Assembly (NCBI RefSeq): GCF_023824315.1
Contig: NZ_CP098732.1
Location: 2,852,001-2,916,000, forward strand
DNA length: 64,000 nucleotides
Origin: Acinetobacter tibetensis
Lineage (GTDB): Bacteria > Pseudomonadota > Gammaproteobacteria > Pseudomonadales > Moraxellaceae
Reading direction: 5' to 3'
Numbering within the stretch: the first letter of the stretch is position 1; each line of letters begins with the position of its first letter. A program made the position numbers and the translations under genes. The notes under the pieces were generated by a model. That model did not search any database, was not told the DNA's origin, and worked only from the letters and a program-made list of their open reading frames with translations. Positions 1 to 64,000 of this stretch are shown piece by piece.

Positions 1-191
1 TGGTAAATACCCGCGCCATATTCACGGCGAACTACGTTTAATGGCACTTTACCTTGACGGAAGCCGTTAATCTTTACAGTTTTAGCAGTGCGTTTTAAAC
101 GTGCTTCAAATTGCTCGTTCACACGGCTCGTCGGTACAGATACATTTAAACGACGGGCAACGCCCGAAACCGCTTCAGAAGTTACTTGCAT
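1..191 (-). CDS. tig: Trigger factor, N-terminal part (cut by window edge)
   Basis: Ribosome-associated folding chaperone with peptidyl-prolyl isomerase activity. Only the first 63 codons lie in the window; the gene runs off the left edge. The visible residues begin [20 protein letters not shown] and contain the ribosome-docking signature of the family (GFRQGKVP, matching the G-F-R-x-G-K-x-P loop). The start is the ATG whose complement is at 189-191. It points away from the receptor gene at 459. Identification rests on the N-terminal domain alone but the docking loop is very characteristic. Confidence 0.9.
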
Positions 192-235
192 GGCTTCCTC
201 GAAATTTAGTAATTACAGTTTATAAAAAGTGCCAC

Positions 236-264
236 ATTATATGACAACATTCAAAGATATACAA
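236..264 (-). promoter_or_regulatory. Probable sigma70 promoter of tig
   Basis: On the minus strand a perfect TATAAT (236-241) lies 17 bp from TTGTAT (259-264). It sits about 45 bp upstream of the tig start. The -10 is perfect and the -35 is weak, so this is a reasonable but unproven promoter. Confidence 0.45.
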
Positions 265-369
265 AACTGGATGTTTAAACTACAAGATTTTATCTAATTT
301 CTTTTTGTCTTTTGGTTAATTCTCTAAATTTCCGATCATTTTCTTATTTTAAAATGGCTTTTATTGCAA

Positions 370-386
370 ATGATAAGCCTTATCAT
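370..386 (+). promoter_or_regulatory. Fur box upstream of the first TonB receptor
   Basis: ATGATAAG-C-CTTATCAT is a perfect inverted repeat around one central base. It fits the 7-1-7 Fur model (TGATAAT-N-ATTATCA) with one change in each half. It lies 72 bp before the chosen start of the receptor, as expected for iron-repressed transcription. Confidence 0.75.
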
Positions 387-458
387 TATTATGTGAAAAA
401 ATATCACATTTATATTTATTTTCAGTTATTTATCTCGTCCAACTATGGAATTCTATTT

Positions 459-2606
459 ATGAGTAAGTTCAACCTTCGCCCACTCAGTCTTGCAATACTG
501 GGTTTATCCACCAGTTATGCTTTTGCGGAAAGCAGCTCCGAAAGCTCCTCTTCGACGCATCAACTTTCAACCATTGTGGTTTCCGCAGCGGGGTTTGAAC
601 AAGATATTAAAAATGCGCCTGCCAGTATCAGCGTGGTCACCAAAGAGGATATTGAAAAGAAAAATGCAACAAGTATTGCAGACCTCCTGGCCGATGTACC
701 GGGAATTGATATTCGCTCGGGTGTAGGTAAAACCGCGGGCTTAAACATTAAAATGCGTGGTTTGGGGAATGATTACAGCCTGATTTTGATTGATGGACGT
801 CGCCAAACAACCTCCTCAGATGTTACGCCAAACGGTTTTGGTGAAACTTCAAACAGCTTCCTTCCACCGCTCTCTGCTATTGAACGTATTGAAGTGATTC
901 GCGGTCCCATGGCAACGCGTTACGGCTCTGAAGCGATGGGTGGTGTCATTAACATTATTACCAAAAAAATCAGTAATGAATGGAATGGTAATGTCACAGT
1001 AAGTGGCAATTTGATGGAACATAAAGCAGAAGCCGACTCATGGAAAACCAGTTTCCTACTTAATGGTCCACTTATTCAAAATCGCCTTGGACTGCAACTT
1101 CGTGGCAGCTATTTAGATCGTCAAAGCTCTGAACGTATCGTTGCTGGCTCGACTTCACGTGATCCTCGTCCGAGTGAAGCGGATAACTATGATGTTGGCG
1201 GTAAATTAAATCTGAGTCTGAATGACCAAAATTCGCTTTGGGTCGATGCCTTCCATTCAAATCAGACTTATAGCAATGCAGATAACCGCCTAGGCACACA
1301 AGATACTTTTACGCGCGCACGTGGCTATAAAGATGAGCTAAAGTTTAACCGCGAACAATATTCACTTGGTCATGATGGTAATTATGACTTCGGGACATGG
1401 AACACCTATATCAGCCAAACCAAAACGGAAACGATTGGGCGTACGATTCCGACCAATACCTTCCCGAATAATGCTTACGCAGGTCGTGATCGTACACTAG
1501 AGAATACGGATTTGGTTGCGGATAGTCATATCATTACAACTCTCAGAAATCACAAATTGACCTTAGGTACAGAATATAAAAAAGCTGAAAGTGTGGATGA
1601 TATTGCAGGTCTAGGAGCTGAGTTTGAGAAGGACTCTTACTCATTCTATGCAGAAGATGAGTGGAACCTGATGGATAATCTGCATTTCACCTTTGGTGGA
1701 CGCTATGAAGACCATTCAGGTTTTGGTGGACATTTTAGTCCACGTGCCTATCTGGTCTGGAATACAACAGATGCTTTAACCCTTAAAGGTGGTGTGAGTA
1801 CGGGTTATAAAGCCCCTTCGGCTAAAGCTTTACACAATGGAATAATCAATTTTAGTGGGCAAGGAACCACTCCTGTTCTAGGCAATCCCGATTTAAAACC
1901 TGAAACCTCGGTTAATTATGAAGTAGGCTTAAATTATCAGCCTTCGGATCGATTCGATTTTAATACCACTGCATTTTTCAATGTTGTTAAAGATAAAACC
2001 ATATCTAAAGAATTTAATTGCAGCATCAGCGACTGTTCGGGTTTGGGCAACGGTGTAACATCTTATTCCAAGAGCTTTAATGCAGATGAAGCAGAAATTT
2101 ATGGCCTCGAAACCTCATTAAAATATCAAATCATTCCCGAGTGGGATATTAAAGCTGCCTATACCTTTACCGAATCTGAGATTACCAAAGGCGAAAACAA
2201 AGGTTATGCACTCGAGTCTACAGCTAAACATTTATTCAACCTCACATCGACATGGCATATCAATGATGTATTTGATCTATGGTTACAACATGAATATCAG
2301 TCTGGTCGTCCCCGCTACTTAGAAAGCCAAACAGGTGATGCGCTGAATATTCAAAAGCAAACCGATAATGAGTTCTCTGGCTATAACTTATTTAACTTGG
2401 GTAGTAGTTATCAGCTCAATGATCAAGTGCGTATTAATGCTGCTGTAAATAATTTGTTAGATAAAGACTTTACCGAATATATGGACTATTACGACCTAAA
2501 TGGTGATGTACAACAAGCATATAAATACCTTTCGATAGGGTCTGCTATGTCTGGAACCTATATCTCTGGGCGTAACTACTGGTTATCTATTTCTTACGAT
2601 TTCTAA
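459..2606 (+). CDS. TonB-dependent siderophore receptor, CirA/FepA-like
   Basis: Outer-membrane receptor for a ferric siderophore, probably of catecholate type, powered by TonB-ExbB-ExbD. The 715-residue product has a signal peptide (cleavage after about residue 23, YAFA), a TonB-box-like segment STIVVSA near residues 37-43, a plug domain with the family motifs LILIDGRRQ and IERIEVIRGPMATRYGSEAMGGVINIITKK in two parts, and a beta-barrel ending in an aromatic (SYDF). The phrase pattern in the plug is closest to CirA as I recall it. The reading frame is open from 312, but that longer form would cover the Fur box and lacks a signal peptide at its start, so the ATG at 459 is preferred. The ligand cannot be told from sequence. 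Confidence 0.9.
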   Translation: MSKFNLRPLSLAILGLSTSYAFAESSSESSSSTHQLSTIVVSAAGFEQDIKNAPASISVVTKEDIEKKNATSIADLLADVPGIDIRSGVGKTAGLNIKMRGLGNDYSLILIDGRRQTTSSDVTPNGFGETSNSFLPPLSAIERIEVIRGPMATRYGSEAMGGVINIITKKISNEWNGNVTVSGNLMEHKAEADSWKTSFLLNGPLIQNRLGLQLRGSYLDRQSSERIVAGSTSRDPRPSEADNYDVGGKLNLSLNDQNSLWVDAFHSNQTYSNADNRLGTQDTFTRARGYKDELKFNREQYSLGHDGNYDFGTWNTYISQTKTETIGRTIPTNTFPNNAYAGRDRTLENTDLVADSHIITTLRNHKLTLGTEYKKAESVDDIAGLGAEFEKDSYSFYAEDEWNLMDNLHFTFGGRYEDHSGFGGHFSPRAYLVWNTTDALTLKGGVSTGYKAPSAKALHNGIINFSGQGTTPVLGNPDLKPETSVNYEVGLNYQPSDRFDFNTTAFFNVVKDKTISKEFNCSISDCSGLGNGVTSYSKSFNADEAEIYGLETSLKYQIIPEWDIKAAYTFTESEITKGENKGYALESTAKHLFNLTSTWHINDVFDLWLQHEYQSGRPRYLESQTGDALNIQKQTDNEFSGYNLFNLGSSYQLNDQVRINAAVNNLLDKDFTEYMDYYDLNGDVQQAYKYLSIGSAMSGTYISGRNYWLSISYDF

Positions 2607-2623
2607 AATTCAAAATCCCAATA

Positions 2624-2655
2624 AAAAACCCTGCTCTAGCAGGGTTTTTCTATTT
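2624..2655 (+). terminator. Rho-independent terminator after the receptor gene
   Basis: Inverted repeat AAAAACCCTGCT / AGCAGGGTTTTT (2624-2649) followed by a short T-rich tract, 17 bp after the stop codon. Confidence 0.85.
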
Positions 2656-2765
2656 ATATAATAAATCATATACTTACATACAAATTGTTACACAATCTCA
2701 TTAATTTTTACATTTTCTTTACAAGCCTTTATCGACAATTCCAATCATTTATAATTGGTAAAATA

Positions 2766-2784
2766 AATAAGAATTATTATTATT
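2766..2784 (+). promoter_or_regulatory. Possible Fur box upstream of piuA
   Basis: The 19 bases beginning AATAAGAATT match 13 of 19 positions of the classical Fur consensus. The site is 38 bp before the piuA start. The region is AT-rich, so chance matches are likelier than for the site at 370-386. Confidence 0.45.
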
Positions 2785-2821
2785 CGCATAAGAATTTTTA
2801 CTACTCTTTGTGAGTTCAGAA

Positions 2822-5122
2822 ATGTCATTTATTAAAACGCGTAAAAAATTAGTGTCGGCAGCAATTGCCTCATCATTATCAGTTGTTGCAACCACGGCTA
2901 TTGCACAAGAAGAAACTGCCCAATTGCCAACCATTCGCACGGAAGCAACTCAAGAAGAATCTTTAAAAGTTGATCAATCTGCAAATGCTAAATTTGTCGC
3001 GCCACTAAAAGATACGCCTAAATCTGTTTCTGTCCTTTCACAAAAATTACTGAAAGAAACCAACTCGAATACGCTGTTAGAAGCATTACGTTATGAACCA
3101 GGCATTACTTTAGGTGCGGGTGAAGGCGGTACACCATTTACAGATATGCCTTATATCCGTGGTTATAGCGGTCAATCTTCTATTTATGTTGATGGTGTTC
3201 GTAATACCACTTCACAAAGCCGCGATATGTTTGCCATCGAACAAGTTGAAGTTATTAAGGGCTCTTCTTCTGCCCTTGGTGGTGGTGGTAGCGTTGGCGG
3301 AAGCATTAACCTGATTCCTAAAGTTGCTCATGAAGGCGACACTTATCAAGGCAGCGTTCAAGGTGGTACCGACAACTATAAACACATTCAATTAGATGCC
3401 AACAAAGACTTTGGTAATGGTATGGCTGGCCGTGTCATTGTGATGGGGCACGAAAATGAAAAAGCTGGACAAAGTGATGGAGCCGAATTTGCACGTGCTG
3501 GTATCGCAACTAGCCTCGCCTTTGGTCTAGGCTCTGACACACGTGGCTCTGTTGGTTATTATTATTTGCGTAGCAATGATGAACCAGATGCGGGTATTCC
3601 ATTCAATAATGCAAAGCCAACAACACCTCCTCCTGGTGTAACTGTTACTCCTGGCGACGGTAAACCTGTAAGCGTCAAAGCTGGAACTTATTATGGCTGG
3701 AAAGCACGTGACTTTGACAAACGCGAAAACCAAATTGGTACGTTTAAGCTTGAACACGATTTCAATGAAAATCTGACATTAGCGAACATTGCTACATATA
3801 ACAAATCTAAATCTGATTATATCTATACCAATGCAGATGACTCTAAAGGAAACATCTACCGTGGTACTGTTGCACGCCGTGCTTTAAGTCGTATTTTAGA
3901 GAGCGATGCTTATAGTGACCAATTGTCATTACGCGGTAAATTCAATACTGGTGCATTAAATCACTCGTTTAATGTCGGAACTGAATGGAGCCTGCAAGAA
4001 ACGGATCAAGGTATGCATACCTTTACTAATGCAGCAGGTCAAACGACTTCTACCATCTTAACTTCAAATATCAACTCATGTGATGCAAGCGCTGCAGCAC
4101 TTAATGGTTGGTGTACTGGCTTAAACAACCCAAGTAACGGTTCATTTACCGATACGATTGGCAGTATTAAAGGTCAGTCTACAACGCGTAGTCAAACGAT
4201 GTCAGTGTATGCTTTAGATAGCATCGAATTTAACCCACAATGGTTGCTTAACTTAGGTATCCGTTGGGATAAATTTGAAACTGAAAAGAAATATAATCAA
4301 GATGTCTATAAAACCAAAGATGGTGCTTATACTTCTGAAGTCTCTATTCCTAAAGGGACAAAATATGAAAGTGATTCAGACTTTTTCACTTATCAAGCTG
4401 GTTTAGTGTACAAGCCAACTGAAAATGGCAGCATTTATACCAGTTTCGCAACCTCTGCAAACCCTGTTGGTGTTCTCGCCGAAGGTGATAGCAGTGATAA
4501 CGCCTTAGGTACGACGGATATCATCAATGCCCTCAAGCCAGAAGAAGCACGTACTTTTGAAATTGGAACCAAATGGGACCTATTTAATAATCGTGCGAAC
4601 CTAACGGCTGCAATTTTCCGTACTGAAAAGCAAAATACACGTATTCAAATTGATTCAACCACTTCTGCCAATGCAGGTGAAAGCCGTGTTGATGGTTTTG
4701 AAGTGAGCTTAAACGGTAAAATTACCAATAAATGGGAAGTTTCAACTGGCTATAGCTACTTAGACAGTGAAATTACAAAAGCGGCATACAATGCAATTGC
4801 TCAAGAAGGTAAGCCACTGCCATTCGTTGCGAAAAACAGTGCAACTTTATGGTCAACTTATCGTGTTATGCCAAAGTTAACTTTGGGTGCAGGTGCCGAA
4901 TATCGTGATCAAGTTTATGTAAACACAACTGTACCAAAATACTTGCCAACCTATACCATTTACAACGCGATGGCTAAATATGATGTCAACCGCAATGTGA
5001 ATGTACAGCTCAATGTGAATAATATTTCTGATAAGCGCTATTTCACAAGTGCTCACGCAGCTCACTACGCATTTGAAGGCAATGGTCGCAATGCCGTATT
5101 GGCAATTAACTTTAAATACTAA
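2822..5122 (+). CDS. piuA: TonB-dependent catecholate siderophore receptor PiuA (Fiu-like)
   Basis: Outer-membrane ferric-siderophore receptor of the Fiu/PiuA group, the family linked in Acinetobacter and Pseudomonas to uptake of catechol siderophores and siderophore-conjugated drugs. The 766-residue protein has a signal peptide (cleavage near TAIAQ), a TonB-box-like stretch around LPTIRTEA, a plug with IRGYSGQSSIYVDGVRN and IEQVEVIKGSSSALGGGGSV, and a barrel ending in AINFKY. The frame is open from a GTG at 2810, but the ATG at 2822 puts the basic n-region directly at the start. The next gene is piuC, as in the fiu-ybiX arrangement of E. coli, which supports the assignment. Two terminator hairpins separate it from piuC. 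Confidence 0.88.
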   Translation: MSFIKTRKKLVSAAIASSLSVVATTAIAQEETAQLPTIRTEATQEESLKVDQSANAKFVAPLKDTPKSVSVLSQKLLKETNSNTLLEALRYEPGITLGAGEGGTPFTDMPYIRGYSGQSSIYVDGVRNTTSQSRDMFAIEQVEVIKGSSSALGGGGSVGGSINLIPKVAHEGDTYQGSVQGGTDNYKHIQLDANKDFGNGMAGRVIVMGHENEKAGQSDGAEFARAGIATSLAFGLGSDTRGSVGYYYLRSNDEPDAGIPFNNAKPTTPPPGVTVTPGDGKPVSVKAGTYYGWKARDFDKRENQIGTFKLEHDFNENLTLANIATYNKSKSDYIYTNADDSKGNIYRGTVARRALSRILESDAYSDQLSLRGKFNTGALNHSFNVGTEWSLQETDQGMHTFTNAAGQTTSTILTSNINSCDASAAALNGWCTGLNNPSNGSFTDTIGSIKGQSTTRSQTMSVYALDSIEFNPQWLLNLGIRWDKFETEKKYNQDVYKTKDGAYTSEVSIPKGTKYESDSDFFTYQAGLVYKPTENGSIYTSFATSANPVGVLAEGDSSDNALGTTDIINALKPEEARTFEIGTKWDLFNNRANLTAAIFRTEKQNTRIQIDSTTSANAGESRVDGFEVSLNGKITNKWEVSTGYSYLDSEITKAAYNAIAQEGKPLPFVAKNSATLWSTYRVMPKLTLGAGAEYRDQVYVNTTVPKYLPTYTIYNAMAKYDVNRNVNVQLNVNNISDKRYFTSAHAAHYAFEGNGRNAVLAINFKY

Positions 5123-5126
5123 GACA

Positions 5127-5153
5127 AAATCCCATAAATTAATTATGGGATTT
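5127..5153 (+). terminator. Terminator-like hairpin after piuA
   Basis: AAATCCCATAA / TTATGGGATTT inverted repeat starting 4 bp after the piuA stop. The T tract is short (TTTG), so efficiency is uncertain. A second and stronger hairpin follows. Confidence 0.6.
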
Positions 5154-5164
5154 GTTTAAGTTAA

Positions 5165-5198
5165 GATAAAATAGCCTCTGCCCAGAGGCTATTTTATC
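5165..5198 (+). terminator. Strong hairpin between piuA and piuC
   Basis: A perfect 15-bp stem (GATAAAATAGCCTCT / AGAGGCTATTTTATC) with a GCCC tetraloop. With the hairpin at 5127-5153 it forms a tandem pair that may reduce, but not abolish, read-through into piuC 26 bp further on. Confidence 0.65.
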
Positions 5199-5224
5199 AC
5201 CATTTATTTAGAAGGATATAGGCT

Positions 5225-5908
5225 GTGATTCATCACATTCCAAATGTTTTATCCAAAGAACAAGTCTCTGAATTTCGCCAATTAATGGCAACAGCAAATT
5301 GGGTCGGTGGGAAAGTAACAGCAGGTACCCTTTCTGCCTCAGTCAAACAAAATCAACAACTTTCGGAAAATGATCCCCTCACCCATCACTTGAGTGAGTT
5401 GGTGATTCAAGCCATTTGGAAAAATCCAGTTTTTCAAGCCGCTGCATTGCCGCATCAAATTATTCCACCACTGTTTAACCGTTATGATGAACATGAAAGT
5501 TTTGGTTTTCATGTTGATAACTCGATTCGCCTGATTCGTGGAACTTCACAGCAAATGCGTACAGATTTATCTTGTACATTATTTTTAAGTGAGCCCGAAG
5601 AATACGATGGTGGTGATTTGGTGATTGAAGACACCTATGGTTATCATGAAGTGAAGTTACCCGCTGGCGATGTCGTACTCTACCCAGCAACTAGCTTACA
5701 TGAAGTCAGTAGCATTACTCGCGGTACACGTTTTGCTTCATTCTTCTGGGTACAAAGTTTAATTCGTGATGACCAGAAACGACATCTACTCTTCAATCTT
5801 GATGAAAGTATTCGTCAATTACGTAAGGATCATGATGATGCTTATCCTGAAGTAATGAAACTGACCAACATTTATCACAACTTGATACGAATGTGGTCGG
5901 AATTATAA
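5225..5908 (+). CDS. piuC: PKHD-type Fe(II)/2-oxoglutarate dioxygenase PiuC
   Basis: Cytoplasmic PKHD-type hydroxylase of the YbiX/PiuC family, 227 residues, the usual family length. The iron-binding motif His96-x-Asp98 (FGFHVDNS) and the distal His159 (SLHEV) are present, with Arg169 placed to bind 2-oxoglutarate. The start is a GTG at 5225 giving MIHHIPNVL, aligned with the E. coli YbiX start; AGAAGGA lies upstream at slightly long spacing. Its partner is piuA just upstream. The family is co-regulated with Fiu-type receptors by iron, but its substrate is not firmly known. Confidence 0.92.
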   Translation: MIHHIPNVLSKEQVSEFRQLMATANWVGGKVTAGTLSASVKQNQQLSENDPLTHHLSELVIQAIWKNPVFQAAALPHQIIPPLFNRYDEHESFGFHVDNSIRLIRGTSQQMRTDLSCTLFLSEPEEYDGGDLVIEDTYGYHEVKLPAGDVVLYPATSLHEVSSITRGTRFASFFWVQSLIRDDQKRHLLFNLDESIRQLRKDHDDAYPEVMKLTNIYHNLIRMWSEL

Positions 5909-6133
5909 GTATTTAGCACACTTTGTTATCATATTTTTCAAAAAATAAATCTATCTTGGGAAATTTTTTCTAATATTTAAATAATACTGCAAAATTAGAA
6001 AAACATTTCCCTTACAATCCAACTAGAATAAATTATGAACTTTTTGCACTGCATGCAATTTTCGCCTAGACTGCATTTAACGCTATGCGAATGCTTGCAC
6101 AAGTAAAACCACCCTATTGATCTTGATGGTTAC
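5909..6133. other. Intergenic region before the leuA leader
   Basis: AT-rich, without a supported gene. A weak promoter guess is TTGCAC (6044-6049), 17 bp, TAGACT (6067-6072), which would start transcription about 50 bp before the candidate leader peptide. Confidence 0.35.
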
Positions 6134-6220
6134 ATGATGAAAACGAATGATATTTTTGCTTTTCCGACTCACGCTCAACCTCAAATGAATCTCCTGATGC
6201 TGCGCCACGCGCGCGTATAA
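6134..6220 (+). CDS. Candidate leucine leader peptide upstream of leuA
   Basis: A 28-codon frame (two possible ATGs at 6134 and 6137) that ends MNLLMLRHARV and then TAA. Three of five codons at 6191-6202 and just before are leucine (CTC CTG ATG CTG). It is followed at once by a small hairpin (6227-6241) and a pyrimidine-rich tract, and lies 126 bp before leuA. Position and leucine cluster fit a ribosome-mediated attenuator of leucine biosynthesis, which is known for leu operons in Proteobacteria. The ribosome binding site is weak and the hairpin short, so this is an inference. Confidence 0.45.
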   Translation: MMKTNDIFAFPTHAQPQMNLLMLRHARV

Positions 6221-6225
6221 AAATT

Positions 6226-6250
6226 TTGCCTGTTTGGCAATTATTTCTAC
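6226..6250 (+). terminator. Possible attenuator hairpin in the leuA leader
   Basis: TTGCC-TGTTT-GGCAA followed by TTATTTCTACTTTT. The stem is only 5 bp, so by itself it would be a weak terminator. It starts 6 bp after the stop of the leader peptide. Confidence 0.3.
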
Positions 6251-6346
6251 TTTTCCCTTTAAATATTTTTAAATAAACACCATATATTGGTAGCAAGTTG
6301 CAGATTTCACAAGACCAAGCAACCCATGCTGCACAAGGAGTTCCTC

Positions 6347-8044
6347 ATGATGTTGGCTGATCCAAGTAAAAAATATCGTCGCATGTACCAGCGTGTAGAC
6401 TTGCCTGACCGTCAATGGCCAAACAAAGAAATTACCCAAGCTCCAATTTGGATGAGTACCGACCTTCGTGACGGTAACCAAGCAATTTTTGAACCGATGG
6501 ATATGGAACAAAAGTTTAAAATGTTCCAAATGTTGGTCAAAATTGGTTTTAAACATATTGAAATCGGCTTCCCTTCTGCATCTCAAATTGACTTTGACTT
6601 CACGCGTAAATTGATTGAAGAAGGTCATATTCCTGATGACGTCTATATTGAAGTTTTAGTCCAAGCACGTGACCACTTGATTCAACGTACTTTTGAATCA
6701 TTACAAGGTGCAAAACGCGCAATTGTGCATATCTACAATTCAAACTCTCCGACATTTCGTCAAAAAGTATTAAATGTCGATGTTGCAGGGGCAAAACAAT
6801 TAGCCATCAATGCAGCAGAAAAAGTCAAAGAATATGCAGCCAAGCAACCTGAAACTGAATGGGTTTTCCAATATAGCCCAGAATGTTTCTCTGCAACGGA
6901 ATTAGAAGTTGCGAAAGATGTCTGTGATGCTGTGACTGAAATCTGGGATGCACGCCCAGAACAAAAAGTCATTTTGAACTTACCTGCAACAGTGGAAGTA
7001 TCAACTCCAAATGTCTATGCAGACCAAATCGAATGGATGCACCGTAATATTCAACGTCGTGATGGCGTGATCATTTCAGTTCACTGTCACAATGACCGTG
7101 GCTGTGGTATCGCTGCTTCTGAATTAGCCATTATGGCAGGTGCTGACCGTGTAGAAGGTTGTGTGTTTGGTAACGGTGAGCGTACAGGTAACGTGGACGT
7201 TGCTGCGATTGCCTTGAACATGTATACCCAAGGTGTAGCACCGAACTTAGACTTCTCTAACATTAATGAAGTGATTGCGACGGTTGAAGAATGCACAGGT
7301 TTACCTGTACATCCTCGTCATCCTTATGCAGGTGACTTGGTCTTCACTGCATTCTCTGGCTCACACCAAGATGCGATTAAAAAAGGCTTTGAATACCAGA
7401 AAAATGAAGAAATCTGGGACATGCCTTACTTACCCATCGATCCGAAAGATTTAGGTCGTGACTACGATGCTGTGATTCGTGTCAATTCACAATCGGGTAA
7501 AGGTGGTATCGCGTACTTGTTAGAAGCAAACTACAACGTGGTATTGCCACGTCGTTTACAAATTGAATTCTCACAAGTGGTACAACAAGTTGCCGATGAT
7601 GAAGGTGTTGAAGTTTCAGCACAACAAATCTGGGGCTTGTTTAAAGACAAGTATGTCAGTACAAAAGATGCCCATTATTCAGCGAAAAATTACCGCTTGT
7701 CTGACGACAATGGCAACCAAGTGATTGAATTAGATATCGAACTTGATGGTGAAATCCAGCATTTACGGGGTGAGGGCAACGGTCCAATTTCTGCGATGTT
7801 AAATGCGCTTCAATTACCTATTGATGTCTTGAACTATGAAGAGCGCAGCATTAGCTCAGGCGCACATGCCAAAGCCTTGGCATTAATTGAAATTCAAGTG
7901 AAAGGTACGGGTAAATCTGCCTTTGGTGCGGGTGTTCATGACAATATTGTGACCGCCTCTATCGAAGCAATCCTTGCATGTACCAACCGCTTAATTGAAC
8001 AAGGTGTACTTAGCACTGAACAAGTGATTGCTGCTGCGGTATAA
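6347..8044 (+). CDS. leuA: 2-isopropylmalate synthase LeuA
   Basis: First committed enzyme of leucine synthesis: condenses acetyl-CoA with 2-oxoisovalerate in the cytoplasm. The 565-residue product carries an N-terminal TIM-barrel catalytic domain ([10 protein letters not shown] near residue 36, metal ligands in [18 protein letters not shown]) and a C-terminal regulatory LeuA domain expected to bind leucine ([24 protein letters not shown]). It belongs to the longer type of LeuA. The frame extends back to 6287, but AAGGAG at 6335-6340 sits 6 bp before the ATG at 6347, which decides the start. The rest of the pathway, leuC-leuD-leuB, is at 59978-63854 on the other strand. Confidence 0.95.
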
Positions 8045-8081
8045 GTATTAGCAATAATAATTAGCACTAAAATGACTTTAG

Positions 8082-8113
8082 AAGGATACCCTCAAGTGGT
8101 ATCCTTTTGTTTA
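8082..8113 (+). terminator. Rho-independent terminator after leuA
   Basis: AAGGATACC / GGTATCCTT stem (8082-8106) with a 7-base loop and then TTTGTTT. It ends leuA transcription shortly before metX. Confidence 0.75.
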
Positions 8114-8145
8114 TTGTTCTAAAAAATATAAGGCGAAGTATTTCT

Positions 8146-9306
8146 GTGTCTTTTCCAGCTGACTCAGTGGGTCTCGTAACCCCACAAAAGTTCCAATTCG
8201 AAGAGCCGTTAGAACTAGAATGTGGTCGTGTTTTACCACGTTTCGAAATGATGGTTGAAACCTACGGCACGCTCAACGCAGATCACTCGAATGCCATTCT
8301 CATTTGTCACGCTTTATCGGGACATCATCATGCTGCTGGTTATCATCATGAAGATGATAAAAAAGCAGGTTGGTGGGATGCATGTATTGGCCCTGGAAAA
8401 GCAATTGATACCTCTAAGTTCTTTGTCATTGCCCTAAATAACATTGGCGGCTGTAGTGGTTCGACAGGTCCAACCTCACCAAATCCTGAAAATGACAATC
8501 GTCCTTATGGGCCAGACTTTCCTTTAGTGACAGTACGTGACTGGGTAAAAACGCAAGCGATGCTGTCTGATCGCTTAGGCATTCAGACTTGGTATGCGGT
8601 AATCGGCGGCTCTTTGGGAGGCATGCAGGCTTTACAGTGGTCGGTTGATTATCCTGAGCGTTTACAGAAATGTGTGATCATTGCCAGCGCACCAAAGTTA
8701 TCTGCACAGAATATTGCCTTTAACGAAGTGGCACGTCAGTCGATTTTGTCTGACCCCGACTTTCATCAAGGTCGTTATTTAGAACATGACAGCTATCCGA
8801 AACGTGGTCTAATTTTAGCCCGTATGGTCGGTCATATTACCTACCTGTCTGAAGAAGCCATGAAACAAAAATTTGGTCGTGACTTAAAGTCAGGCAAATT
8901 TATGTATGGCTTTGATGTCGAGTTCCAAGTCGAAAGTTATTTGCGTTATCAAGGTGAACAGTTCAGCCGAAACTTTGATGCCAATACCTATTTAATTATG
9001 ACCAAGGCACTGGACTATTTTGATCCGTCGCGCGAATATGAACATTCATTGACCCAAGCGATGTCTCAGACCCAATGTCAATTCTTGGTGGTGTCGTTTA
9101 CCACGGACTGGCGCTTTACCCCTGAACGCTCACAAGAAATTGTGGATGCACTCATTAGCAATCATAAACCTGTGAGCTACCTTGATATTGATGCTGAACA
9201 AGGCCATGATTCGTTCTTATTCCCAATTCCGCTTTATGTAAAATCATTACGTGCATTTTTAGGTGGTGAAGAACAGCTTAAATCTACCGCTAAGGAGGCT
9301 GTGTAA
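8146..9306 (+). CDS. metX: Homoserine O-acyltransferase MetX
   Basis: Alpha/beta-hydrolase-fold enzyme that activates homoserine for methionine synthesis. The 386 residues include the nucleophile Ser156 in GGSLGGMQ and the terminal acid-histidine pair in the region DAEQGHDSF. The frame runs back to 8107, but AAGGCGAAG before the GTG at 8146 and the N-terminus [10 protein letters not shown] set the start. Historically called an acetyltransferase; published work on MetX in Acinetobacter baylyi reported use of succinyl-CoA, so the acyl donor should be left open. It overlaps metW by one base (TAATG), indicating translational coupling. Confidence 0.92.
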
Positions 9307-9899
9307 TGCGTATCGATCATCAACTCGCTGAAGCATGGATTAACCCCAACTCTAAAGTCCTCGATTTGGGCTGTGGTGATGGCGAATTGTTAGCTCACAT
9401 GAGCAAACAGCACAATATTCGTGCATATGGCTTAGAAATTGATCAGGAAAAGATTGCAATTGCGATCAGCCGAGGGTTAAATATTATTCAGCAGGACTTA
9501 AATTTAGGTTTAAGCCGCTTTGCCGACCAGTCTTTTGACTATGTGGTCATGGCACAAGCTTTGCAAGCTGTAGATGCGCCTGACGTATTATTACGTGATA
9601 TGGTGCGTGTGGGGAAACAGGCGATTATTACTTTTCCAAACTTTGCACATTGGAAGACTCGTTCTTTCTTGGCTTTAAAAGGAATGATGCCTGTTTCAGA
9701 AGCATTACCGTATATGTGGTATAATACTCCAAATATCCACTTATGTACTTTTCGAGATTTTGAAGCACTTTGTGCAGAAAACAACATCCGAATAATTAAT
9801 CGACTCGCCGTGAATGGGGACCAGCAAGGTAGTTTACTAAGCAAACATATCCCAAATCTGTTTGGTGAAGTCGCAATTTATCGAGTGAGCGCGCTATGA
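9306..9899 (+). CDS. metW: Methionine biosynthesis protein MetW
   Basis: Class I SAM-dependent methyltransferase-fold protein found beside metX in many Proteobacteria and required with it for homoserine acylation in some of them. At 197 residues it is of normal length. SAM-binding motif I is KVLDLGCGDGELL (residues 18-30), with acidic residue E43 ending the next strand (YGLEID). Its ATG overlaps the metX stop by one base, and its stop overlaps the next gene (ATGA), so metX, metW and the Sel1 gene are probably one transcript. Confidence 0.92.
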   Translation: MRIDHQLAEAWINPNSKVLDLGCGDGELLAHMSKQHNIRAYGLEIDQEKIAIAISRGLNIIQQDLNLGLSRFADQSFDYVVMAQALQAVDAPDVLLRDMVRVGKQAIITFPNFAHWKTRSFLALKGMMPVSEALPYMWYNTPNIHLCTFRDFEALCAENNIRIINRLAVNGDQQGSLLSKHIPNLFGEVAIYRVSAL

Positions 9900-10483
9900 A
9901 AAAATTATTATTAAGCACACTAGTTTTTGGACTTTTTAGCATTCAGTCTCATGCTGAATATGTTTCGCCATCTGCTTCCATTTCTAGTCAAGCTGCCCAA
10001 TATTCAACCATGGATATTGGTAACTTAATCAAAGCTGCAAAAGCGGGACAACCTGCCGCACAGTTTTACTTAGGTGCCAAATACCAAACAGGTAAAGACG
10101 TCAAGCAAGATGACCGTCAAGCTTTTGCTTGGTTTAAAGCTGCGGCTGATCAGGGCTTATCCCCTGCGCAGTTAAATGTGGGTCGCATGTATGCCGATGG
10201 TGTTGGGGTTGCCAAGAGTGAAACTTTGGCTCGTCAATACTTTGAAAAGGCAGCCAGCCATGGCGACAACCGTGCCAGCTTTAACCTTGCCATGATGGAA
10301 GAGCAAAAGAAAAACTACATTGGTGCTTACCAGTGGTATGAACTTTCAACCCGTGATGGCATGCTCGACAATAAAGTCATTACCATGTCTGAAGGTAAAA
10401 AGACTGCTTTGGCAGCAAACCTGACCCAAGACCAGATTCGTTTAGCACGTGACCGTGCAGACAAATGGATTCAAGCGCAATAA
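9896..10483 (+). CDS. Secreted Sel1-repeat (TPR-like) protein
   Basis: A 195-residue protein with a signal peptide (cleavage after SHA, about residue 20) and roughly three Sel1-like repeats between residues 40 and 150, recognised by AQFYLGAKYQTGKDV, AQLNVGRMYADGVGV and ASFNLAMM with the A-W-F/Y-K-A-A-x-x-G spacing. Sel1 repeats are protein-binding scaffolds; the partner is unknown. Likely periplasmic. It shares ATGA with metW, which places it in the metXW operon, although a methionine role is not evident from its sequence. Confidence 0.8.
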   Translation: MKKLLLSTLVFGLFSIQSHAEYVSPSASISSQAAQYSTMDIGNLIKAAKAGQPAAQFYLGAKYQTGKDVKQDDRQAFAWFKAAADQGLSPAQLNVGRMYADGVGVAKSETLARQYFEKAASHGDNRASFNLAMMEEQKKNYIGAYQWYELSTRDGMLDNKVITMSEGKKTALAANLTQDQIRLARDRADKWIQAQ

Positions 10484-10502
10484 GATTGCACGGATTCTAA
10501 AT

Positions 10503-10526
10503 AGCACCTTCGGGTGCTTTTTTATT
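10503..10526 (+). terminator. Terminator of the metX-metW-sel1 operon
   Basis: AGCACC-TTCG-GGTGCT with a following T-rich tract (TTTTTTATTTT). The stable UUCG tetraloop is typical. The convergent GNAT gene ends right at this tract. Confidence 0.9.
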
Positions 10527-10967
10527 TTAGGCAGTTGTGTTTTTTTGCATCATCACAAACCTTAAACCATGCGCTTCAATCACCTCAGATATAGCCTCAA
10601 AGCCAAATTTTTGATAAATAGGCTGCGCATAACAACTTGAATTTACGCTTATTACGGTAATATTTTCCTGTAGTTCAGCAATAACATAATTCCACAGCTT
10701 TCGACCAATCCCCTGCTTCTGTACAGCAATATCTACAAAAAAATGTACGAGATGGGCGGGTTCTTTATAAGCAATGATGCCTAAAATTACTTCATTCTGT
10801 TCATAGACATAATAATGAACTTGTTGGGTGTTTAATAATTTTAAAATGGTGGCTGAAGAAAATTTTTCTTCACCTTCACGGCTTATGGCAAAGTCAGCAA
10901 TATAAGGCTGAATTAATCTCTCAATTTGTTCTAAATCTGCATGGGTGGCTGGGCGGATCATATTCAT
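10527..10967 (-). CDS. GNAT-family N-acetyltransferase
   Basis: A 146-residue single-domain GNAT enzyme that would transfer an acetyl group from acetyl-CoA to an amine. Motif A with the pyrophosphate loop is IAVQKQGIGRKLWNYV (residues 83-98, pattern Q-x-x-G-I-G). The C-terminal YQKFGFE fits motif B. The start MNMIRPATHADLEQIERLI is the normal beta1-alpha1 opening of the fold. The acceptor substrate is unknown. It stands alone between the Sel1 gene and rdgB. Confidence 0.85.
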   Translation of the reverse strand: MNMIRPATHADLEQIERLIQPYIADFAISREGEEKFSSATILKLLNTQQVHYYVYEQNEVILGIIAYKEPAHLVHFFVDIAVQKQGIGRKLWNYVIAELQENITVISVNSSCYAQPIYQKFGFEAISEVIEAHGLRFVMMQKNTTA

Positions 10968-11074
10968 TTATCTCTTGTTCTTATTCAAAGTCAGCTATTG
11001 GTTTTAATCTTCATGGATTATGCTGCTTTTATACAATCTAATTCAGCTAAAATATAGACCTTTATTTTCAATTT

Positions 11075-11716
11075 ATGAGCACCAATACAATGTCTGCAAA
11101 TGCATGGTTATCTCAAGGCACATTAGTGCTTGCCAGTAACAACAAAGGTAAAATTGCTGAATTTGAGAAACTTTTTGCCGAACTTCAACTCCCAGTCAAC
11201 GTTGTGCCGCAAGGTCAACTGAATATTGAAGACGCCGTGGAAGACGGATTAAGCTTTGTTGAAAATGCCATCATTAAAGCCCGTCATGCCAGTCGTATTT
11301 CAGGAAAACCCGCGATTGCCGATGACTCAGGTATTTGTGTCCCTGTTTTAGATGGCGCACCTGGCATTTATTCAGCACGATTTGCGGGTGAACATGGCGA
11401 TGATGCTGCCAACAACCAAAAGCTGTTAGAAAAATTAAAACCACTGCGTAAAGATGGTGAAACCATTGAAGGCATGTTCGTTTGCGTATTGGCACTGGTA
11501 CAACATGCTGAAGATCCACTTCCACAAATTTTCCAAGGCATTTGGAAAGGTGAAGTGTTGGAAGCAGCACGTGGTGAAAATGGTTTTGGCTACGACCCAT
11601 TATTCTGGTTACCTGAACTGGGCATTTCTAGTGCTGAAATGAGCAAAGAAGAAAAAAATAAAATCAGCCATCGTGGTCAAGCCATGCAGCGCTTTAAACA
11701 CAGTTTAGAAAAGTAA
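11075..11716 (+). CDS. rdgB: dITP/XTP pyrophosphatase RdgB (HAM1 family)
   Basis: House-cleaning enzyme that hydrolyses non-canonical purine triphosphates (dITP, XTP) to monophosphates. Family motifs are in order: LASNNKGKIAEF, GLSFVENAIIKA, AIADDSGICV, GAPGIYSARFAG, GENGFGYDPLF and SHRGQAMQRF. Length 213 residues, slightly long at the N-terminus. A second ATG at 11090 is an alternative start; neither has a clear ribosome binding site. Confidence 0.94.
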   Translation: MSTNTMSANAWLSQGTLVLASNNKGKIAEFEKLFAELQLPVNVVPQGQLNIEDAVEDGLSFVENAIIKARHASRISGKPAIADDSGICVPVLDGAPGIYSARFAGEHGDDAANNQKLLEKLKPLRKDGETIEGMFVCVLALVQHAEDPLPQIFQGIWKGEVLEAARGENGFGYDPLFWLPELGISSAEMSKEEKNKISHRGQAMQRFKHSLEK

Positions 11717-11726
11717 CAGAGTTTTC

Positions 11727-11760
11727 TGCTCTCTCTTTAGGGAGGGAGCAAGCGTCTTTT
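11727..11760 (+). terminator. Terminator after rdgB
   Basis: Ten-base-pair hairpin TGCTCTCTCT / GGAGGGAGCA (two G-U pairs) with a TTAG loop, then AAGCGTCTTTTT. It also separates the convergent permease gene. Confidence 0.65.
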
Positions 11761-12665
11761 TAGATAAACAAATGCAATAACACGCCATACAGACTGACCA
11801 CAACACAACTGACAATTGTCCCCGAAGCGATATATTTTGCTGAGGTTCCTGTACCCTGATAATGCGTTTCCAAAGCCACAATATTTGCCGCAGGTGGCAA
11901 ACAAAATAATAAGAACATGACCCCAATCGATTGTTCAATATGTGGTATAGGCAAAAAGCGATACGCCAACCCACATAACACTAAACCACAAAGTAATTTC
12001 AAGGCTGCGGTTTGCGTACTTTGCCATAAATCCGCTGCATGGACTTTGGTGTGCCTGAGCCACATACCCAACACACACATGCCTGAAAAGCTCATGCCCA
12101 ACTTTGCAGCAGCATATATCCAATCAATACCATGCTGTTGTAGCCAATGCTGTATACCCAACAACCAAAACAATGCAGCCAAACTTAAAGCAACGATTGG
12201 GGGTGAATACACGACTTTTTTTAGAATCATACTGAGTGGCTGAGGTGTATCACTCACAGCAGTGACTGCCCAAAGGTTACCAAAAATAGAACCACCGACA
12301 TACAATGCCACCATGGCAGGACTGATTTCAGTGCCGAATAGCGCAATGGCAAAAGGAAAGCCTAACCATGCCATATTGACATAACTAAAACACAAGGCAT
12401 TCAACTTATTCTTTGAAACATAGAGGAAAAAATAAAACAATAGAACAGCGACGCCAAAGCTAAACAACATCAGACTAAGGCTACCTGCCTGATAAAACAC
12501 CATGTTGTAAATAATCACGATAGGGATAAAACACCGCGCCAATAAACTAGATAGTATCGTTTTTAATTGCGTAGCAACTGGTGTTGTGGCAAGAAGTAAT
12601 CCTGTTAAAAATGCCAATAATGGCAACAGCAAAGCCACACCGATATTCCTTGAAATTTCACCCAA
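11760..12665 (-). CDS. AEC-family transporter (auxin efflux carrier-like permease)
   Basis: Inner-membrane protein of 301 residues with about ten hydrophobic segments arranged as two sets of five, as in AEC/bile-acid-like permeases. The motif region CFSYVNMAWLGFPFA and the C-terminal LLFCLPPAANIVALE (discontinuous helix with N-P/P residues) support the family. The substrate is not predictable. The start is a TTG at 12665; no ATG precedes the first helix. It is divergent from tatA. Confidence 0.7.
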   Translation of the reverse strand: MGEISRNIGVALLLPLLAFLTGLLLATTPVATQLKTILSSLLARCFIPIVIIYNMVFYQAGSLSLMLFSFGVAVLLFYFFLYVSKNKLNALCFSYVNMAWLGFPFAIALFGTEISPAMVALYVGGSIFGNLWAVTAVSDTPQPLSMILKKVVYSPPIVALSLAALFWLLGIQHWLQQHGIDWIYAAAKLGMSFSGMCVLGMWLRHTKVHAADLWQSTQTAALKLLCGLVLCGLAYRFLPIPHIEQSIGVMFLLFCLPPAANIVALETHYQGTGTSAKYIASGTIVSCVVVSLYGVLLHLFI

Positions 12666-12788
12666 ATATCATAACACCCATCGGATTTTTTTCCAGAAAA
12701 TCCACTGTCTTGAAATTGCAATCCTATCGTCACACGCCTGTCATGTTGAACTGTTGAGATATGGCTAAATATAAAAGAGGAAAACAAA

Positions 12789-13007
12789 ATGGCAGGTTTA
12801 TCGATTTGGCATGTGCTGATTTTTGCAATTGTCGTGATCTTACTATTTGGTACGTCTAAACTGAAAAACTTAGGTAAAGATGTCGGCGGTGCCATCAAAG
12901 ACTTTAAAAAGTCAGTTAAAGAAGATGAGACAACCTCCACACTCAATGAACCACGTACTTTAGAACATCAAAGTACCGCGGAAGTTAAAACGTCGACACG
13001 ATCATAA
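12789..13007 (+). CDS. tatA: Sec-independent translocase subunit TatA
   Basis: Pore-forming subunit of the twin-arginine translocase in the inner membrane. The 72-residue protein has one N-terminal membrane helix ([21 protein letters not shown]), the FG hinge and an amphipathic helix ([16 protein letters not shown]), then a polar tail. GAGGAAAAC before the ATG is a good ribosome binding site. It heads the tatABC operon. Confidence 0.95.
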
Positions 13008-13025
13008 GCCACAGGTATTTACCAA

Positions 13026-13490
13026 ATGCTCAATATTGGAATGACTGAACTGTTGACCTTCGGCATCATTGCATTATTGGTGTTGGGGCCAGACAAACTG
13101 CCTGAAGCGGCACGTTTTGCAGGTAAATGGTACGGCAAGTTCAAACGCATGATCAGCAATGTTCAAAATGACATAGACCGCGAATTACGCATGTCTGAGT
13201 TACGTGAACAAATGCAAAATGAGATGAAACGAATTCAAGAACTTGAGCTTAAAATGCAGGCTCAGATGCAGGAATTACAACAACAAGGTCATAGCGCAAT
13301 CGAACAACAACAGCAAAACAGCGTTACTGAAAATAAAAATTTATTTTTGACTTATATTCCACTCACACAGCAAAAATATTCAATGCTGTATCGACATCCA
13401 TTGCCTTCGGTCATGCCTTGTACGAATAAAATGGGGACTGCTGTAGTGGATTGTCTCGAGCAATTACCTGAATTAAAGGTGGCGGTATGA
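13026..13490 (+). CDS. tatB: Sec-independent translocase subunit TatB
   Basis: Tat receptor-complex subunit. A single N-terminal helix (MTELLTFGIIALLVLGPDKLP), the G-P hinge, an amphipathic helix and a long Q/E-rich coiled region (residues 50-100). Its 154 residues include a C-terminal tail after residue 105 that is poorly conserved in the family. It follows tatA by 18 bp and overlaps tatC by 4 bp. Confidence 0.93.
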   Translation: MLNIGMTELLTFGIIALLVLGPDKLPEAARFAGKWYGKFKRMISNVQNDIDRELRMSELREQMQNEMKRIQELELKMQAQMQELQQQGHSAIEQQQQNSVTENKNLFLTYIPLTQQKYSMLYRHPLPSVMPCTNKMGTAVVDCLEQLPELKVAV

Positions 13491-14269
13491 ATATGCCTAT
13501 AGAATCCAGTCACTTGCCAAGTTCATTACAGCAAGAACAAGCACCACTAGAAGAAATGCCGATCACCAAACATCTGGTTTCATTAAGACAGCATTTGTTC
13601 AAAGTTGTTGGTTTATTGCTTGTGCTATTTTTTTGCCTACTGCCTTTTGCCAATCATACCTATCAGCTCATGTCCGAGCCATTGCGCGCGCAGTTACCCA
13701 TTTCATCGTCCATGATTGCGACAGATGTCACGGCAACCTTTATGGCCCCCTTTAAGCTGAACTTTTTTGTGGCGCTGATGCTGGCCATGCCGTTTATTTT
13801 TTATCAAATCTGGGCCTTTATTAAACCTGCGCTGTATGAAAAAGAAAAAACGCTCGCACTGCCCTTATTGGTCGGTAGCATTGGTTTATTCTATGCAGGG
13901 ATTGCGTTTGCCTATTATGTGGCTTTGCCCTCAATCTTGCATTTCTTTATGAGTGTGACACCTGAAACGGTTGCACCCATGACCGACATTAATAGCTATC
14001 TCACATTTTGCCTAAAACTGTTTCTGGTCTTCGGTCTGACTTTTGAAATTCCTGTGATTACCTTGTTGCTGATTTTGATTGGCTTGGTATCCACACAGCA
14101 GTTGGTGGAAAAACGGCGTTTTATTGTGGTTGGATGTTTCTTTGTTTCCATGTTCGTCACACCACCCGATGCCTTATCCATGATTATGCTTGCAGTTCCC
14201 ATGTGGATCCTGTTCGAGCTGGGCTTATTTTTTGGCAAACTCATTGAAAAGAAAAGAAGTATTGCATAA
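13487..14269 (+). CDS. tatC: Sec-independent translocase subunit TatC
   Basis: Six-helix membrane protein that recognises the twin-arginine signal together with TatB. Hallmarks in the 260 residues: the N-terminal HLVSLRQHLFK segment (H-L-x-E-L-R in most members), the first periplasmic loop ending MAPFKLNFFVALMLAMPF, and FVSMFVTPPDALSMIMLAVPM near the C-terminus. It overlaps the tatB stop (ATGA) and is followed by a terminator. Confidence 0.95.
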   Translation: MNMPIESSHLPSSLQQEQAPLEEMPITKHLVSLRQHLFKVVGLLLVLFFCLLPFANHTYQLMSEPLRAQLPISSSMIATDVTATFMAPFKLNFFVALMLAMPFIFYQIWAFIKPALYEKEKTLALPLLVGSIGLFYAGIAFAYYVALPSILHFFMSVTPETVAPMTDINSYLTFCLKLFLVFGLTFEIPVITLLLILIGLVSTQQLVEKRRFIVVGCFFVSMFVTPPDALSMIMLAVPMWILFELGLFFGKLIEKKRSIA

Positions 14270-14287
14270 AGGAAATCGCTTTAACTC

Positions 14288-14312
14288 AGCAGACTTCGGT
14301 CTGCTTTTTTTC
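14288..14312 (+). terminator. Terminator of tatABC
   Basis: AGCAGAC-TTCG-GTCTGCT followed by seven T. It closes the tat operon before the PhoX gene. Confidence 0.93.
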
Positions 14313-14362
14313 ATCAAAATGACTTCATTTTTTCACCAGATTTTCACTATTTGGTAAAAATC

Positions 14363-14393
14363 TTGTCACATTAATTCCCTAAGTTAATGACAA
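14363..14393. promoter_or_regulatory. Inverted repeat upstream of phoX
   Basis: TTGTCA-CA-TTAA on the left and TTAA-TGACAA on the right form an imperfect inverted repeat 33 bp before the phoX start. TGTCA is also the core of a Pho-box half-site, but a PhoB box needs direct repeats spaced 11 bp, which are absent. A regulatory role is only possible. Confidence 0.3.
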
Positions 14394-14425
14394 CTTTATA
14401 ACTTATTGATGAATTAGGAAAAATC

Positions 14426-16600
14426 ATGACCGATTTGATGCCATATCATGAAGATCAGGAACTAGATAATAATACCTCTGATAATGCTCACTTCAGTGAC
14501 ATTTTAGAACAGCGTATGACACGCCGCAGCCTTATTGGTAAAACTGCAAGTGGTGCTGTCGCACTCGCATTGGCATCCTCATTGACTGCGTGTAGTGACG
14601 ATGATAACGATAATGCGACACCGCCAAACAAACCTGTTGATCCCAATAAAAAACCAACAGAACTCACCTTCTCTGTGGTGAATAAAAACTTAGATGATAT
14701 TGTGACTGTACCAGAAGGCTATCAAGCCACTGTACTGTATGCACTTGGCGACTCGATTAATCCAAGCTATGCCGATTGGGATGATAATAATATTCCTTCA
14801 GGTCCAAGCTTCCAGTTCCGTTCTGGAGACTGCCATGATGGTATGCACTATTTTGGTTTAAACAGTAGCAGCAAATTTGATGACACGGTGTCGACTGAAG
14901 GTTTGCTGGTGATGAACCACGAATATATCAACCAAACTTTCCTGCATCCTACAGGTGCCACTAAAGTCGACGGTCGCCGCCCAGAAGACGAAGTCATTCG
15001 GGAAACCAATGCGCATGGCGTATCCATTGTGCATATTAAAAAAGATAGCGCTACGCAAAAAGTAGAGATTGTGAAAAACTCACTCTTTAACCGTCGTATT
15101 ACGGCATCAACGGTGATGGATTTTGCGGGTGCCGCAGCAAATTCAGATTTGGTCAAAACCAAGTTCTCCCCTACGGGCAAGCAAACCCGCGGTACGCACA
15201 ACAACTGTGGTAATGGCTATACTCCTTGGGGCACCTACCTCACCACAGAAGAAAACTTCATCGGTTATTTTGCGCGCAGTGCAACGGATGATGCAAGCCG
15301 TAGTGCAGCCGAAATTGTGGCACTGAAACGTTATGGTCTAAAAGCAGGTTCAAGCTCACGTTATGGCTGGGAAACTGTACTCGGACAACTTGAATCGCAA
15401 GATCTATATGACCGTTGGAATGCCAGTGCCGTGGCAGATCAGGCGACAGCAGACTATCGTAATGGGCCGAACACTTTTGGTTGGATGGTCGAAATTGATC
15501 CTTTTGACCGTGGTCAAAACCCTGTAAAGCGCACTTCTCTAGGTCGTTTTGCTCATGAAGACAGTGCTTGTCGTGCTGTACAAGGTGAACCTTTAGCCTT
15601 CTATATGGGCGATGACTCACGTGGTGAATACATCTATAAGTTTGTTTCCGCTGCCAACTGGGATAGCAAGGATGTTAACGGTGGTTATACCGCTGGTGAC
15701 AAGTACATGAATAATGGGACATTATACGTTGCCAAATTCAATAGTGATGGTTCAGGTCAGTGGTTAGAACTGAGCTATGGTAAAAATGGTTTAGATACCT
15801 CAAACAGCATCTATCCATTTAGTTCACAAGCCGATGTCGTGACTTTTGCGCGACTTGCAGCAGATGCTGTGGGTGCAACCAAAATGGACCGTCCTGAGTG
15901 GGCAACGGTCAACCCTGTAAATGGCGAAGTTTACGTTACCCTAACCAACAACTCGAAGCGTGGACTTGACTATCCAACAGATGCAGCCAATCCACGTAAC
16001 TATAGCGACCCAGAAGGTGGTAAAGGGAACGTCAATGGTCACATTATTCGTTTTAAAGAAACCGATAATAAAACCACAGCGACAGCCTTCACGTGGGACA
16101 TCTACCTATTTGGTTCTGAAGCCGCTATGGCTGCCAACATCAACTTGTCAGGCTTGACGGATAATAATGATTTGTCTTCACCTGATGGTATGTGGTTTGA
16201 CCCACGTGGTGTACTGTGGATTCAAACCGATGATGGTGCCTACACAGATGTCACCAACTGTATGATGTTGGCAGCGCTGCCGGGACAAATTGGAGATGGC
16301 GCAGCAACGACAGTGCTGAATGGGCAAGCGACCATTGCAGGTGCTCAAGTCACAGATAAAACCTTACGTCGTTTCTTGGTGGGACCAAAAGAGTGTGAGA
16401 TTACAGGGATTGCCATGACACCAGATTACAAGGCCATGTTCATTAATGTACAGCACCCAGGTGAAGATTCGGACAGTTATAATGCGGCAACCAGCCATTG
16501 GCCAGCAACGCAAACTAACCCAAGCAACAGCACGGCACGTCCACGCTCTGCAACAGTTGTCATTACCCGTAAAGATGGCGGTGTCATCGTAGGTGCATAA
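14426..16600 (+). CDS. phoX: PhoX-family phosphatase with Tat lipoprotein signal
   Basis: Calcium/iron-dependent alkaline phosphatase of the PhoX (DUF839) family, exported folded by the Tat pathway. The 724-residue protein has a twin-arginine signal TRRSLIGK (Arg33-Arg34), a hydrophobic stretch, and then LTAC with Cys56, a valid lipobox, so it may be lipidated. Family motifs include the VMNHEYIN segment, THNNCGNGYTPWGTYLTTEEN and GWMVEIDPF. It follows tatABC directly, an apt placement for a Tat substrate. Terminator follows. Periplasmic or outer-membrane-anchored location is inferred. Confidence 0.9.
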   Translation: MTDLMPYHEDQELDNNTSDNAHFSDILEQRMTRRSLIGKTASGAVALALASSLTACSDDDNDNATPPNKPVDPNKKPTELTFSVVNKNLDDIVTVPEGYQATVLYALGDSINPSYADWDDNNIPSGPSFQFRSGDCHDGMHYFGLNSSSKFDDTVSTEGLLVMNHEYINQTFLHPTGATKVDGRRPEDEVIRETNAHGVSIVHIKKDSATQKVEIVKNSLFNRRITASTVMDFAGAAANSDLVKTKFSPTGKQTRGTHNNCGNGYTPWGTYLTTEENFIGYFARSATDDASRSAAEIVALKRYGLKAGSSSRYGWETVLGQLESQDLYDRWNASAVADQATADYRNGPNTFGWMVEIDPFDRGQNPVKRTSLGRFAHEDSACRAVQGEPLAFYMGDDSRGEYIYKFVSAANWDSKDVNGGYTAGDKYMNNGTLYVAKFNSDGSGQWLELSYGKNGLDTSNSIYPFSSQADVVTFARLAADAVGATKMDRPEWATVNPVNGEVYVTLTNNSKRGLDYPTDAANPRNYSDPEGGKGNVNGHIIRFKETDNKTTATAFTWDIYLFGSEAAMAANINLSGLTDNNDLSSPDGMWFDPRGVLWIQTDDGAYTDVTNCMMLAALPGQIGDGAATTVLNGQATIAGAQVTDKTLRRFLVGPKECEITGIAMTPDYKAMFINVQHPGEDSDSYNAATSHWPATQTNPSNSTARPRSATVVITRKDGGVIVGA

Positions 16601-16611
16601 TCCAGAATAAT

Positions 16612-16642
16612 AAAAAATGCCGACTCGATGTCGGCATTTTTT
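16612..16642. terminator. Bidirectional terminator between phoX and the NRDE gene
   Basis: AAAAAATGCCGAC / GTCGGCATTTTTT with loop TCGAT. A-run on one side and T-run on the other serve both convergent genes. Confidence 0.93.
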
Positions 16643-16654
16643 ATGTTTGATTAC

Positions 16655-17434
16655 TTACACCAAAGTCTCTTGCACTTGCACAATCTGCCCTTGCACTTCG
16701 CCTTGTTGTGACTTTTCTAGCCAGTTCCAACTACTGTTATTCATTCTCAGGAAATTAGAGCAACGGGTCCCATAGGCAGGACTCTGAATAAAGGTGGAAG
16801 ACAAGAGTGCCTCCATCTCAGGGCTAATACCCGTATCTGGTAAAAGCTCAGGAATAATTTTACGTTCATCTTCCAGAATATCCCATACGGCATATTGCAG
16901 CTCCGCTTCAGAACTTTGTCCACGTTGTAGCATCGGCAATAATTCTTGGGTAAAGCGTTTACGCAAATGCCGAGTTTTTTCCCAATGCTCTGTCATCAAG
17001 CCGTTCGACACCACATACACGCCTTTGGCGAGCACTTGCGGTGCTTCACCACGATTACTCATATAAATCGCTTGCTCCCGATCTCCCAAAAACAAATTAA
17101 AACCTGCATATTTGCGTTGTTGCAGTTCTAGCTGTTTTGCAAAGCGAATTGGTGCCAAATCTGATTCTAAAAATGCTTGTACCAAATGCCCACGTGAAGT
17201 TGGATAGCTCTGCTGATCTCGTCCATCTCGAAAATTGGTCACAATGGCCCAACGACCTGTTGGTGTTACGCCCATCCAAGTCCCTCCTGATTGCAGATCT
17301 TTGCCTGCGATGACGGGACGATCTGACCATTGAAACAAGGCTTGTGTAGGACGATGATAGAACTCATCTCGGTTTGAAATTAGGCATAACGGCGTTTGCT
17401 CTAAAATATGCCATGCAAGTGCCACAATACACAT
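16655..17434 (-). CDS. NRDE (TANGO2) family protein
   Basis: A 259-residue protein starting with the processed-type N-terminus MCIVALAW and the signature SNRDEFYHRPT that names the family, followed by AGKDLQSGGTWMGVT and NFRDG. NRDE/TANGO2 proteins are related to N-terminal nucleophile hydrolases, and Cys2 would be the nucleophile; the human homologue is linked to heme or lipid handling. No bacterial substrate can be given. It is convergent with phoX and divergent from lgt. Confidence 0.85.
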   Translation of the reverse strand: MCIVALAWHILEQTPLCLISNRDEFYHRPTQALFQWSDRPVIAGKDLQSGGTWMGVTPTGRWAIVTNFRDGRDQQSYPTSRGHLVQAFLESDLAPIRFAKQLELQQRKYAGFNLFLGDREQAIYMSNRGEAPQVLAKGVYVVSNGLMTEHWEKTRHLRKRFTQELLPMLQRGQSSEAELQYAVWDILEDERKIIPELLPDTGISPEMEALLSSTFIQSPAYGTRCSNFLRMNNSSWNWLEKSQQGEVQGQIVQVQETLV

Positions 17435-17527
17435 AACTTTTGCTCTATATCTTTACACATTGAATGTACAACATTTTTCATTGTATTCCGCTAAAATCTC
17501 TACAAAACATAATGACTAGGAACAGGA

Positions 17528-18340
17528 ATGCTCACCTATCCAAATATTGACCCGATTGCGATCTCATTGGGCCCCTTACAAGTCCATTGGTATGGACTGA
17601 TGTACTTATTGGCTTTCCTTTTTGCATGGGGACTCGCCACGTATCGTGCCAAACTCAGAACGGGCTGGACTTCAGACATGGTCTCTGATCTGATTTTTTA
17701 CGGCGCGCTTGGGGTAGTGATTGGTGGTCGTGTTGGTTATGTGTTCTTTTATGGCTTTGAACAATTTCTTGCCAATCCATTGTGGTTATTCCAAGTCTGG
17801 ACTGGCGGAATGAGTTTCCACGGTGGTTTTCTTGGGGTAATGATTGCCATGTTACTTTGGTGTAAAAAGTACCAAATGACATGGTTCCAGACCTTAGACT
17901 TTATTGCACCGTGTGTCCCAACAGGCTTGATGTTTGGTCGTATTGGTAACTTCATTGGCGGTGAACTGTATGGTCGCCCTGTCTCTGACCCTAACTTTGC
18001 TTTGGGAATGATTTTTCCGACTGACCCTTTGCAACTGGTTCGCCATCCCTCTCAGCTTTACCAAGCACTATGTGAAGGACTGATTCTGTTTATTGTCCTG
18101 TGGTGGTTCAGCTCTAAACCACGCCCTCGTATGGCGATATCTGCACTGTTCCTGATTGGTTATGGGATTGCGCGCTTTGTGGTCGAGTTCTTCCGCGAAC
18201 CTGATAATGGTCAATTGTTTATTGCATGGATGAGTAAAGGGCAATTCTTAACTATTCCGATGATTCTGATTGGTATCTGGATGCTCTGGTATGCCTACCA
18301 GAAAAAAGTCTACGATTGGGGCCCCCTTAAAAATAATTAA
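17528..18340 (+). CDS. lgt: Prolipoprotein diacylglyceryl transferase Lgt
   Basis: Inner-membrane enzyme that transfers diacylglyceryl from phosphatidylglycerol to the lipobox cysteine of prolipoproteins. The 270-residue, seven-helix protein has the Lgt signatures WYGLMYLLAF (residues 21-30), GGRVGYVFFYG, MSFHGGFLGV and GRIGNFIGGELYGRP (138-151) with the essential Arg and Asn residues. Lipoproteins in this same window (22731, 61100 and possibly phoX) are potential clients. Confidence 0.96.
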   Translation: MLTYPNIDPIAISLGPLQVHWYGLMYLLAFLFAWGLATYRAKLRTGWTSDMVSDLIFYGALGVVIGGRVGYVFFYGFEQFLANPLWLFQVWTGGMSFHGGFLGVMIAMLLWCKKYQMTWFQTLDFIAPCVPTGLMFGRIGNFIGGELYGRPVSDPNFALGMIFPTDPLQLVRHPSQLYQALCEGLILFIVLWWFSSKPRPRMAISALFLIGYGIARFVVEFFREPDNGQLFIAWMSKGQFLTIPMILIGIWMLWYAYQKKVYDWGPLKNN

Positions 18341-18357
18341 TTCTGTACTTCTTTACC

Positions 18358-18387
18358 CTAGAGTACGATCCGTGCGTCGTGCTCTAG
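18358..18387. other. Stable hairpin after lgt without T tract
   Basis: CTAGAGTACGA / TCGTGCTCTAG (11 bp with one G-T pair) around an 8-base loop, 18 bp after the lgt stop. There is no T tract, so it is not a normal intrinsic terminator; it may stabilise the 3' end of lgt mRNA. Confidence 0.5.
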
Positions 18388-18433
18388 CATGTGCTAAAGT
18401 TTAAATTCTCTTGCTACCTCCCTCTTAAAATCT

Positions 18434-18808
18434 ATGCTCGAATTCTGGTTTGATCCCAAAATCGCTGTATTCAAAAAACTGGCACTATTTGTTCTGATTG
18501 GCTTAGTAACCGCGGGGCTGTATTGGATGCAACCCTTAACACTCGACGCAATTTTAATGTTCATGGGAACAGGGATTGTGTTTCTGATCTGTCGTTATTG
18601 CAAAATCCACTTCGCTAGCGCTCATCCTACTGGGCTCCTGTATCGTTTATTCACTTGGATTCCATTGGCACTGCTTTTAGCACTGATCTTTATGCATCTT
18701 AAATCAGGGGACATTCTCATTCCTGGCGCGCAAGGTATTGGCTTTATGGCATTGTCTATCTGCCTATTTTCGCCGTTATCCCTACTCAATCAACATCAGC
18801 AGGATTAA
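18434..18808 (+). CDS. Small membrane protein, first of a tandem paralogous pair
   Basis: A 124-residue protein of unknown function with about four hydrophobic segments (near residues 16-33, 37-53, 72-88 and 97-117). It starts MLEFWFDPK and resembles the next gene in length, helix layout, the K-x-x-x-A-x-x-HP motif around residue 60 and the G-I/V-GF-x-AL segment near the C-terminus. Its family is not recognised. Confidence 0.7.
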   Translation: MLEFWFDPKIAVFKKLALFVLIGLVTAGLYWMQPLTLDAILMFMGTGIVFLICRYCKIHFASAHPTGLLYRLFTWIPLALLLALIFMHLKSGDILIPGAQGIGFMALSICLFSPLSLLNQHQQD

Positions 18809-18816
18809 ACCCACTG

Positions 18817-19188
18817 ATGCTCGAATTTTGGTATTCAGAACGCTGTAGCCGTGAAATCAAATTGCTCAGCAGCATTGTGGTGTGTAGCGCTATTTATTTC
18901 TGCTCCAGCATTGCTGAACTTGCACCGCTCTGGGTAGGATTAAGCCTATTGTCGGGAATACTGATTCATGTCCTGTTTACACAGTATCTCAAATTAGCAA
19001 CTTCCCACCCTTATCGAATCACGCTTCGTAATGGAATTTATATTTTCCAACTGTTTGCACTGTTAAGCTTGGCCTACGTATTACCAGAACAGCATAAATG
19101 GGTGCTGTGGTTACAATGTGTTGGCTTTCATGCGCTTGGATTGTTTTTGGTTTCAATTTATAGCAAGCGTGCCAAACGCCATACTTAG
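18817..19188 (+). CDS. Small membrane protein, second of a tandem paralogous pair
   Basis: A 123-residue, probably four-helix membrane protein starting MLEFWYSER, 8 bp after the stop of the first copy. The first 12 coding bases of the two genes are identical and both keep HP in the loop after helix 2 (KLATSHPYR here). Sequences have otherwise diverged strongly, so the duplication is old. Function unknown; both are likely co-transcribed. Confidence 0.7.
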   Translation: MLEFWYSERCSREIKLLSSIVVCSAIYFCSSIAELAPLWVGLSLLSGILIHVLFTQYLKLATSHPYRITLRNGIYIFQLFALLSLAYVLPEQHKWVLWLQCVGFHALGLFLVSIYSKRAKRHT

Positions 19189-19225
19189 CGTTACTCAGGA
19201 ATATTGGATCGCATATCCTTTACAT

Positions 19226-19265
19226 AAAAAGACCGTTTATCTGTATTAAATAAACGGTCTTTTTA
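19226..19265. terminator. Strong terminator between the membrane pair and the CHAP-like gene
   Basis: AAAAAGACCGTTTAT / ATAAACGGTCTTTTT (about 15 bp) around CTGTATTA. The A and T runs allow action in both directions. Confidence 0.92.
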
Positions 19266-19285
19266 TCTGCTCATTACAGTTTGGT

Positions 19286-19795
19286 TTAGTGATCTAAGCG
19301 GTAATAACTATATTGCACATTGGCATTTTTATAAACGGCATAACCCGTTTGTTTAAAATCAGAGACCCAACCTGAACCTGAATAACCTGCAATATGCCCA
19401 TAAGTATGACCTTTAGTACGGTCAATAATATAGATATCACCTTTTTTAGGCTGGTCAAAGGATGGACTAATACGACGGTAACCGAGTCGTTCTAGCGTAT
19501 TGCCCCAATCTGCGGCAGCAACTGGATGACTTTGTACATTTGCACCAGCAGACTGCAGCGCAAGACGAATGCTTTTGGCACATTTCTGGGTACTGGTACG
19601 ACGCGTAATACCGCTGAGCTTCTGCGTAAATTTATCAATATCAATACGCTGTGCATTGTTCGAAGTATAATTACGACTACGCTCTGTGTTCTTGCGTTTG
19701 TTATCAGGTCTTTGTTGCGCATTGGAACGAATAATGATCTGTGTTTCGGCAGGAGCATGAACATCACTCATACCCGTATTAACATCATAAATCAT
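19286..19795 (-). CDS. CHAP/NlpC-P60-like protein without signal peptide
   Basis: A 169-residue protein. Residues 1-55 are polar and probably disordered; the rest looks like a papain-fold CHAP amidase: Cys72 at a helix start (KCAKSIRLAL), Trp97-Gly98, the KKGDIYIID strand, His134 in the TYGHIAGYSG strand, and Asp146 in WVSDFKQ as possible third catalytic residue. Such enzymes cut peptidoglycan peptides. There is no signal peptide or membrane helix, so secretion would need a special route, for example type VI secretion. AGAGG precedes the ATG at 19795. Fold assignment is by motif only; no immunity gene is evident nearby. Confidence 0.6.
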   Translation of the reverse strand: MIYDVNTGMSDVHAPAETQIIIRSNAQQRPDNKRKNTERSRNYTSNNAQRIDIDKFTQKLSGITRRTSTQKCAKSIRLALQSAGANVQSHPVAAADWGNTLERLGYRRISPSFDQPKKGDIYIIDRTKGHTYGHIAGYSGSGWVSDFKQTGYAVYKNANVQYSYYRLDH

Positions 19796-20045
19796 CTTTA
19801 AACCTCTAACTTCTTACATCAGACACACAAATCTTCGAGCGCTGATAGTAGCCCGTGAAATTTAATTTTTCAGGCGTAAAATGTAAAAAAATATAAATAT
19901 GTAAACAAAGCGTTGCTAATTGCTTATTTTTACGGTGTTTCCGCAATAGATTCTCATTATCTTTTTGGTTAAATTTCAACCAAATCTCAAAACTATATGA
20001 TTCGTCGTTTGCTCTACATTTTTATCGTTTCTATCATATTTTGGG
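19796..20045. other. Intergenic region upstream of thyA with an inverted repeat
   Basis: AT-rich stretch without a gene. It contains a perfect inverted repeat TTTGGTT-N7-AACCAAA at 19964-19984, which could be an operator for either flanking gene. Nothing else is supported. Confidence 0.4.
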
Positions 20046-20051
20046 TATAAT
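20046..20051 (+). promoter_or_regulatory. Probable -10 element of thyA
   Basis: Perfect TATAAT preceded by TTGGG. No good -35 is present at 16-18 bp. Transcription from here would start near 20058 and include the hairpin at 20077-20121. Confidence 0.5.
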
Positions 20052-20076
20052 CGACCCTAGAAATTAGATTTGACTC

Positions 20077-20121
20077 TGGATGGATAAGTACAAACCTCTA
20101 GGAACTTATCCTCCATTTTTT
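20077..20121 (+). terminator. Terminator-like hairpin in the thyA leader
   Basis: TGGA-t-GGATAAGT pairs with ACTTATCC-TCCA (12 bp with one bulged T) around a 14-base loop, followed at once by six T. It ends 14 bp before the thyA start, so it lies inside the transcript leader. This suggests attenuation, or a short RNA of about 60 nt. Confidence 0.55.
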
Positions 20122-20134
20122 GTTTGAGAATTTT

Positions 20135-20977
20135 ATGAAAACGTATTTAGACCTGCTACAACACATCCTCGATCACGGCGGTGATAAAGGCGATCGTACT
20201 GGTACAGGTACGCGCTCGGTATTTGGTCATCAAATGCGTTTTGACCTGAATCAAGGCTTCCCCTTACTGACCACCAAGAAAGTTCATTTCCGTTCAATTG
20301 TGATTGAATTATTGTGGTTCCTTAAAGGCGACACCAACGTAAAGTATCTACAAGACAATAAAGTCAGCATTTGGGATGAATGGGCAACCGCAGAACAAAC
20401 GGCTCGTTTTGGTCGCCCTGAAGGTGAACTCGGTCCCGTCTATGGCCATCAATGGCGAAACTTTGGTGCAACCAAACTTGAAAATGGATTGTATGCGCAA
20501 GATGGTTTTGACCAAATTTCATGGTTGATCAATGAAATTAAAACCAATCCAAATTCACGCCGCTTAATTGTGTCGGGTTGGAATCCACAAGAAGCAGGAC
20601 AAGTGGCCTTACCGCCATGTCATACTCTGTTCCAGTTCTTTGTCCAAGATGGCAAATTATCTTGCCAGTTATATCAACGTAGTGCCGACGTGTTCTTAGG
20701 CGTGCCATTTAACATTGCCAGCTATGCCTTACTGACGCATATGGTGGCGCAAGTGTGTGGTTTAGGTGTGGGTGATTTTGTTTGGACAGGTGGCGATACG
20801 CATCTTTATACCAACCATTTTGAACAAGCCAAACTACAACTGAGCCGTGAACCTTTAGGCCTGTGTCAATTAAAACTAAACCCTGAGATTCAAGATATCT
20901 TCGATTTCGAATTTGAAGATATTGAAATTGTCGGCTATGAGTCACACCCAGGCATTAAAGCCCCTGTAGCGGTATAA
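20135..20977 (+). CDS. thyA: Thymidylate synthase ThyA
   Basis: Methylates dUMP to dTMP with methylenetetrahydrofolate, giving dihydrofolate for FolA encoded next. The 280-residue enzyme has [12 protein letters not shown] (dUMP phosphate loop), WNPQ, catalytic Cys162 in [12 protein letters not shown], and the C-terminal IKAPVAV that closes on the substrate. The frame opens at a TTG at 20120, inside the leader terminator; the ATG at 20135 gives the conserved start [12 protein letters not shown]. Confidence 0.97.
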
Positions 20978-20990
20978 GTCTGAAGGTCAA

Positions 20991-21020
20991 TGCTTCCTTC
21001 ACGGTGGAAGCATCTTTTTT
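20991..21020 (+). terminator. Terminator between thyA and folA
   Basis: TGCTTCC / GGAAGCA with an 8-base loop, then TCTTTTTT. It may give partial termination, because folA starts 30 bp later with no separate clear promoter. Confidence 0.75.
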
Positions 21021-21049
21021 CAAAGCATCATTCGTCAGGTAAGTAATTC

Positions 21050-21562
21050 ATGGCATTCCAGAATTTAGAAGTTGTACATGTTGTAGCAATGGATCAGCAA
21101 CGTTGTATTGGTAAAGGGAATGATTTGCCTTGGCATATTCCAGCCGATCTCAAGCATTTTAAAGCCATCACGCAAGGTGGTGTGGTGGTGATGGGGCGTA
21201 AAACCCTAGAGTCGATGGGACGGACCTTACCAAAGCGTGTCAATTGGGTGATTACCCGCGATCCAAACTGGTCTTTTGAAGGCACTAAAGTAGCCTATAG
21301 TATTGAGGAAGCACTCACACACGCGGTAGCGGATGTACAAGCCTCAGAAAAGCCTGAAAGCATCTTTATTATCGGTGGTGGTGAAATCTTTAAGCAAACC
21401 ATGACTATTGTAGACCGTCTGGAATTGACCCACGTTGAACTTGATGTACAAGGTGATGCATATTATCCTGAAATTCCAACTGAATTTAAAAAAGTAAGCT
21501 CAGAAAAACAACGAGATGAAAATACTGGGATCGTGTTTGAGTTTGCAACCTATACCAAATAA
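21050..21562 (+). CDS. folA: Dihydrofolate reductase FolA
   Basis: NADPH-dependent reduction of dihydrofolate to tetrahydrofolate; target of trimethoprim. The 170 residues show the substrate loop GKGNDLPWHIPADLKHFK with acidic Asp33 in the active site, the cofactor motif VVMGRKTLESMG and the IIGGGEIFK loop. It follows thyA, a natural pairing because ThyA produces the FolA substrate. Confidence 0.96.
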   Translation: MAFQNLEVVHVVAMDQQRCIGKGNDLPWHIPADLKHFKAITQGGVVVMGRKTLESMGRTLPKRVNWVITRDPNWSFEGTKVAYSIEEALTHAVADVQASEKPESIFIIGGGEIFKQTMTIVDRLELTHVELDVQGDAYYPEIPTEFKKVSSEKQRDENTGIVFEFATYTK

Positions 21563-21586
21563 CTATTCAAAAATGAGTGGCTGAGT

Positions 21587-22624
21587 ATGCAGCAAAAAGG
21601 ATCAGGTACATTGTTGTTCAAAACGCTGCAATGGTTGATCCACTGTATGTTCAGCCTGTTTGTACTGTTATCTTCAATTTGGCTGTGCCTCGCGCTCTGG
21701 ATTCAGCAGCCTATTCATGCTGTTGTGACCTATGCCCTCATTTTAGCGTGGGCTTGCTTTTCCCTCAGTATCTTAGGCATTTATTTTAGCCAACACCTCA
21801 TCAGTCGTAATAAAGATATTCTGCTGTATATGTTCGGCTTTGTATTGGCACTGGGTTGGTACTTTGGCTTAGAAGCTCGACAAGATCGTGATTGGAACCC
21901 TGAAGTCTCACGACTGCTCAGTTATGAAATAAGAGACCATCAAGTCACTTTACACAATGTTCGAGACTTTCACTGGCATGCCGATGGCAGTTATAGCGCT
22001 GCATGGCAAACGCGAGTTTTAGATTTGAATCAAATTACAGGGGTTAATATTATTACCTCCTATTGGACAGGCCCACAGATTGCCCATACTTTGGTCAGTT
22101 TTGATTTTGCCAATGCCGCCCCACTCACATTTTCCATCGAAATTCGCAAGGAAAAAGGCGAAGAATTTTCCGCAATTGGCGGCTTTTTCCGTAAGTATGA
22201 ACTGAATTTAGTTGCTTCCAATGAAACTGACATCATTTACACCCGTAGCAATATTCGGCATGAACAGGTCTATTTTTTTCCGATCAAGATGTCAAAAGCA
22301 CAAAGCCAAGCCTTATTTCTCGAGTATCTGAATAAAGCCAGTGAATTGGCACAACAACCCAAATGGTATAATACGCTCAGCAGTAACTGCACCACGCTAG
22401 TATTTGACATGATTCAAGCCGTCACACAAAAACCGCTGCCTGTAGATTACCGCCTGTTGGCGTCAGGCTATTTGCCTAACTATCTCTACGACTTGAATGC
22501 AATTTCACACCATTACAGTATGCATGAATGGTATCGTCAAGCACACGTCAATCCCAAGGTTCAACCTTTAGCGTCAATCCAAGACTATTCCAGTACCATG
22601 CGTCAAGGACTACCAACTCAGTAG
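21587..22624 (+). CDS. DUF4105 (Lnb-type) membrane-anchored protein
   Basis: A 345-residue protein with two to three N-terminal membrane helices (residues about 15-37, 44-65 and 73-90) and a large exported domain. The exported part carries DUF4105 features: HNVRDFHWHADGSY, and a cysteine in SSNCTTLVFDM followed by PVDYRLLASGYLPNYLYD. The Cys plus conserved His suggest a papain-like enzyme, as proposed for the domain. Function is unknown. It is 24 bp after folA and may be co-transcribed with it. Confidence 0.8.
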   Translation: MQQKGSGTLLFKTLQWLIHCMFSLFVLLSSIWLCLALWIQQPIHAVVTYALILAWACFSLSILGIYFSQHLISRNKDILLYMFGFVLALGWYFGLEARQDRDWNPEVSRLLSYEIRDHQVTLHNVRDFHWHADGSYSAAWQTRVLDLNQITGVNIITSYWTGPQIAHTLVSFDFANAAPLTFSIEIRKEKGEEFSAIGGFFRKYELNLVASNETDIIYTRSNIRHEQVYFFPIKMSKAQSQALFLEYLNKASELAQQPKWYNTLSSNCTTLVFDMIQAVTQKPLPVDYRLLASGYLPNYLYDLNAISHHYSMHEWYRQAHVNPKVQPLASIQDYSSTMRQGLPTQ

Positions 22625-22730
22625 GTGCTGTATTCTGTCTTCACAAGAAGAAATACGATAATCAACTAGAAATTTGAATCCGCTTTGTTTATAAAATAAA
22701 AAATAAAGTTAAAAAAATTGGAATTACAAC

Positions 22731-23186
22731 ATGTTAAAAAAAACCTTAAGTGTTGCCCTACTCGGCTCAGCATTACTGTTTGCTGGCTGCCAGTCCACAC
22801 CAAGCTCTTCTGCTGCCGAGGTCAATAATTTACAAATGCTTCAAAACCGCACGTGGATTGCGACTCAAATTGGAGCTCAAAACATTAAAACCAATCCAAG
22901 TGCCCATAATATTCCTGCACTACAGTTTGATGAAGCAACAAAGCGTGTTTCAGGCGCTGATGGGTGTAACCGTTTGATGGGAACTTATCAAGCCACGGGC
23001 AATACCTTGGTACTTTCACAAATGGCATCTACTAAAATGGCGTGTATTGATAATACCTTGCCGAATCAATTTAACACCGCACTAGCCAACGTCACCAACT
23101 ATCAAGTGTATAACAACACCCTGAAATTACTGGATCGCAATGGCAACCTATTGGTTGAATTTACCAGAGCAAAACAACCGCGTTAA
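22731..23186 (+). CDS. META-domain (HslJ-like) lipoprotein
   Basis: A 151-residue lipoprotein: signal peptide with lipobox LFAGC (Cys19), then one META domain recognised by the W-x-A/L start (NRTWIATQIG), the central GADGCNRLMGTYQ loop and KMACID. In E. coli the related HslJ is linked to heat shock and novobiocin resistance, but no biochemical role is set. It needs Lgt, encoded at 17528. Confidence 0.88.
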   Translation: MLKKTLSVALLGSALLFAGCQSTPSSSAAEVNNLQMLQNRTWIATQIGAQNIKTNPSAHNIPALQFDEATKRVSGADGCNRLMGTYQATGNTLVLSQMASTKMACIDNTLPNQFNTALANVTNYQVYNNTLKLLDRNGNLLVEFTRAKQPR

Positions 23187-23200
23187 AATTTTAAGATAAG

Positions 23201-23223
23201 GGTCTGTATTACAGACCTTTTTC
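23201..23223 (+). terminator. Terminator after the META-domain gene
   Basis: GGTCTGT-ATT-ACAGACC followed by TTTTTC. Confidence 0.85.
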
Positions 23224-23303
23224 ATTTGTATAACCAACATTACATCTGTGTGCCACAAAATTCGCTTATCGTGGTCACGTATATTCAGAAAAGGAAAAAA
23301 TTC

Positions 23304-23828
23304 ATGCAACAAGCATTATTGGGTGGTGGCTGCTTTTGGTGTGTCGAAGCAGTATTTCTTCAATTAAAAGGCGTGACTCGAGTGGTCAGTGGTTATGCAG
23401 GTGGCACAACTGAAAATCCGAGCTATGAAGACATCTGCCGAGGCAATACAGGACATGCAGAAGTCATCCTGATTGATTTTGATGAAAGCCAAATTCAATA
23501 TTCACAATTGCTTGAAGTATTTTTTGCAACGCATGACCCAACGACGTTAAACCGCCAAGGCAATGATATTGGTACACAATATCGCTCAGTGATTTATTAC
23601 TTCAACCCAGAACAGCAGCAAGCTGCGGAACACATCATTCAGGAATTAAAAGCCCAAGGCATTAACATTGTCACGGAAGTGACCTCTGCACCACCGTTTT
23701 ATCCAGCCGAAGAGTATCATCAAAATTACTTTGCTCGGAATCCGACTCAAGGTTACTGTAATTTTGCCATTCCACCGAAACTTTTAAAACTGCACAGTAA
23801 GTTCCAAGCACTGCTGAAAACTGAATAA
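23304..23828 (+). CDS. msrA: Peptide methionine (S)-S-oxide reductase MsrA
   Basis: Repairs methionine S-sulfoxide in proteins. The 174-residue enzyme contains the active-site GCFWC motif with catalytic Cys10, [26 protein letters not shown] and [13 protein letters not shown]. The frame runs back to 23226, but AAAAGGA ahead of the ATG at 23304 and the conserved beginning [12 protein letters not shown] set the start. No MsrB domain is fused. Confidence 0.96.
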
Positions 23829-23838
23829 GTCAGCAATA

Positions 23839-23865
23839 AAAAAGCGACCAATATGGTCGCTTTTT
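23839..23865. terminator. Terminator between msrA and exbD
   Basis: AAAAAGCGACCA / TGGTCGCTTTTT; serves msrA and, on the other strand, the convergent exbD. Confidence 0.9.
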
Positions 23866-23879
23866 CGCATCATCAATGC

Positions 23880-24284
23880 TTAATTTTCACTGACAAAAGC
23901 AATATCACTGAGTCCGGCTTCACTCGCGCGTGACATCACTTGTGCAACAGTATCATAACGTGATTCTTTATCGGCACGTAACTGTACGGTTGGCTTCTGT
24001 TCGGCTTGACCCGCCTCATTAAAACGAGTCTGCAACTCATCTAAACTAATGATTTGGTCATTCCACGCCACTTCACCATTGGCATTAATACTGACTGTAA
24101 TTGCTTCAGGTGGTGGATCAACAATATCCGCAGTGGTTTTTGGCAAGGTTAATGGAATTGATGGGTTGGCAACGGTTGCAGTCACCAAGAAGATGATCAT
24201 CAATACCAACATAATATCGATGAGCGGAATGAGATTCATCTCATTCATGCCCGAATCGTTGTCTTCACCCAATTGAAAAGCCAT
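23880..24284 (-). CDS. exbD: Energy-transducing protein ExbD
   Basis: Subunit of the proton-driven TonB motor. The 134 residues begin with a short cytoplasmic tail, then one membrane helix with the functional aspartate in NLIPLIDIMLVLMIIFLV (Asp near residue 23), and a periplasmic domain (TVQLRADKESRYDTVAQVM). It overlaps exbB by one base. TolR is the closest alternative, but the adjacent tonB settles it. Confidence 0.94.
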   Translation of the reverse strand: MAFQLGEDNDSGMNEMNLIPLIDIMLVLMIIFLVTATVANPSIPLTLPKTTADIVDPPPEAITVSINANGEVAWNDQIISLDELQTRFNEAGQAEQKPTVQLRADKESRYDTVAQVMSRASEAGLSDIAFVSEN

Positions 24285-24907
24285 TAAGCTTGACCTCCAA
24301 CTAAACCTTGTTGTGTCGCTTTCACTTCAACTTTTTGCGTTGTTGTTTCTTGCTGCAACATGGTATCAATCAATAAGCTGTGTGCTTGATCTTGCAGTTC
24401 ATTTGACAAAGTACGGTTGGCACGTACACAAATGTTGTACGCCAATACCGCAGGAATCGCAACTGCCAAACCTAAACCCGTCATGATCAGTGCTTCACCT
24501 ACAGGGGTTGCCACTTGAGCTAAACCTGCTTGACCACTTTTACCAACAGCAACCAGAGCATGGAAAATACCCCAAACTGTACCAAATAAACCGACAAAAG
24601 GACCGATCGAAGCAATGGTACCTAAAACCGATACACCTTTTTCTGCATTGGCTTTTTCTACAGAAATTTGACGCAATAGCGCTTGTTCTGCAACTGCTTT
24701 ACGCTGTTCAAAACTTAGCGGTGCCAATTTCGCTTTCAGCTTAGTGAGTGCTGCTGCAAGTTGAGCATGTGCTTGTTGTTTAAGTTGGCGTGTGCCCATC
24801 AGACGTAAAATAAAAATCGTCCATGTTGCGATAGACATTGCCAATAATACGAAATACAGGGTTTTACTCACCGCATCCGCATGTTGCCAATAAACTGAAA
24901 AGTTCAT
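24284..24907 (-). CDS. exbB: Energy-transducing protein ExbB (MotA/TolQ/ExbB family)
   Basis: Three-helix inner-membrane subunit forming the pentameric channel of the TonB motor. The 207-residue protein has a first helix near residues 14-33 and the conserved block GVSVLGTIASIGPFVGLFGTVWGIFHAL and LIMTGLGLAVAIPAVLAYN. It lies between tonB (20 bp upstream) and exbD (1-base overlap), forming the tonB-exbB-exbD operon that powers the receptors at 459 and 2822. Confidence 0.95.
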   Translation of the reverse strand: MNFSVYWQHADAVSKTLYFVLLAMSIATWTIFILRLMGTRQLKQQAHAQLAAALTKLKAKLAPLSFEQRKAVAEQALLRQISVEKANAEKGVSVLGTIASIGPFVGLFGTVWGIFHALVAVGKSGQAGLAQVATPVGEALIMTGLGLAVAIPAVLAYNICVRANRTLSNELQDQAHSLLIDTMLQQETTTQKVEVKATQQGLVGGQA

Positions 24908-24926
24908 ACTCGAACTCCTGAAATAG

Positions 24927-25700
24927 TTAGCCGTTAGGATTCAATGTCAATTCAAATGGTTGCTCTGCTCGAATAGGGTAAGCAACACCATTTTCCTTGT
25001 ACGGTTTGAATTTTGCATTACGCACAGAGCGTAAAATCTTTTCATCTAAAGCGGAAACACCTGTCGACTTGGTCACACGCGCATTAGTAATTTTACCCTT
25101 TTCATCGGCCTCAATGAGGATGATGATGCTACGTGTCTCACCCTTTAAGTCACTGTTGCTGTAACTTGGCTTTGGCGAACGACTCCATTGCACCCCTGAA
25201 CCACCAATTGAAACATTTCTTGTTGTTGGTGTTGGCGCAGGTCTTTCCACCACTGGTTGAGCTACAGGTGCAGGTCTACTGACCACTCTGGTTTCAACCG
25301 CTGGAGTACTCACCACGGCTGGTCTCTGCGGCTGTACAGTAGGCTGTGTAACAGGTTTGACGGTTTCTGCTTTTTTAACTTGTTGAACTTTTTCCACCTT
25401 CTTCGGAGGTTGTGGCTGAGGTTTTTCCACCACTTTGACCTCTTTTACTTCCTTTGGCTTTGGCTGTTCTTTTTTCGGTTCAGCTTTCGGCTTTGGCGGT
25501 AAAGGTTTCGGTTGTTCTTGAATTTTGACAAATCGTACTTTTAATGGCTCTTTTTCCACTTTAGGAAGTTCAGGCGCTTTCATTTGGCTGACCGCCCACA
25601 ATACCCCAACATGCCCAATGGCAACTGCAATTAAGGCTGAGATGATTTTCTTTTTCATCGGATTAGGAGCTTGCATAGAGGGGGTAGAAAGTTGACTCAT
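24927..25700 (-). CDS. tonB: TonB energy transducer
   Basis: Links the ExbB-ExbD motor to outer-membrane receptors. The 257 residues contain an N-terminal membrane anchor (residues 17-40, with the functional His in AVAIGHVGVLWAV), a Pro/Lys/Glu-rich periplasmic spacer (about 50-160) and a C-terminal TonB domain (RSIIILIEADEKGKITNARV, SVRNAKFKPY). First gene of the operon, with a Fur-like site about 100 bp upstream. Confidence 0.95.
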   Translation of the reverse strand: MSQLSTPSMQAPNPMKKKIISALIAVAIGHVGVLWAVSQMKAPELPKVEKEPLKVRFVKIQEQPKPLPPKPKAEPKKEQPKPKEVKEVKVVEKPQPQPPKKVEKVQQVKKAETVKPVTQPTVQPQRPAVVSTPAVETRVVSRPAPVAQPVVERPAPTPTTRNVSIGGSGVQWSRSPKPSYSNSDLKGETRSIIILIEADEKGKITNARVTKSTGVSALDEKILRSVRNAKFKPYKENGVAYPIRAEQPFELTLNPNG

Positions 25701-25802
25701 TAGAATCTATGACCTAAAAGAAGCGACTGCTCACGACAGTTTAATCGTGGATTTAACAATCAAGCTCATCGGTTAGTACAATTAAAGTATCGCAATAATA
25801 AA

Positions 25803-25817
25803 TGAGAAGTGTTTTCA
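25803..25817 (-). promoter_or_regulatory. Possible Fur box upstream of tonB
   Basis: TGAGAAG-T-GTTTTCA matches 10 of the 14 defined positions of the 7-1-7 Fur model and lies about 103 bp from the tonB start. Iron control of tonB-exbBD is common, which raises its credibility. Confidence 0.5.
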
Positions 25818-25867
25818 TTTGCAACTATTAATTTCACTGTTTTAATGAGTTTTTTGAATCAAAATAA

Positions 25868-25898
25868 AAAAAGGACCGTTAAAAAACTGGTCCTTTTT
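25868..25898 (-). terminator. Terminator of purU
   Basis: AAAAAGGACC / GGTCCTTTTT around an 11-base loop. It follows the purU stop on the minus strand and insulates tonB. Confidence 0.85.
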
Positions 25899-25916
25899 CG
25901 CATAGGCTAAAAATAG

Positions 25917-26783
25917 TTATTGGAAAACAACTGTTTTATTGCCATCGACAATAATGCGGTCTTCTAAATGCCACTTTACTGCACGTGCCAAAACATTACG
26001 TTCAACGTCTTGACCCAATTCACGCAATTGCTCAACGGTAAAGTCGTGGTTCACACGCTCAACATCCTGCTCAATAATTGGACCTTGGTCTAAATCAGCA
26101 GTCACATAGTGAGCCGTAGCACCAATCAACTTCACGCCTTTCTCATGTGCTTGTTTGTATGGATTTGCCCCGACAAAAGCAGGTAAGAACGAATGGTGAA
26201 TATTGATGATTTTCATTTCCCAGTGCTTCACAAACTCTTCATCCAGAATTTGCATATAACGCGCTAAAACAAGCAAATCATTGCCTTGCATCAATTCATC
26301 AATTTTTGCATAGGCTTCCCGTTTGTTTTCTTTGGTCACTGGAACCACTTCAAACGGAATACCGAAGTTCTCTACCGCTTCACGTAAATCAGGATGATTG
26401 GAAACTACCTTCGTAATTTCACATGGTAAGCCGCCACGCGCATGACGCCATAACAGCTCAAGTAAAGCGTGATCGACTTTAGAGACTAAAATACCCACTT
26501 TTTTCACGTCGCTGACCAAGGTCAAGCGCCATTGCATGGCGTAGCGCTCGGCAACGTTTACCGCAAAAGTTTGGATCAAGCTTTCTTTGCGTGTTTGCAA
26601 ATGGTCTAATTCAAACTCAACACGCATGAAATAACGCCCGCCCGAAGCTTCCGTTGCGTATTGATCAAGTGCGGTAATATTTGCTCCCTGATGATACAAA
26701 AAGCTCGATACAGCCTGCACGATCCCTGGCTTATCTTCACAAGTAATCAGTAAGCGTGCTGTGTTGGCAGTTGTCATGTTCAT
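25917..26783 (-). CDS. purU: Formyltetrahydrofolate deformylase PurU
   Basis: Hydrolyses 10-formyltetrahydrofolate to formate and tetrahydrofolate, balancing one-carbon pools and feeding PurT. The 288 residues comprise an N-terminal ACT domain (LLITCEDKPGIVQAVSSFL) and a formyltransferase-like catalytic domain with the Asn-His-Asp set in NIHHSFLPAF, GATAHYV and DLDQGPIIEQD. Single gene, own terminator. An alternative ATG two codons later changes little. Confidence 0.95.
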   Translation of the reverse strand: MNMTTANTARLLITCEDKPGIVQAVSSFLYHQGANITALDQYATEASGGRYFMRVEFELDHLQTRKESLIQTFAVNVAERYAMQWRLTLVSDVKKVGILVSKVDHALLELLWRHARGGLPCEITKVVSNHPDLREAVENFGIPFEVVPVTKENKREAYAKIDELMQGNDLLVLARYMQILDEEFVKHWEMKIINIHHSFLPAFVGANPYKQAHEKGVKLIGATAHYVTADLDQGPIIEQDVERVNHDFTVEQLRELGQDVERNVLARAVKWHLEDRIIVDGNKTVVFQ

Positions 26784-26864
26784 GTTGGTTCTTATTACAC
26801 CTAATTTAAATAAGCCGAGTATTCTAGCGCGTTTTACACGCTGACTAAATAGCTGGTTTCAGCT

Positions 26865-27557
26865 TCAATTGTTTTTCACATGTGAGAGACTGGCAAATAA
26901 CTCAGAAGGGCCAAAACTTTCCAGTAATCGCTCATAGGTTTCACGGCTTTCACCACGTAAATAGGCCCCTTCAAGGAACACCATTTGACGTAAGGCTTGC
27001 CACACCCACTTTTCTTCCAGATGGTTAGAGTCACTGATGTGTCCCGACATATATAAGAAGTTGGTCCAGTTGGTCAGTACAATCCACAAATTAATGACCA
27101 AGGCTTCAATTTCTGAAGACGTCATTTGCATTAAACCTGCATCTACAAAGGCTTGATAAATTTTCTGGCCTTGTTGCATGACTTGTCCCGCAAAACGTGG
27201 ATACATTTTGCGAAAATCTTCATTATTTTCAACCAAATGATAAACATCACGGTGCAAAAATCGATAAGCCCACAACTGGTTGCTTAAGACTTGAAAATAA
27301 CTAATTTTGTCATTCACATCCAAAGCACGGTCATCGGGTAGCGCGAGCATTTCCAACGTTTCTTTCTGGTACTGCTCCATCAACTCTTTAATAATTTCAT
27401 TTTTATTGCGAAAGTGGTAATACAAATTGCCTGGACTCATACCCAATTCAGCAGCAATATGATTGGTCGTGACCGAGCGTTCACCACGTTCATTAAACAA
27501 CTGCAAACTCAATTGCAAAATGCGTTCTTTGGTTTTCACCGTTTTGGAGTGAGACAT
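26865..27557 (-). CDS. TetR-family transcriptional regulator
   Basis: A 230-residue regulator: N-terminal helix-turn-helix (residues 8-55: ERILQLSLQLFNERGERSVTTNHIAAELGMSPG in two pieces, then NLYYHFRNKNEI), and a C-terminal ligand-binding region with a TetR_C-type DUF-like domain (WAYRFLHRDVYHLVE, MYPRF). It is divergent from an aldehyde dehydrogenase, and a palindrome lies between them, which suggests local control of that gene. The ligand is unknown, but an aldehyde or fatty compound would be plausible. Confidence 0.88.
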   Translation of the reverse strand: MSHSKTVKTKERILQLSLQLFNERGERSVTTNHIAAELGMSPGNLYYHFRNKNEIIKELMEQYQKETLEMLALPDDRALDVNDKISYFQVLSNQLWAYRFLHRDVYHLVENNEDFRKMYPRFAGQVMQQGQKIYQAFVDAGLMQMTSSEIEALVINLWIVLTNWTNFLYMSGHISDSNHLEEKWVWQALRQMVFLEGAYLRGESRETYERLLESFGPSELFASLSHVKNN

Positions 27558-27608
27558 CCTAAAGTAACCATATATTCAATGGGTTAGAAAACTAACACAG
27601 TAAGTGAC

Positions 27609-27637
27609 TTGACTATTTAGAGCATTTGCTCTAAAAA
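27609..27637 (+). promoter_or_regulatory. Probable promoter of the aldehyde dehydrogenase gene
   Basis: TTGACT (27609-27614), 17 bp, TAAAAA (27632-27637). The spacer and -10 are covered by the palindrome at 27616-27635, the classic arrangement for repression. Confidence 0.5.
27616..27635. promoter_or_regulatory. Palindromic operator candidate for the TetR regulator
   Basis: TTTAGAGCA-TT-TGCTCTAAA is a perfect inverted repeat of 9-base arms. It is located between the divergent TetR and aldehyde dehydrogenase genes and overlaps the presumed promoter. Confidence 0.65.
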
Positions 27638-27673
27638 ATTAATTATCCGCTTTAATGTAACTGGTAACGCGTC

Positions 27674-29122
27674 ATGAACAGTCAAACAAAAACAACAGCA
27701 ATGACACCCCATGCTTTTGATCTTCAATACTTACACGACGTACTTGAACAACAAAAGCATGCTTACCAACGCTATCCTTTACCAACAGCAAAGGAACGTA
27801 TTGATCGTTTAGCACGGCTTAAGCGTATCTTGGTTAAGTACCAAGATCAATTCGCTGAAGCAATCAACCTCGATTATGGTAACCGTTCTATCGCCGAAAC
27901 CAAAATCGGTGAATTACTCACTTGCCTAGAGCAGATTAAATATTATAGCAAGCATTTAGCAAAATGGATGAAGCCCTCCAAGCGACACGTCGGAATCATC
28001 CATCAACCTGCTAAAGCTTGGGTGCAATATCAACCTTTAGGCATCATCGGTATTATTGCGCCTTGGAACTATCCTTTATTGCTCTCGGTTGGCCCTCTCA
28101 TTTGTGCTTTGGCTGCTGGCAACCATGCCATGATTAAAGTTTCAAGTTCATCCAGTAATTTTGGTCGTGTACTTGAACTGGCTTTATCTGAAATTTTCCC
28201 ACAAGAGTTGGTAGCCGTCATAAATGGTGGTGGCGCCATTTCCGATGCGTTTAGTCATCTGGCTTTTGATAAAATTGTATTTACCGGCTCCACCAATGTT
28301 GGCAAAACCGTGATGGCAGCCGCTTCAGAAAATTTAGTTCCCGTGATTCTGGAACTAGGCGGTAAATCCCCAGTCTTGGTTCATCCATCAATTGATTTAG
28401 AAGATGTCGCACAGCGAATTGCTGTAGGAAAACTATGGAATGTAGGTCAAACCTGTGTGGCTCCAGATTTTATGTTCCTACCCAAAGGCAAAACTCAGGA
28501 ATTTATTGAAAAGTTTCAAGCTTGCGTTTTAGAGATGTATCCGCATTTTAAAAACAATCAGGATTACACCTCTATTATTAATGACAAGCAATATCAACGC
28601 ATTCAAGGCTATCTGGAAGATGCCCAAGCGCATGGTGCACAAATTATAGCGATTAACCCATTACACGAAGACTTGCACGAAGTGCGTAAAATTGCGCCAA
28701 CCATTGTCGCAGGCGTGACGCCAGACATGCAAATTATGCAAAATGAGATCTTTGGTCCGCTTTTACCGATCATGGAATATGATCAAATAGATGATGTAAT
28801 CGACTTTATTAATAGCCGTCCTCGTCCACTTGCTTTATACTACTTCGACTTTGATCAGGCGCGTGCAGATTATGTCGCACAGCGTACCCATTCAGGGCAT
28901 TTTGGACAAAACACGGTATTAACCCATGTTGCACAAGACGATTTACCCTTCGGTGGCGTTGGTGCATCAGGAATGGGCAAATATCATGGTCCAGAAGGTT
29001 TCTTCAGTTTGTCGCATGAACGGTCTATGATGTCGAATCCAAAGCTGTACAGCTTTAAATACATCCTCCCACCGTTTAATAAGCCGATTCACAAATTGAT
29101 TTTGAAAACTCTTCTTCGCTAA
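27674..29122 (+). CDS. Coniferyl-aldehyde-dehydrogenase-like aldehyde dehydrogenase
   Basis: NAD(P)-dependent oxidation of aldehydes to acids. The 482-residue protein has the fold signatures IIAPWNYPLLLSVGPLI, FTGSTNVGKTVM, ELGGKSP with the catalytic glutamate, and LWNVGQTCVAPDF with the catalytic cysteine. The closing SGMGKYHGPEGFFSLSHER is typical of the coniferyl aldehyde dehydrogenase group. A hydrophobic C-terminal tail may peripherally bind membranes. Probably controlled by the divergent TetR regulator. The physiological aldehyde (aromatic or fatty) is not resolved. Confidence 0.88.
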   Translation: MNSQTKTTAMTPHAFDLQYLHDVLEQQKHAYQRYPLPTAKERIDRLARLKRILVKYQDQFAEAINLDYGNRSIAETKIGELLTCLEQIKYYSKHLAKWMKPSKRHVGIIHQPAKAWVQYQPLGIIGIIAPWNYPLLLSVGPLICALAAGNHAMIKVSSSSSNFGRVLELALSEIFPQELVAVINGGGAISDAFSHLAFDKIVFTGSTNVGKTVMAAASENLVPVILELGGKSPVLVHPSIDLEDVAQRIAVGKLWNVGQTCVAPDFMFLPKGKTQEFIEKFQACVLEMYPHFKNNQDYTSIINDKQYQRIQGYLEDAQAHGAQIIAINPLHEDLHEVRKIAPTIVAGVTPDMQIMQNEIFGPLLPIMEYDQIDDVIDFINSRPRPLALYYFDFDQARADYVAQRTHSGHFGQNTVLTHVAQDDLPFGGVGASGMGKYHGPEGFFSLSHERSMMSNPKLYSFKYILPPFNKPIHKLILKTLLR

Positions 29123-29132
29123 GTGATCAAGG

Positions 29133-29209
29133 CATGATCTATTGCATCAGATCATGTCCCGTTTTATCAAAAATCGCTTGTCTTTTAAGCGCATTTTTGT
29201 TATAAAACG
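29133..29209 (+). other. Two hairpins between the dehydrogenase gene and rpmB
   Basis: First CATGATCT / AGATCATG (29133-29156), likely 3' end of the dehydrogenase transcript. Then a long interrupted hairpin at 29160-29209: CGTTTTAT, AAAAAT and CGCTT pair in register with AAGCG, ATTTTT and ATAAAACG. Both precede the rpmB promoter, so they probably belong to the upstream transcript. Confidence 0.5.
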
Positions 29210-29213
29210 CCCC

Positions 29214-29242
29214 TTGAATGATTTCATCTGTTTACTTTTAAT
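29214..29242 (+). promoter_or_regulatory. Probable promoter of rpmB-rpmG
   Basis: TTGAAT (29214-29219), 17 bp, TTTAAT (29237-29242), 42 bp before the rpmB start. Confidence 0.6.
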
Positions 29243-29283
29243 GACTAGCGCACAATCGGTGCTGTCTAGCAATGGAGTTCACC

Positions 29284-29520
29284 ATGTCTAAGGTTTGCCA
29301 AGTTACCGGCAAGCGTCCAGTCGTTGGCAACAACGTCTCGCACGCCAATAACAAAACCAAACGCCGGTTCGAGCCGAACCTGCATCACCACCGTTTTTGG
29401 TTAGAAAGCGAAAAACGTTTCGTACGTCTTCGTTTAACCACTAAAGGTATGCGTATTATCGACAAATTGGGCATTGAGAAGGTTGTTGCTGACCTCCGTG
29501 CTCAAGGTCAAAAGATCTAA
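29284..29520 (+). CDS. rpmB: 50S ribosomal protein L28
   Basis: Component of the large ribosomal subunit. The 78 residues begin [20 protein letters not shown] and include [15 protein letters not shown], the L28 signature. Start at ATG 29284; an upstream in-frame start at 29272 would add four residues absent in the family. Forms an operon with rpmG, 12 bp downstream. Confidence 0.98.
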
Positions 29521-29532
29521 GGAGTCTGAACC

Positions 29533-29688
29533 ATGCGTGATAAAATTCGCTTAGTTTCTACTGCGGGTACAGGTTATTTCTATACCACGACTAAGAACAA
29601 ACGTACTATGCCGGAAAAAATGGAAATCAAAAAATTTGATCCAAAAATCCGTCAACACGTAATCTTCAAAGAAGCTAAAATCAAGTAA
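29533..29688 (+). CDS. rpmG: 50S ribosomal protein L33
   Basis: A 51-residue ribosomal protein, [20 protein letters not shown] at the start and [19 protein letters not shown] at the end, the normal L33 pattern. It lacks the zinc-binding CxxC pairs of the alternative form. AAGGAG lies ahead of the ATG. Second gene of the rpmB-rpmG operon. Confidence 0.98.
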
Positions 29689-29701
29689 TTTTAGTTTCTT
29701 T

Positions 29702-29734
29702 AAAAAACGACCTAATCTTAGGTCGTTTTTTTTT
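29702..29734 (+). terminator. Terminator of rpmB-rpmG
   Basis: AAAAAACGACCTAA / TTAGGTCGTTTTTT stem with additional T. Confidence 0.94.
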
Positions 29735-29831
29735 GCATTTTTTTTATGCATCTTGATAAACTTAAAACAATTTTTGGCATTCTTTGTGCTTATTTTCTTT
29801 TCACCCTTAACCTGTGTTTAAGGAGTTTTTA

Positions 29832-31550
29832 GTGCCGCATAATGTAGATCTCATCATATTACTGGCTTTTGGGTTTGGGCTCGCACTTATTTTTGGTTAC
29901 CTTGCTGCCCGTTTACGCCTCCCTCCTCTAATTGGGTATTTAGTTGCTGGCATTATTCTTAGCCCGAACACCCCAGGAATTGTTGCGGACATTCAACTTG
30001 CCAACCAACTTGCCGAACTGGGCGTCATGTTTCTGATGTTTGGGGTCGGTATGCACTTTTCGCTGAATGATCTCCTACAAGTCCGACGCATTGCACTACC
30101 GGGTGCCATTTTACAAATTGCAGTGGCAACACTATTAGGCATTGGGGTTTCCATGCTTTGGGGCTGGAGCTTTGGTTCAGCGCTGGTGTTCGGTCTGAGT
30201 TTATCTTGTGCCAGTACTGTTGTATTACTCAAAGCCTTAGGTGATCAAGGTCTACTCAATTCGGTCAATGGCAAAATTGCGGTAGGCTGGCTCTTGGTTG
30301 AAGACTTGGTGATGGTCTTGGTCTTGGTACTATTACCAGCAACAGCGGTATTGCTGGGTGGTGAATCCATGACTGCTCATGGCGGCAATGATAATATTTG
30401 GCTCACATTAGGGCTAACGTTATTAAAAGTGGCTGGTTTCATCGCCTTTATGCTGATTGTGGGTAAACGTTTAGTGCCCATGATTATGCAGGTGGTTGCG
30501 CGTTTGGGTTCTCGTGAGCTTTTCACTCTGACCGTGGTTGCCGCAGCCGTTTCGATTGCTTTTGGTGCCTATAAAGTCTTTGGCGTTTCTATGGCTCTCG
30601 GCGCATTCTTTGCCGGTATGGTGGTGAAAGAATCTGATTTTAGCCATCGGGCCGAAGAAGAAACCCTACCTTTACGTGAAATCTTTTCCATCCTGTTTTT
30701 CGTTTCGGTTGGTATGCTGTTTGATCCGCGTATTTTATGGGAACAGCCTGAACATGTCTTGGCGGTCGTTGCAATTATCATGATTGGTAAAACCATTGCT
30801 GCGATGGCACTGGTGCTGTTTTTCCGCTATCCAATCAATACCGCCCTGACCGTTGGCGCAAGTTTGGCGCAAATTGGAGAGTTCTCCTTCATTCTTGCCA
30901 CTCTAGGACTATCGTTAAAACTGCTTTCCCTTGAAGGGCAAAATTTGATTTTGGCAGGGGCGCTCATTTCCATTACCTTAAACTCCTTTATTTTCTCTGC
31001 AATAGAACCCCTTCAAAACTGGATTCGCGAGCGCTCATCTCTGGCACGCTTGCTAGAACGCAGTGGCGACCCACTAGCAATGTTACCCGATGAAGTTTCA
31101 CAAGATTATTTACGGGATCAGGTGGTGATTGTCGGTCATGGTGAAGTCGGACGTCGCATCACCAAGACACTTATGGCGGAAGACATTAAAGTGGTGATTG
31201 CGGAAGAAAACCGTGAAATTGTGGAAAATCTGCGTGAAAAAGGTATCGCCGCTGTTTCTGGTATTGCAACCGAACCTGGGGTACTGATTCAAGCCCATAT
31301 TCAACATGCACGCTTATTGGTGCTTTCACCTATGGATATTATTGATATCCATAAAATTGTTGATATTGCGAAAACTCTCAATCCGCAAATTCAGGTGCTG
31401 ATTTGTGCAGAAAGCAAACAAGAAGCCGAAGTGATCCGTAAGGAAAACATTGGCGATGTGTATTTTGCCAAAGAAGAAATGGCAAAAAATATGAGCAATC
31501 ATATTCTCAATCAAATTGAAATTGCACATCATCAAGCCCCTAGCCATTAG
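29832..31550 (+). CDS. ybaL: Kef/YbaL-type monovalent cation:proton antiporter
   Basis: CPA2-family antiporter. The 572 residues comprise about 12 membrane helices (ARLRLPPLIGYLVAGIILSP, GVMFLMFGVGMHFSLNDLL, VGWLLVEDLVMVLVLVLLP with the Glu-Asp pair) and a C-terminal TrkA-N/RCK Rossmann domain (VVIVGHGEVGRRITKTL) that would bind a nucleotide. Sequence order matches E. coli YbaL. The frame is open from 29814, but AAGGAG at 29820-29825 positions translation at the GTG 29832. Ion (K+ or Na+) is not certain. Confidence 0.9.
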   Translation: MPHNVDLIILLAFGFGLALIFGYLAARLRLPPLIGYLVAGIILSPNTPGIVADIQLANQLAELGVMFLMFGVGMHFSLNDLLQVRRIALPGAILQIAVATLLGIGVSMLWGWSFGSALVFGLSLSCASTVVLLKALGDQGLLNSVNGKIAVGWLLVEDLVMVLVLVLLPATAVLLGGESMTAHGGNDNIWLTLGLTLLKVAGFIAFMLIVGKRLVPMIMQVVARLGSRELFTLTVVAAAVSIAFGAYKVFGVSMALGAFFAGMVVKESDFSHRAEEETLPLREIFSILFFVSVGMLFDPRILWEQPEHVLAVVAIIMIGKTIAAMALVLFFRYPINTALTVGASLAQIGEFSFILATLGLSLKLLSLEGQNLILAGALISITLNSFIFSAIEPLQNWIRERSSLARLLERSGDPLAMLPDEVSQDYLRDQVVIVGHGEVGRRITKTLMAEDIKVVIAEENREIVENLREKGIAAVSGIATEPGVLIQAHIQHARLLVLSPMDIIDIHKIVDIAKTLNPQIQVLICAESKQEAEVIRKENIGDVYFAKEEMAKNMSNHILNQIEIAHHQAPSH

Positions 31551-31575
31551 GCATCTCTCTCAATTTTGAACATAA

Positions 31576-31602
31576 AAAAAGCGCACATCATGTGCGCTTT
31601 TT
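31576..31602. terminator. Terminator between ybaL and the 92-residue protein gene
   Basis: AAAAAGCGCACA-TCA-TGTGCGCTTTTT; works for both convergent genes. Confidence 0.93.
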
Positions 31603-31614
31603 AGCCAATGTAGA

Positions 31615-31893
31615 TTAGCTCATAAACTGTGGTTTTTCGTCCACAACCTCGGCTTGCCATTCATTCACTTGTTTTTCAAGCAAGCTAAATAAAGCGGCCT
31701 GAATCATGTGCTGTGCAATCACAGCGGTTTGGTCACCCAATAACGCTTTAACTTCATCGTTAAACTGAATTTTGACCAAAGGTTCTTTTTCCGAGCCTGC
31801 ATTTCGCAATGCCAACTCACCACCTTCAAGTTGAACCAACTCTAGAACCGCGTCCTGATTCCCAAATAATTCTTTCAATTGCTCTATAGACAT
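31615..31893 (-). CDS. Conserved hypothetical protein, 92 residues
   Basis: Acidic, soluble 92-residue protein, MSIEQLKELFGNQDAVLELV at the start, ending EVVDEKPQFMS. The middle (GELALRNAGSEKEPLVKIQF) looks like a small beta sheet followed by a helical segment (AVIAQHMIQAALFSLLEKQV). No family is recognised. The frame extends 14 codons upstream, but GGAGGAA placed 4 bp before the ATG at 31893 makes this start clear. Confidence 0.75.
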   Translation of the reverse strand: MSIEQLKELFGNQDAVLELVQLEGGELALRNAGSEKEPLVKIQFNDEVKALLGDQTAVIAQHMIQAALFSLLEKQVNEWQAEVVDEKPQFMS

Positions 31894-32002
31894 ATGTTCC
31901 TCCATGTTCAACATGGTGGCAAAGGCCTGTTGCACTTTGCATCGCTTAGACTTATTAATATCGGGTCAAAAATCTAAACTTCAAGCGCTCGCCATCTTTT
32001 CC

Positions 32003-32506
32003 TTAAAATTCGACCATTTCGTTACGAAAACCATCAATCAACTGACTCAAATCACGATGCCACTCACGTAAAATTTTGGTATCTGGCAACCATGCCTGAG
32101 GCGTTTGCGTCACCTTAATAATTAAGTTGGAAGACGTTTCATCTTCTGGTTCTGGTGCACTTGGTTCTGGCGCATACTGACACATCCGATAAGCACGTTT
32201 TAGTTCTGCAATAAAGCCATCTTTCGAGAGCTGCTGCATGACCACCACTTCGGGAGACACCTGCCCCTTAGCAGCCATCTGTTCTTCAATTGACTTCAAT
32301 GTTGGCTGAAAGTCATTGAGACGGTAATAACGTACCAACTCCTGCAAAAATGCAAGCACTGCACCATGTAAATGAAAAACCGCAGCTTCACGGCAAGCTT
32401 GAGCTTGTTGAATATGATCGATTTGCTCTGCTTGCTGGCACGACAAACGTGCAAAATATAATTTCTGGTTGGTTCGGTCGGCATGAAAGCGAGCTACACG
32501 GGACAT
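32003..32506 (-). CDS. DUF6586-like conserved protein
   Basis: A 167-residue soluble protein with mostly helical prediction: SRVARFHADRTNQKLYFARL at the start and REAAVFHLHGAVLAFLQELVRYY in the middle, a pattern I associate with the DUF6586 proteins of Pseudomonas and relatives. An acidic/proline linker (PEPSAPEPEDETSS) follows residue 115. Function unknown. It is the second of several small minus-strand genes here. Confidence 0.65.
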   Translation of the reverse strand: MSRVARFHADRTNQKLYFARLSCQQAEQIDHIQQAQACREAAVFHLHGAVLAFLQELVRYYRLNDFQPTLKSIEEQMAAKGQVSPEVVVMQQLSKDGFIAELKRAYRMCQYAPEPSAPEPEDETSSNLIIKVTQTPQAWLPDTKILREWHRDLSQLIDGFRNEMVEF

Positions 32507-32581
32507 ACAATTTTCCTAATTTTTGGGCATTTGTTACAGGTCTAAGATTAAACTTAATTGAATTCAATGCACAATAAAAAA

Positions 32582-32944
32582 TTACATCTGTTCCAATTCT
32601 ACCCAATAAATTTTTCTTCGAGCTGGCATATTCACAGGTGGATGTATTGGCCTAACATTTTCAATGACCCAAGCCCAATACCCCTCTTGCCAATAAGAAG
32701 CTTTCGCAGATTCAATTTCAGTATTCTTCCACGCATGAACAGAATGAATATCAACAAATGCGATAGCTCGTCCTTCTTCTTCATCTCCACACTGATTCAG
32801 ATAATGCGTATTTTCAACAATGATTAAATTTTTAAGAGGAAGTTGCTCAGGTCGCCAAGAGCGAATTTCTAATGTCTTTACGCCTTGAGTAATATATTCA
32901 CCAGATGGAGCCACTATAGAGAGTGCTTGATACAACTTTCTCAT
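32582..32944 (-). CDS. ASCH-domain protein
   Basis: A 120-residue protein of the ASCH superfamily, proposed RNA-binding or RNA-processing domains related to PUA. Supporting features: ALSIVAPSGEYITQGVKTLEIRSW (substrate loop with the conserved G-x-K-x-x-E-x-R), then RAIAFVDIHSVHAW and the ending YWAWVIENVRPI. The frame extends to 32971, which falls inside the terminator of the upstream gene, so the ATG at 32944 is chosen. Confidence 0.75.
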   Translation of the reverse strand: MRKLYQALSIVAPSGEYITQGVKTLEIRSWRPEQLPLKNLIIVENTHYLNQCGDEEEGRAIAFVDIHSVHAWKNTEIESAKASYWQEGYWAWVIENVRPIHPPVNMPARRKIYWVELEQM

Positions 32945-32955
32945 TATTTTCCCAT

Positions 32956-32979
32956 AAAAAAGGAGCATCAATTGCTCCT
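32956..32979 (-). terminator. Terminator of the RRM-protein gene
   Basis: On the minus strand AGGAGCA / TGCTCCT hairpin followed by T5-6, just after the stop at 32986. Confidence 0.8.
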
Positions 32980-32985
32980 CTTTAC

Positions 32986-33246
32986 TTATGCTTCTGGCTT
33001 CTCAGGCTTATTTTCGGCCTGTTTTACACGAATACCTGTCCCATGTAGACGTAAGGTATTTAAACCTTTAATCGCTTTCACAGCTTCACGACCATGCGGC
33101 ATGTCCACAAAAGCGAAGCCTTTAGATTTACCTGTTTCGGCATCCAACACCAATTGACAGGTCTCTACTGTGCCATATTGTTGAAACAGTTTCAGTAACT
33201 CAGCTTCTGTCACGGTACGTTCTAAATTACGAACTAAAATTTTCAT
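32986..33246 (-). CDS. RNA-binding protein with a single RRM
   Basis: A small 86-residue RRM protein. RNP2 is ILVRNL (residues 3-8) and RNP1 is KGFAFVDM (about residues 42-49), with the aromatic residue of RNP1 kept. A short charged tail (KQAENKPEKPEA) follows. Such stand-alone bacterial RRM proteins bind RNA without strong sequence specificity, as in cyanobacterial Rbp. Monocistronic with its own terminator. Confidence 0.92.
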   Translation of the reverse strand: MKILVRNLERTVTEAELLKLFQQYGTVETCQLVLDAETGKSKGFAFVDMPHGREAVKAIKGLNTLRLHGTGIRVKQAENKPEKPEA

Positions 33247-33344
33247 TTAACAACCTTCAAAAATAGGCAAAATCATCAAAAAGCAATCGCCTACGCTACT
33301 TTCTGAACATTGCACATCAAATACAACATTGGAATCCACTTAGT

Positions 33345-35333
33345 TTAATCGAGATTAATCCCAAAATCTAAATTAATCGACTGTCGTTCAATTAAGGCAC
33401 TTTTCACCGTTTGCTGGCGGGGTTTATGATGGGTTTCCAACGTACATAAATTTCGAGTGAGATCATTTAAGAAATAGCTGTCAACTTTACGCCCTTGTTC
33501 ATCAATCACATCTCGCGCCCAAAGATTCAAATTTTGCTTGGTGAGTATAAGTTCATTCTGCGCACGAGTCAGCGCCACATAGAGCACCCGACGTTCTTCC
33601 TCGACCGCATCAAAATCTCCCTGAGCACGTGCATGCGGGTACTGCCCAGCCGTCACATTCGCGACGTAACACACTTTCTGCTCCGTACCTTTGGCAGAGT
33701 GAATGGTAATTAATGTGACTACATCTGTATCCGACTGACGTTCAATCTCAGAAATGGAAACCGGATCAAGCACATATTCCTCTAAAAACTCACTCAACTG
33801 GGCATGTTTAGAAGCCAATTGTTTGACCAATTCAAAGTCACCTTGGCGACGGCTCCAGTCTTTTTTATAGTTCTCAGCCAATTGCGCTTCAAGGGCTTGA
33901 ATACCTAAACTGACACACGCTTGCACATCTTGCTTCAGTACCGTCATCTGCTTCATCATCAATAAGGTTTCAGCAGGAATGCGCCCAAACTGTTCTAATT
34001 GATTAAAAATCAGTTCGAATTCAGGTTGAAGTAACAACTGTTGTGCCAGACGACTTGCCCCCACATCGCCCACCCCATTCCATAGGGTAAGAAAGCGCAT
34101 CCACGCAATATCATCTAAAGGATTGGCAATTACCCGTAGCAAACTGAGCAAATCTTTCACATGTGCAGTTTCAAGCAGTTTCATCCCACCAATAAAACGG
34201 TAAGGAACATTGGCCGCTATACACGCCGCTTCAATATGCCGCGCAGCGAAGCTTGAGCGCACTAAGACCATATGATCCGACCATTTCTGCCCCTGCAAAT
34301 AATGGCGCTCTTTAATATCAATTGCGATCCATTTGGCTTCATCAAACTCATTCGGGAAAATATGCATGCGCGGCTTAATTCCCTCACCTCGATAGGCATC
34401 AAGACGCTTGTCATATTGAATCTCAGATTGATCGAGCAGCCAATTGGAGAGGTCTAAAATTTCTTGGGTGGAACGATAATTTTGCTCAAGTTTAAAGACT
34501 TGGGCATTGGGTACGCGTTCTTTAAAATGATGAATATTTTCAAAATCCGCCCCGCGAAAACCATAAATAGACTGCGCGTCATCACCCACACAGAACAGAC
34601 TCACTTGGTCTTTCAGCGGTTCAAGCAACGCCCATTGCAAAGGATTGGTGTCCTGCATTTCATCCACCAGCATGTGCTTACAAATCGATGCGACATAATC
34701 AACCAAGCCTTCAGATTGATCGAGTGCCGAAGCCACAATTGCGAGAATGTCATCATAATCCAAGAAACTACGCGCACGCTTTCGTGTCTCGTACTCTTGC
34801 ATAATTTTGGCAATTTGATCTTTAAACACCAAATATTCAGGATGTTGCTTTTCTAAAGCATCGCTCAATTTTTGGCGGGTATTGCGCGCAAAAGAGTACA
34901 AATCACACAGCTCTTGTGGCTTAGGCAACTGATTGGGATTTTTCTTGTCATCTTTACCACGAATTAAACGGAACATCATGATTTGGTCATCACGGTCGAT
35001 AATCGTGAATTGCTCTAAACCAAAGGCTTTCGGCACACGACGCAATAAATACATACAAAAAGTATGAAAAGTCGATGCGCGAAGTCCTTTGGCTTGCTCC
35101 CCTAAAGCCAACTCTACTCGGGCTACGATTTCACTGGCTGAACGACGAGTAAAGGTTAAAATTTGAATTTGGTTGGCGGGGACGCCTTGATCAATCAGGT
35201 ACGCAGCACGTGCCACAATGGTTTTCGTTTTGCCACAGCCAGCCCCTGCGAGTACCAGACTGTGTTGCGACGCAGTCGTGGCAGCTTGTTTTTGTTGCGG
35301 GTTTAATTCATCAATTAGGCTGGCTAAACTCAT
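33345..35333 (-). CDS. UvrD/Rep-like superfamily 1 DNA helicase
   Basis: ATP-dependent 3'-5' helicase of the UvrD/Rep/PcrA superfamily, 662 residues. Motifs in order: Q motif (LNPQQKQAA), Walker A AGAGCGKT (29-36), Ia TFTRRSASEI, motif II LVDEMQDTNPLQ, III CVGDDAQSIYGFRGA, IV LEQNYRS, V TIHSAKGTE and VI RRVLYVALTRAQ. Motif II reads DEMQD rather than the usual DEFQD. Shorter than UvrD itself (about 720). Its particular repair role is unknown. Confidence 0.93.
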   Translation of the reverse strand: MSLASLIDELNPQQKQAATTASQHSLVLAGAGCGKTKTIVARAAYLIDQGVPANQIQILTFTRRSASEIVARVELALGEQAKGLRASTFHTFCMYLLRRVPKAFGLEQFTIIDRDDQIMMFRLIRGKDDKKNPNQLPKPQELCDLYSFARNTRQKLSDALEKQHPEYLVFKDQIAKIMQEYETRKRARSFLDYDDILAIVASALDQSEGLVDYVASICKHMLVDEMQDTNPLQWALLEPLKDQVSLFCVGDDAQSIYGFRGADFENIHHFKERVPNAQVFKLEQNYRSTQEILDLSNWLLDQSEIQYDKRLDAYRGEGIKPRMHIFPNEFDEAKWIAIDIKERHYLQGQKWSDHMVLVRSSFAARHIEAACIAANVPYRFIGGMKLLETAHVKDLLSLLRVIANPLDDIAWMRFLTLWNGVGDVGASRLAQQLLLQPEFELIFNQLEQFGRIPAETLLMMKQMTVLKQDVQACVSLGIQALEAQLAENYKKDWSRRQGDFELVKQLASKHAQLSEFLEEYVLDPVSISEIERQSDTDVVTLITIHSAKGTEQKVCYVANVTAGQYPHARAQGDFDAVEEERRVLYVALTRAQNELILTKQNLNLWARDVIDEQGRKVDSYFLNDLTRNLCTLETHHKPRQQTVKSALIERQSINLDFGINLD

Positions 35334-35736
35334 AGTGTCTCATCGTGCTGGGAAGATGACTAGTTTAACAGAGCTACAGATAAATTATGAATTTTAGCCA
35401 GATGATCATGGCATCGTTTGATCGATAACAAATAAGCCAATCAAAATGAATAGTTACAGATCAATAATGACAATGACATGAGCATTTTTTAAATCAAAGC
35501 AATTTAAATCAACAAGAATGTCTCGATTTAATTTATACAATCTATCCAGACTGATATGCCGATTTTTAATTTCAAAAAAATGGGATACGAGACAAAACGG
35601 CATGGATGCCGTTCGTTGGATTGGGGTATAGGGACATATCCTCAATCCAACAAAGGATTTTTGTTACTGTTCATCCTTGAAAAGTAAGGCATTCTCTACA
35701 CAAAAATATTTAAATTTATTGAGAGTAATGTGGTTG
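35334..35736. other. Intergenic region with inverted repeats
   Basis: About 400 bp with no convincing gene. It holds two neighbouring inverted repeats described separately (35596-35651). A 63-codon minus-strand frame (35454-35645) overlaps them and has no coding character. Confidence 0.5.
35596..35651. repeat. Pair of adjacent inverted repeats, possible dispersed element
   Basis: IR1 is AACGGCAT-GG-ATGCCGTT (35596-35613), perfect. One base later IR2 is GTTGGATTG (35615-35623) with CAATCCAAC (35643-35651), whose inner arms also pair partly. The compact double hairpin resembles dispersed intergenic repeats of gammaproteobacteria. Multiplicity in the genome cannot be seen from this window. Confidence 0.5.
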
Positions 35737-36879
35737 TTACGGCGTTAGGGCTAAAATTCTAGCAACATTCTGACAGGTTCTTTCCAAATTCTTCTCAGCA
35801 TTTTCTAAAGCGGTTTGCAAATCACATGCCCGATCTACAATCCCTAAAATTGCAGTAAAGCCTTCTGCATAGAGCTCCTCTATGCCCTCACCCACATAAC
35901 CTGCACAAGCAATCACAGGCGTATTCAGTTTTTTGGCAACTTGTGCGACACCATACGGTGTTTTGCCAAATTTGGTTTGGAAATCTATTCCACCCTCTCC
36001 AGTAAAGACAAAATCTGCCCGTTCAATTTTTTCCGCCAATCGTGTTTCTTCTATCACAATTTCCACGCCTGAACGAAGGGTTGCCCCTGCAAATGCCATT
36101 AAGCCAAAACCCAAACCACCTGCGGCACCCGCGCCAGCAACATGAGCATAATCAAGTTGGAGTTGCGATTTAACCAAGCCAGCAAAATACTTTAGGTTCT
36201 GATCCAATTGCTCAACCATGGTTGGTTTTGCCCCTTTTTGCGGAGCAAATACGTAAGCCGCACCGTGTTCACCATAGAGCGGATTATTCACATCACTGGC
36301 AATCAGCATCTCAACTTGTGCCAATCGAGTATCCAAATTCGATAAATCAATCTGGCTAATCTGATGTAATTGTCCGCCCCCCTGAACCACCTCTTTGCCA
36401 GTGACATCTAAAAATCGAACCCCAAGTGCTTGAGCCATACCCATGCCTGCATCATTGGTGACGCTGCCACCGAGTCCAATAATGATTTTTTTAACCCCAT
36501 GATCAAGGGCTAGCTGAATCATTTCCCCTGTTCCAAAGGTCGATGTTAAGGCTGGATTTCGCTCTGAAGGCTCCAGTAAATGAATGCCATTGGCTTTGGC
36601 CATTTCAATCACAGCCGTTCGCCCTTCATCAATCAAGCCAAAATATGTCTCGACTTTCTGTTCGATGAAAGGGCCCGACACACTACAGCTCACCATCTCA
36701 CCGTGCGCAGCAGCAACCAAAGCATCTACTGTTCCCTCACCGCCATCTGCCATGGGGACATGAATATATTTTGCCTCAGGGAAGACACGTTCTAAGCCTC
36801 GTTGCATCGCCTGACATGCTTGTAGCGCAGTCATACTTTCTTTAAAAGAGTCTGGGGCAAGTACAAAGATTTTAGACAT
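35737..36879 (-). CDS. glxK: Glycerate kinase (GarK/GlxK family)
   Basis: Phosphorylates D-glycerate, by family giving 2-phosphoglycerate. The 380 residues show APDSFKESMTA, MADGGEGTVDAL, the glycine-rich GLGGSVTNDAGMGMAQALG, GAGAAGGLGFGL and FTGEGGIDFQTKFGKTPYGV. No glyoxylate carboligase or tartronate reductase gene is nearby, so the glycerate source is not indicated. garK and glxK cannot be told apart by sequence alone. Confidence 0.92.
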   Translation of the reverse strand: MSKIFVLAPDSFKESMTALQACQAMQRGLERVFPEAKYIHVPMADGGEGTVDALVAAAHGEMVSCSVSGPFIEQKVETYFGLIDEGRTAVIEMAKANGIHLLEPSERNPALTSTFGTGEMIQLALDHGVKKIIIGLGGSVTNDAGMGMAQALGVRFLDVTGKEVVQGGGQLHQISQIDLSNLDTRLAQVEMLIASDVNNPLYGEHGAAYVFAPQKGAKPTMVEQLDQNLKYFAGLVKSQLQLDYAHVAGAGAAGGLGFGLMAFAGATLRSGVEIVIEETRLAEKIERADFVFTGEGGIDFQTKFGKTPYGVAQVAKKLNTPVIACAGYVGEGIEELYAEGFTAILGIVDRACDLQTALENAEKNLERTCQNVARILALTP

Positions 36880-36924
36880 AGCAGTTGTGCTTTTTAAGAT
36901 GAATTATCCTCAATCATACGCAAT

Positions 36925-36949
36925 AAAAAAGAGTGCATATAGCACTCTT
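36925..36949 (-). terminator. Terminator of the HdeD-like gene
   Basis: On the minus strand AAGAGTGC / GCACTCTT followed by TTTT; 24 bp after the stop at 36974. Confidence 0.8.
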
Positions 36950-36973
36950 GTTCCACTTAATCATCTGTAATAA

Positions 36974-37546
36974 TTACACATCAGCCGAACTCTTGGGTAC
37001 TTCATGCTTAATATAAGAGGCCAAAGTGAGGTAGTTGATGCCTTGAAATAGAATATCTATCGCCAAAAACATACCCAACACCCAAAATGGTGCTGTCGGT
37101 GACATTAAGATAATTACCCCTGTAATAAAGGTCAGAATTCCAGAGAAAAGCGTCCAGCCCCAACCTGCCAAAGGCTTGAGTATAAAGGCATTAACACTCC
37201 GTACAATCCCTGCGATCACTAAAAAAATAGCCAAGAGACTGGTCAATACAATGGCAGTTTTGACAGGTGTGGTAAAGGCATAATAACCCGCGATCAGATA
37301 GAAAATAGCAAATGCAGCCCAAAGCCAACGATAGCCTCCTTCAAAGATTTTAAAAGCCGCGACCAAATGCAGCACACCACCTACCATCATTAAGATACCA
37401 AACAAATAAACTGCGGACAGCGTGGCAAAAGGTAAATAGGCGAGCAACACCAAACCAAATAAAGTCAGGAGTACACCTAAGACCAAGTACCATTTCCGAT
37501 TTTCATGTAATTGATGACGAATAAGATCATTTCCAACTGTTTTCAT
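36974..37546 (-). CDS. HdeD-family (DUF308) membrane protein
   Basis: A 190-residue inner-membrane protein with six predicted helices in three hairpins, each with the GxxxxxxG-rich DUF308 pattern (VLGVLLTLFGLVLLAYLPF, FGILMMVGGVLHLVAAFK, FSGILTFITGVIILMSP). In E. coli HdeD contributes to acid resistance at high cell density; here only family membership is shown. The frame starts with a TTG at 37558, but the ATG at 37546 is more likely. Three DnaA boxes lie 83-131 bp upstream of this start. Confidence 0.85.
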   Translation of the reverse strand: MKTVGNDLIRHQLHENRKWYLVLGVLLTLFGLVLLAYLPFATLSAVYLFGILMMVGGVLHLVAAFKIFEGGYRWLWAAFAIFYLIAGYYAFTTPVKTAIVLTSLLAIFLVIAGIVRSVNAFILKPLAGWGWTLFSGILTFITGVIILMSPTAPFWVLGMFLAIDILFQGINYLTLASYIKHEVPKSSADV

Positions 37547-37628
37547 AATTTTTCTCAAGTACTTACAATGGAATGCAATTATTGTGGTCTTTTTTTCCGT
37601 AACTGTCTGTTATCAATCTGCATCTTTT

Positions 37629-37677
37629 TTATCCACATTAGTCTTCCCTTCTGTGGATAAAAAAGCACTTATACACA
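37629..37677. promoter_or_regulatory. Cluster of three perfect DnaA boxes
   Basis: TTATCCACA (37629-37637, plus), TTATCCACA on the minus strand (37652-37660) and TTATACACA (37669-37677, plus) all match TTATNCACA exactly within 49 bp. The first two are inside a perfect 14-bp inverted repeat (37624-37637 and 37652-37665) with a 14-bp spacer. The cluster lies in the 134-bp gap between the metallopeptidase stop and the hdeD-like start. Confidence 0.7.
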
Positions 37678-37680
37678 GCT

Positions 37681-38439
37681 TTATTTAATCCAACCAATTT
37701 CCAGTGCTGTAATTTCGTTGAGTAGCGTATCTTGTAAACGATCTGGCATTTTACTTTTCTCGGCAGAAACAGGAATATGCCCCGCCATTAACTCTGCTTT
37801 GGCTTGTGGAAATAAAGGCTGTTGTTTCGGATAAGCATAGCCTTGAGGATAGAGCGGTTGTCCTGTCGCAGCGTCATATTTATCGGTTGCACCAAAGGCA
37901 TGTAATAGCTCATGTACCAAAACAATTTGATTCTGCTCATTTTGTTTTTTACTGGCATACAAATTCACTGCACCAATACGCCCCTTTTCCAAAGCAGTAG
38001 AGTGTTTTAATTCACGTGTGCGTTCGGGATCGTAATAATTTAAATACAGCGTGACAGCAGGAGCACCATCACTGCGCTCATGCTGTTGCCAATCATAAAA
38101 GCGGAATTTAAGACTCCACAATATGATATCGAGCATGTTCGCCTGCTCTGGTACCTTCGGTGGTTTTTGGGTTAATTCACGCCCTAAATTTAAATAAACC
38201 TGAATAGGTTGACCACGATAATGTGCTGACATTTGCTGGAGATAAGGCTGCACAGTCGCAAGATCACTTAAAGATAATTGTTGAATATATTGTTGCGTAC
38301 TGGCTTGATCATCGGCATTAATAGGATGCAGCAATACAATAATCGGTTTATCCCAGTTCTGATTTTGATCGCGCCAAGCGTTTACTGCCACAATTAACAA
38401 AATCAGCAATAGACATAAAATTCTAATTTTTTTCCACAT
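37681..38439 (-). CDS. Membrane-anchored putative zinc metallopeptidase (HExxHxxGxxD)
   Basis: A 252-residue protein with one N-terminal membrane anchor (residues 4-20) and an exported domain. The zinc-site motif is HELLHAFGATD: His176, Glu177, His180 and Asp186 in the third-ligand position, the HExxHxxGxxD form known in snapalysin-type metzincins. The motif follows the strand QIVLV, as expected. The rest of the protein does not match a family I know. It starts 5 bp after the NYN gene stop, so both are likely co-translated. Confidence 0.7.
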   Translation of the reverse strand: MWKKIRILCLLLILLIVAVNAWRDQNQNWDKPIIVLLHPINADDQASTQQYIQQLSLSDLATVQPYLQQMSAHYRGQPIQVYLNLGRELTQKPPKVPEQANMLDIILWSLKFRFYDWQQHERSDGAPAVTLYLNYYDPERTRELKHSTALEKGRIGAVNLYASKKQNEQNQIVLVHELLHAFGATDKYDAATGQPLYPQGYAYPKQQPLFPQAKAELMAGHIPVSAEKSKMPDRLQDTLLNEITALEIGWIK

Positions 38440-38444
38440 TTATT

Positions 38445-39248
38445 TTAAGCACTCTGCTTCTTCATTTTTCTTAAATACATCTGGCTCATATCTACTTTTG
38501 TTTCAAAAAGATTAAGCGTTTTAATTAAGCCTGATAATTTTGCTCTACCATAATTACGAGAATCAAATTCAGGTTTTACAGCGCTGATATATTGTCCAAC
38601 CATACTTAAATTTGCCCATCCATTTTCATCTGCATTATCTTTCACTGCTTTATAGATTAAATTTAAAGTTGCACGATCCATTATATCTGTCGTGGTAGTA
38701 TCCTTAACTGAAGAAACAGCTTTTACATCGGATATTTTATTTGTATCTAATATCTTCTTTACTTGAAGATTTACAATTTCATAATCTTCCGTATTCTTTA
38801 GATCACTCTCGGAAATCAAATTTTCAACAAAAACAAATTTATCACAGGCCTTTTTAAATGCCTCTGGTGTAGATTTTTTACCAAAACCATAAACACTTAA
38901 ACCATTTTCACGAATACGCGAAGCTAAAGGTGTAAAGTCACTGTCACTCGACACGATACAAAACCCATCTAATGCCCCAGCATAGAGTAAGTCCATTGCA
39001 TCAATGATTAAAATCATGTCCGTTGCATCTTTACCTTTTGTGTAGGCAAATTGCTGAACGGGAGTAATGGCATGAGGCAACAAAACATCACGCCATTTCT
39101 TTAATGTTTCACTACTCCAATCCCCATAAACACGCTTTACGCTTGCAATTCCATATTTAGCCACTTCTTCTAATACTAATGAAATAGCACTAATCGATGA
39201 ATTATCTGCATCAATTAGTACTGCAAACTTCTTTGTTTGAATATCCAC
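38445..39248 (-). CDS. NYN-domain ribonuclease-like protein with C-terminal LOTUS/OST-HTH-like domain
   Basis: A 267-residue protein. Residues 7-150 form a NYN (PIN-like) nuclease domain with acidic residues Asp13, Asp15 (VLIDADN), Asp77 (DATDMILIIDAMD), Asp102 and Asp104 (VSSDSDFTPLA). Residues about 190-265 resemble an OST-HTH/LOTUS winged helix (LIYKAVKDNADENGWANLSMVGQ in two parts, then FDSRNYGRAKLSGLIKTL). LabA-like proteins with this build process RNA. Codon use is more AT-rich than its neighbours. Confidence 0.85.
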   Translation of the reverse strand: MDIQTKKFAVLIDADNSSISAISLVLEEVAKYGIASVKRVYGDWSSETLKKWRDVLLPHAITPVQQFAYTKGKDATDMILIIDAMDLLYAGALDGFCIVSSDSDFTPLASRIRENGLSVYGFGKKSTPEAFKKACDKFVFVENLISESDLKNTEDYEIVNLQVKKILDTNKISDVKAVSSVKDTTTTDIMDRATLNLIYKAVKDNADENGWANLSMVGQYISAVKPEFDSRNYGRAKLSGLIKTLNLFETKVDMSQMYLRKMKKQSA

Positions 39249-39292
39249 AATTCCCCCAATTTTTTACTTTCTTATATGAATGATTGTGACAT

Positions 39293-39319
39293 AAAAAATG
39301 CCCACCGAAGTGAGCATTT
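39293..39319 (-). terminator. Terminator of topA
   Basis: On the minus strand AAATGCTCAC-TTCG-GTGGGCATTT (one G-T pair) followed by T, 20 bp after the topA stop. Confidence 0.9.
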
Positions 39320-39339
39320 ATATTCAATACCTTAAGTCG

Positions 39340-41985
39340 TTAAGCCTCAACCCATTTTCCATCTTGGAAAACCAAAGACCATTTGGTTTGTTTCCCTTCT
39401 GGCGTTTCCGAACCAATATATTGTGCTTGGTTTTTACGGCTAAATTTCACCAATGTTGGATTCCCTTCTGGGTCAACATCGGGTGCCTGCAAAATAAACT
39501 GATACTTCGGATCAAGTTGATCAGCAACACTACGAAGCTCCGAAACTTTAGGTGCACGTGTTTCACGTACTTTCGGGAACTTACTTGCTGCCAAGAATAG
39601 ACCTGCCGCTCCATCACGCAGAACAAAAAAGTCATCATGCTTGGTCGAGCGTAAGTGTTCCATCTTGATTGGGTCCACACGTGGAGGTGCAGGCTGACCG
39701 CTTTTCAAAACCTTGCGGGTATTGTCACAGCTCATGCAAGCAAAGTACGGCCCAAAACGACCTGTCTTAAGTTGCATTTCACCATCACACTTATCACATG
39801 GAATGGTTGGACCATCATAACCTTTGATTTTGAACTCACCTTCTTCCAGTTCAAAACCCGCACAATCAGGATTGTTACCACAAACATGTAGTTTACGACC
39901 ACCATCAATGACATAACTGTCCATCGCTGTTGCGCAAATCGGACAGCGTTTTTTCGACATCAAGTCTGCTGTTTCTGCGGCATCATCATCAGACAACGCT
40001 GCAAGTGATTCGACTGGGGTTAAGTTCAAAGTACCTTTACAGCGCTCTTTCGGTGGCAAGTTATAGCCTGAACACCCTAAGAAGACACCGGTAGTCCCTG
40101 TACGAATCTGCATTGGTCGAGAACATTCTGGACAATGTACTGCATCAACTTCCACAGGTTGATTGCGGCGCATACCACTTTCACCTTGTGCATTGGTCAG
40201 ACGCGTTTTGAAATCACCATAGAAACTGTCAAGCAACTCTTTCCAGTTACGTTCGCCATCGGCCACTTTATCCAACTGACCTTCTAAGTCCGCGGTAAAG
40301 TCATAGTTCATGAGGTTATTGAAACTTTCATCCAAACGATCAGTAACAATCTCACCCATTTTTTCTGCATATAGACGACGGTTTTCCAGTTTCACATAAC
40401 CACGGTCTTGAATAGTAGAAATAATCGCAGCGTAAGTTGATGGTCGACCAATGCCCTTTTTCTCAAGCTCTTTCACCAATGACGCTTCAGTAAAACGTGC
40501 AGGCGGCTTGGTAAAGTGTTGTGATGGATCTAGTTTTTCCAGATTCAATACCTCACCCACTTTCACCGCAGGCAATAGCACATCATCATCGGATTTGTTT
40601 TGACCACGAACTTTGGTAAAACCGTCAAACACCAAGGTGCGACCTTTGGCTTTCAGTTCAACACCATTGGCATCGACCAAAATTGTGGAAGATAGATATT
40701 CGGCTGGTGTCATCTGACATGCCACGAATTGGCGCCAGATTAAATCATATAAACGTTGTGCATCACGTTCCACCCCCACCAAACTATCGCCTTTTAAACC
40801 GACATTGGATGGACGAATGGCTTCATGCGCTTCTTGTGCACCCGCTTTATTGCCATAACGGTTTGGCTTCGCAGGTATATATTTTTTACCAAACTCAGTC
40901 TCAATATGGTGACGCACCATATTTACCGCATCGTCACTTAAAAAAGTCGAGTCGGTACGCATATAGGTAATGAAACCTGCTTCGTACAAACGTTGCGCCA
41001 ACATCATGGTTTTCTTAACTGAAAAACCTAAACGTGTGCTGGCTGCTTGCTGTAAAGTCGAGGTGATATACGGCGCACTCGGATTAACCTTGGTCGGTTT
41101 ATCTTCACGTGCTGAAACTTTGTAATCTGCATCTTTCAAAATTTTCAATAAAGCATCAGTTTCTGCTTTATTGCGTAATTTGAGAGCCTTACCTGCTTGC
41201 TTTACCGCCTCTAAACGAATTTCATCGCTTGAAGATTTAGTATCTGCAAATACCTGCCAATATTCTTCAGGAATGAAGGCACGAATTTCACGCTCACGTT
41301 CTACGACCAGTTTGACTGCTACAGACTGTACTCGTCCTGCGGATAGACCACGCGCAATTTTCTCCCACAATAAAGGAGAAATCATAAAGCCAACCACACG
41401 GTCTAGAAAACGGCGTGCCTGTTGGGCATTGACTTTATTGGTGTCTAAACGTGCTGGATGCTTAAAGGCTTCTTGAATGGCATTTTTGGTAATTTCGTTA
41501 AACACTACACGTTGATAACGTGAATCATCACCGCCAATGACTTCTTTTAAATGCCACGCAATCGCTTCCCCTTCACGGTCCAAGTCCGTTGCGAGATAAA
41601 CTTCATCAACTTGCGATGCCAGTTTTTTTAATTCAGCAACCACATTTTCTTTGCCCGGAAGCACTTCATAATGTGCCTTCCAGTCATGTTCAGGATCAAC
41701 CCCCATACGGTTGACCAAGGCTTGTTGTGCTTTTTCAGCCTTTTGTACTTCGGTCAGTTTGGTTCGAGTTGCTGTAGTTTTCTTATCCGCAGTTTTACCT
41801 GAACCACCCGTCGGCAAGTCACGCACATGACCTACAGAGGATTTTACAATGTAATTTGGGCCTAAATATTTGTTGATTGTTTTCGCTTTTGCAGGCGACT
41901 CCACAATCACTAAGGCACGTTTATTCCCAGCATCAGAAGATTTTGCTGTTGTGCTTTTGGATGTGGATCGAGGAGCATTCGCCAT
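39340..41985 (-). CDS. topA: DNA topoisomerase I TopA
   Basis: Type IA topoisomerase that relaxes negative supercoils. The 881 residues show an N-terminal TOPRIM domain ([32 protein letters not shown]), the catalytic tyrosine in [11 protein letters not shown], the [26 protein letters not shown] block, and three C-terminal zinc-ribbon units with paired CxxC motifs (CPEC, CPIC, CDKC), followed by a long C-terminal extension. The start [15 protein letters not shown] includes a short basic leader before the TOPRIM domain. Confidence 0.97.
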
Positions 41986-42021
41986 AGTTAACCGTTTTTC
42001 CTATTTCAGTGAATCTAAAAA

Positions 42022-42471
42022 TTAAAGTTCAGCCAAAGAATGTAAATATGCTTTGATGTCTTCCAATTGGGCTGCTAATAAGTCAGCTTCTTCGTCCCAA
42101 TAGATTCCTACACAGTTTGCCTGCATATCAATAGCATAAATGCCCTTTAATGCAATGGGAAAATTATTAAATTTTTCATCACCATGCACCACCTTGAGCT
42201 GCTGATCTTCAACACGGGCACGCATCAGCGGCAAACGTGCATCTGGAATCAGGACACTATAATAAGCAACCATACTGGCACGATTTGAAGATGCCAACGG
42301 AATTTTAGTCCAATCTGGTGCTGCCACTAAGCGTGGGTGTAATCCCATTTTCCGTGCTTTTTCACGCATTAAGCCCAATGCTTTTTCTCGAGGGCTAACG
42401 CGGAGTCCCAAAATTGACCCGAGCACAAACACAATAATGACAACAGCAACCCAAATTCCTGTATTTTCCAT
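42022..42471 (-). CDS. Conserved membrane-anchored protein upstream of topA
   Basis: A 149-residue protein with one N-terminal helix (WVAVVIIVFVLGSILGL) and a soluble domain probably on the cytoplasmic side, judging by the basic residues after the helix (RVSPREKALGLMREKARKMG). The segments PDWTKIPLASSNRASMVAYY and GIYWDEEADLLAAQLEDIKAY (the last split in use) have no family I recognise. It is 36 bp before topA on the same strand, so the two may be co-transcribed. Confidence 0.75.
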   Translation of the reverse strand: MENTGIWVAVVIIVFVLGSILGLRVSPREKALGLMREKARKMGLHPRLVAAPDWTKIPLASSNRASMVAYYSVLIPDARLPLMRARVEDQQLKVVHGDEKFNNFPIALKGIYAIDMQANCVGIYWDEEADLLAAQLEDIKAYLHSLAEL

Positions 42472-42541
42472 AGCAAAACCTTTTTTGTCTTTTATTAGAG
42501 TTGCATAAGCACAATATAAAACGCAAGTTGGAACGATGAAA

Positions 42542-43534
42542 TTAATTTAGGAACATTTCATGACTATATAAGACTTCATGTCCATTCCAGTAAATATAAC
42601 CTTTTTCAATCAACTCTTTGAGTAACAAACGCACATCTGCTTTAGGAAACATTTGCTCTAATAAATCACGTAAGGCATAGATGTCTTTCGGCTTATCATT
42701 TTTCAATTCGCGTAGCTTTTTCGCGACTTCAAGCTGTACAGGATCTATTTTTCCAAAATCTTTAAACAAAGCATCTTGTGCTTGTTGCACGTCTGGTACT
42801 GAAGATGCCAATTCGGCTGAACTCTGTAACAGTTCTACCGCTTGCGCTAAATTACTTGAGCTCACCAACGCTGCTTGATCTTGTTCAAGATGTAACAGTG
42901 CCCATTGCTTTAATACTTTTTTACGAAAATTAATCTGCTCATCATAACGTTTCACAATTTTCAGATTAATCAACATGCCCACCAAGTGCTGTGCTTTTTC
43001 AGGCACCACTTGCAAGATATTCATAACCGAGTTTTTTAGTGAATCGATGGTATTGGGTTTACCTGGCATTTTCGCCAAAGCATCGCAGTATTGCTTGACC
43101 ATTTTTAAGTACGGTTTACTTTGAATGACATCCAAGCTTGGAATTTTGTATTTGGGTTTGCTGATTTCAGCCGCATCTTGAATTTGAATCAAGCTACAAG
43201 TCAGTGCCGAACCACGCATCAACTCGATTAAAACAGCACTGGTTTTTGCTGCCGAAATCACTTCGACATGCGTATCCGGTTCGAGTAAAGCCATTAACTG
43301 TCCAACGACCACCGCATATTCAAACTCTTTCTCTTTGGCTTGAGCAGTTTCTAAAATCACCACTTGCCCTGTATTGACCCACATTGCAAATTCAGTCAGA
43401 TCTTCCAACGTATATGCAAACTGACCGTTGCAATTAAACAAATACAAAGTCGGATAATGCTGCACCAGATCGCGCAGCATCTTTGCCGTTGGCATATTAT
43501 TTTCTAGATCGAACAAAACCGCTTTAGCAGACAT
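42542..43534 (-). CDS. PIN-like protein of unknown function
   Basis: A 330-residue protein starting MSAKAVLFDLENNMPTAKML. The strand plus acidic FDLENN (Asp9, Glu11) and the later EFEYAVVVGQLMALLEPDTHVEVISA look like a PIN/NYN-type nuclease core, with some catalytic positions uncertain. The C-terminal 50 residues (YALRDLLEQMFPKADVRLLLKELIEKGYI) look like a winged helix. The frame runs back to 43591 without better support. No known name can be assigned. Confidence 0.65.
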   Translation of the reverse strand: MSAKAVLFDLENNMPTAKMLRDLVQHYPTLYLFNCNGQFAYTLEDLTEFAMWVNTGQVVILETAQAKEKEFEYAVVVGQLMALLEPDTHVEVISAAKTSAVLIELMRGSALTCSLIQIQDAAEISKPKYKIPSLDVIQSKPYLKMVKQYCDALAKMPGKPNTIDSLKNSVMNILQVVPEKAQHLVGMLINLKIVKRYDEQINFRKKVLKQWALLHLEQDQAALVSSSNLAQAVELLQSSAELASSVPDVQQAQDALFKDFGKIDPVQLEVAKKLRELKNDKPKDIYALRDLLEQMFPKADVRLLLKELIEKGYIYWNGHEVLYSHEMFLN

Positions 43535-43667
43535 AAATACAGAATCATGAGAGATAAGCAAAGAGCGTGCATTAGAACGGGAAGCGGGCAAAAGGTCAAG
43601 CCTTGCCCTCGTTCCCTTGTTTGAAATGCATAGGATTAAGCCATGCCGCTCAAAGCTTCAAACTAGA

Positions 43668-43913
43668 TCAATAGTGTGGTGGTATATTGCTGAAAGGATC
43701 AAAAGCTTCGATCCCTTCAGATAAATCGGCAGATTCCACACGTTGATAAAGAAACTGCATTTGTTTTTTTAAATCAGCAATTTCGGCATGTTGGCGAATC
43801 ACTTGTTCATTGAGTTGTTCAACTAAATCATCTAAAAATGCAATTCGGACTTGCAAATCTTCAATGGGTGCGGACAATGACGCCTGATTATCTAGATTTT
43901 GTTGCTTAGTCAT
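43668..43913 (-). CDS. slyX: SlyX family protein
   Basis: An 81-residue coiled-coil protein of the SlyX family (IEDLQVRIAFLDDLVEQLNE and IADLKKQMQFLYQRV form the heptad stretch; the tail ends FSNIPPHY). Its function is unknown in all bacteria despite wide conservation. Divergent from uup. Confidence 0.9.
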   Translation of the reverse strand: MTKQQNLDNQASLSAPIEDLQVRIAFLDDLVEQLNEQVIRQHAEIADLKKQMQFLYQRVESADLSEGIEAFDPFSNIPPHY

Positions 43914-43946
43914 TCAAAGTCCTCATTTGAGATTTCAGGAAACATT

Positions 43947-45857
43947 ATGGCCTATATTACTTTAAGGGATGTCCAGCTTGCATTCGGTGGACCTGCCCTA
44001 CTCGATGGCGCGAATTTTAACCTAGAACGCGGCGAACGGGTGTGTTTGATTGGCCGTAATGGTGAAGGTAAGTCTACGCTACTTAAACTAATTGAAGGTA
44101 CTTTATTGCCTGATTCTGGCGAAGTTGCTATTCAAAATGGCTTAACGGTGTCTATGTTGGCACAAGACGTCCCTATGGATTCTGGCAAAGTCGCAGACAT
44201 TGTGGCAGACGGCGCAGGTGAAGCTGCCACTGTACTTAAAGCATACCACGAAGCATGTGATGCCTGCATCTTAGGTGATATGGAAGCATGCGATCGCATG
44301 GGCAATTTACAGCATAAATTGGATCAACTCGATGGCTGGGCTTTAGAAAATAAAGTCAATTCCATTTTAAGTAAGATGGGACTAGACCCAAATGCCGATT
44401 TGGCCGATTTATCGGGTGGACGTAAGCGTCGTGTGCTGTTAGCACGTGCCTTACTGACTCAACCAGACGTTCTGTTACTGGACGAACCGACCAACCATTT
44501 GGATGTAGAAAGCATTGAATGGTTAGAAAAATTCTTACTCGATCAAAATAACCTAACCCTCTTATTTATCTCGCATGACCGTTCATTTGTGGACAGTATT
44601 GCCACCCGTATTGTCGAGCTTGATCGTGGGACTTTACGTAGCTACGAAGGTAACTATTCGCGCTACTTAGACCTCAAAGCACAACAAATGGAAGCCGAAG
44701 AAAAACAAAATGCGTTGTTCGATAAACGATTAGCTGAAGAAGAAGTATGGATTCGCCAAGGGATTAAAGCCCGTCGTACCCGTAATGAAGGTCGTGTCCG
44801 CGCCTTAAAAGCGCTGCGTGAAGAATCCAAAGCACGTCGTTTCCAGCAAGGCAAAGTCAGCATGGCAACCCAAGATGCCAATCGTTCTGGGAAATTGGTG
44901 TTTGATATTGAACACCTCAGTGTTTCTTACGGTGACAACCTACTGATCAAGGATTTCTCTGCGTTGGTGATGCGTGGCGACCGCATTGGTTTAGTTGGGG
45001 ATAACGGTGTTGGAAAAACCACCTTAATTAAAGCCATTTTAGGTCAAATTGAACATGGTGGTTCAGTCAAAACAGGTACACAGCTTGAGATTGCCTATTT
45101 TGACCAATTGCGTAATGCGCTTGACCTTGAAAAAACCGTGATGGCCAATGTGTCAGAAGGCTCTGACTTTGTCGATGTAAATGGTAACCGTCGTCATATC
45201 TACAGCTACTTACAAGACTTCCTATTTTCGCCAGAACGCGCACGTACGCCAGTCAAAGCACTCTCTGGTGGTGAAAGGAACCGCATTCTGTTAGCCAAGT
45301 TGTTACTCAAACCATCCAATTTAATCGTGATGGATGAGCCAACCAATGATTTGGATATGGTTACGCTAGAATTGCTGGAAGAGATGCTGTCTGATTATAA
45401 AGGCACCTTATTGCTCATTTCGCATGACCGTGCCTTTATGGACAACGTAGTCACTTCAACTTGGGTGTTTGATGGCAAAGGCAATATTGATGAGTACATT
45501 GGTGGTTATCAGGATTACCTAGAACAACGTCCAGATCAGAAAGTGGTTGATCAAAAAAGTGATGTGAAAAAGGCTCAAGCCAAAGCTGAAGCGGCTGCCG
45601 CAGCAGCAACGCCTGCGCCGAAAAAGGTGAAACTGAGCTATAAAGATCAACGAGAACTCGATAGCCTACCTGCGGAAATTGAAGCTCTGGAAGCTGAACA
45701 AACTCAACTTTCAGACAAGTTGGCAGATGGTTCTTGGTTTGTTTCAAATGCCGATGCCGCGACTCAAGCGTCACAGCGTCTGACTGAAATTGAAGAACAG
45801 TTACTTGAAAAATTGGAACGTTGGGATAGATTAGAAAACCTCAGCAAAGGCAACTAA
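43947..45857 (+). CDS. uup: ABC-F family ATPase Uup
   Basis: Soluble twin-ATPase ABC-F protein acting on ribosomes or DNA intermediates; Uup is linked to suppression of transposon precise excision and ribosome function. The 636-residue product has two ATPase cassettes: Walker A GRNGEGKST and GDNGVGKTT, signatures LSGGRKRRVLL and LSGGERNRILL, Walker B VLLLDEPTNHLD and LIVMDEPTNDLD, plus a C-terminal coiled coil (residues 560-636) characteristic of Uup. AGGAAA precedes the ATG at 43947; the longer frame from 43899 would overlap slyX. Confidence 0.95.
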   Translation: MAYITLRDVQLAFGGPALLDGANFNLERGERVCLIGRNGEGKSTLLKLIEGTLLPDSGEVAIQNGLTVSMLAQDVPMDSGKVADIVADGAGEAATVLKAYHEACDACILGDMEACDRMGNLQHKLDQLDGWALENKVNSILSKMGLDPNADLADLSGGRKRRVLLARALLTQPDVLLLDEPTNHLDVESIEWLEKFLLDQNNLTLLFISHDRSFVDSIATRIVELDRGTLRSYEGNYSRYLDLKAQQMEAEEKQNALFDKRLAEEEVWIRQGIKARRTRNEGRVRALKALREESKARRFQQGKVSMATQDANRSGKLVFDIEHLSVSYGDNLLIKDFSALVMRGDRIGLVGDNGVGKTTLIKAILGQIEHGGSVKTGTQLEIAYFDQLRNALDLEKTVMANVSEGSDFVDVNGNRRHIYSYLQDFLFSPERARTPVKALSGGERNRILLAKLLLKPSNLIVMDEPTNDLDMVTLELLEEMLSDYKGTLLLISHDRAFMDNVVTSTWVFDGKGNIDEYIGGYQDYLEQRPDQKVVDQKSDVKKAQAKAEAAAAAATPAPKKVKLSYKDQRELDSLPAEIEALEAEQTQLSDKLADGSWFVSNADAATQASQRLTEIEEQLLEKLERWDRLENLSKGN

Positions 45858-45870
45858 TTTAATGCTCAAT

Positions 45871-45909
45871 AACCCGATTGGCTGAGCCATTTAGCCAATC
45901 GGGTTTTTT
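45871..45909. terminator. Terminator between uup and the acyltransferase gene
   Basis: AACCCGATTGGCT / AGCCAATCGGGTT with a 9-base loop and T run. Confidence 0.92.
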
Positions 45910-45971
45910 TATTGTTTAATTCAAATCGTACAAATAGCCAAAGTCATATGACAAACAAACCAATGAGTCGG

Positions 45972-46943
45972 CTATTTCTGCCACAATTTATGCGTCGGTC
46001 GTAGCAACCATTGTGATAATTGGCGAATACTTTGATCAAATATACGTTGCTGTAGCAATACACAAGTCAAAATTGACAGCACCACACAGACCAATACTTC
46101 CACAGCCACAGGCAAATTGAGCTGAATCATTCGTGCCAGCCAAATCACCACAAAACCATGTAACAAATACACAGGCAAAGTGTTTTGCCCCAAGCGCATA
46201 AAGCAGGTTCCTAGATGCTGAAATAACACCAGAAGCGTGAGTACACCCCAACTTGATAGCAATAAACACGCTATACGAGTCAAACTTCCTTGCCAGATAT
46301 CCACTTTGAGCTGAGCATAACTCAAACTGCCATACCACCAGAATTGACTTAAATTCGTCCAATACAGAATAAGCACGATGAAACCAAGACTTAGGCTTGC
46401 CCAGAGTACCGCGTGATTCTGCTGTTGTAACTTTTGCATGATGGGCTGACCATAACGATACCCCAACACAAAAAAAGGCAAGAAGACACAAATTCTGCCA
46501 ATGGAATAGGCATAGTTATTCCATGGCGAAAAACCAATGCCTAAAGCAATCAGCGCCGCGAGCACAAGGGCAAAACGGTTTGCATGGAACACATGCATAA
46601 ATAACGTCCAAGCCATCATCCCCATGAGATACCACATCAGCCAATACGGACGTTCAAACAAACTCCAATGCCATTGCCCAGACATAACTGCATCTGATGC
46701 CAAGTACAACAGTTGAAAAGGCACATAAAGCGCAATAAAAAAGATGAGGTTTTTGAGCCAGTTTTTATCTTTATACAACATGCCAGAAATAAAAATAAAA
46801 GCAGGCATATGTATGGCATAAATGGTTTCGAGCAGTAACTGATTACTCGCTTGTGACCAACCGATCATACGCTCCAGAAAATGCCCCAACACCACCAGAA
46901 AAATTAGACCTGCTTTGGCAGTATCAATCGCGTCATTTCTCAT
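45972..46943 (-). CDS. Acyltransferase 3 family membrane protein
   Basis: A 323-residue polytopic protein with about ten helices, of the OafA/YrhL acyltransferase-3 family that O-acetylates surface sugars or lipids. The first helix carries RNDAIDTAKAGLIFLVVLGHF with the R-x-x-x-x-D and VLGH residues seen in the family's active site, and IYAIHMPAFIFISGML is the second signature. No sugar-pathway genes lie beside it, so the target is unknown. Confidence 0.85.
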   Translation of the reverse strand: MRNDAIDTAKAGLIFLVVLGHFLERMIGWSQASNQLLLETIYAIHMPAFIFISGMLYKDKNWLKNLIFFIALYVPFQLLYLASDAVMSGQWHWSLFERPYWLMWYLMGMMAWTLFMHVFHANRFALVLAALIALGIGFSPWNNYAYSIGRICVFLPFFVLGYRYGQPIMQKLQQQNHAVLWASLSLGFIVLILYWTNLSQFWWYGSLSYAQLKVDIWQGSLTRIACLLLSSWGVLTLLVLFQHLGTCFMRLGQNTLPVYLLHGFVVIWLARMIQLNLPVAVEVLVCVVLSILTCVLLQQRIFDQSIRQLSQWLLRPTHKLWQK

Positions 46944-47285
46944 CTATACATGCAATTAATTTGAAATATGTTGCTAGTCTAACATCTGTATTTCAAGTTA
47001 CTTCATATCCATCATGCTGAATCATCGGGATAAAATGAATCCCCTTTTGTTCAGTCGCATAACCAGAGATGACCAAGCCAAATTTCAAGAGCATAGTTCA
47101 GTAAAAAGTACGCGTGCCCTATCCCATCTTTCACCTCATTCATTAAAAATCTAAAACTAGAAAAGATTAACTTGATAATCTTAATGACAATTCAACAGGT
47201 TAAATTACCCATTGGCAGCACAAACCAGATTTATCAACATCGATATGCTATACCTATCAACATAAGAATAACTGAGCCTTTTATC
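46944..47285. other. Intergenic region with a possible small frame
   Basis: About 340 bp without a strong gene. On the minus strand 46993-47094 an ATG-started 33-codon frame (MLLKFGLVISGYATEQKG at its start) reads like protein but has no ribosome binding site; it may be a remnant. The frame of the downstream LysE gene is open from 47172 but its true start is 47286. Confidence 0.35.
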
Positions 47286-47918
47286 ATGTTAGATTTGTCA
47301 CAAATTTTCGCATTTGCTTTGGTGAGCCTAGCAATGGTCCTCACCCCTGGCCCGAATATGATTTACCTGATTTCACGTTCAATTTCTCAAGGAAAAACAG
47401 CAGGTTTCATTTCTTTAGGCGGTATCGCTCTGGGCTTTGTCTTGTATATGCTTTGCGCTTCTTTCGGGATCACAGCGCTCGTTGTCGCAGTTCCATATGC
47501 TTATGACACGATTCGTATTGTAGGGGCTGTCTATTTACTCTGGTTGGCATGGAAAGCTTTACGCCCCAATGCAGCTCCTATTTTTAGTCTCAAAGATTTA
47601 TCTATCGATTCACCGTTAAAATTATTTTTAATGGGCTTTTTGACAAGTTTACTTAATCCTAAAATTGCGATTATGTATTTGTCGTTATTGCCACAATTTA
47701 TTCACCCACAACAAAGCAGTATTTTAGCGCAGTCTATTCAACTCGGTACAATCCAAATTTTTGTCAGCGTTTCAGTAAATGCAGTTATTGTTTTTTCTGC
47801 CGGTAGCATTGCACTTTTTCTACAGCGAAAACCACTTTGGGCAAATGTACAGCGTTGGCTCATGGGCACAGTTCTCGCTGGGCTTGCAGTACGCATTCTT
47901 CTGGAAAGTCGCCGTTAG
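47286..47918 (+). CDS. LysE/RhtB family amino-acid exporter
   Basis: Inner-membrane exporter of the LysE superfamily. The 210 residues include about six helices, the N-terminal signature LAMVLTPGPNMIYLISRSISQG and the second-half LTSLLNPKIAIMYLSLLPQF. The ATG at 47286 places the first helix correctly. The exported amino acid (threonine, homoserine or other) cannot be inferred. Confidence 0.9.
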   Translation: MLDLSQIFAFALVSLAMVLTPGPNMIYLISRSISQGKTAGFISLGGIALGFVLYMLCASFGITALVVAVPYAYDTIRIVGAVYLLWLAWKALRPNAAPIFSLKDLSIDSPLKLFLMGFLTSLLNPKIAIMYLSLLPQFIHPQQSSILAQSIQLGTIQIFVSVSVNAVIVFSAGSIALFLQRKPLWANVQRWLMGTVLAGLAVRILLESRR

Positions 47919-48048
47919 ACTGTCATATCAAAACCAGCAGATGGTGACAGGCAACGTTCATCCTCATTTTTAGCGTGGATAACCTTGACCAAATAAGTTC
48001 ATGCTACACTTTGCACAGTCTTCACTTTTTCAAACTAATTATATCGTT

Positions 48049-48984
48049 ATGAGCCAAGCACAGACCTATACACCTGGTGAATTTCAATGGTCATTCCTCC
48101 ATCCTAAATATTGGGGAGTTTGGCTTGGCATCGTTTTCTTAATGATACTGGCAATTTTGCCGTGGGCAATTCAATATCGCTTAGCCACTTTTCTGGGAAA
48201 TTTAGCATTTAATAAACTGAAATCCCGCCGTAAAACTACGCTGCGCAATTTAGAAGTCTGTTTTCCAGAATGGAGTCCAGAACAAGTCCAAGACAATGCT
48301 CGTCAGGTCTTTGTTGATCAAATGCTCGGTGTGTTTGAAACCCTTAATGCTTGGTACTGCCCACAATGGTTTAAAAAACGGGTCACTATTGAGGGTTTAG
48401 AACATATCCAAACCGCGCAAGCAGCGGGTAAAGGCGTCTTACTGCTCGGCACTCATTCCACCTTACTCGATGCAGGCGGCTATTTATGTGCACAATATTT
48501 TGAACCCGATGTGGTGTATCGTCCACAAAATAACCCTTTGTTAGACATGCTGATTTATCGTTGTCGTGCCACGATTTACGCCAATCAAATTGACCATGAT
48601 GATATGCGTGGTCTGATTCGTAATTTAAAAAATGGACATGCCATTTGGTATAGTCCAGACCAAGATTTCGGTTTAAAACAAGGGGTGATGGCGCCCTTTT
48701 TTGGGGTGCCTGCCGCAACTGTTACGGCACATCGACGTCTATTAAAAATTTCTAAAGCTGTTGCTGTTCCCCTGTATTTTTATCGCCACGGTGATGTGGC
48801 AAATCCAAAGTATCATCTGTTAATTGAACCAGTGGTAGACAACCTACCTAGTGAAGATGAAGTAGATGATGCAGCTCGGGTAAATCAAATTATTGAACGA
48901 CAGCTTCGAATTGCACCGACTCAATACATGTGGTTTCACCGTCGCTTTAAAACCCGCCCAGAAGGGTATGAAAAAATTTATTGA
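48049..48984 (+). CDS. lpxL: Lipid A late acyltransferase LpxL (HtrB family)
   Basis: Inner-membrane enzyme adding a secondary acyl chain to lipid A. The 311 residues contain one N-terminal helix (WLGIVFLMILAILPWAI) and the HX4D catalytic motif HSTLLD, plus VVYRPQNNPLLDMLIYR, the acyltransferase block WYSPDQDFG and the ending WFHRRFKTRPEG. The frame starts at 48001; the ATG at 48049 (MSQAQTYTPGEFQWSFLHP) fits Acinetobacter LpxL as I recall it. Neither start has a clear ribosome binding site. Confidence 0.92.
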   Translation: MSQAQTYTPGEFQWSFLHPKYWGVWLGIVFLMILAILPWAIQYRLATFLGNLAFNKLKSRRKTTLRNLEVCFPEWSPEQVQDNARQVFVDQMLGVFETLNAWYCPQWFKKRVTIEGLEHIQTAQAAGKGVLLLGTHSTLLDAGGYLCAQYFEPDVVYRPQNNPLLDMLIYRCRATIYANQIDHDDMRGLIRNLKNGHAIWYSPDQDFGLKQGVMAPFFGVPAATVTAHRRLLKISKAVAVPLYFYRHGDVANPKYHLLIEPVVDNLPSEDEVDDAARVNQIIERQLRIAPTQYMWFHRRFKTRPEGYEKIY

Positions 48985-49078
48985 TCAACTGTATCGGGGA
49001 GAAAGTATGATTTCATCCTCGATATTTTGATTGATACATTGGCTTGAACGGCACAACAGGACAAAAAGGATAAACTCA

Positions 49079-50185
49079 ATGAAGGTGATGCAGCTTCTTC
49101 CTGAACTGAATAGCGGTGGTGTTGAACGTGGCACACTCGAAATTGCCAAAGCGCTGATTAGTCAGGGGCATGAGTCATTGGTGGTTTCCAATGGTGGTCG
49201 TATGGTGGCGCAACTCGAAGCCGAAGGCTCTACCCATTTAACCTTGCCCATTCACAAGAAATCATTGTCCAGTCTGTGGCAAATTCGTCCATTACGTCAA
49301 CTTATTCAGCAGCATCGTCCAGACATTGTGCATGTCCGCTCACGCGTTCCTGCATGGTTGACTCATTTTGCCTTAAAAGGGATTCCTGCAACTGATCGCC
49401 CGCACTTGATAAGTACCGTACATGGTTTCTATTCGATTAATCGTTATAGTGCAATTATGACGCAAGCGGAAAAAGTCATTGCGGTTTCGGACAGTGTGGT
49501 GCAGTACATCACCGAACATTATAAAAATTGCCCTCCGCAAGATATCGTGCGTATTTACCGTGGTATAGACCCCAAAGCATTTCCACATGGCTATCAACCG
49601 TCAGTACAGTGGATTCAACACACCTTAAAAGACTATCCACAACTCGAACATAAGTTCCTCTTGTGCTTACCAGGTCGAATCACGCGTCTGAAAGGGCATG
49701 AAACCTTAATTGAATTAGTACAGCAACTACATACGCAATTCCCCTACCTGCATGCCATTGTGGTTGGCGGAGCTGATCCGAAAAAAGCCGCTTATTTGGA
49801 TGAACTACAACGCAACATTCAAAGCAAAGGCTTAGAACATCAGATTACCTTCGTCGGTCACCGCTCTGATATTCGTGAATGGCTCGCCTACAGTGATGTG
49901 GTCTTGTCTTTATCAAATCAGGCAGAAACCTTTGGACGTACCGCCTTAGAAGCCTTGTCCGTGGGTACACCTGTGATTGGCTGGAAAAGAGGTGGGGTTG
50001 CTGAAATTTTATCTTCAGTTTATCCGCAAGGACTCATCCCTGTTGATGATCAAGCTAAACTTATTCGTGTCATCCAACATCATATTGAACAGCCTCAACA
50101 CGTGGCTCCTGTCACGCAATTTAGCTTGCAAGACATGTGTGATCAGACTTTAGCACTTTATCAACGTATATTGGAGTCGTCATAA
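49079..50185 (+). CDS. GT4-family glycosyltransferase
   Basis: Probable lipopolysaccharide/lipooligosaccharide-type glycosyltransferase of 368 residues with two Rossmann domains. The N-terminal domain begins MQLLPELNSGGVERGTLEIA, and the C-terminal domain has the E-x7-E motif region AETFGRTALEALSVGTPVIG and LPGRITRLKGHETLIELV. AAAAAGGATAAACTCA before the ATG at 49079 is preferred over the frame opening at 49031. The upstream lpxL suggests a role in lipooligosaccharide core assembly; the sugar donor is unknown. Confidence 0.88.
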   Translation: MKVMQLLPELNSGGVERGTLEIAKALISQGHESLVVSNGGRMVAQLEAEGSTHLTLPIHKKSLSSLWQIRPLRQLIQQHRPDIVHVRSRVPAWLTHFALKGIPATDRPHLISTVHGFYSINRYSAIMTQAEKVIAVSDSVVQYITEHYKNCPPQDIVRIYRGIDPKAFPHGYQPSVQWIQHTLKDYPQLEHKFLLCLPGRITRLKGHETLIELVQQLHTQFPYLHAIVVGGADPKKAAYLDELQRNIQSKGLEHQITFVGHRSDIREWLAYSDVVLSLSNQAETFGRTALEALSVGTPVIGWKRGGVAEILSSVYPQGLIPVDDQAKLIRVIQHHIEQPQHVAPVTQFSLQDMCDQTLALYQRILESS

Positions 50186-50210
50186 TTTTTAAATAAATTT
50201 CGGGTATCTT

Positions 50211-50388
50211 AAAACACATAACCCGAGTTCTGCTTCCTGCAAAACTCGGGCATATGAGGTTGTGCTTTCAATCATAATTCTTGTTTTAGTGTTTGGTCGT
50301 CCTAACCAGCCATCATTTCCGTGATGATTTTCCTTCAGCGTCGTCTTCCTTAGTGGGATGTTCCGTTCCCTGTTCCGTGTGCTGATGA
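50211..50388 (-). ncRNA. Candidate CsrA/RsmA-sequestering sRNA (RsmX/Y/Z type)
   Basis: On the minus strand, about 175 nt with eight GGA motifs, all within AnGGA or AGGA. Four are in hairpin loops: GGGA-ACGGAACA-TCCC (50355-50370), CATCA-CGGAAA-TGATG (50311-50326), TGGT-TAGGACG-ACCA (50294-50308), and the loop AGGAA of a 12-bp terminal hairpin (50222-50250) that is followed by TTATGTGTTTT. TCAGC (50381-50385) can pair with GCTGA (50335-50339) to close the 5' half. GGA in hairpin loops is the CsrA-binding signature. No reading frame of note. The 5' end is inferred from a TATTCT -10 at 50393-50398; a GacA-type site lies further upstream. Confidence 0.8.
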
Positions 50389-50442
50389 AATAAGAATAAA
50401 AGAATTCTTATCGTTCGACCATTCGTCAGAGACCGAAACCTT

Positions 50443-50460
50443 TGTAAGCAATTTCCTACA
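50443..50460 (-). promoter_or_regulatory. GacA upstream activating sequence
   Basis: On the minus strand TGTAGG-AAATTG-CTTACA, one mismatch from the consensus TGTAAG-N6-CTTACA bound by GacA upstream of rsm genes. Its centre is about 64 bp before the inferred start of the sRNA and just beyond the stop of the EEP gene. Confidence 0.75.
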
Positions 50461-50480
50461 CAATTTCTCATGCAATTTGT

Positions 50481-51602
50481 TTACTGCTTCTCGTTTTTAT
50501 AATCCTGTGCAATTTCATCCGTTACTATTTTTTCTTCTCGCTCCGCTTTTTCAATCCCTTCTTGTATGGCAATCTGAGCTTCTTGCTCATCTGCATCCGT
50601 TTGCTCCAATTCCTCTTGCTGTTGCTCAAATAGACGTCCCGTTTGTAATTTGACATAGATAGGAAAGTGATCTGAACCGATATGCGGTAAACGCTGCATT
50701 TGAATGAGAGCAAAATCAGTACTGTGAAACACATGGTCGAGAGACCAGCGTAAAAAGGGATAATCGGCATGAAAAGTATTCACATAATGCCGCCCAACTC
50801 GCGGGTCGAGTAAGCCACTGATCCGTTGGAATAGACGCGTCGTTCGTGACCAAGCCACATCATTCAAATCCCCCATGACAATACAGCTTTGATCCAGCTC
50901 TTTGATTTGATCACCGATAATCAACAATTCAGCATCTCTTAACGTTGAATCCTTGGCTTCAGTCGGACTAGGCGGTTTCGGATGTAGACAGTACAACTGC
51001 ACAGGCTGCCCTGAAAGCAGCAGCACAGTAGTATGAATGGAAGGAATTTCATCACTTAAAATAAATTTCACTTCTGTATCGATGAGTTTCAAGCGACTAT
51101 ACAAATGCATGCCATACAGGTTATCTAAGGGAATCGGGACACAATAAGGATAATCCGCCTCAAGCACCTGTAATGCCTGTTGCCAACACTGATCTGTTTC
51201 TAAGGTCAAAACCAGATCGGGTTTCAATTGAGTAATTTGTGCAATTAATAAGTGATATTGTGTATTGGGTGTGAGTACATTCGAAACCAATAATGAAATC
51301 TGCCGCTCGGGCTGCAATTGCTCGTGAGAAACAGTCTGAACCTGTTTTTTCCACACGAAGGTATAAGGTAAAACCATTTTTAACTGATATGCCAAGGCTG
51401 CGATTAACGCGACGAAAATCAATTCACGTTGTAAATCCCAAGGATTAGGCCAAAAGATCAGTAAAATAAAGGCCAGAAGCCCAAGTGCTAAAATTTGTAG
51501 TCGTGGAAAATCGGCTCCGCGAATCCACCATTCATCACGCGGAATCAATGACCAAAACGTCAGAATCACCACAACAGCCGCCAAGATTTCCACCCAAATC
51601 AT
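50481..51602 (-). CDS. Endonuclease/exonuclease/phosphatase (EEP) family membrane protein
   Basis: A 373-residue protein: two to three N-terminal helices (residues 3-20, 35-50 and 60-75), then an EEP-fold domain with the active-site-like segments LLVSNVLTPN, LTLETD, CIVMGDLNDVAWS and IGSDHFPIYVKL (the last His is catalytic in the fold), and a Glu/Gln-rich C-terminal tail. The catalytic domain would lie in the periplasm. Substrate (nucleic acid or lipid headgroup) unknown. Located directly upstream of the sRNA region on the same strand. Confidence 0.85.
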   Translation of the reverse strand: MIWVEILAAVVVILTFWSLIPRDEWWIRGADFPRLQILALGLLAFILLIFWPNPWDLQRELIFVALIAALAYQLKMVLPYTFVWKKQVQTVSHEQLQPERQISLLVSNVLTPNTQYHLLIAQITQLKPDLVLTLETDQCWQQALQVLEADYPYCVPIPLDNLYGMHLYSRLKLIDTEVKFILSDEIPSIHTTVLLLSGQPVQLYCLHPKPPSPTEAKDSTLRDAELLIIGDQIKELDQSCIVMGDLNDVAWSRTTRLFQRISGLLDPRVGRHYVNTFHADYPFLRWSLDHVFHSTDFALIQMQRLPHIGSDHFPIYVKLQTGRLFEQQQEELEQTDADEQEAQIAIQEGIEKAEREEKIVTDEIAQDYKNEKQ

Positions 51603-51790
51603 ATTGTTTTTCTCAATCTATTCCGTTTGGTAAACTAAATCTGGACTAACTTTATCAATTCTGTATGTATCATAAACAAGTTATTTCGTTCAATTATAGT
51701 GATGTTTTACTTATGTAGTACTTGCAGTTGTGGTCGCTTTTGATACACTCAAACCCCTTTTAAATTTTTAACGCACCGAGGCAAAATGAC

Positions 51791-52909
51791 ATGAAAGTAG
51801 GTCTGGTCGGTTGGCGCGGGATGGTTGGTTCTGTCCTTATGCAACGTATGGTTGAAGAGAATGACTTTGCTCACTTTGAGCCATTCTATTTTTCTACCAG
51901 TAATGCAGGTGGTGAAGCCCCTGCATTTGGTGGTAAGACTGCCCCAGCACTTATGGATGCGACAGACATTAACAGTCTGAAGCAAATGGATGTCATTATT
52001 ACCTGTCAAGGTGGCGACTATACCTCTGAAGTCTTTCCAAAGTTAAAAGCTGAAGGCTGGAAAGGCTATTGGATTGATGCAGCTTCTACCCTGCGTATGG
52101 AAGATGAAGCCATCATCGTGCTTGACCCTGTCAACATGAACGTGATTAAAGATGGTTTAGTGAATGGCACTAAAACATTTGTCGGCGGTAACTGTACCGT
52201 TTCACTGATGCTGATGGGCTTAGGTGGTTTATTCCAAAATAACCTTGTGGAATGGGCAACCTCAATGACCTATCAAGCGGCTTCAGGTGCAGGCGCGCAA
52301 AATATGCGTGAACTGATCTCTGGTATGGGCTATTTGTACAACAACACCAAAGATTTATTAGATGACCCACGCTCTCCAATTTTAGACATCGACTCTAAAA
52401 TTGCTGAATTACAACGTGGTGAAGGTTTCCCTTCTGCAAACTTTGGCGTACCGTTAGCGGGTTCCCTCATTCCGTATATCGATAAACAGCTTGAAAGCGG
52501 TCAATCGAAAGAAGAATGGAAAGGTCAAGTTGAAACCAACAAAATCTTAGGCAATCAGCAGATTGTTCCAATTGATGGCCACTGCGTCCGTATTGGTGCC
52601 ATGCGTTGTCACTCACAAGCAGTTACGTTGAAATTGAAAAAAGACGTGCCGCTAGATGAGATTGAAGACATGTTACGTAGCGCGAACCAATGGGCGAAAG
52701 TCGTTCCAAATACGCGTGAAGCTTCAATGACTGATCTGACTCCTGTTGCAGTAACAGGCACACTTAGCGTTCCTGTAGGCCGTTTACGTAAACTGAATAT
52801 GGGTAAAGAGTACCTCGGTGCATTCACTGTGGGTGATCAACTGTTGTGGGGTGCTGCTGAACCACTACGCCGTATGCTACGTATTCTAATTGATTTTAAA
52901 AATGCATAA
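51791..52909 (+). CDS. asd: Aspartate-semialdehyde dehydrogenase Asd
   Basis: NADPH-dependent enzyme that converts aspartyl phosphate to aspartate semialdehyde, feeding lysine/diaminopimelate, threonine and methionine. The 372 residues show [19 protein letters not shown] (nucleotide loop), catalytic Cys135 in [10 protein letters not shown], active-site histidine in [14 protein letters not shown], and a [10 protein letters not shown]-terminus. GAGGCAAAATGAC precedes the ATG. The order asd-fimV-truA is as in Pseudomonas. Confidence 0.97.
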
Positions 52910-52929
52910 GCATTTTTAAATTTTCAAAC

Positions 52930-52957
52930 AAAGCCGATCAATTATGATCGGCTTTTT
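52930..52957 (+). terminator. Terminator after asd
   Basis: AAAGCCGATCA-ATTA-TGATCGGCTTT followed by TTATG. Confidence 0.9.
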
Positions 52958-53049
52958 ATGTAACTAGAATGTTATCCATTTACAATTCCTCAACATCTCG
53001 GTAATGTATAATTCTCTCGTTGCGATATATGACCAGAGTCAAAACTAAG

Positions 53050-54501
53050 ATGACTGTATATAACAAATTAAAAATTGCTATTCTCGCCATTATTGCATCG
53101 CAAAATCTTCACGCGATTAGTATTGATCCATTACAGATCCAGTCTGCGCCTGGAGAATTACTCTACGCAGAAATTCCATTTCATCATGCAAAAACCGATG
53201 AGCCTGTTCAAGTCAGCTTGGCGACACCAGAAGATATCAATACCTTAGGTGTTGTTCATCAACCTCCAGGTCATCTGAATTTCTTTTCTCGACAAAACAG
53301 TTCAGGTGAGGGCGTCATTACCATCACGTCATCTCGTCCATTGACGGAATCTGAGCTGAATATCGTGGTGCGTATTCAGGAAGGTAATGCGGTACATTTA
53401 CGCCATATTCGTACACCGATCCAACGTACCACTGCACCTAAGCCGATGTTTAGTGCCAAAGCCAATGAAAAAGTGCTTAGTCCAATCATGATTGTGAGTG
53501 AAAAGGATATTGCGCTTAACTTGCCGACCAGTGCTCAACTTCAGCCTCCTGAAGCAGCACAACTGAATCCAATGTCCAATTCAGTTGATTCACTAAAACT
53601 AAAAACAATACAACCGCCAAAGTTGGCAACAGTGACTGACTCAAATGAAGCGCCTATCGTCGTTTCTAGTTTAAATACCGCGAGTACACCAGCAGCACAG
53701 GCCAAAGTGCTTACCGAAACTCAGACTGACTCAGCAAAGTCAACGACAAGCATTGCCAAAAATACCTCCAATACGGCAAATCTAACCCCTAAACAGTCAT
53801 CTGCCCCGCAAGTACAGCAGTATCAGAAACGTGCGGAAACAGCGAAAGTTTCTGCTGCATCAGCTCAAGCAACAACTTCAACACCCAAATTACCAACTGA
53901 ACCAAAGCCAGCAACCATCAAGCCTGCTCCTACTGCGGCAGTAGCTGACGTGAAAAAAGTTCAGCCTAATCAGCATACCGTACAAAACAATGAATCGCTT
54001 TGGGCAATTGCACAACGGGTTGCCACTGAGCAAAATCGTCCAATTGGTGAAGTGATGCAGCAAATTAAAACCCAAAACTCGCATGCATTTATTCGGGGTG
54101 ATATCAATCGATTACGTCGTGGGGTGACTTTAAACTTACAAACCAATACCGCCAATAAATCCCAACAAAAAATTGTGGCTCCACCCAACACAGTGGCAAA
54201 ACAATCTGGAAAAGCAAAATATCGCCTGAATCAAGCCGAAATGAGCTTAGTGGCAGAAAAGAACCCCGAAACCACCAATGGAACAGCAAAGCAGAAAGCT
54301 AAGAATGAGCAAATATCAAATGAATTGTCATTAAAAGTTATGACATCTCGGGAAAAAACCGTTAAATTACAGAGAAACGTAACTCAGCTGGAATTGGCAC
54401 TACGTCAAAAGGACCAAAGAATTCAATTATTAAATGCTCGTCTTGCACAATTGCAACAACAGTTGAAAGCACAACAAGCACAGAAAAAGCCAAACAGCTA
54501 A
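53050..54501 (+). CDS. fimV: FimV N-terminal, periplasmic part
   Basis: Periplasmic part of a FimV-like hub protein tied to type IV pilus and cell-pole organisation in Pseudomonas. The 483 residues have a signal peptide (cleavage after HA, residue 22), the FimV N-terminal domain (LQIQSAPGELLYAEI, SRPLTESELNIVVRI), a Ser/Thr/Ala/Pro/Gln-rich linker (about 130-300), a LysM-like domain (residues 309-360, HTVQNNESLWAIAQRVA) and a C-terminal coiled coil (about 430-480). It lacks the transmembrane helix and cytoplasmic part, which are in the next gene. Start at the ATG 53050 is chosen because the n-region then fits; 53029 is possible. Confidence 0.85.
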   Translation: MTVYNKLKIAILAIIASQNLHAISIDPLQIQSAPGELLYAEIPFHHAKTDEPVQVSLATPEDINTLGVVHQPPGHLNFFSRQNSSGEGVITITSSRPLTESELNIVVRIQEGNAVHLRHIRTPIQRTTAPKPMFSAKANEKVLSPIMIVSEKDIALNLPTSAQLQPPEAAQLNPMSNSVDSLKLKTIQPPKLATVTDSNEAPIVVSSLNTASTPAAQAKVLTETQTDSAKSTTSIAKNTSNTANLTPKQSSAPQVQQYQKRAETAKVSAASAQATTSTPKLPTEPKPATIKPAPTAAVADVKKVQPNQHTVQNNESLWAIAQRVATEQNRPIGEVMQQIKTQNSHAFIRGDINRLRRGVTLNLQTNTANKSQQKIVAPPNTVAKQSGKAKYRLNQAEMSLVAEKNPETTNGTAKQKAKNEQISNELSLKVMTSREKTVKLQRNVTQLELALRQKDQRIQLLNARLAQLQQQLKAQQAQKKPNS

Positions 54502-54569
54502 CGTGTTATAAATTTTTTAATATTAGAATCAGTGTCTTAAGATTACATTTGATTCGTAAGGGGTAAAAC

Positions 54570-55883
54570 ATGCTGATTTATGTGATTCCGTTTATACTTT
54601 TGTTAGTCGTGGCAATTGTTTTAAAAAAACGAGAAGCTAGTAAAGAAGCCGATACGGCACCAAAAAAAACGACTGCGGCTCGTAATAAAGCCAAAACTCC
54701 TGTAAATAAACGGAAAACCCCACAAAAAACCCAAGTGGTGGAAGATCCAGTTATTGAAAAAAAACAGGAAACACCACTAAGTAACGAGTTACGCAGCCAA
54801 ATTCAAGGGCAAATTCGTGATCGCAATTACTTTGCAGCAGAAGCACAAATTAATCAGGCACTGAATAAAGATAATTCCCAACATGAACTTTATTTATTGT
54901 TATTAGATATCCATCTAGAACAAAAAGATGAATTTGCGGTTAGCCAATTATTCAATCATTTACGCTCGCTTGAACTTGAAGAAACTCTGGCGCTAGCGGA
55001 ACAGAAAAAAGCTGAACATGAAAAAGAGCATCTTTCATCGGTAGACACTATCGACTTTCAGCCGCAAACGCTTTCAAGCTATGCTGAACCAACCCCTGCG
55101 GCACAAAACGCACCAGATTTTGATGCACTCATTGAAAATAAAGTTACAACATCAAGTTCTTTTGATCTGTTGCAGGCGGAAACACCTAGTACCTCTCCTG
55201 TTGAAGAAAAGCCGTTAGAGTTTAAGTCTTTCAGTGTAAGCCCTGAAATCATTGAACCTACCATAGAACCAACACCAGAATCAGATGCTCCGTCTCTGAA
55301 ATTTGATGATTTAGTTGAGCTGAAACCTCAAGTTGAAGAACCAGTTCAGGTACAAAAAGAAAGTGAATTAGCTGTTACTGAACTTAAAGATTTAGAATTT
55401 TCGTTTAATTTAGATCCTGCACCAACAACTGAAGCAGTCGTTGAAACTGTTACTGCACCGATAACAGAAAAATCTGAAGATCAGCCAGAATTCAAATTTT
55501 CGTTTGATCTTGAACAACCAAGTGCTGAAAAAGCAACGACGCAAGTCGAGGTGCAATCAGAAGTATCTACTATGTCTTTTGACTTAGAGTCACCAAAGAC
55601 AGATCTTGCAACAGCACACTCGATTCCTCAAGACATGACGGAAACAACAGACTTTGCCACGTCTGCTGTACAAACAGATGTTCATCTACAAGATCCACTG
55701 GTGCAATCTTTTCCAGAACTTGGACAAATCAATGAAAGCACATTGAATTTAGATTTAGTACAACAGTATATTCAACTCGGCTCTTATGAAGCAGCTCGTC
55801 AACTGTTTGCTGAGAGTTCGAATAATTTTTCAGCGGAACAGCAGCAACGCGCGGAACAGTTACTGAATCAAATAGCATCTTAA
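54570..55883 (+). CDS. FimV C-terminal, membrane plus cytoplasmic part
   Basis: A 437-residue protein beginning with a membrane helix (MLIYVIPFILLLVVAIVL) followed by KKR, then a Lys-rich and a TPR-like region (RDRNYFAAEAQINQALNKD, residues 83-101), an acidic linker with repeated F-x-F-x-L/D motifs (EFKFSFDLEQP, EFSFNLDP), and a FimV C-terminal domain (LNLDLVQQYIQLGSYEAARQLF, residues about 390-415). This is the part that usually follows the membrane helix in single-chain FimV. GTAAGGGG lies before the ATG, so it is translated separately, 68 bp after the first part. Confidence 0.85.
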   Translation: MLIYVIPFILLLVVAIVLKKREASKEADTAPKKTTAARNKAKTPVNKRKTPQKTQVVEDPVIEKKQETPLSNELRSQIQGQIRDRNYFAAEAQINQALNKDNSQHELYLLLLDIHLEQKDEFAVSQLFNHLRSLELEETLALAEQKKAEHEKEHLSSVDTIDFQPQTLSSYAEPTPAAQNAPDFDALIENKVTTSSSFDLLQAETPSTSPVEEKPLEFKSFSVSPEIIEPTIEPTPESDAPSLKFDDLVELKPQVEEPVQVQKESELAVTELKDLEFSFNLDPAPTTEAVVETVTAPITEKSEDQPEFKFSFDLEQPSAEKATTQVEVQSEVSTMSFDLESPKTDLATAHSIPQDMTETTDFATSAVQTDVHLQDPLVQSFPELGQINESTLNLDLVQQYIQLGSYEAARQLFAESSNNFSAEQQQRAEQLLNQIAS

Positions 55884-55901
55884 GGCATTTCCCTCTACTA
55901 T

Positions 55902-55929
55902 AAAGCAGTCATACATGACTGCTTTTTTT
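55902..55929 (+). terminator. Terminator of the fimV genes
   Basis: AAAGCAGTCA-TACA-TGACTGCTTT followed by a run of T (55923-55929). Its T tract abuts the start of the asparaginase gene. Confidence 0.9.
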
Positions 55930-56901
55930 ATGATGAAAAAAATTGCTTTGATTTATATGGGTGGGACCTTTGGCTGCGTGGGTGAACCACTGAGCCCTAT
56001 GCCTGCTGATGAGTTTCTACCTCAACTTAAGAAAGTCTTACCTCTGGATTTGACCGTTGAATGCATGATTGCACCTGTCATTAAAGACAGTAGCGCCTGC
56101 ACACCTGCCGATTGGTTACAGTTAATACAATTTGTACAACGGCTCCAATTACAACAGTTCCAGCATTTTGTGCTTATCCATGGCACAGATACCATGAGTT
56201 ATGCCTGTGCCATCCTCTCTCGATTCCTAGGACAATCCGCGCATGTTGTGCTTACGGGTAGCCAATATCCTCTACTCAATATTCAGGGTACCAACACACG
56301 TGAATTTACCGATGCCATCGACAACCTAAGCTTTGCATTACATGCCGTTCAAACTCAACCCGTTGGCGTATATCTTGCCTTTCATCAGCAGTTATTTCAT
56401 GGACGCAGTGTTTTAAAACAACACACCACGGAACTTGATGCTTTCTCAGGGCTAAGTAGCCAACAAGAACTGCGTCAACCCGAGTCGGCTTATCCAGTTC
56501 AAGCTGAAGATCTAATCAAAGCCAATCAATTCAATTGTCTAAATCTTATGATGCAACCCATTGCATTAGATCAGCAATTACAAAACATTAAGACTATTGC
56601 ACAACATCCGCCTAGTTTTCTCATTTTACAAGGCTTTGGTACAGGCAATATCTCAGTCAATGCAGACTGTATCGAATGCTTTAAACAGCTACGTCAACAA
56701 GGTTGTATGGTTTTACTTACCACTCAGGTCAGCTTTGGCAAAACTGACCAACGCTATGCGATTAGCAGTTGGATTCAGGATGCTGGTGTAGTGGTGAGTG
56801 ATTGCATCAGCCATGCAGACTTATATGCCAAAGCGCTGTTGATGTATCTCAAGCATGATTCCATTGATCAATGTTTCACCCATTGGCATGACTCGGTTTA
56901 A
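55930..56901 (+). CDS. L-asparaginase
   Basis: Hydrolyses asparagine to aspartate and ammonia. The 323 residues include the N-terminal catalytic threonine in ALIYMGGTFGC, the second active-site segment HGTDTMSYACAIL and VLTGSQYPLL. No signal peptide, so a cytoplasmic (type I) enzyme. The start lies directly behind the terminator T tract: the frame also opens at 55915, but that ATG is inside the hairpin, so 55930 (or 55933) is preferred. No ribosome binding site is visible; translation may be leaderless or from a processed end. Confidence 0.85.
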   Translation: MMKKIALIYMGGTFGCVGEPLSPMPADEFLPQLKKVLPLDLTVECMIAPVIKDSSACTPADWLQLIQFVQRLQLQQFQHFVLIHGTDTMSYACAILSRFLGQSAHVVLTGSQYPLLNIQGTNTREFTDAIDNLSFALHAVQTQPVGVYLAFHQQLFHGRSVLKQHTTELDAFSGLSSQQELRQPESAYPVQAEDLIKANQFNCLNLMMQPIALDQQLQNIKTIAQHPPSFLILQGFGTGNISVNADCIECFKQLRQQGCMVLLTTQVSFGKTDQRYAISSWIQDAGVVVSDCISHADLYAKALLMYLKHDSIDQCFTHWHDSV

Positions 56902-56919
56902 TCAAAGGTAAATAGATCT

Positions 56920-57717
56920 ATGCAACGTTTTGCCATTGGCATTGAATTTTCAGGCGCAGGATATCGTGGCTGGCAAACCCAACAAGCCGGGGTAATCAGT
57001 GTGCAAGAAACACTTGAAACTATCCTGAGTAAAGTTGCAGCCGAACCCATTGCACTACATGGCGCAGGTCGTACTGATGCAGGTGTACATGCAACCAATA
57101 TGGTGGCTCATTTCGATACACATGCAATCAGACCTCTACGTGGCTGGTTAATGGGTGCCAATAGCCAACTACCTAAAGACATTGCCATCCAATGGATTAA
57201 GGAGATGGATCATGAGTTTCATGCCCGTTTCAAGGCTCAAGCACGTCGTTATCGCTATGTGGTCTATAACCATCCACAACGCCCTGCTTTACTGCATAAA
57301 CAAGTAACCCATGCACACTACACATTAGATGTAGAAAAAATGATTGCTGCTGCAAAAAAGTTTGAAGGTACACATAATTTTGAAAGCTTTCGTGCTGCGG
57401 CTTGTCAGTCCAATCAACCTGTGCGCCACGTGAGCCATTGTCGCTTAATTCGACATGGCGCATATTTGGTGCTGGATATTCAAGCCGATGGCTTCTTACA
57501 CCATATGGTGCGTAATATTATGGGCTGTTTGCTGGAAATTGGACAAGGCATGTATGACATTGACCATATTGACCATATTTTCGCTGCACAAGATCGTAAA
57601 GCAGCGGGCGTAACAGCCCCACCCGATGGCTTATATTTTATTCATGCCGATTATCCAGCGCAGTTTGATTTACCCAAAGTGCCTTTAGGTCCTCATTGGT
57701 TAAACATGCCAGATTAA
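56920..57717 (+). CDS. truA: tRNA pseudouridine synthase TruA
   Basis: Makes pseudouridine at positions 38-40 of tRNA. The 265-residue enzyme has the catalytic Asp53 in GAGRTDAGVHATN, the RYRYVVYNHPQRP segment and FLHHMVRNIMGCLLEIGQG, all signature features. It is 18 bp after the asparaginase gene on the same strand, so co-transcription is likely. Confidence 0.97.
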   Translation: MQRFAIGIEFSGAGYRGWQTQQAGVISVQETLETILSKVAAEPIALHGAGRTDAGVHATNMVAHFDTHAIRPLRGWLMGANSQLPKDIAIQWIKEMDHEFHARFKAQARRYRYVVYNHPQRPALLHKQVTHAHYTLDVEKMIAAAKKFEGTHNFESFRAAACQSNQPVRHVSHCRLIRHGAYLVLDIQADGFLHHMVRNIMGCLLEIGQGMYDIDHIDHIFAAQDRKAAGVTAPPDGLYFIHADYPAQFDLPKVPLGPHWLNMPD

Positions 57718-57732
57718 TGCTCTACATATAAT

Positions 57733-57759
57733 AAAAAACCTCCACATGGGAGGTTTTTT
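57733..57759. terminator. Bidirectional terminator between truA and the AraC gene
   Basis: AAAAAACCTCC / GGAGGTTTTTT with loop ACATG. Confidence 0.93.
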
Positions 57760-57769
57760 AAATTTTAAA

Positions 57770-58777
57770 CTAACGCTGTTTACGTTTTCGATATTCAACA
57801 GGTGTTTCATTGGTCCAGCGCTTAAATGCACGATAAAACGTACTCGGCTCTGAAAACCCGGTCAAATAAACAATCCGCTCTACACTTTCATTGGTATTCG
57901 CAAGCAGCCTTTTCGCTAAACGACAACGATAGTCCGATAGAATCTGCTGAAAACTGGTATTGGCTTCACTCAGTTGGGTACGTAAACGACGCGGCGTAAT
58001 ATTTAAATGTACAGCAACCGTTTCTAAAGTGGTTTCACCGCTTTCTAAGGTTGAACCAATCGCACGGCGTACCTCACCTACCAAATCATAGCGCGCCAAT
58101 TCTTGCAGTTTTTCAATTGCCAATTGTTCATGCAATTGCAATAACTCAGGTTCGGCCTGCCACAATGGATAAGCCAAAATCGCAGGATCAAAATAAAGCC
58201 GTGTTTCTTTTTGACCCAAGCTCACAGGACACTCAAAGACACGGAAATATTCGTCATCTGGTGCACCTTGAGAAAAATTAAAGTCGATATACAGCGGCTG
58301 AAAACGTCCTTCCGTAATAAATTTAAAAAAGCGCAAGATCCCTGACATAGCACATTCAGAAAAATGTCGATTAATTAAATTTTCCGCCCACGGCTGCTCA
58401 CCATTGGTCAAATAACAACGATCATCTTCAACAATCAAACGGGCATGAAAGGCATCGCTAATTAAACGCTGATAGGCCAAAGCACGCTTAAGACCTTCAC
58501 CAAAATTTTCACTACTAATAAATAAATGTTCAATCACCTGCCCACGATATAAAGGCAAATGCTCACCCAAATGCAAACCGATATCAGGGTCCTTACTGAC
58601 ATCTTCGGCTGCTGTCCAAAAAGCAAACTGCGCATTTAATGGGGTACGATCATTGGCCTGAACTTGATTTAAGGCGACCCCTGCTTTTGTTAAAATTTCT
58701 TCGGTTGGTAATCCTGAACGACGAATCGCCTGATAGCCCAATCGTAGTACAACCGATGCATCCGTTAGCTGACCCAC
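57770..58777 (-). CDS. AraC-family transcriptional regulator
   Basis: A 335-residue regulator with an N-terminal arabinose-binding-like (PF12625-type) domain (residues 1-190; GLHLGEHLPL, FSECAMSGIL) and C-terminal double helix-turn-helix (about 235-333; LETVAVHLNITPRRLRTQL, RIVYLTGFSEPSTFYRAFKRW). The latter half is a classic AraC signature. The start is a GTG at 58777. Target and effector unknown; no divergent metabolic gene sits beside it. Confidence 0.93.
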   Translation of the reverse strand: MGQLTDASVVLRLGYQAIRRSGLPTEEILTKAGVALNQVQANDRTPLNAQFAFWTAAEDVSKDPDIGLHLGEHLPLYRGQVIEHLFISSENFGEGLKRALAYQRLISDAFHARLIVEDDRCYLTNGEQPWAENLINRHFSECAMSGILRFFKFITEGRFQPLYIDFNFSQGAPDDEYFRVFECPVSLGQKETRLYFDPAILAYPLWQAEPELLQLHEQLAIEKLQELARYDLVGEVRRAIGSTLESGETTLETVAVHLNITPRRLRTQLSEANTSFQQILSDYRCRLAKRLLANTNESVERIVYLTGFSEPSTFYRAFKRWTNETPVEYRKRKQR

Positions 58778-58944
58778 GCAATGACCTTCCTTGTATGTGA
58801 TTCATTTATACCTAAAACAATAAATTTAGATTAACTGCGATTGACCAAACTGACAACATCTATAGTCAAATTTTTCCGGATTTTTTTGAAACCGCCAGTT
58901 CGCTTAATTTACTGCCAGCTAACACGTTCTCAAGGGTTTGATTC

Positions 58945-58973
58945 TTGATTTTTTCTAAAAAATTGACTATAAT
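58945..58973 (+). promoter_or_regulatory. Promoter of infA
   Basis: TTGATT (58945-58950), 17 bp, perfect TATAAT (58968-58973), 33 bp before the infA start. Confidence 0.85.
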
Positions 58974-59006
58974 TTGCCCCTTTCCAATTTGATCATCAGG
59001 TAGGCT

Positions 59007-59228
59007 ATGGCCAATAAAGAGGAACTCATTGAGTTCGAAGGCGTTGTCACCGAAACGCTTCCTAATACGATGTTCCGTGTACGTTTAGAAAACGGTCACG
59101 AAGTGATTGCCCACATTTCTGGTAAAATGCGTAAACACTATATCCGCATTTTAACTGGCGACAGTGTGAAGGTAGAAATGACCCCTTATGACCTCACGAA
59201 AGGTCGTATCACTTATCGTGCACGCTAA
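59007..59228 (+). CDS. infA: Translation initiation factor IF-1
   Basis: A 73-residue S1/OB-fold protein that binds the ribosomal A site during initiation. [40 protein letters not shown] (in two parts) and the ending [12 protein letters not shown] are the classical IF-1 sequence. Its own promoter and terminator flank it. Confidence 0.98.
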
Positions 59229-59246
59229 GCTCTGATTAGTGAAAGC

Positions 59247-59275
59247 AAAAAAAGCCACATCATGTGGCTTTTTTT
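59247..59275. terminator. Terminator of infA
   Basis: AAAAAAAGCCACA-TCA-TGTGGCTTTTTTT; also stands before the convergent LprI-like gene end. Confidence 0.94.
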
Positions 59276-59294
59276 ATATCGAGATCTTCTACAC

Positions 59295-59666
59295 CTATTC
59301 ACTTAAACGTGAGGTTTTACAGCCCACCGTTTGACATTCACGTAAACGTTCTTGTAACCAGTGGTTACGATCCTGAGTGGTGGTTAAACGACACTGCACA
59401 TTAACAGTACTTTGTACGTCATCGGTACACTCCGCATCGCGCTGACGAATCCATGCCAATTGTGACTTTTTCAACGTTTTTTGTTGTGCTGCATTCAGTT
59501 GTTTACGTAATTGTTGATAGTTCTTATTCAAATCGGCATCTGCACTGGCATAAATTTTATTGGTGCAGTAAATATCATCATAGGTGTTACGAGCATTGTC
59601 ACAGTTATCTGCATAGCTGAAGGTTGCCATCGCCCCGCAGAGGAGAGCCAATATGATTTTGCGCAT
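59295..59666 (-). CDS. LprI-like (lysozyme-inhibitor family) secreted protein
   Basis: A 123-residue exported protein: signal peptide (cleavage after YA, about residue 19) and a cysteine-rich domain with the LprI pattern: CDNARNTYDDIYC, LNKNYQQLRKQL, LKKSQLAWIRQRDAEC and a final LRECQTVGC. LprI domains inhibit lysozyme in some bacteria. The ATG at 59666 (GGA upstream) is preferred to a TTG at 59678. Confidence 0.8.
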   Translation of the reverse strand: MRKIILALLCGAMATFSYADNCDNARNTYDDIYCTNKIYASADADLNKNYQQLRKQLNAAQQKTLKKSQLAWIRQRDAECTDDVQSTVNVQCRLTTTQDRNHWLQERLRECQTVGCKTSRLSE

Positions 59667-59935
59667 GAAATTGTCCAAATCGCTTTATTATATGGCCTAT
59701 CTAAGCATATTTTGCTGAACTTGAACATTGCCCATAGACAGACAAGGTTGTATCTTTTTTATCTCTGCGCTGTACTGCTCTAGACAGTAATTTGCTTTTG
59801 ACCTTGCATCAAAAAATTACTACAACCCATCATTCTTCTCTATGAGTCAGACATCCTACTGAACGAATAAGCCTGAGTCCCTCGAGTCTGCACAAGCTCA
59901 TTTACCGCCTGTTATGGGTAAATCTTCCCCCCCAT
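59667..59935. other. Intergenic region between the LprI-like gene and leuB end
   Basis: No gene is supported. Short inverted repeats occur (TACTG-TCTAGAG-CAGTA on the minus strand near 59770-59790; ATTTACC / GGTAAAT near 59900-59930), of unknown meaning. Confidence 0.35.
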
Positions 59936-59963
59936 AAAAAACGCAGCGATGGCTGCGTTTTTT
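59936..59963 (-). terminator. Terminator of the leuC-leuD-leuB operon
   Basis: AAAAAACGCAGC-GATG-GCTGCGTTTTTT (inner stem CGCAGC / GCTGCG), 14 bp after the leuB stop on the minus strand. Confidence 0.9.
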
Positions 59964-59977
59964 ACACGACAAAGAGA

Positions 59978-61057
59978 TTATGCGAGTGCAGCAACTACAG
60001 CCTGCCCCATCTCCACTGTACCTACTTTATTCATTCCTTCCGACATGATATCCGCAGTACGTAGGCCCTGATCCAAAACTTGTCCTACCGCGTCTTCAAT
60101 AGCCTGTGCAGCAGCCTCTTCACGGAAGGTATAACGCAACATCATGGCAACCGACAAAATGGTCGCCAATGGGTTCGCCACGTTCTGACCTGCGATATCT
60201 GGTGCCGAACCGTGACACGGCTCATACATGCCTTTACCATTTTCATCTAAAGAAGCTGATGGCAACATCCCAATTGAACCTGTCAACATGGCTGCTTCAT
60301 CTGACAAAATATCGCCAAATAAGTTACCCGTTACAATCACATCAAACTGCTTAGGCGCACGCACCAACTGCATGGCTGCATTGTCGACATACATATGTGA
60401 CAAATTAATTTCAGGATATTGCTCTTCTTTTAATGCGGTAACGGTTTGCTTCCAAAGCTCTGTCACTTCAAGGACGTTGGCTTTATCGACTGAACAGACT
60501 TTGCCACCACGCAAACCAGCTAACTCAAAAGCCACTTTCGCAATACGCTTAATTTCTGACTCTGAATAGACATCGGTGTTAAAGCCTTGCTTCTCGCCAT
60601 TTTCCAATTCACGAATACCACGTGGCTGACCAAAGTAAATCCCGCCTGTTAATTCACGTACAATCAGAATATCCAAGCCCGCAACAATTTCAGGTTTTAA
60701 GCTCGATGCATCTGCCAATTGTGGGTAAAGAATCGCAGGACGTAAATTTGCAAATAAATTCAATTCACTACGAATTTTCAACAAGCCACGTTCTGGACGA
60801 ATTGAGCGCTCAATGCTATCCCATTTAGGACCACCCACAGCACCTAACAAAATTGCATCGGCTTTTTTTGCCTGTTCCGCTGTCACTGCTGGGTACGGTT
60901 CACCATGTGCATCAATGGCTGCACCACCCAATAGGCCATGTTCCCATGTGAGACCTAAATTAAATTTTTCATTGACTCGATCGAGTACATGCTCTGCGGC
61001 CTTGACAATTTCAGGACCGATACCATCACCCGCCAAAATCAAAATTTGTTTAGACAT
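59978..61057 (-). CDS. leuB: 3-isopropylmalate dehydrogenase LeuB
   Basis: NAD-dependent oxidative decarboxylation of 3-isopropylmalate. The 359-residue enzyme has [12 protein letters not shown], the substrate/metal loop around [26 protein letters not shown] with the catalytic lysine, and [27 protein letters not shown] lies before the ATG at 61057, which is preferred to the ATG at 61069. Last gene of the leu cluster on this strand. Confidence 0.97.
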
Positions 61058-61099
61058 GAGAACTTCCATTATTTCATCAGTACTAGGACTGTTTAGAGA

Positions 61100-61663
61100 T
61101 TAAATTTTTTGCTCTACAAACTCACCTAACCCAGTTTGCGGGTCATACGGTCTGCAAAAGCGACGAATTGTTTTTTGTTCTTGCTGCAAATCTACGCACA
61201 GTGGGTCTGGAGCAGATGCATTCAATAAACTGATATGTTGTCGAGTTCGATCCCGATACATTTTAAAGGTATAGCTTTGTTTGGCTTTAAACGCATGAAT
61301 CACATGCAAAGTTTCTGCTCGATCTGGTGAAATTGGATAAAATCGAATCACCAATTCTTGTTGTTTCGCAGGCGCAGATAAATACAATGCATTCGGCTGA
61401 TTCAAGGTTTTGGCTTGTAAACGAACCAAACCTTTATCAATTGCTTCAGAATTTACTCGATGGGTTCGCGCATCGACAATAAAAATGTCGCCTAAACGCT
61501 CAAACTCACAATTATGTGTTCCAGAACAATAAATTAAAGCATTTGATGATGGGCTTTCGGCATATTCCACTTGCTTAATGCGAGCACTATCTACCCACTG
61601 GCATGCGCTCAGTGTGCTGAACAACAATCCCGCAATAACACATTGACCGAAAACTTTCGTCAT
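61100..61663 (-). CDS. Putative lipoprotein inserted between leuD and leuB
   Basis: A 187-residue protein with a signal peptide and lipobox LSAC (Cys21), then a domain rich in cysteine pairs (ALIYCSGTHNCEF, CVDL, FCRPYD) and beta strands. No family recognised. The frame extends to 61834 but that would overlap leuD; the ATG at 61663 gives a correct signal peptide. It sits in a 706-bp gap in the leu operon, 42 bp before leuB, so it would be transcribed with the leucine genes. Confidence 0.75.
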   Translation of the reverse strand: MTKVFGQCVIAGLLFSTLSACQWVDSARIKQVEYAESPSSNALIYCSGTHNCEFERLGDIFIVDARTHRVNSEAIDKGLVRLQAKTLNQPNALYLSAPAKQQELVIRFYPISPDRAETLHVIHAFKAKQSYTFKMYRDRTRQHISLLNASAPDPLCVDLQQEQKTIRRFCRPYDPQTGLGEFVEQKI

Positions 61664-61763
61664 TTTGCTAGCCCAACCTTGCGTAATAAAGCATTTATCA
61701 TGTTGATTATGCCCCGATGTTAGCAAGAGTTGGGCGGTGTTGTCATGACTAAATATGCAACCT

Positions 61764-62414
61764 TTAGCCTTGGATTTCTTGGAAAACCCAAGGTCGTGAT
61801 TGTTTGGTTTTCGCTTCATAAGCACGGATATCATCTTGTACTTGTAAAGTTAAACCAATGTCATCTAAACCGTTCAATAAGCAGTGCTTACGAAATGGAT
61901 CAACTTCAAATTTGAATGCTTCACCATTGGGTGTACGTACTTCTTGTGCAGCAAGATCAATCGTAAGTTGATAACCTTCTGTCGCAGCACATTCTTTGAA
62001 AAGTTGATCGACAATTTCTTCAGCCAAAATAACTGGCAACATGCCGTTTTTAAAACTGTTATTAAAGAAAATATCGGCATAACTTGGTGCGATCACGGTA
62101 CGGAAACCGTATTCTTCCAATGCCCAAGGTGCATGTTCACGGCTTGAACCACAACCGAAATTGGCACGCGAAATAAGAACCGATGCACCTTGATAACGTG
62201 GTTGATTTAAGATGAAATCTGGATTTTTGGGACGTTTAGAATTGTCCTGTCCTGGATAGCCTTCATCTAAATAACGTAATTCATCAAATAAGTTATCGCC
62301 AAATCCTGTGCGCTTAATTGATTTTAAAAACTGCTTTGGAATAATTAAGTCGGTATCGACATTGGCACGGTCTAATGGTGCAACAATACCTTGTTCAACG
62401 GTATAAGCTTTCAT
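61764..62414 (-). CDS. leuD: 3-isopropylmalate dehydratase small subunit LeuD
   Basis: Small subunit that, with LeuC, isomerises 2- to 3-isopropylmalate. The 216-residue protein carries [36 protein letters not shown] and [13 protein letters not shown], the LeuD signatures. It starts 21 bp after the leuC stop. Confidence 0.97.
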
Positions 62415-62435
62415 GTTTTGCTCCCCTTAGTCCAA

Positions 62436-63854
62436 TTAGAATGTACGAACATCAACAAAATGACCTGCAATCGCCGCGGCGGCTGCCATTGCTGGACTCA
62501 CCAAATGTGTGCGCCCACCATTGCCCTGACGACCTTCAAAGTTACGGTTTGAAGTCGAAGCACAATGTTCACCCGGCTGTAATTTATCGGCATTCATTGC
62601 CAAGCACATTGAGCAACCTGGTTCACGCCATTCAAAACCTGCATCAAGGAAAACTTGATCTAAACCTTCTTCTTCTGCCTGTTTTTTGACTAAACCAGAC
62701 CCTGGAACCACCATGGCTTGCTTAATGCTTGCAGCTACTTTACGACCTTTCACCACTTCTGCCGCTGCACGAATATCTTCAATTCGTGAATTGGTACATG
62801 AACCAATAAATACACGATCCAATTGAATATCCGACAATGCTTGACCCGCTTCTAAGCCCATGTAGTTATAGGCACGTGTCCAGTCATTGCGCTGCACGTC
62901 ATCTTTCGCTTGTGCCAAAGTCGGTACCGCTTGCGAAACTGGAATCACCATTTCTGGAGAAGTTCCCCAAGACACCTGTGGCTCAATCTCTTCGCCTTGT
63001 AATACCACGACGGTATCAAACTCAGCATCGGCATCAGAATGTAAAGTGTTCCAATACTCAACCGCCGCATCCCATTGTTCTGCTTTTGGTGCATAAGGAC
63101 GGTCTTTCACATAGGCAATGGTTTTGTCATCAACAGCGACCATACCCACACGTGCACCCGCTTCAATCGCCATGTTACATACGGTCATACGGCCTTCAAT
63201 GGACATATCACGGAACACTTGACCACCAAATTCAATCGCGTGACCCGTACCACCTGCTGTGCCAATTTTACCAATGATCGCTAACACCACATCTTTTGAG
63301 GTTACGCCCTGCCCTAAAGTACCGTCGACACGAACCAACATGTTCTTCATTTTTTTCTGAACCAAGCATTGGGTTGCCAATACATGTTCAACTTCTGAAG
63401 TGCCAATCCCGTGCGCCAAACAGCCAAAAGCACCATGAGTTGCCGTATGCGAATCACCACACACTACCGTCATACCTGGCAAAGTTAAACCTTGTTCTGG
63501 CCCAACGACATGTGCAATCCCTTGACGGATATCATTAATTTTAAATTCAACAATATTGAAGGCTTCACAGTTGTCATCCAAAGTTTGCACTTGAATACGT
63601 GAAGTATCATCTTCAATCCCTGCAATTCCTTGCTCACGCTCTTTCTTTGAAGTCGGTACGTTATGATCAGGAGTCGCGACATTCGCACTTAAACGCCAAG
63701 GTTGACGTCCAGCAAGTTGTAAACCTTCAAAAGCTTGCGGTGAAGTCACTTCATGCAATAAATGACGGTCGATATAAAGTAAGCACGAACCATCATCACG
63801 TTGTTTTACTAAGTGGTCATCCCACAATTTGTCATATAAGGTTTTGCCTGCCAT
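62436..63854 (-). CDS. leuC: 3-isopropylmalate dehydratase large subunit LeuC
   Basis: Large [4Fe-4S] subunit of isopropylmalate isomerase. The 472 residues have the Fe-S ligands in FIGSCTNSR and [27 protein letters not shown] near the middle of the N-terminal half, and NRNFEGRQG in the substrate site. The ATG at 63854 ([16 protein letters not shown]) is chosen over an ATG five codons upstream because GGAG then has suitable spacing and it fits the family start. Confidence 0.97.
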
Positions 63855-63898
63855 GTCGACGCGCTCCATAGAACTGGGTAATTTCTTTACTTTAAGTG

Positions 63899-63904
63899 AT
63901 TATA
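63899..63904 (-). promoter_or_regulatory. Probable -10 of the leuCD-leuB operon
   Basis: Perfect TATAAT on the minus strand, about 45 bp before the leuC start. No clear -35 element at 17 bp. The rest up to 64000 is AT-rich with no gene. Confidence 0.5.
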
Positions 63905-64000
63905 GCGCTGAAATAATATAAATCTAATTTATCATTTTTATAAATTTAAAAACTTTTTGGAATAATTTAAGCCCCCATTTATCATCTAACTATCCGATCA

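Follow-up and report, generated by a model that had tools for sequence, protein, structure and literature searches.

A conserved small RNA gene of the Csr/Rsm type behind a GacA-type box in Acinetobacter

Described systems of this kind include the CsrA-titrating small RNAs (sRNAs) of Pseudomonas and the enterobacteria. The rsmY gene of SS101, for example, has the upstream GacA-type box TGTAAGCATTCTCTTACA (PMC4353343). In Acinetobacter, two Csr/Rsm-type sRNA loci have been predicted in ADP1 (PMC5568370, Table 2), and that paper refers to a prediction made earlier for ADP1 (Kulkarni et al. 2006). RsmX, RsmY and RsmZ of A. baumannii are bracketed in Table 1 of PMC7366521, where brackets denote genome inspection only. 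GacSA is reported to control 674 genes in A. baumannii (PMC5295007), and csrA is reported to be essential for this species on rich media (PMC12802169). The RNAs that stand between GacSA and CsrA in Acinetobacter are predictions only in the literature examined, and there was no experimentally tested Csr/Rsm RNA of the genus among the literature matches listed, which are mostly titles and leave subscription papers largely outside.

A separate record comes from A. baumannii AB5075. Weiss et al. 2016 listed ABUWs074/Art68 as a novel transcript, which is a minus-strand RNA of 173 nt detected by RNA-seq and as a Northern band of the expected size (PMC5320573). Art68, Art70 and Art71 are all Northern-confirmed in A. 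baumannii with no function assigned. The terms CsrA, Csr and GacA are absent from the main text of PMC5320573, and ABUWs074, ABUWs077, ABUWs083 and ABUWs061 were named in no other paper among the full texts searched.

Here we describe a locus in an Acinetobacter genome of 3.39 Mb. The DNA examined, called the window below, is the 64-kb stretch C1:2852001-2916000. The original prediction presented the locus as a new-looking Csr/Rsm-type RNA that was not described for the genus. Both points are largely wrong in view of the RNA-seq and Northern record of its A. baumannii counterpart, ABUWs074/Art68 (PMC5320573), and of the earlier Csr/Rsm-type predictions (PMC5568370, PMC7366521). The locus is a real, conserved Csr/Rsm-type sRNA gene whose transcript is on record and whose circuit was predicted earlier for the genus. 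What is new here, and was found nowhere in the literature examined, is the proposed link of Art68 to the Gac-Csr circuit, the size of the RNA set and the promoter that its members have in common.

The RNA gene, its promoter and its identity

The features of the locus, and of related loci in the same genome, are collected in Table 1. The flanking genes had been called a glycosyltransferase and an EEP-family gene, and their domains (PF13439/PF00534 and PF03372) confirm this naming. In each of 13 loci from named records, the RNA region comes immediately after the PF03372 gene and has its orientation. These 13, all from records named Acinetobacter, are the loci in which a relative of the neighbouring gene is encoded.

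Table 1. Features of the RNA locus in the window (plain positions) and of related loci elsewhere in the genome (C1 positions)
Feature	Position	Strand	Remark
Predicted CsrA-titrating-type small RNA, counterpart of A. baumannii ABUWs074/Art68	50211..50388	-	both ends estimated, within a few nt
GacA-type box TGTAGG-N6-CTTACA	50443..50460	-	sequence TGTAGGAAATTGCTTACA
Promoter linker ATTnnGG ... C..aT, between box and -10	50419..50439	-	conserved in long and short RNA families
-10 element TATTCT	50393..50398	-	TA...T conserved in 93 regions; register common to both families
Helix 1, encloses helix 2	50335..50385 (50381-50385 with 50335-50339)	-	3/5 pairs with two-sided changes; 99.0% of cells paired
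Helix 2, ACGGA loop	50356..50369 (50367-50369 with 50356-50358)	-	1/3 pairs with two-sided changes; 98.3% of cells paired
Helix 3, ACGGA loop	50311..50326 (50323-50326 with 50311-50314)	-	1/4 pairs with two-sided changes; 99.4% of cells paired
Predicted hairpin 4, AGGAC loop	50294..50308	-	MFE structure of window RNA
AAAGCACAACCUCAU block	50254..50268	-	unpaired in consensus structure; between GGA hairpins and terminal hairpin
Terminal hairpin, terminator-like, GGA in loop	50221..50251	-	8/13 pairs with two-sided changes
PF03372 gene, exo/endonuclease/phosphatase family	50481-51602	-	upstream of RNA gene
Family 4 glycosyltransferase gene (PF13439/PF00534)	49031-50185	+	convergent to RNA gene
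Short RNA copy	C1 53041-53177	-	short-family model
Short RNA copy	C1 107316-107450	+	short-family model
Short RNA copy	C1 2008514-2008647	+	short-family model
Short RNA copy	C1 2664587-2664717	+	short-family model
Short RNA copy	C1 330020-330147	+	short-family model
Short RNA copy	C1 23038-23168	-	short-family model
Short RNA copy	C1 2923751-2923888	-	short-family model
Short RNA copy	C1 2714992-2715122	-	short-family model
Short RNA copy	C1 3345779-3345907	+	short-family model
Box-driven Art71-type region	G000:C1:3003811-3004049 (L188 512-750)	-	box 3004032-3004049
Second box, directly downstream of Art71-type gene	G000:C1:3003736-3003753		in L188

All eight GGA motifs that had been claimed for the minus strand of 50211-50388 were located (50376, 50369, 50364, 50349, 50333, 50320, 50302 and 50237). 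Counting them was rejected as stand-alone evidence because 9.8% of 5000 dinucleotide shuffles (mean 5.6) contained at least eight GGAs; the figure for mononucleotide shuffles was 1.0%. Eight GGAs in 178 nt also occur at 1584-1772 on the plus strand of the window and at 50436-50680 on the minus strand, the latter mostly coding. The minimum free energy (MFE) of the RNA was -44.5 kcal/mol (z -2.77), a value that one of 200 shuffles equalled or undercut. The claim that four GGAs sit in loops of separate hairpins was about right; over the orthologues six of the eight are mostly unpaired, and the one at 50369 lies in a stem. The terminal stem with its AGGAA loop is present as described, and the loop reads AGGAU in the consensus. 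This hairpin has 13 pairs and the tail TATGTGTTTT, and it was the one terminator-like hairpin found in 50150-50520, with 0.2 expected. Because the U-tract is interrupted, it would make a modest terminator.

The 18-bp near-palindrome predicted upstream of the RNA is also present and is the only exact match to TGTRRG-N6-CTTACA within the window. No sigma-70 type -35/-10 pair was found on the minus strand by a consensus scan, which fits the expectation for an activator-dependent promoter. Counting boxes across the genome was rejected as evidence in its own right since the reversed pattern is equally common or commoner; boxes with up to one mismatch were not enriched genome-wide (27 + 26, versus 35 + 36 for the reversed-pattern control). 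One exact box, at 678978 (L048), was discarded as a candidate because it lies inside a 480-residue open frame and has no GGA-rich RNA.

The published Northern probe for ABUWs074 is complementary to a genus orthologue of the window RNA (L103/L225, one genome) at 25 of 25 positions. Six further orthologues in the set compared differ from the probe target at three positions each. By this probe match to orthologues, rather than to AB5075 DNA, we identify the window RNA as the counterpart of ABUWs074/Art68. Other identities were considered. AbsR28 and Aar are entries separate from ABUWs074 in Table 1 of PMC5320573. ACIAD0018/0019 could not be linked with this locus, and position is a weak argument against it: the window RNA gene is found 2902 kb into a contig of 3382 kb whose start is near dnaA, the predicted locus at 25 kb in ADP1.

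A comparison with models of the Csr/Rsm type had been proposed as a check, and the RNA matches none of those in Rfam (CsrB RF00018, RsmY RF00195 and others). Rfam gave no match at gathering score anywhere in the window. At the locus itself, six matches were obtained at E values up to 10, none to a Csr/Rsm family and none near its gathering score; the best was SNORD73 (E 0.33).

Conservation and covariation across Acinetobacter

A covariance model found the long RNA in 164 of 175 Acinetobacter genomes, and BLASTN alone found it in 151 of 175. When the search was extended to the whole family, 176 of 348 genomes matched, 12 of them in other genera. Four of these, all of one genus, had E values from 3e-12 to 3e-11; the other eight were at 5e-6 or weaker and may be chance matches. 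The alignment used below contained 97 loci: 90 were drawn from the 151 genomes with a match and seven from named records, with some species represented more than once. These loci gave 93 distinct regions with the window included, and 78 after removal of near-duplicates.

The promoter is conserved with the RNA. Compared with TGTANG-N6-CNTACA, the box had no mismatch in 81 of the 93 aligned regions, one in 11 and two in a single region, so that a box with up to one mismatch is present in 92 of 93 regions, the window included.

An isolated 26th pair was dropped before counting, which left the consensus structure with 25 pairs that form four helices. Over the 78 sequences 99.1% of cells were paired, and 13 of the 25 pairs had changed on both sides, versus 4.5 in shuffles. 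None of the five observed covariation values was reached in any of 500 shuffles (0/500). Control structures slid along the alignment had 32-43% of cells paired and 1-3 pairs with two-sided changes, a comparison in which the consensus structure has an advantage as it was derived from the same 78 sequences. The alignment across the genus that had been proposed as a check on the stems thus shows covariation in them.

Loss of the GGA loops in related species had been named as grounds for giving up the idea. Six of the eight GGAs are retained in 78 of 78 orthologues; by comparison, 7 of 170 other trinucleotides are universal (Fisher p about 1e-6, a rough value since trinucleotides overlap). The universal six had mean unpaired probabilities of 0.68-1.00 with a background of 0.48, the lowest value being that of the GGA in hairpin 4, which is among those kept throughout. 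The two that are not universal, present in 67 and 62 of the 78 orthologues, had values of 0.22 and 0.35. The count per orthologue varied from 6 to 10, and the mode was 8 (42/78). Conservation of precisely the exposed GGAs is the pattern expected for a CsrA ligand. That several of them are kept also fits the report that a single GGA is insufficient for sequestration (PMC2375449). Conservation and covariation together raise the locus above chance.

The GGAs are not the only conserved part of the RNA. All 15 positions of the AAAGCACAACCUCAU block are at least 90% conserved in the 78 orthologues (6 are invariant and 9 at least 90%), and the block is nearly as conserved as the GGAs. In the MFE structure of the window RNA the tail is base-paired to the first 8 nt of the block, a pairing that is not conserved in the consensus. 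CsrA binding does not explain the block, and a role in base pairing or processing is possible. Among the top 8 matches from a very partial search of a few own-genome loci, the only complement of at least 12 nt to AAAGCACAACCUCAU was the gene itself.

A second, short RNA family and an Art71/Art70-type locus

A second family, of shorter RNAs, came to light through other GacA-type boxes in this genome. A model built from 40 non-redundant copies, out of 43 found in the loci examined, identified nine strong copies in this genome at E values below 1e-7 (model span 128-138 nt). There were also four weak matches (2.5e-3 to 9e-3), one of which overlaps the 3' part of the long RNA and two of which are antisense to strong copies. 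The nine copies bear on the original prediction, which spoke of the window RNA as the Acinetobacter member of the circuit; the same genome holds nine more RNAs of a second type. By BLASTN, the short family gave one to nine matches in each of 163 of the 175 genus genomes. Covariation was seen in this family too, with 6 of 23 pairs changed on both sides and 0 of 500 shuffles as high, and 27 of the 40 copies carry five GGAs.

For each of the ten RNAs, one long and nine short, the best box within 85 nt upstream departs from TGTANG-N6-CNTACA at no more than one position. The distance from box to model start is 49-52 nt in every case, and 49-51 nt for the nine short copies. We compared the promoter profiles of the two families downstream of the box using 55 long-family and 32 short-family non-redundant promoters. 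The mean profile similarity was 0.167 with the promoters in register (offset 0), and none of 24 other offsets gave more than 0.053. The distance from linker to box is equal in the two families. These data show that box, linker and -10 element stand in the same register in long and short RNAs.

The short family bears a weak resemblance to RsmY. One copy (L051) matched RsmY RF00195 over the full model with 27.2 bits (E 0.0017), where the gathering score is 57. The Rfam scan of this type of RNA returned 12 matches, none at gathering score, and unrelated families scored as many bits or more, such as STnc430 at 34.5 bits (E 0.016). Group 3 of PMC5320573 comprises four transcripts of 128-147 nt, and by copy number, length and rough relative position the short family is probably this group.

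Two further boxes lie together at about 3003.7-3004.05 kb. The region driven by the first, of the Art71 type, was found in 171 of 175 genus genomes. In 19 non-redundant sequences from the 30 best-matching loci the box is exact, there are 3-6 GGAs, and the 3' half is very conserved and includes AAAGAGGAAACUUACAGCC. In two other genomes (L224 and L223) the Art71-type region differs from the ABUWs077/Art71 probe target at a single position. Behind it, in both, comes a second box (at 658 and 765, respectively), followed by a stretch with GGA that fits the ABUWs076/Art70 probe apart from two mismatches. Neither the ABUWs077 nor the ABUWs076 probe has a match within six ungapped mismatches in the own genome, and for this reason the Art71 label there relies on the BLASTN match and the Art70 label on position and the second box. 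The Art71/Art70-type RNAs, with their fewer GGAs, may act otherwise. An RsmY match was also seen in L188 at 249-346 on the minus strand (E 0.023, 18.9 bits, below gathering).

Proposed mechanism, alternatives and comparison with known systems

The genome encodes candidates for both protein partners. There is one CsrA gene, above the Pfam and NCBIfam cut-offs. The GacA-type response regulator (L074) has UvrY/SirA/GacA as its best NCBIfam model at 270.8 bits, marginally short of the formal cut-off (280); the next-best family reached 164 bits, and the protein has Response_reg and GerE domains. A GacA orthologue was found in 174 of 175 genus genomes at E values up to 1e-60. The one genome in which none was found at this threshold (G169) keeps the long RNA, and the absence could be an assembly gap. 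Because GacA is near-universal and 11 of 175 genomes have no match to the RNA, co-occurrence is uninformative and gives no support to a link between GacA and the RNA.

Comparison of sequences gives good support to the original reading of the locus, a Csr/Rsm-type RNA with a GacA-type box ahead of it: the GGAs are conserved and exposed, the hairpins covary, the box and -10 element are conserved, and the genome encodes CsrA and GacA. The part of this reading that concerns function, namely CsrA binding and activation by GacA, is drawn by analogy from Pseudomonas and enterobacterial systems (PMC7366521, PMC2375449, PMC4353343). On this analogy, phosphorylated GacA would bind the box and activate a promoter that has no recognisable -35 hexamer. 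The RNA would then accumulate and capture CsrA dimers via its GGA loops, and this capture would release the mRNAs to which CsrA is bound. The long RNA would act beside nine short RNAs with the same promoter architecture. In our judgement the locus is very probably an independent gene whose product, an RNA of about 175 nt, titrates CsrA as a 'sponge' and is the counterpart of Art68/ABUWs074.

It is unlikely, yet the most plausible of the alternatives, that the locus encodes a GacA-controlled base-pairing sRNA in which AAAGCACAACCUCAU does the work and the GGA loops play a lesser role; an RNA with both functions is a version of this idea. The ACCUC within the block could pair with Shine-Dalgarno sequences, its 15 positions are each at least 90% conserved in the 78 orthologues, and there is a precedent in RgsA, which is GacA-controlled (an effect that is probably indirect), contains a single GGA and does not relieve RsmA-type repression (PMC2375449). 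However, the six GGAs are more conserved still and lie in covarying or exposed loops, and the very partial scan of the own genome gave no target among the matches listed.

We consider it very improbable that the RNA is simply the 3' untranslated region or terminator of the upstream PF03372 gene. Its place behind that gene on the same strand in 13/13 loci is what such a region would show, but the RNA has its own box and -10 element, conserved in 93 regions, the same promoter design precedes unlinked RNAs, and the A. baumannii counterpart ran at its expected size on a Northern blot (PMC5320573). The idea that box and GGA richness arose by chance in an A/G-rich intergenic region draws on the 9.8% of dinucleotide shuffles that equal the GGA count and on the lack of box enrichment in the genome; it is in effect refuted by conservation, covariation and the common promoter register, and we give it almost no credence.

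Taken as a CsrA sponge, the window RNA would belong to one of the largest known sets of its kind. We think it likely that this set consists of the long Art68 type and nine short RNAs with one promoter design, together with the two-box Art71/Art70-type locus, whose products may titrate or base-pair, and that Art68, Art70 and Art71 form one regulon. Art68 as the likely long sponge, with the short RNAs and the Art70/Art71 types, would give a concrete, genus-wide set of genes. The copy number would make Acinetobacter a test case for the multiplication of sponge RNAs, with ten sponge-type RNAs here compared with nine in Azotobacter vinelandii and seven in P. syringae DC3000 (PMC7366521).

Among known RNAs the nearest is Art68 of A. 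baumannii AB5075, also on the minus strand and 173 nt long, whose probe complements the genus orthologue at 25/25 positions. The RsmA-regulating sRNAs predicted in ADP1 (PMC5568370) would belong to the same circuit and are predictions only; the two loci in Table 2 of that paper measure 119 and 139 nt by their coordinates and are nearer to the short family. RsmX, RsmY and RsmZ of Pseudomonas resemble the window RNA in having a GacA-type upstream box, several unpaired GGA/ANGGA motifs (PMC2375449) and several RNAs per genome. By contrast with these Rsm sRNAs, the window RNA is longer, contains a conserved GGA-free block and has no Rfam match, and the short Acinetobacter family is nearer to them than the long RNA is. 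CsrB and CsrC of E. coli have the sponge logic in common and are under the control of BarA-UvrY; they carry 18 and 11 CsrA sites, respectively (PMC7366521), whereas the window RNA has eight GGAs, six of them universal.
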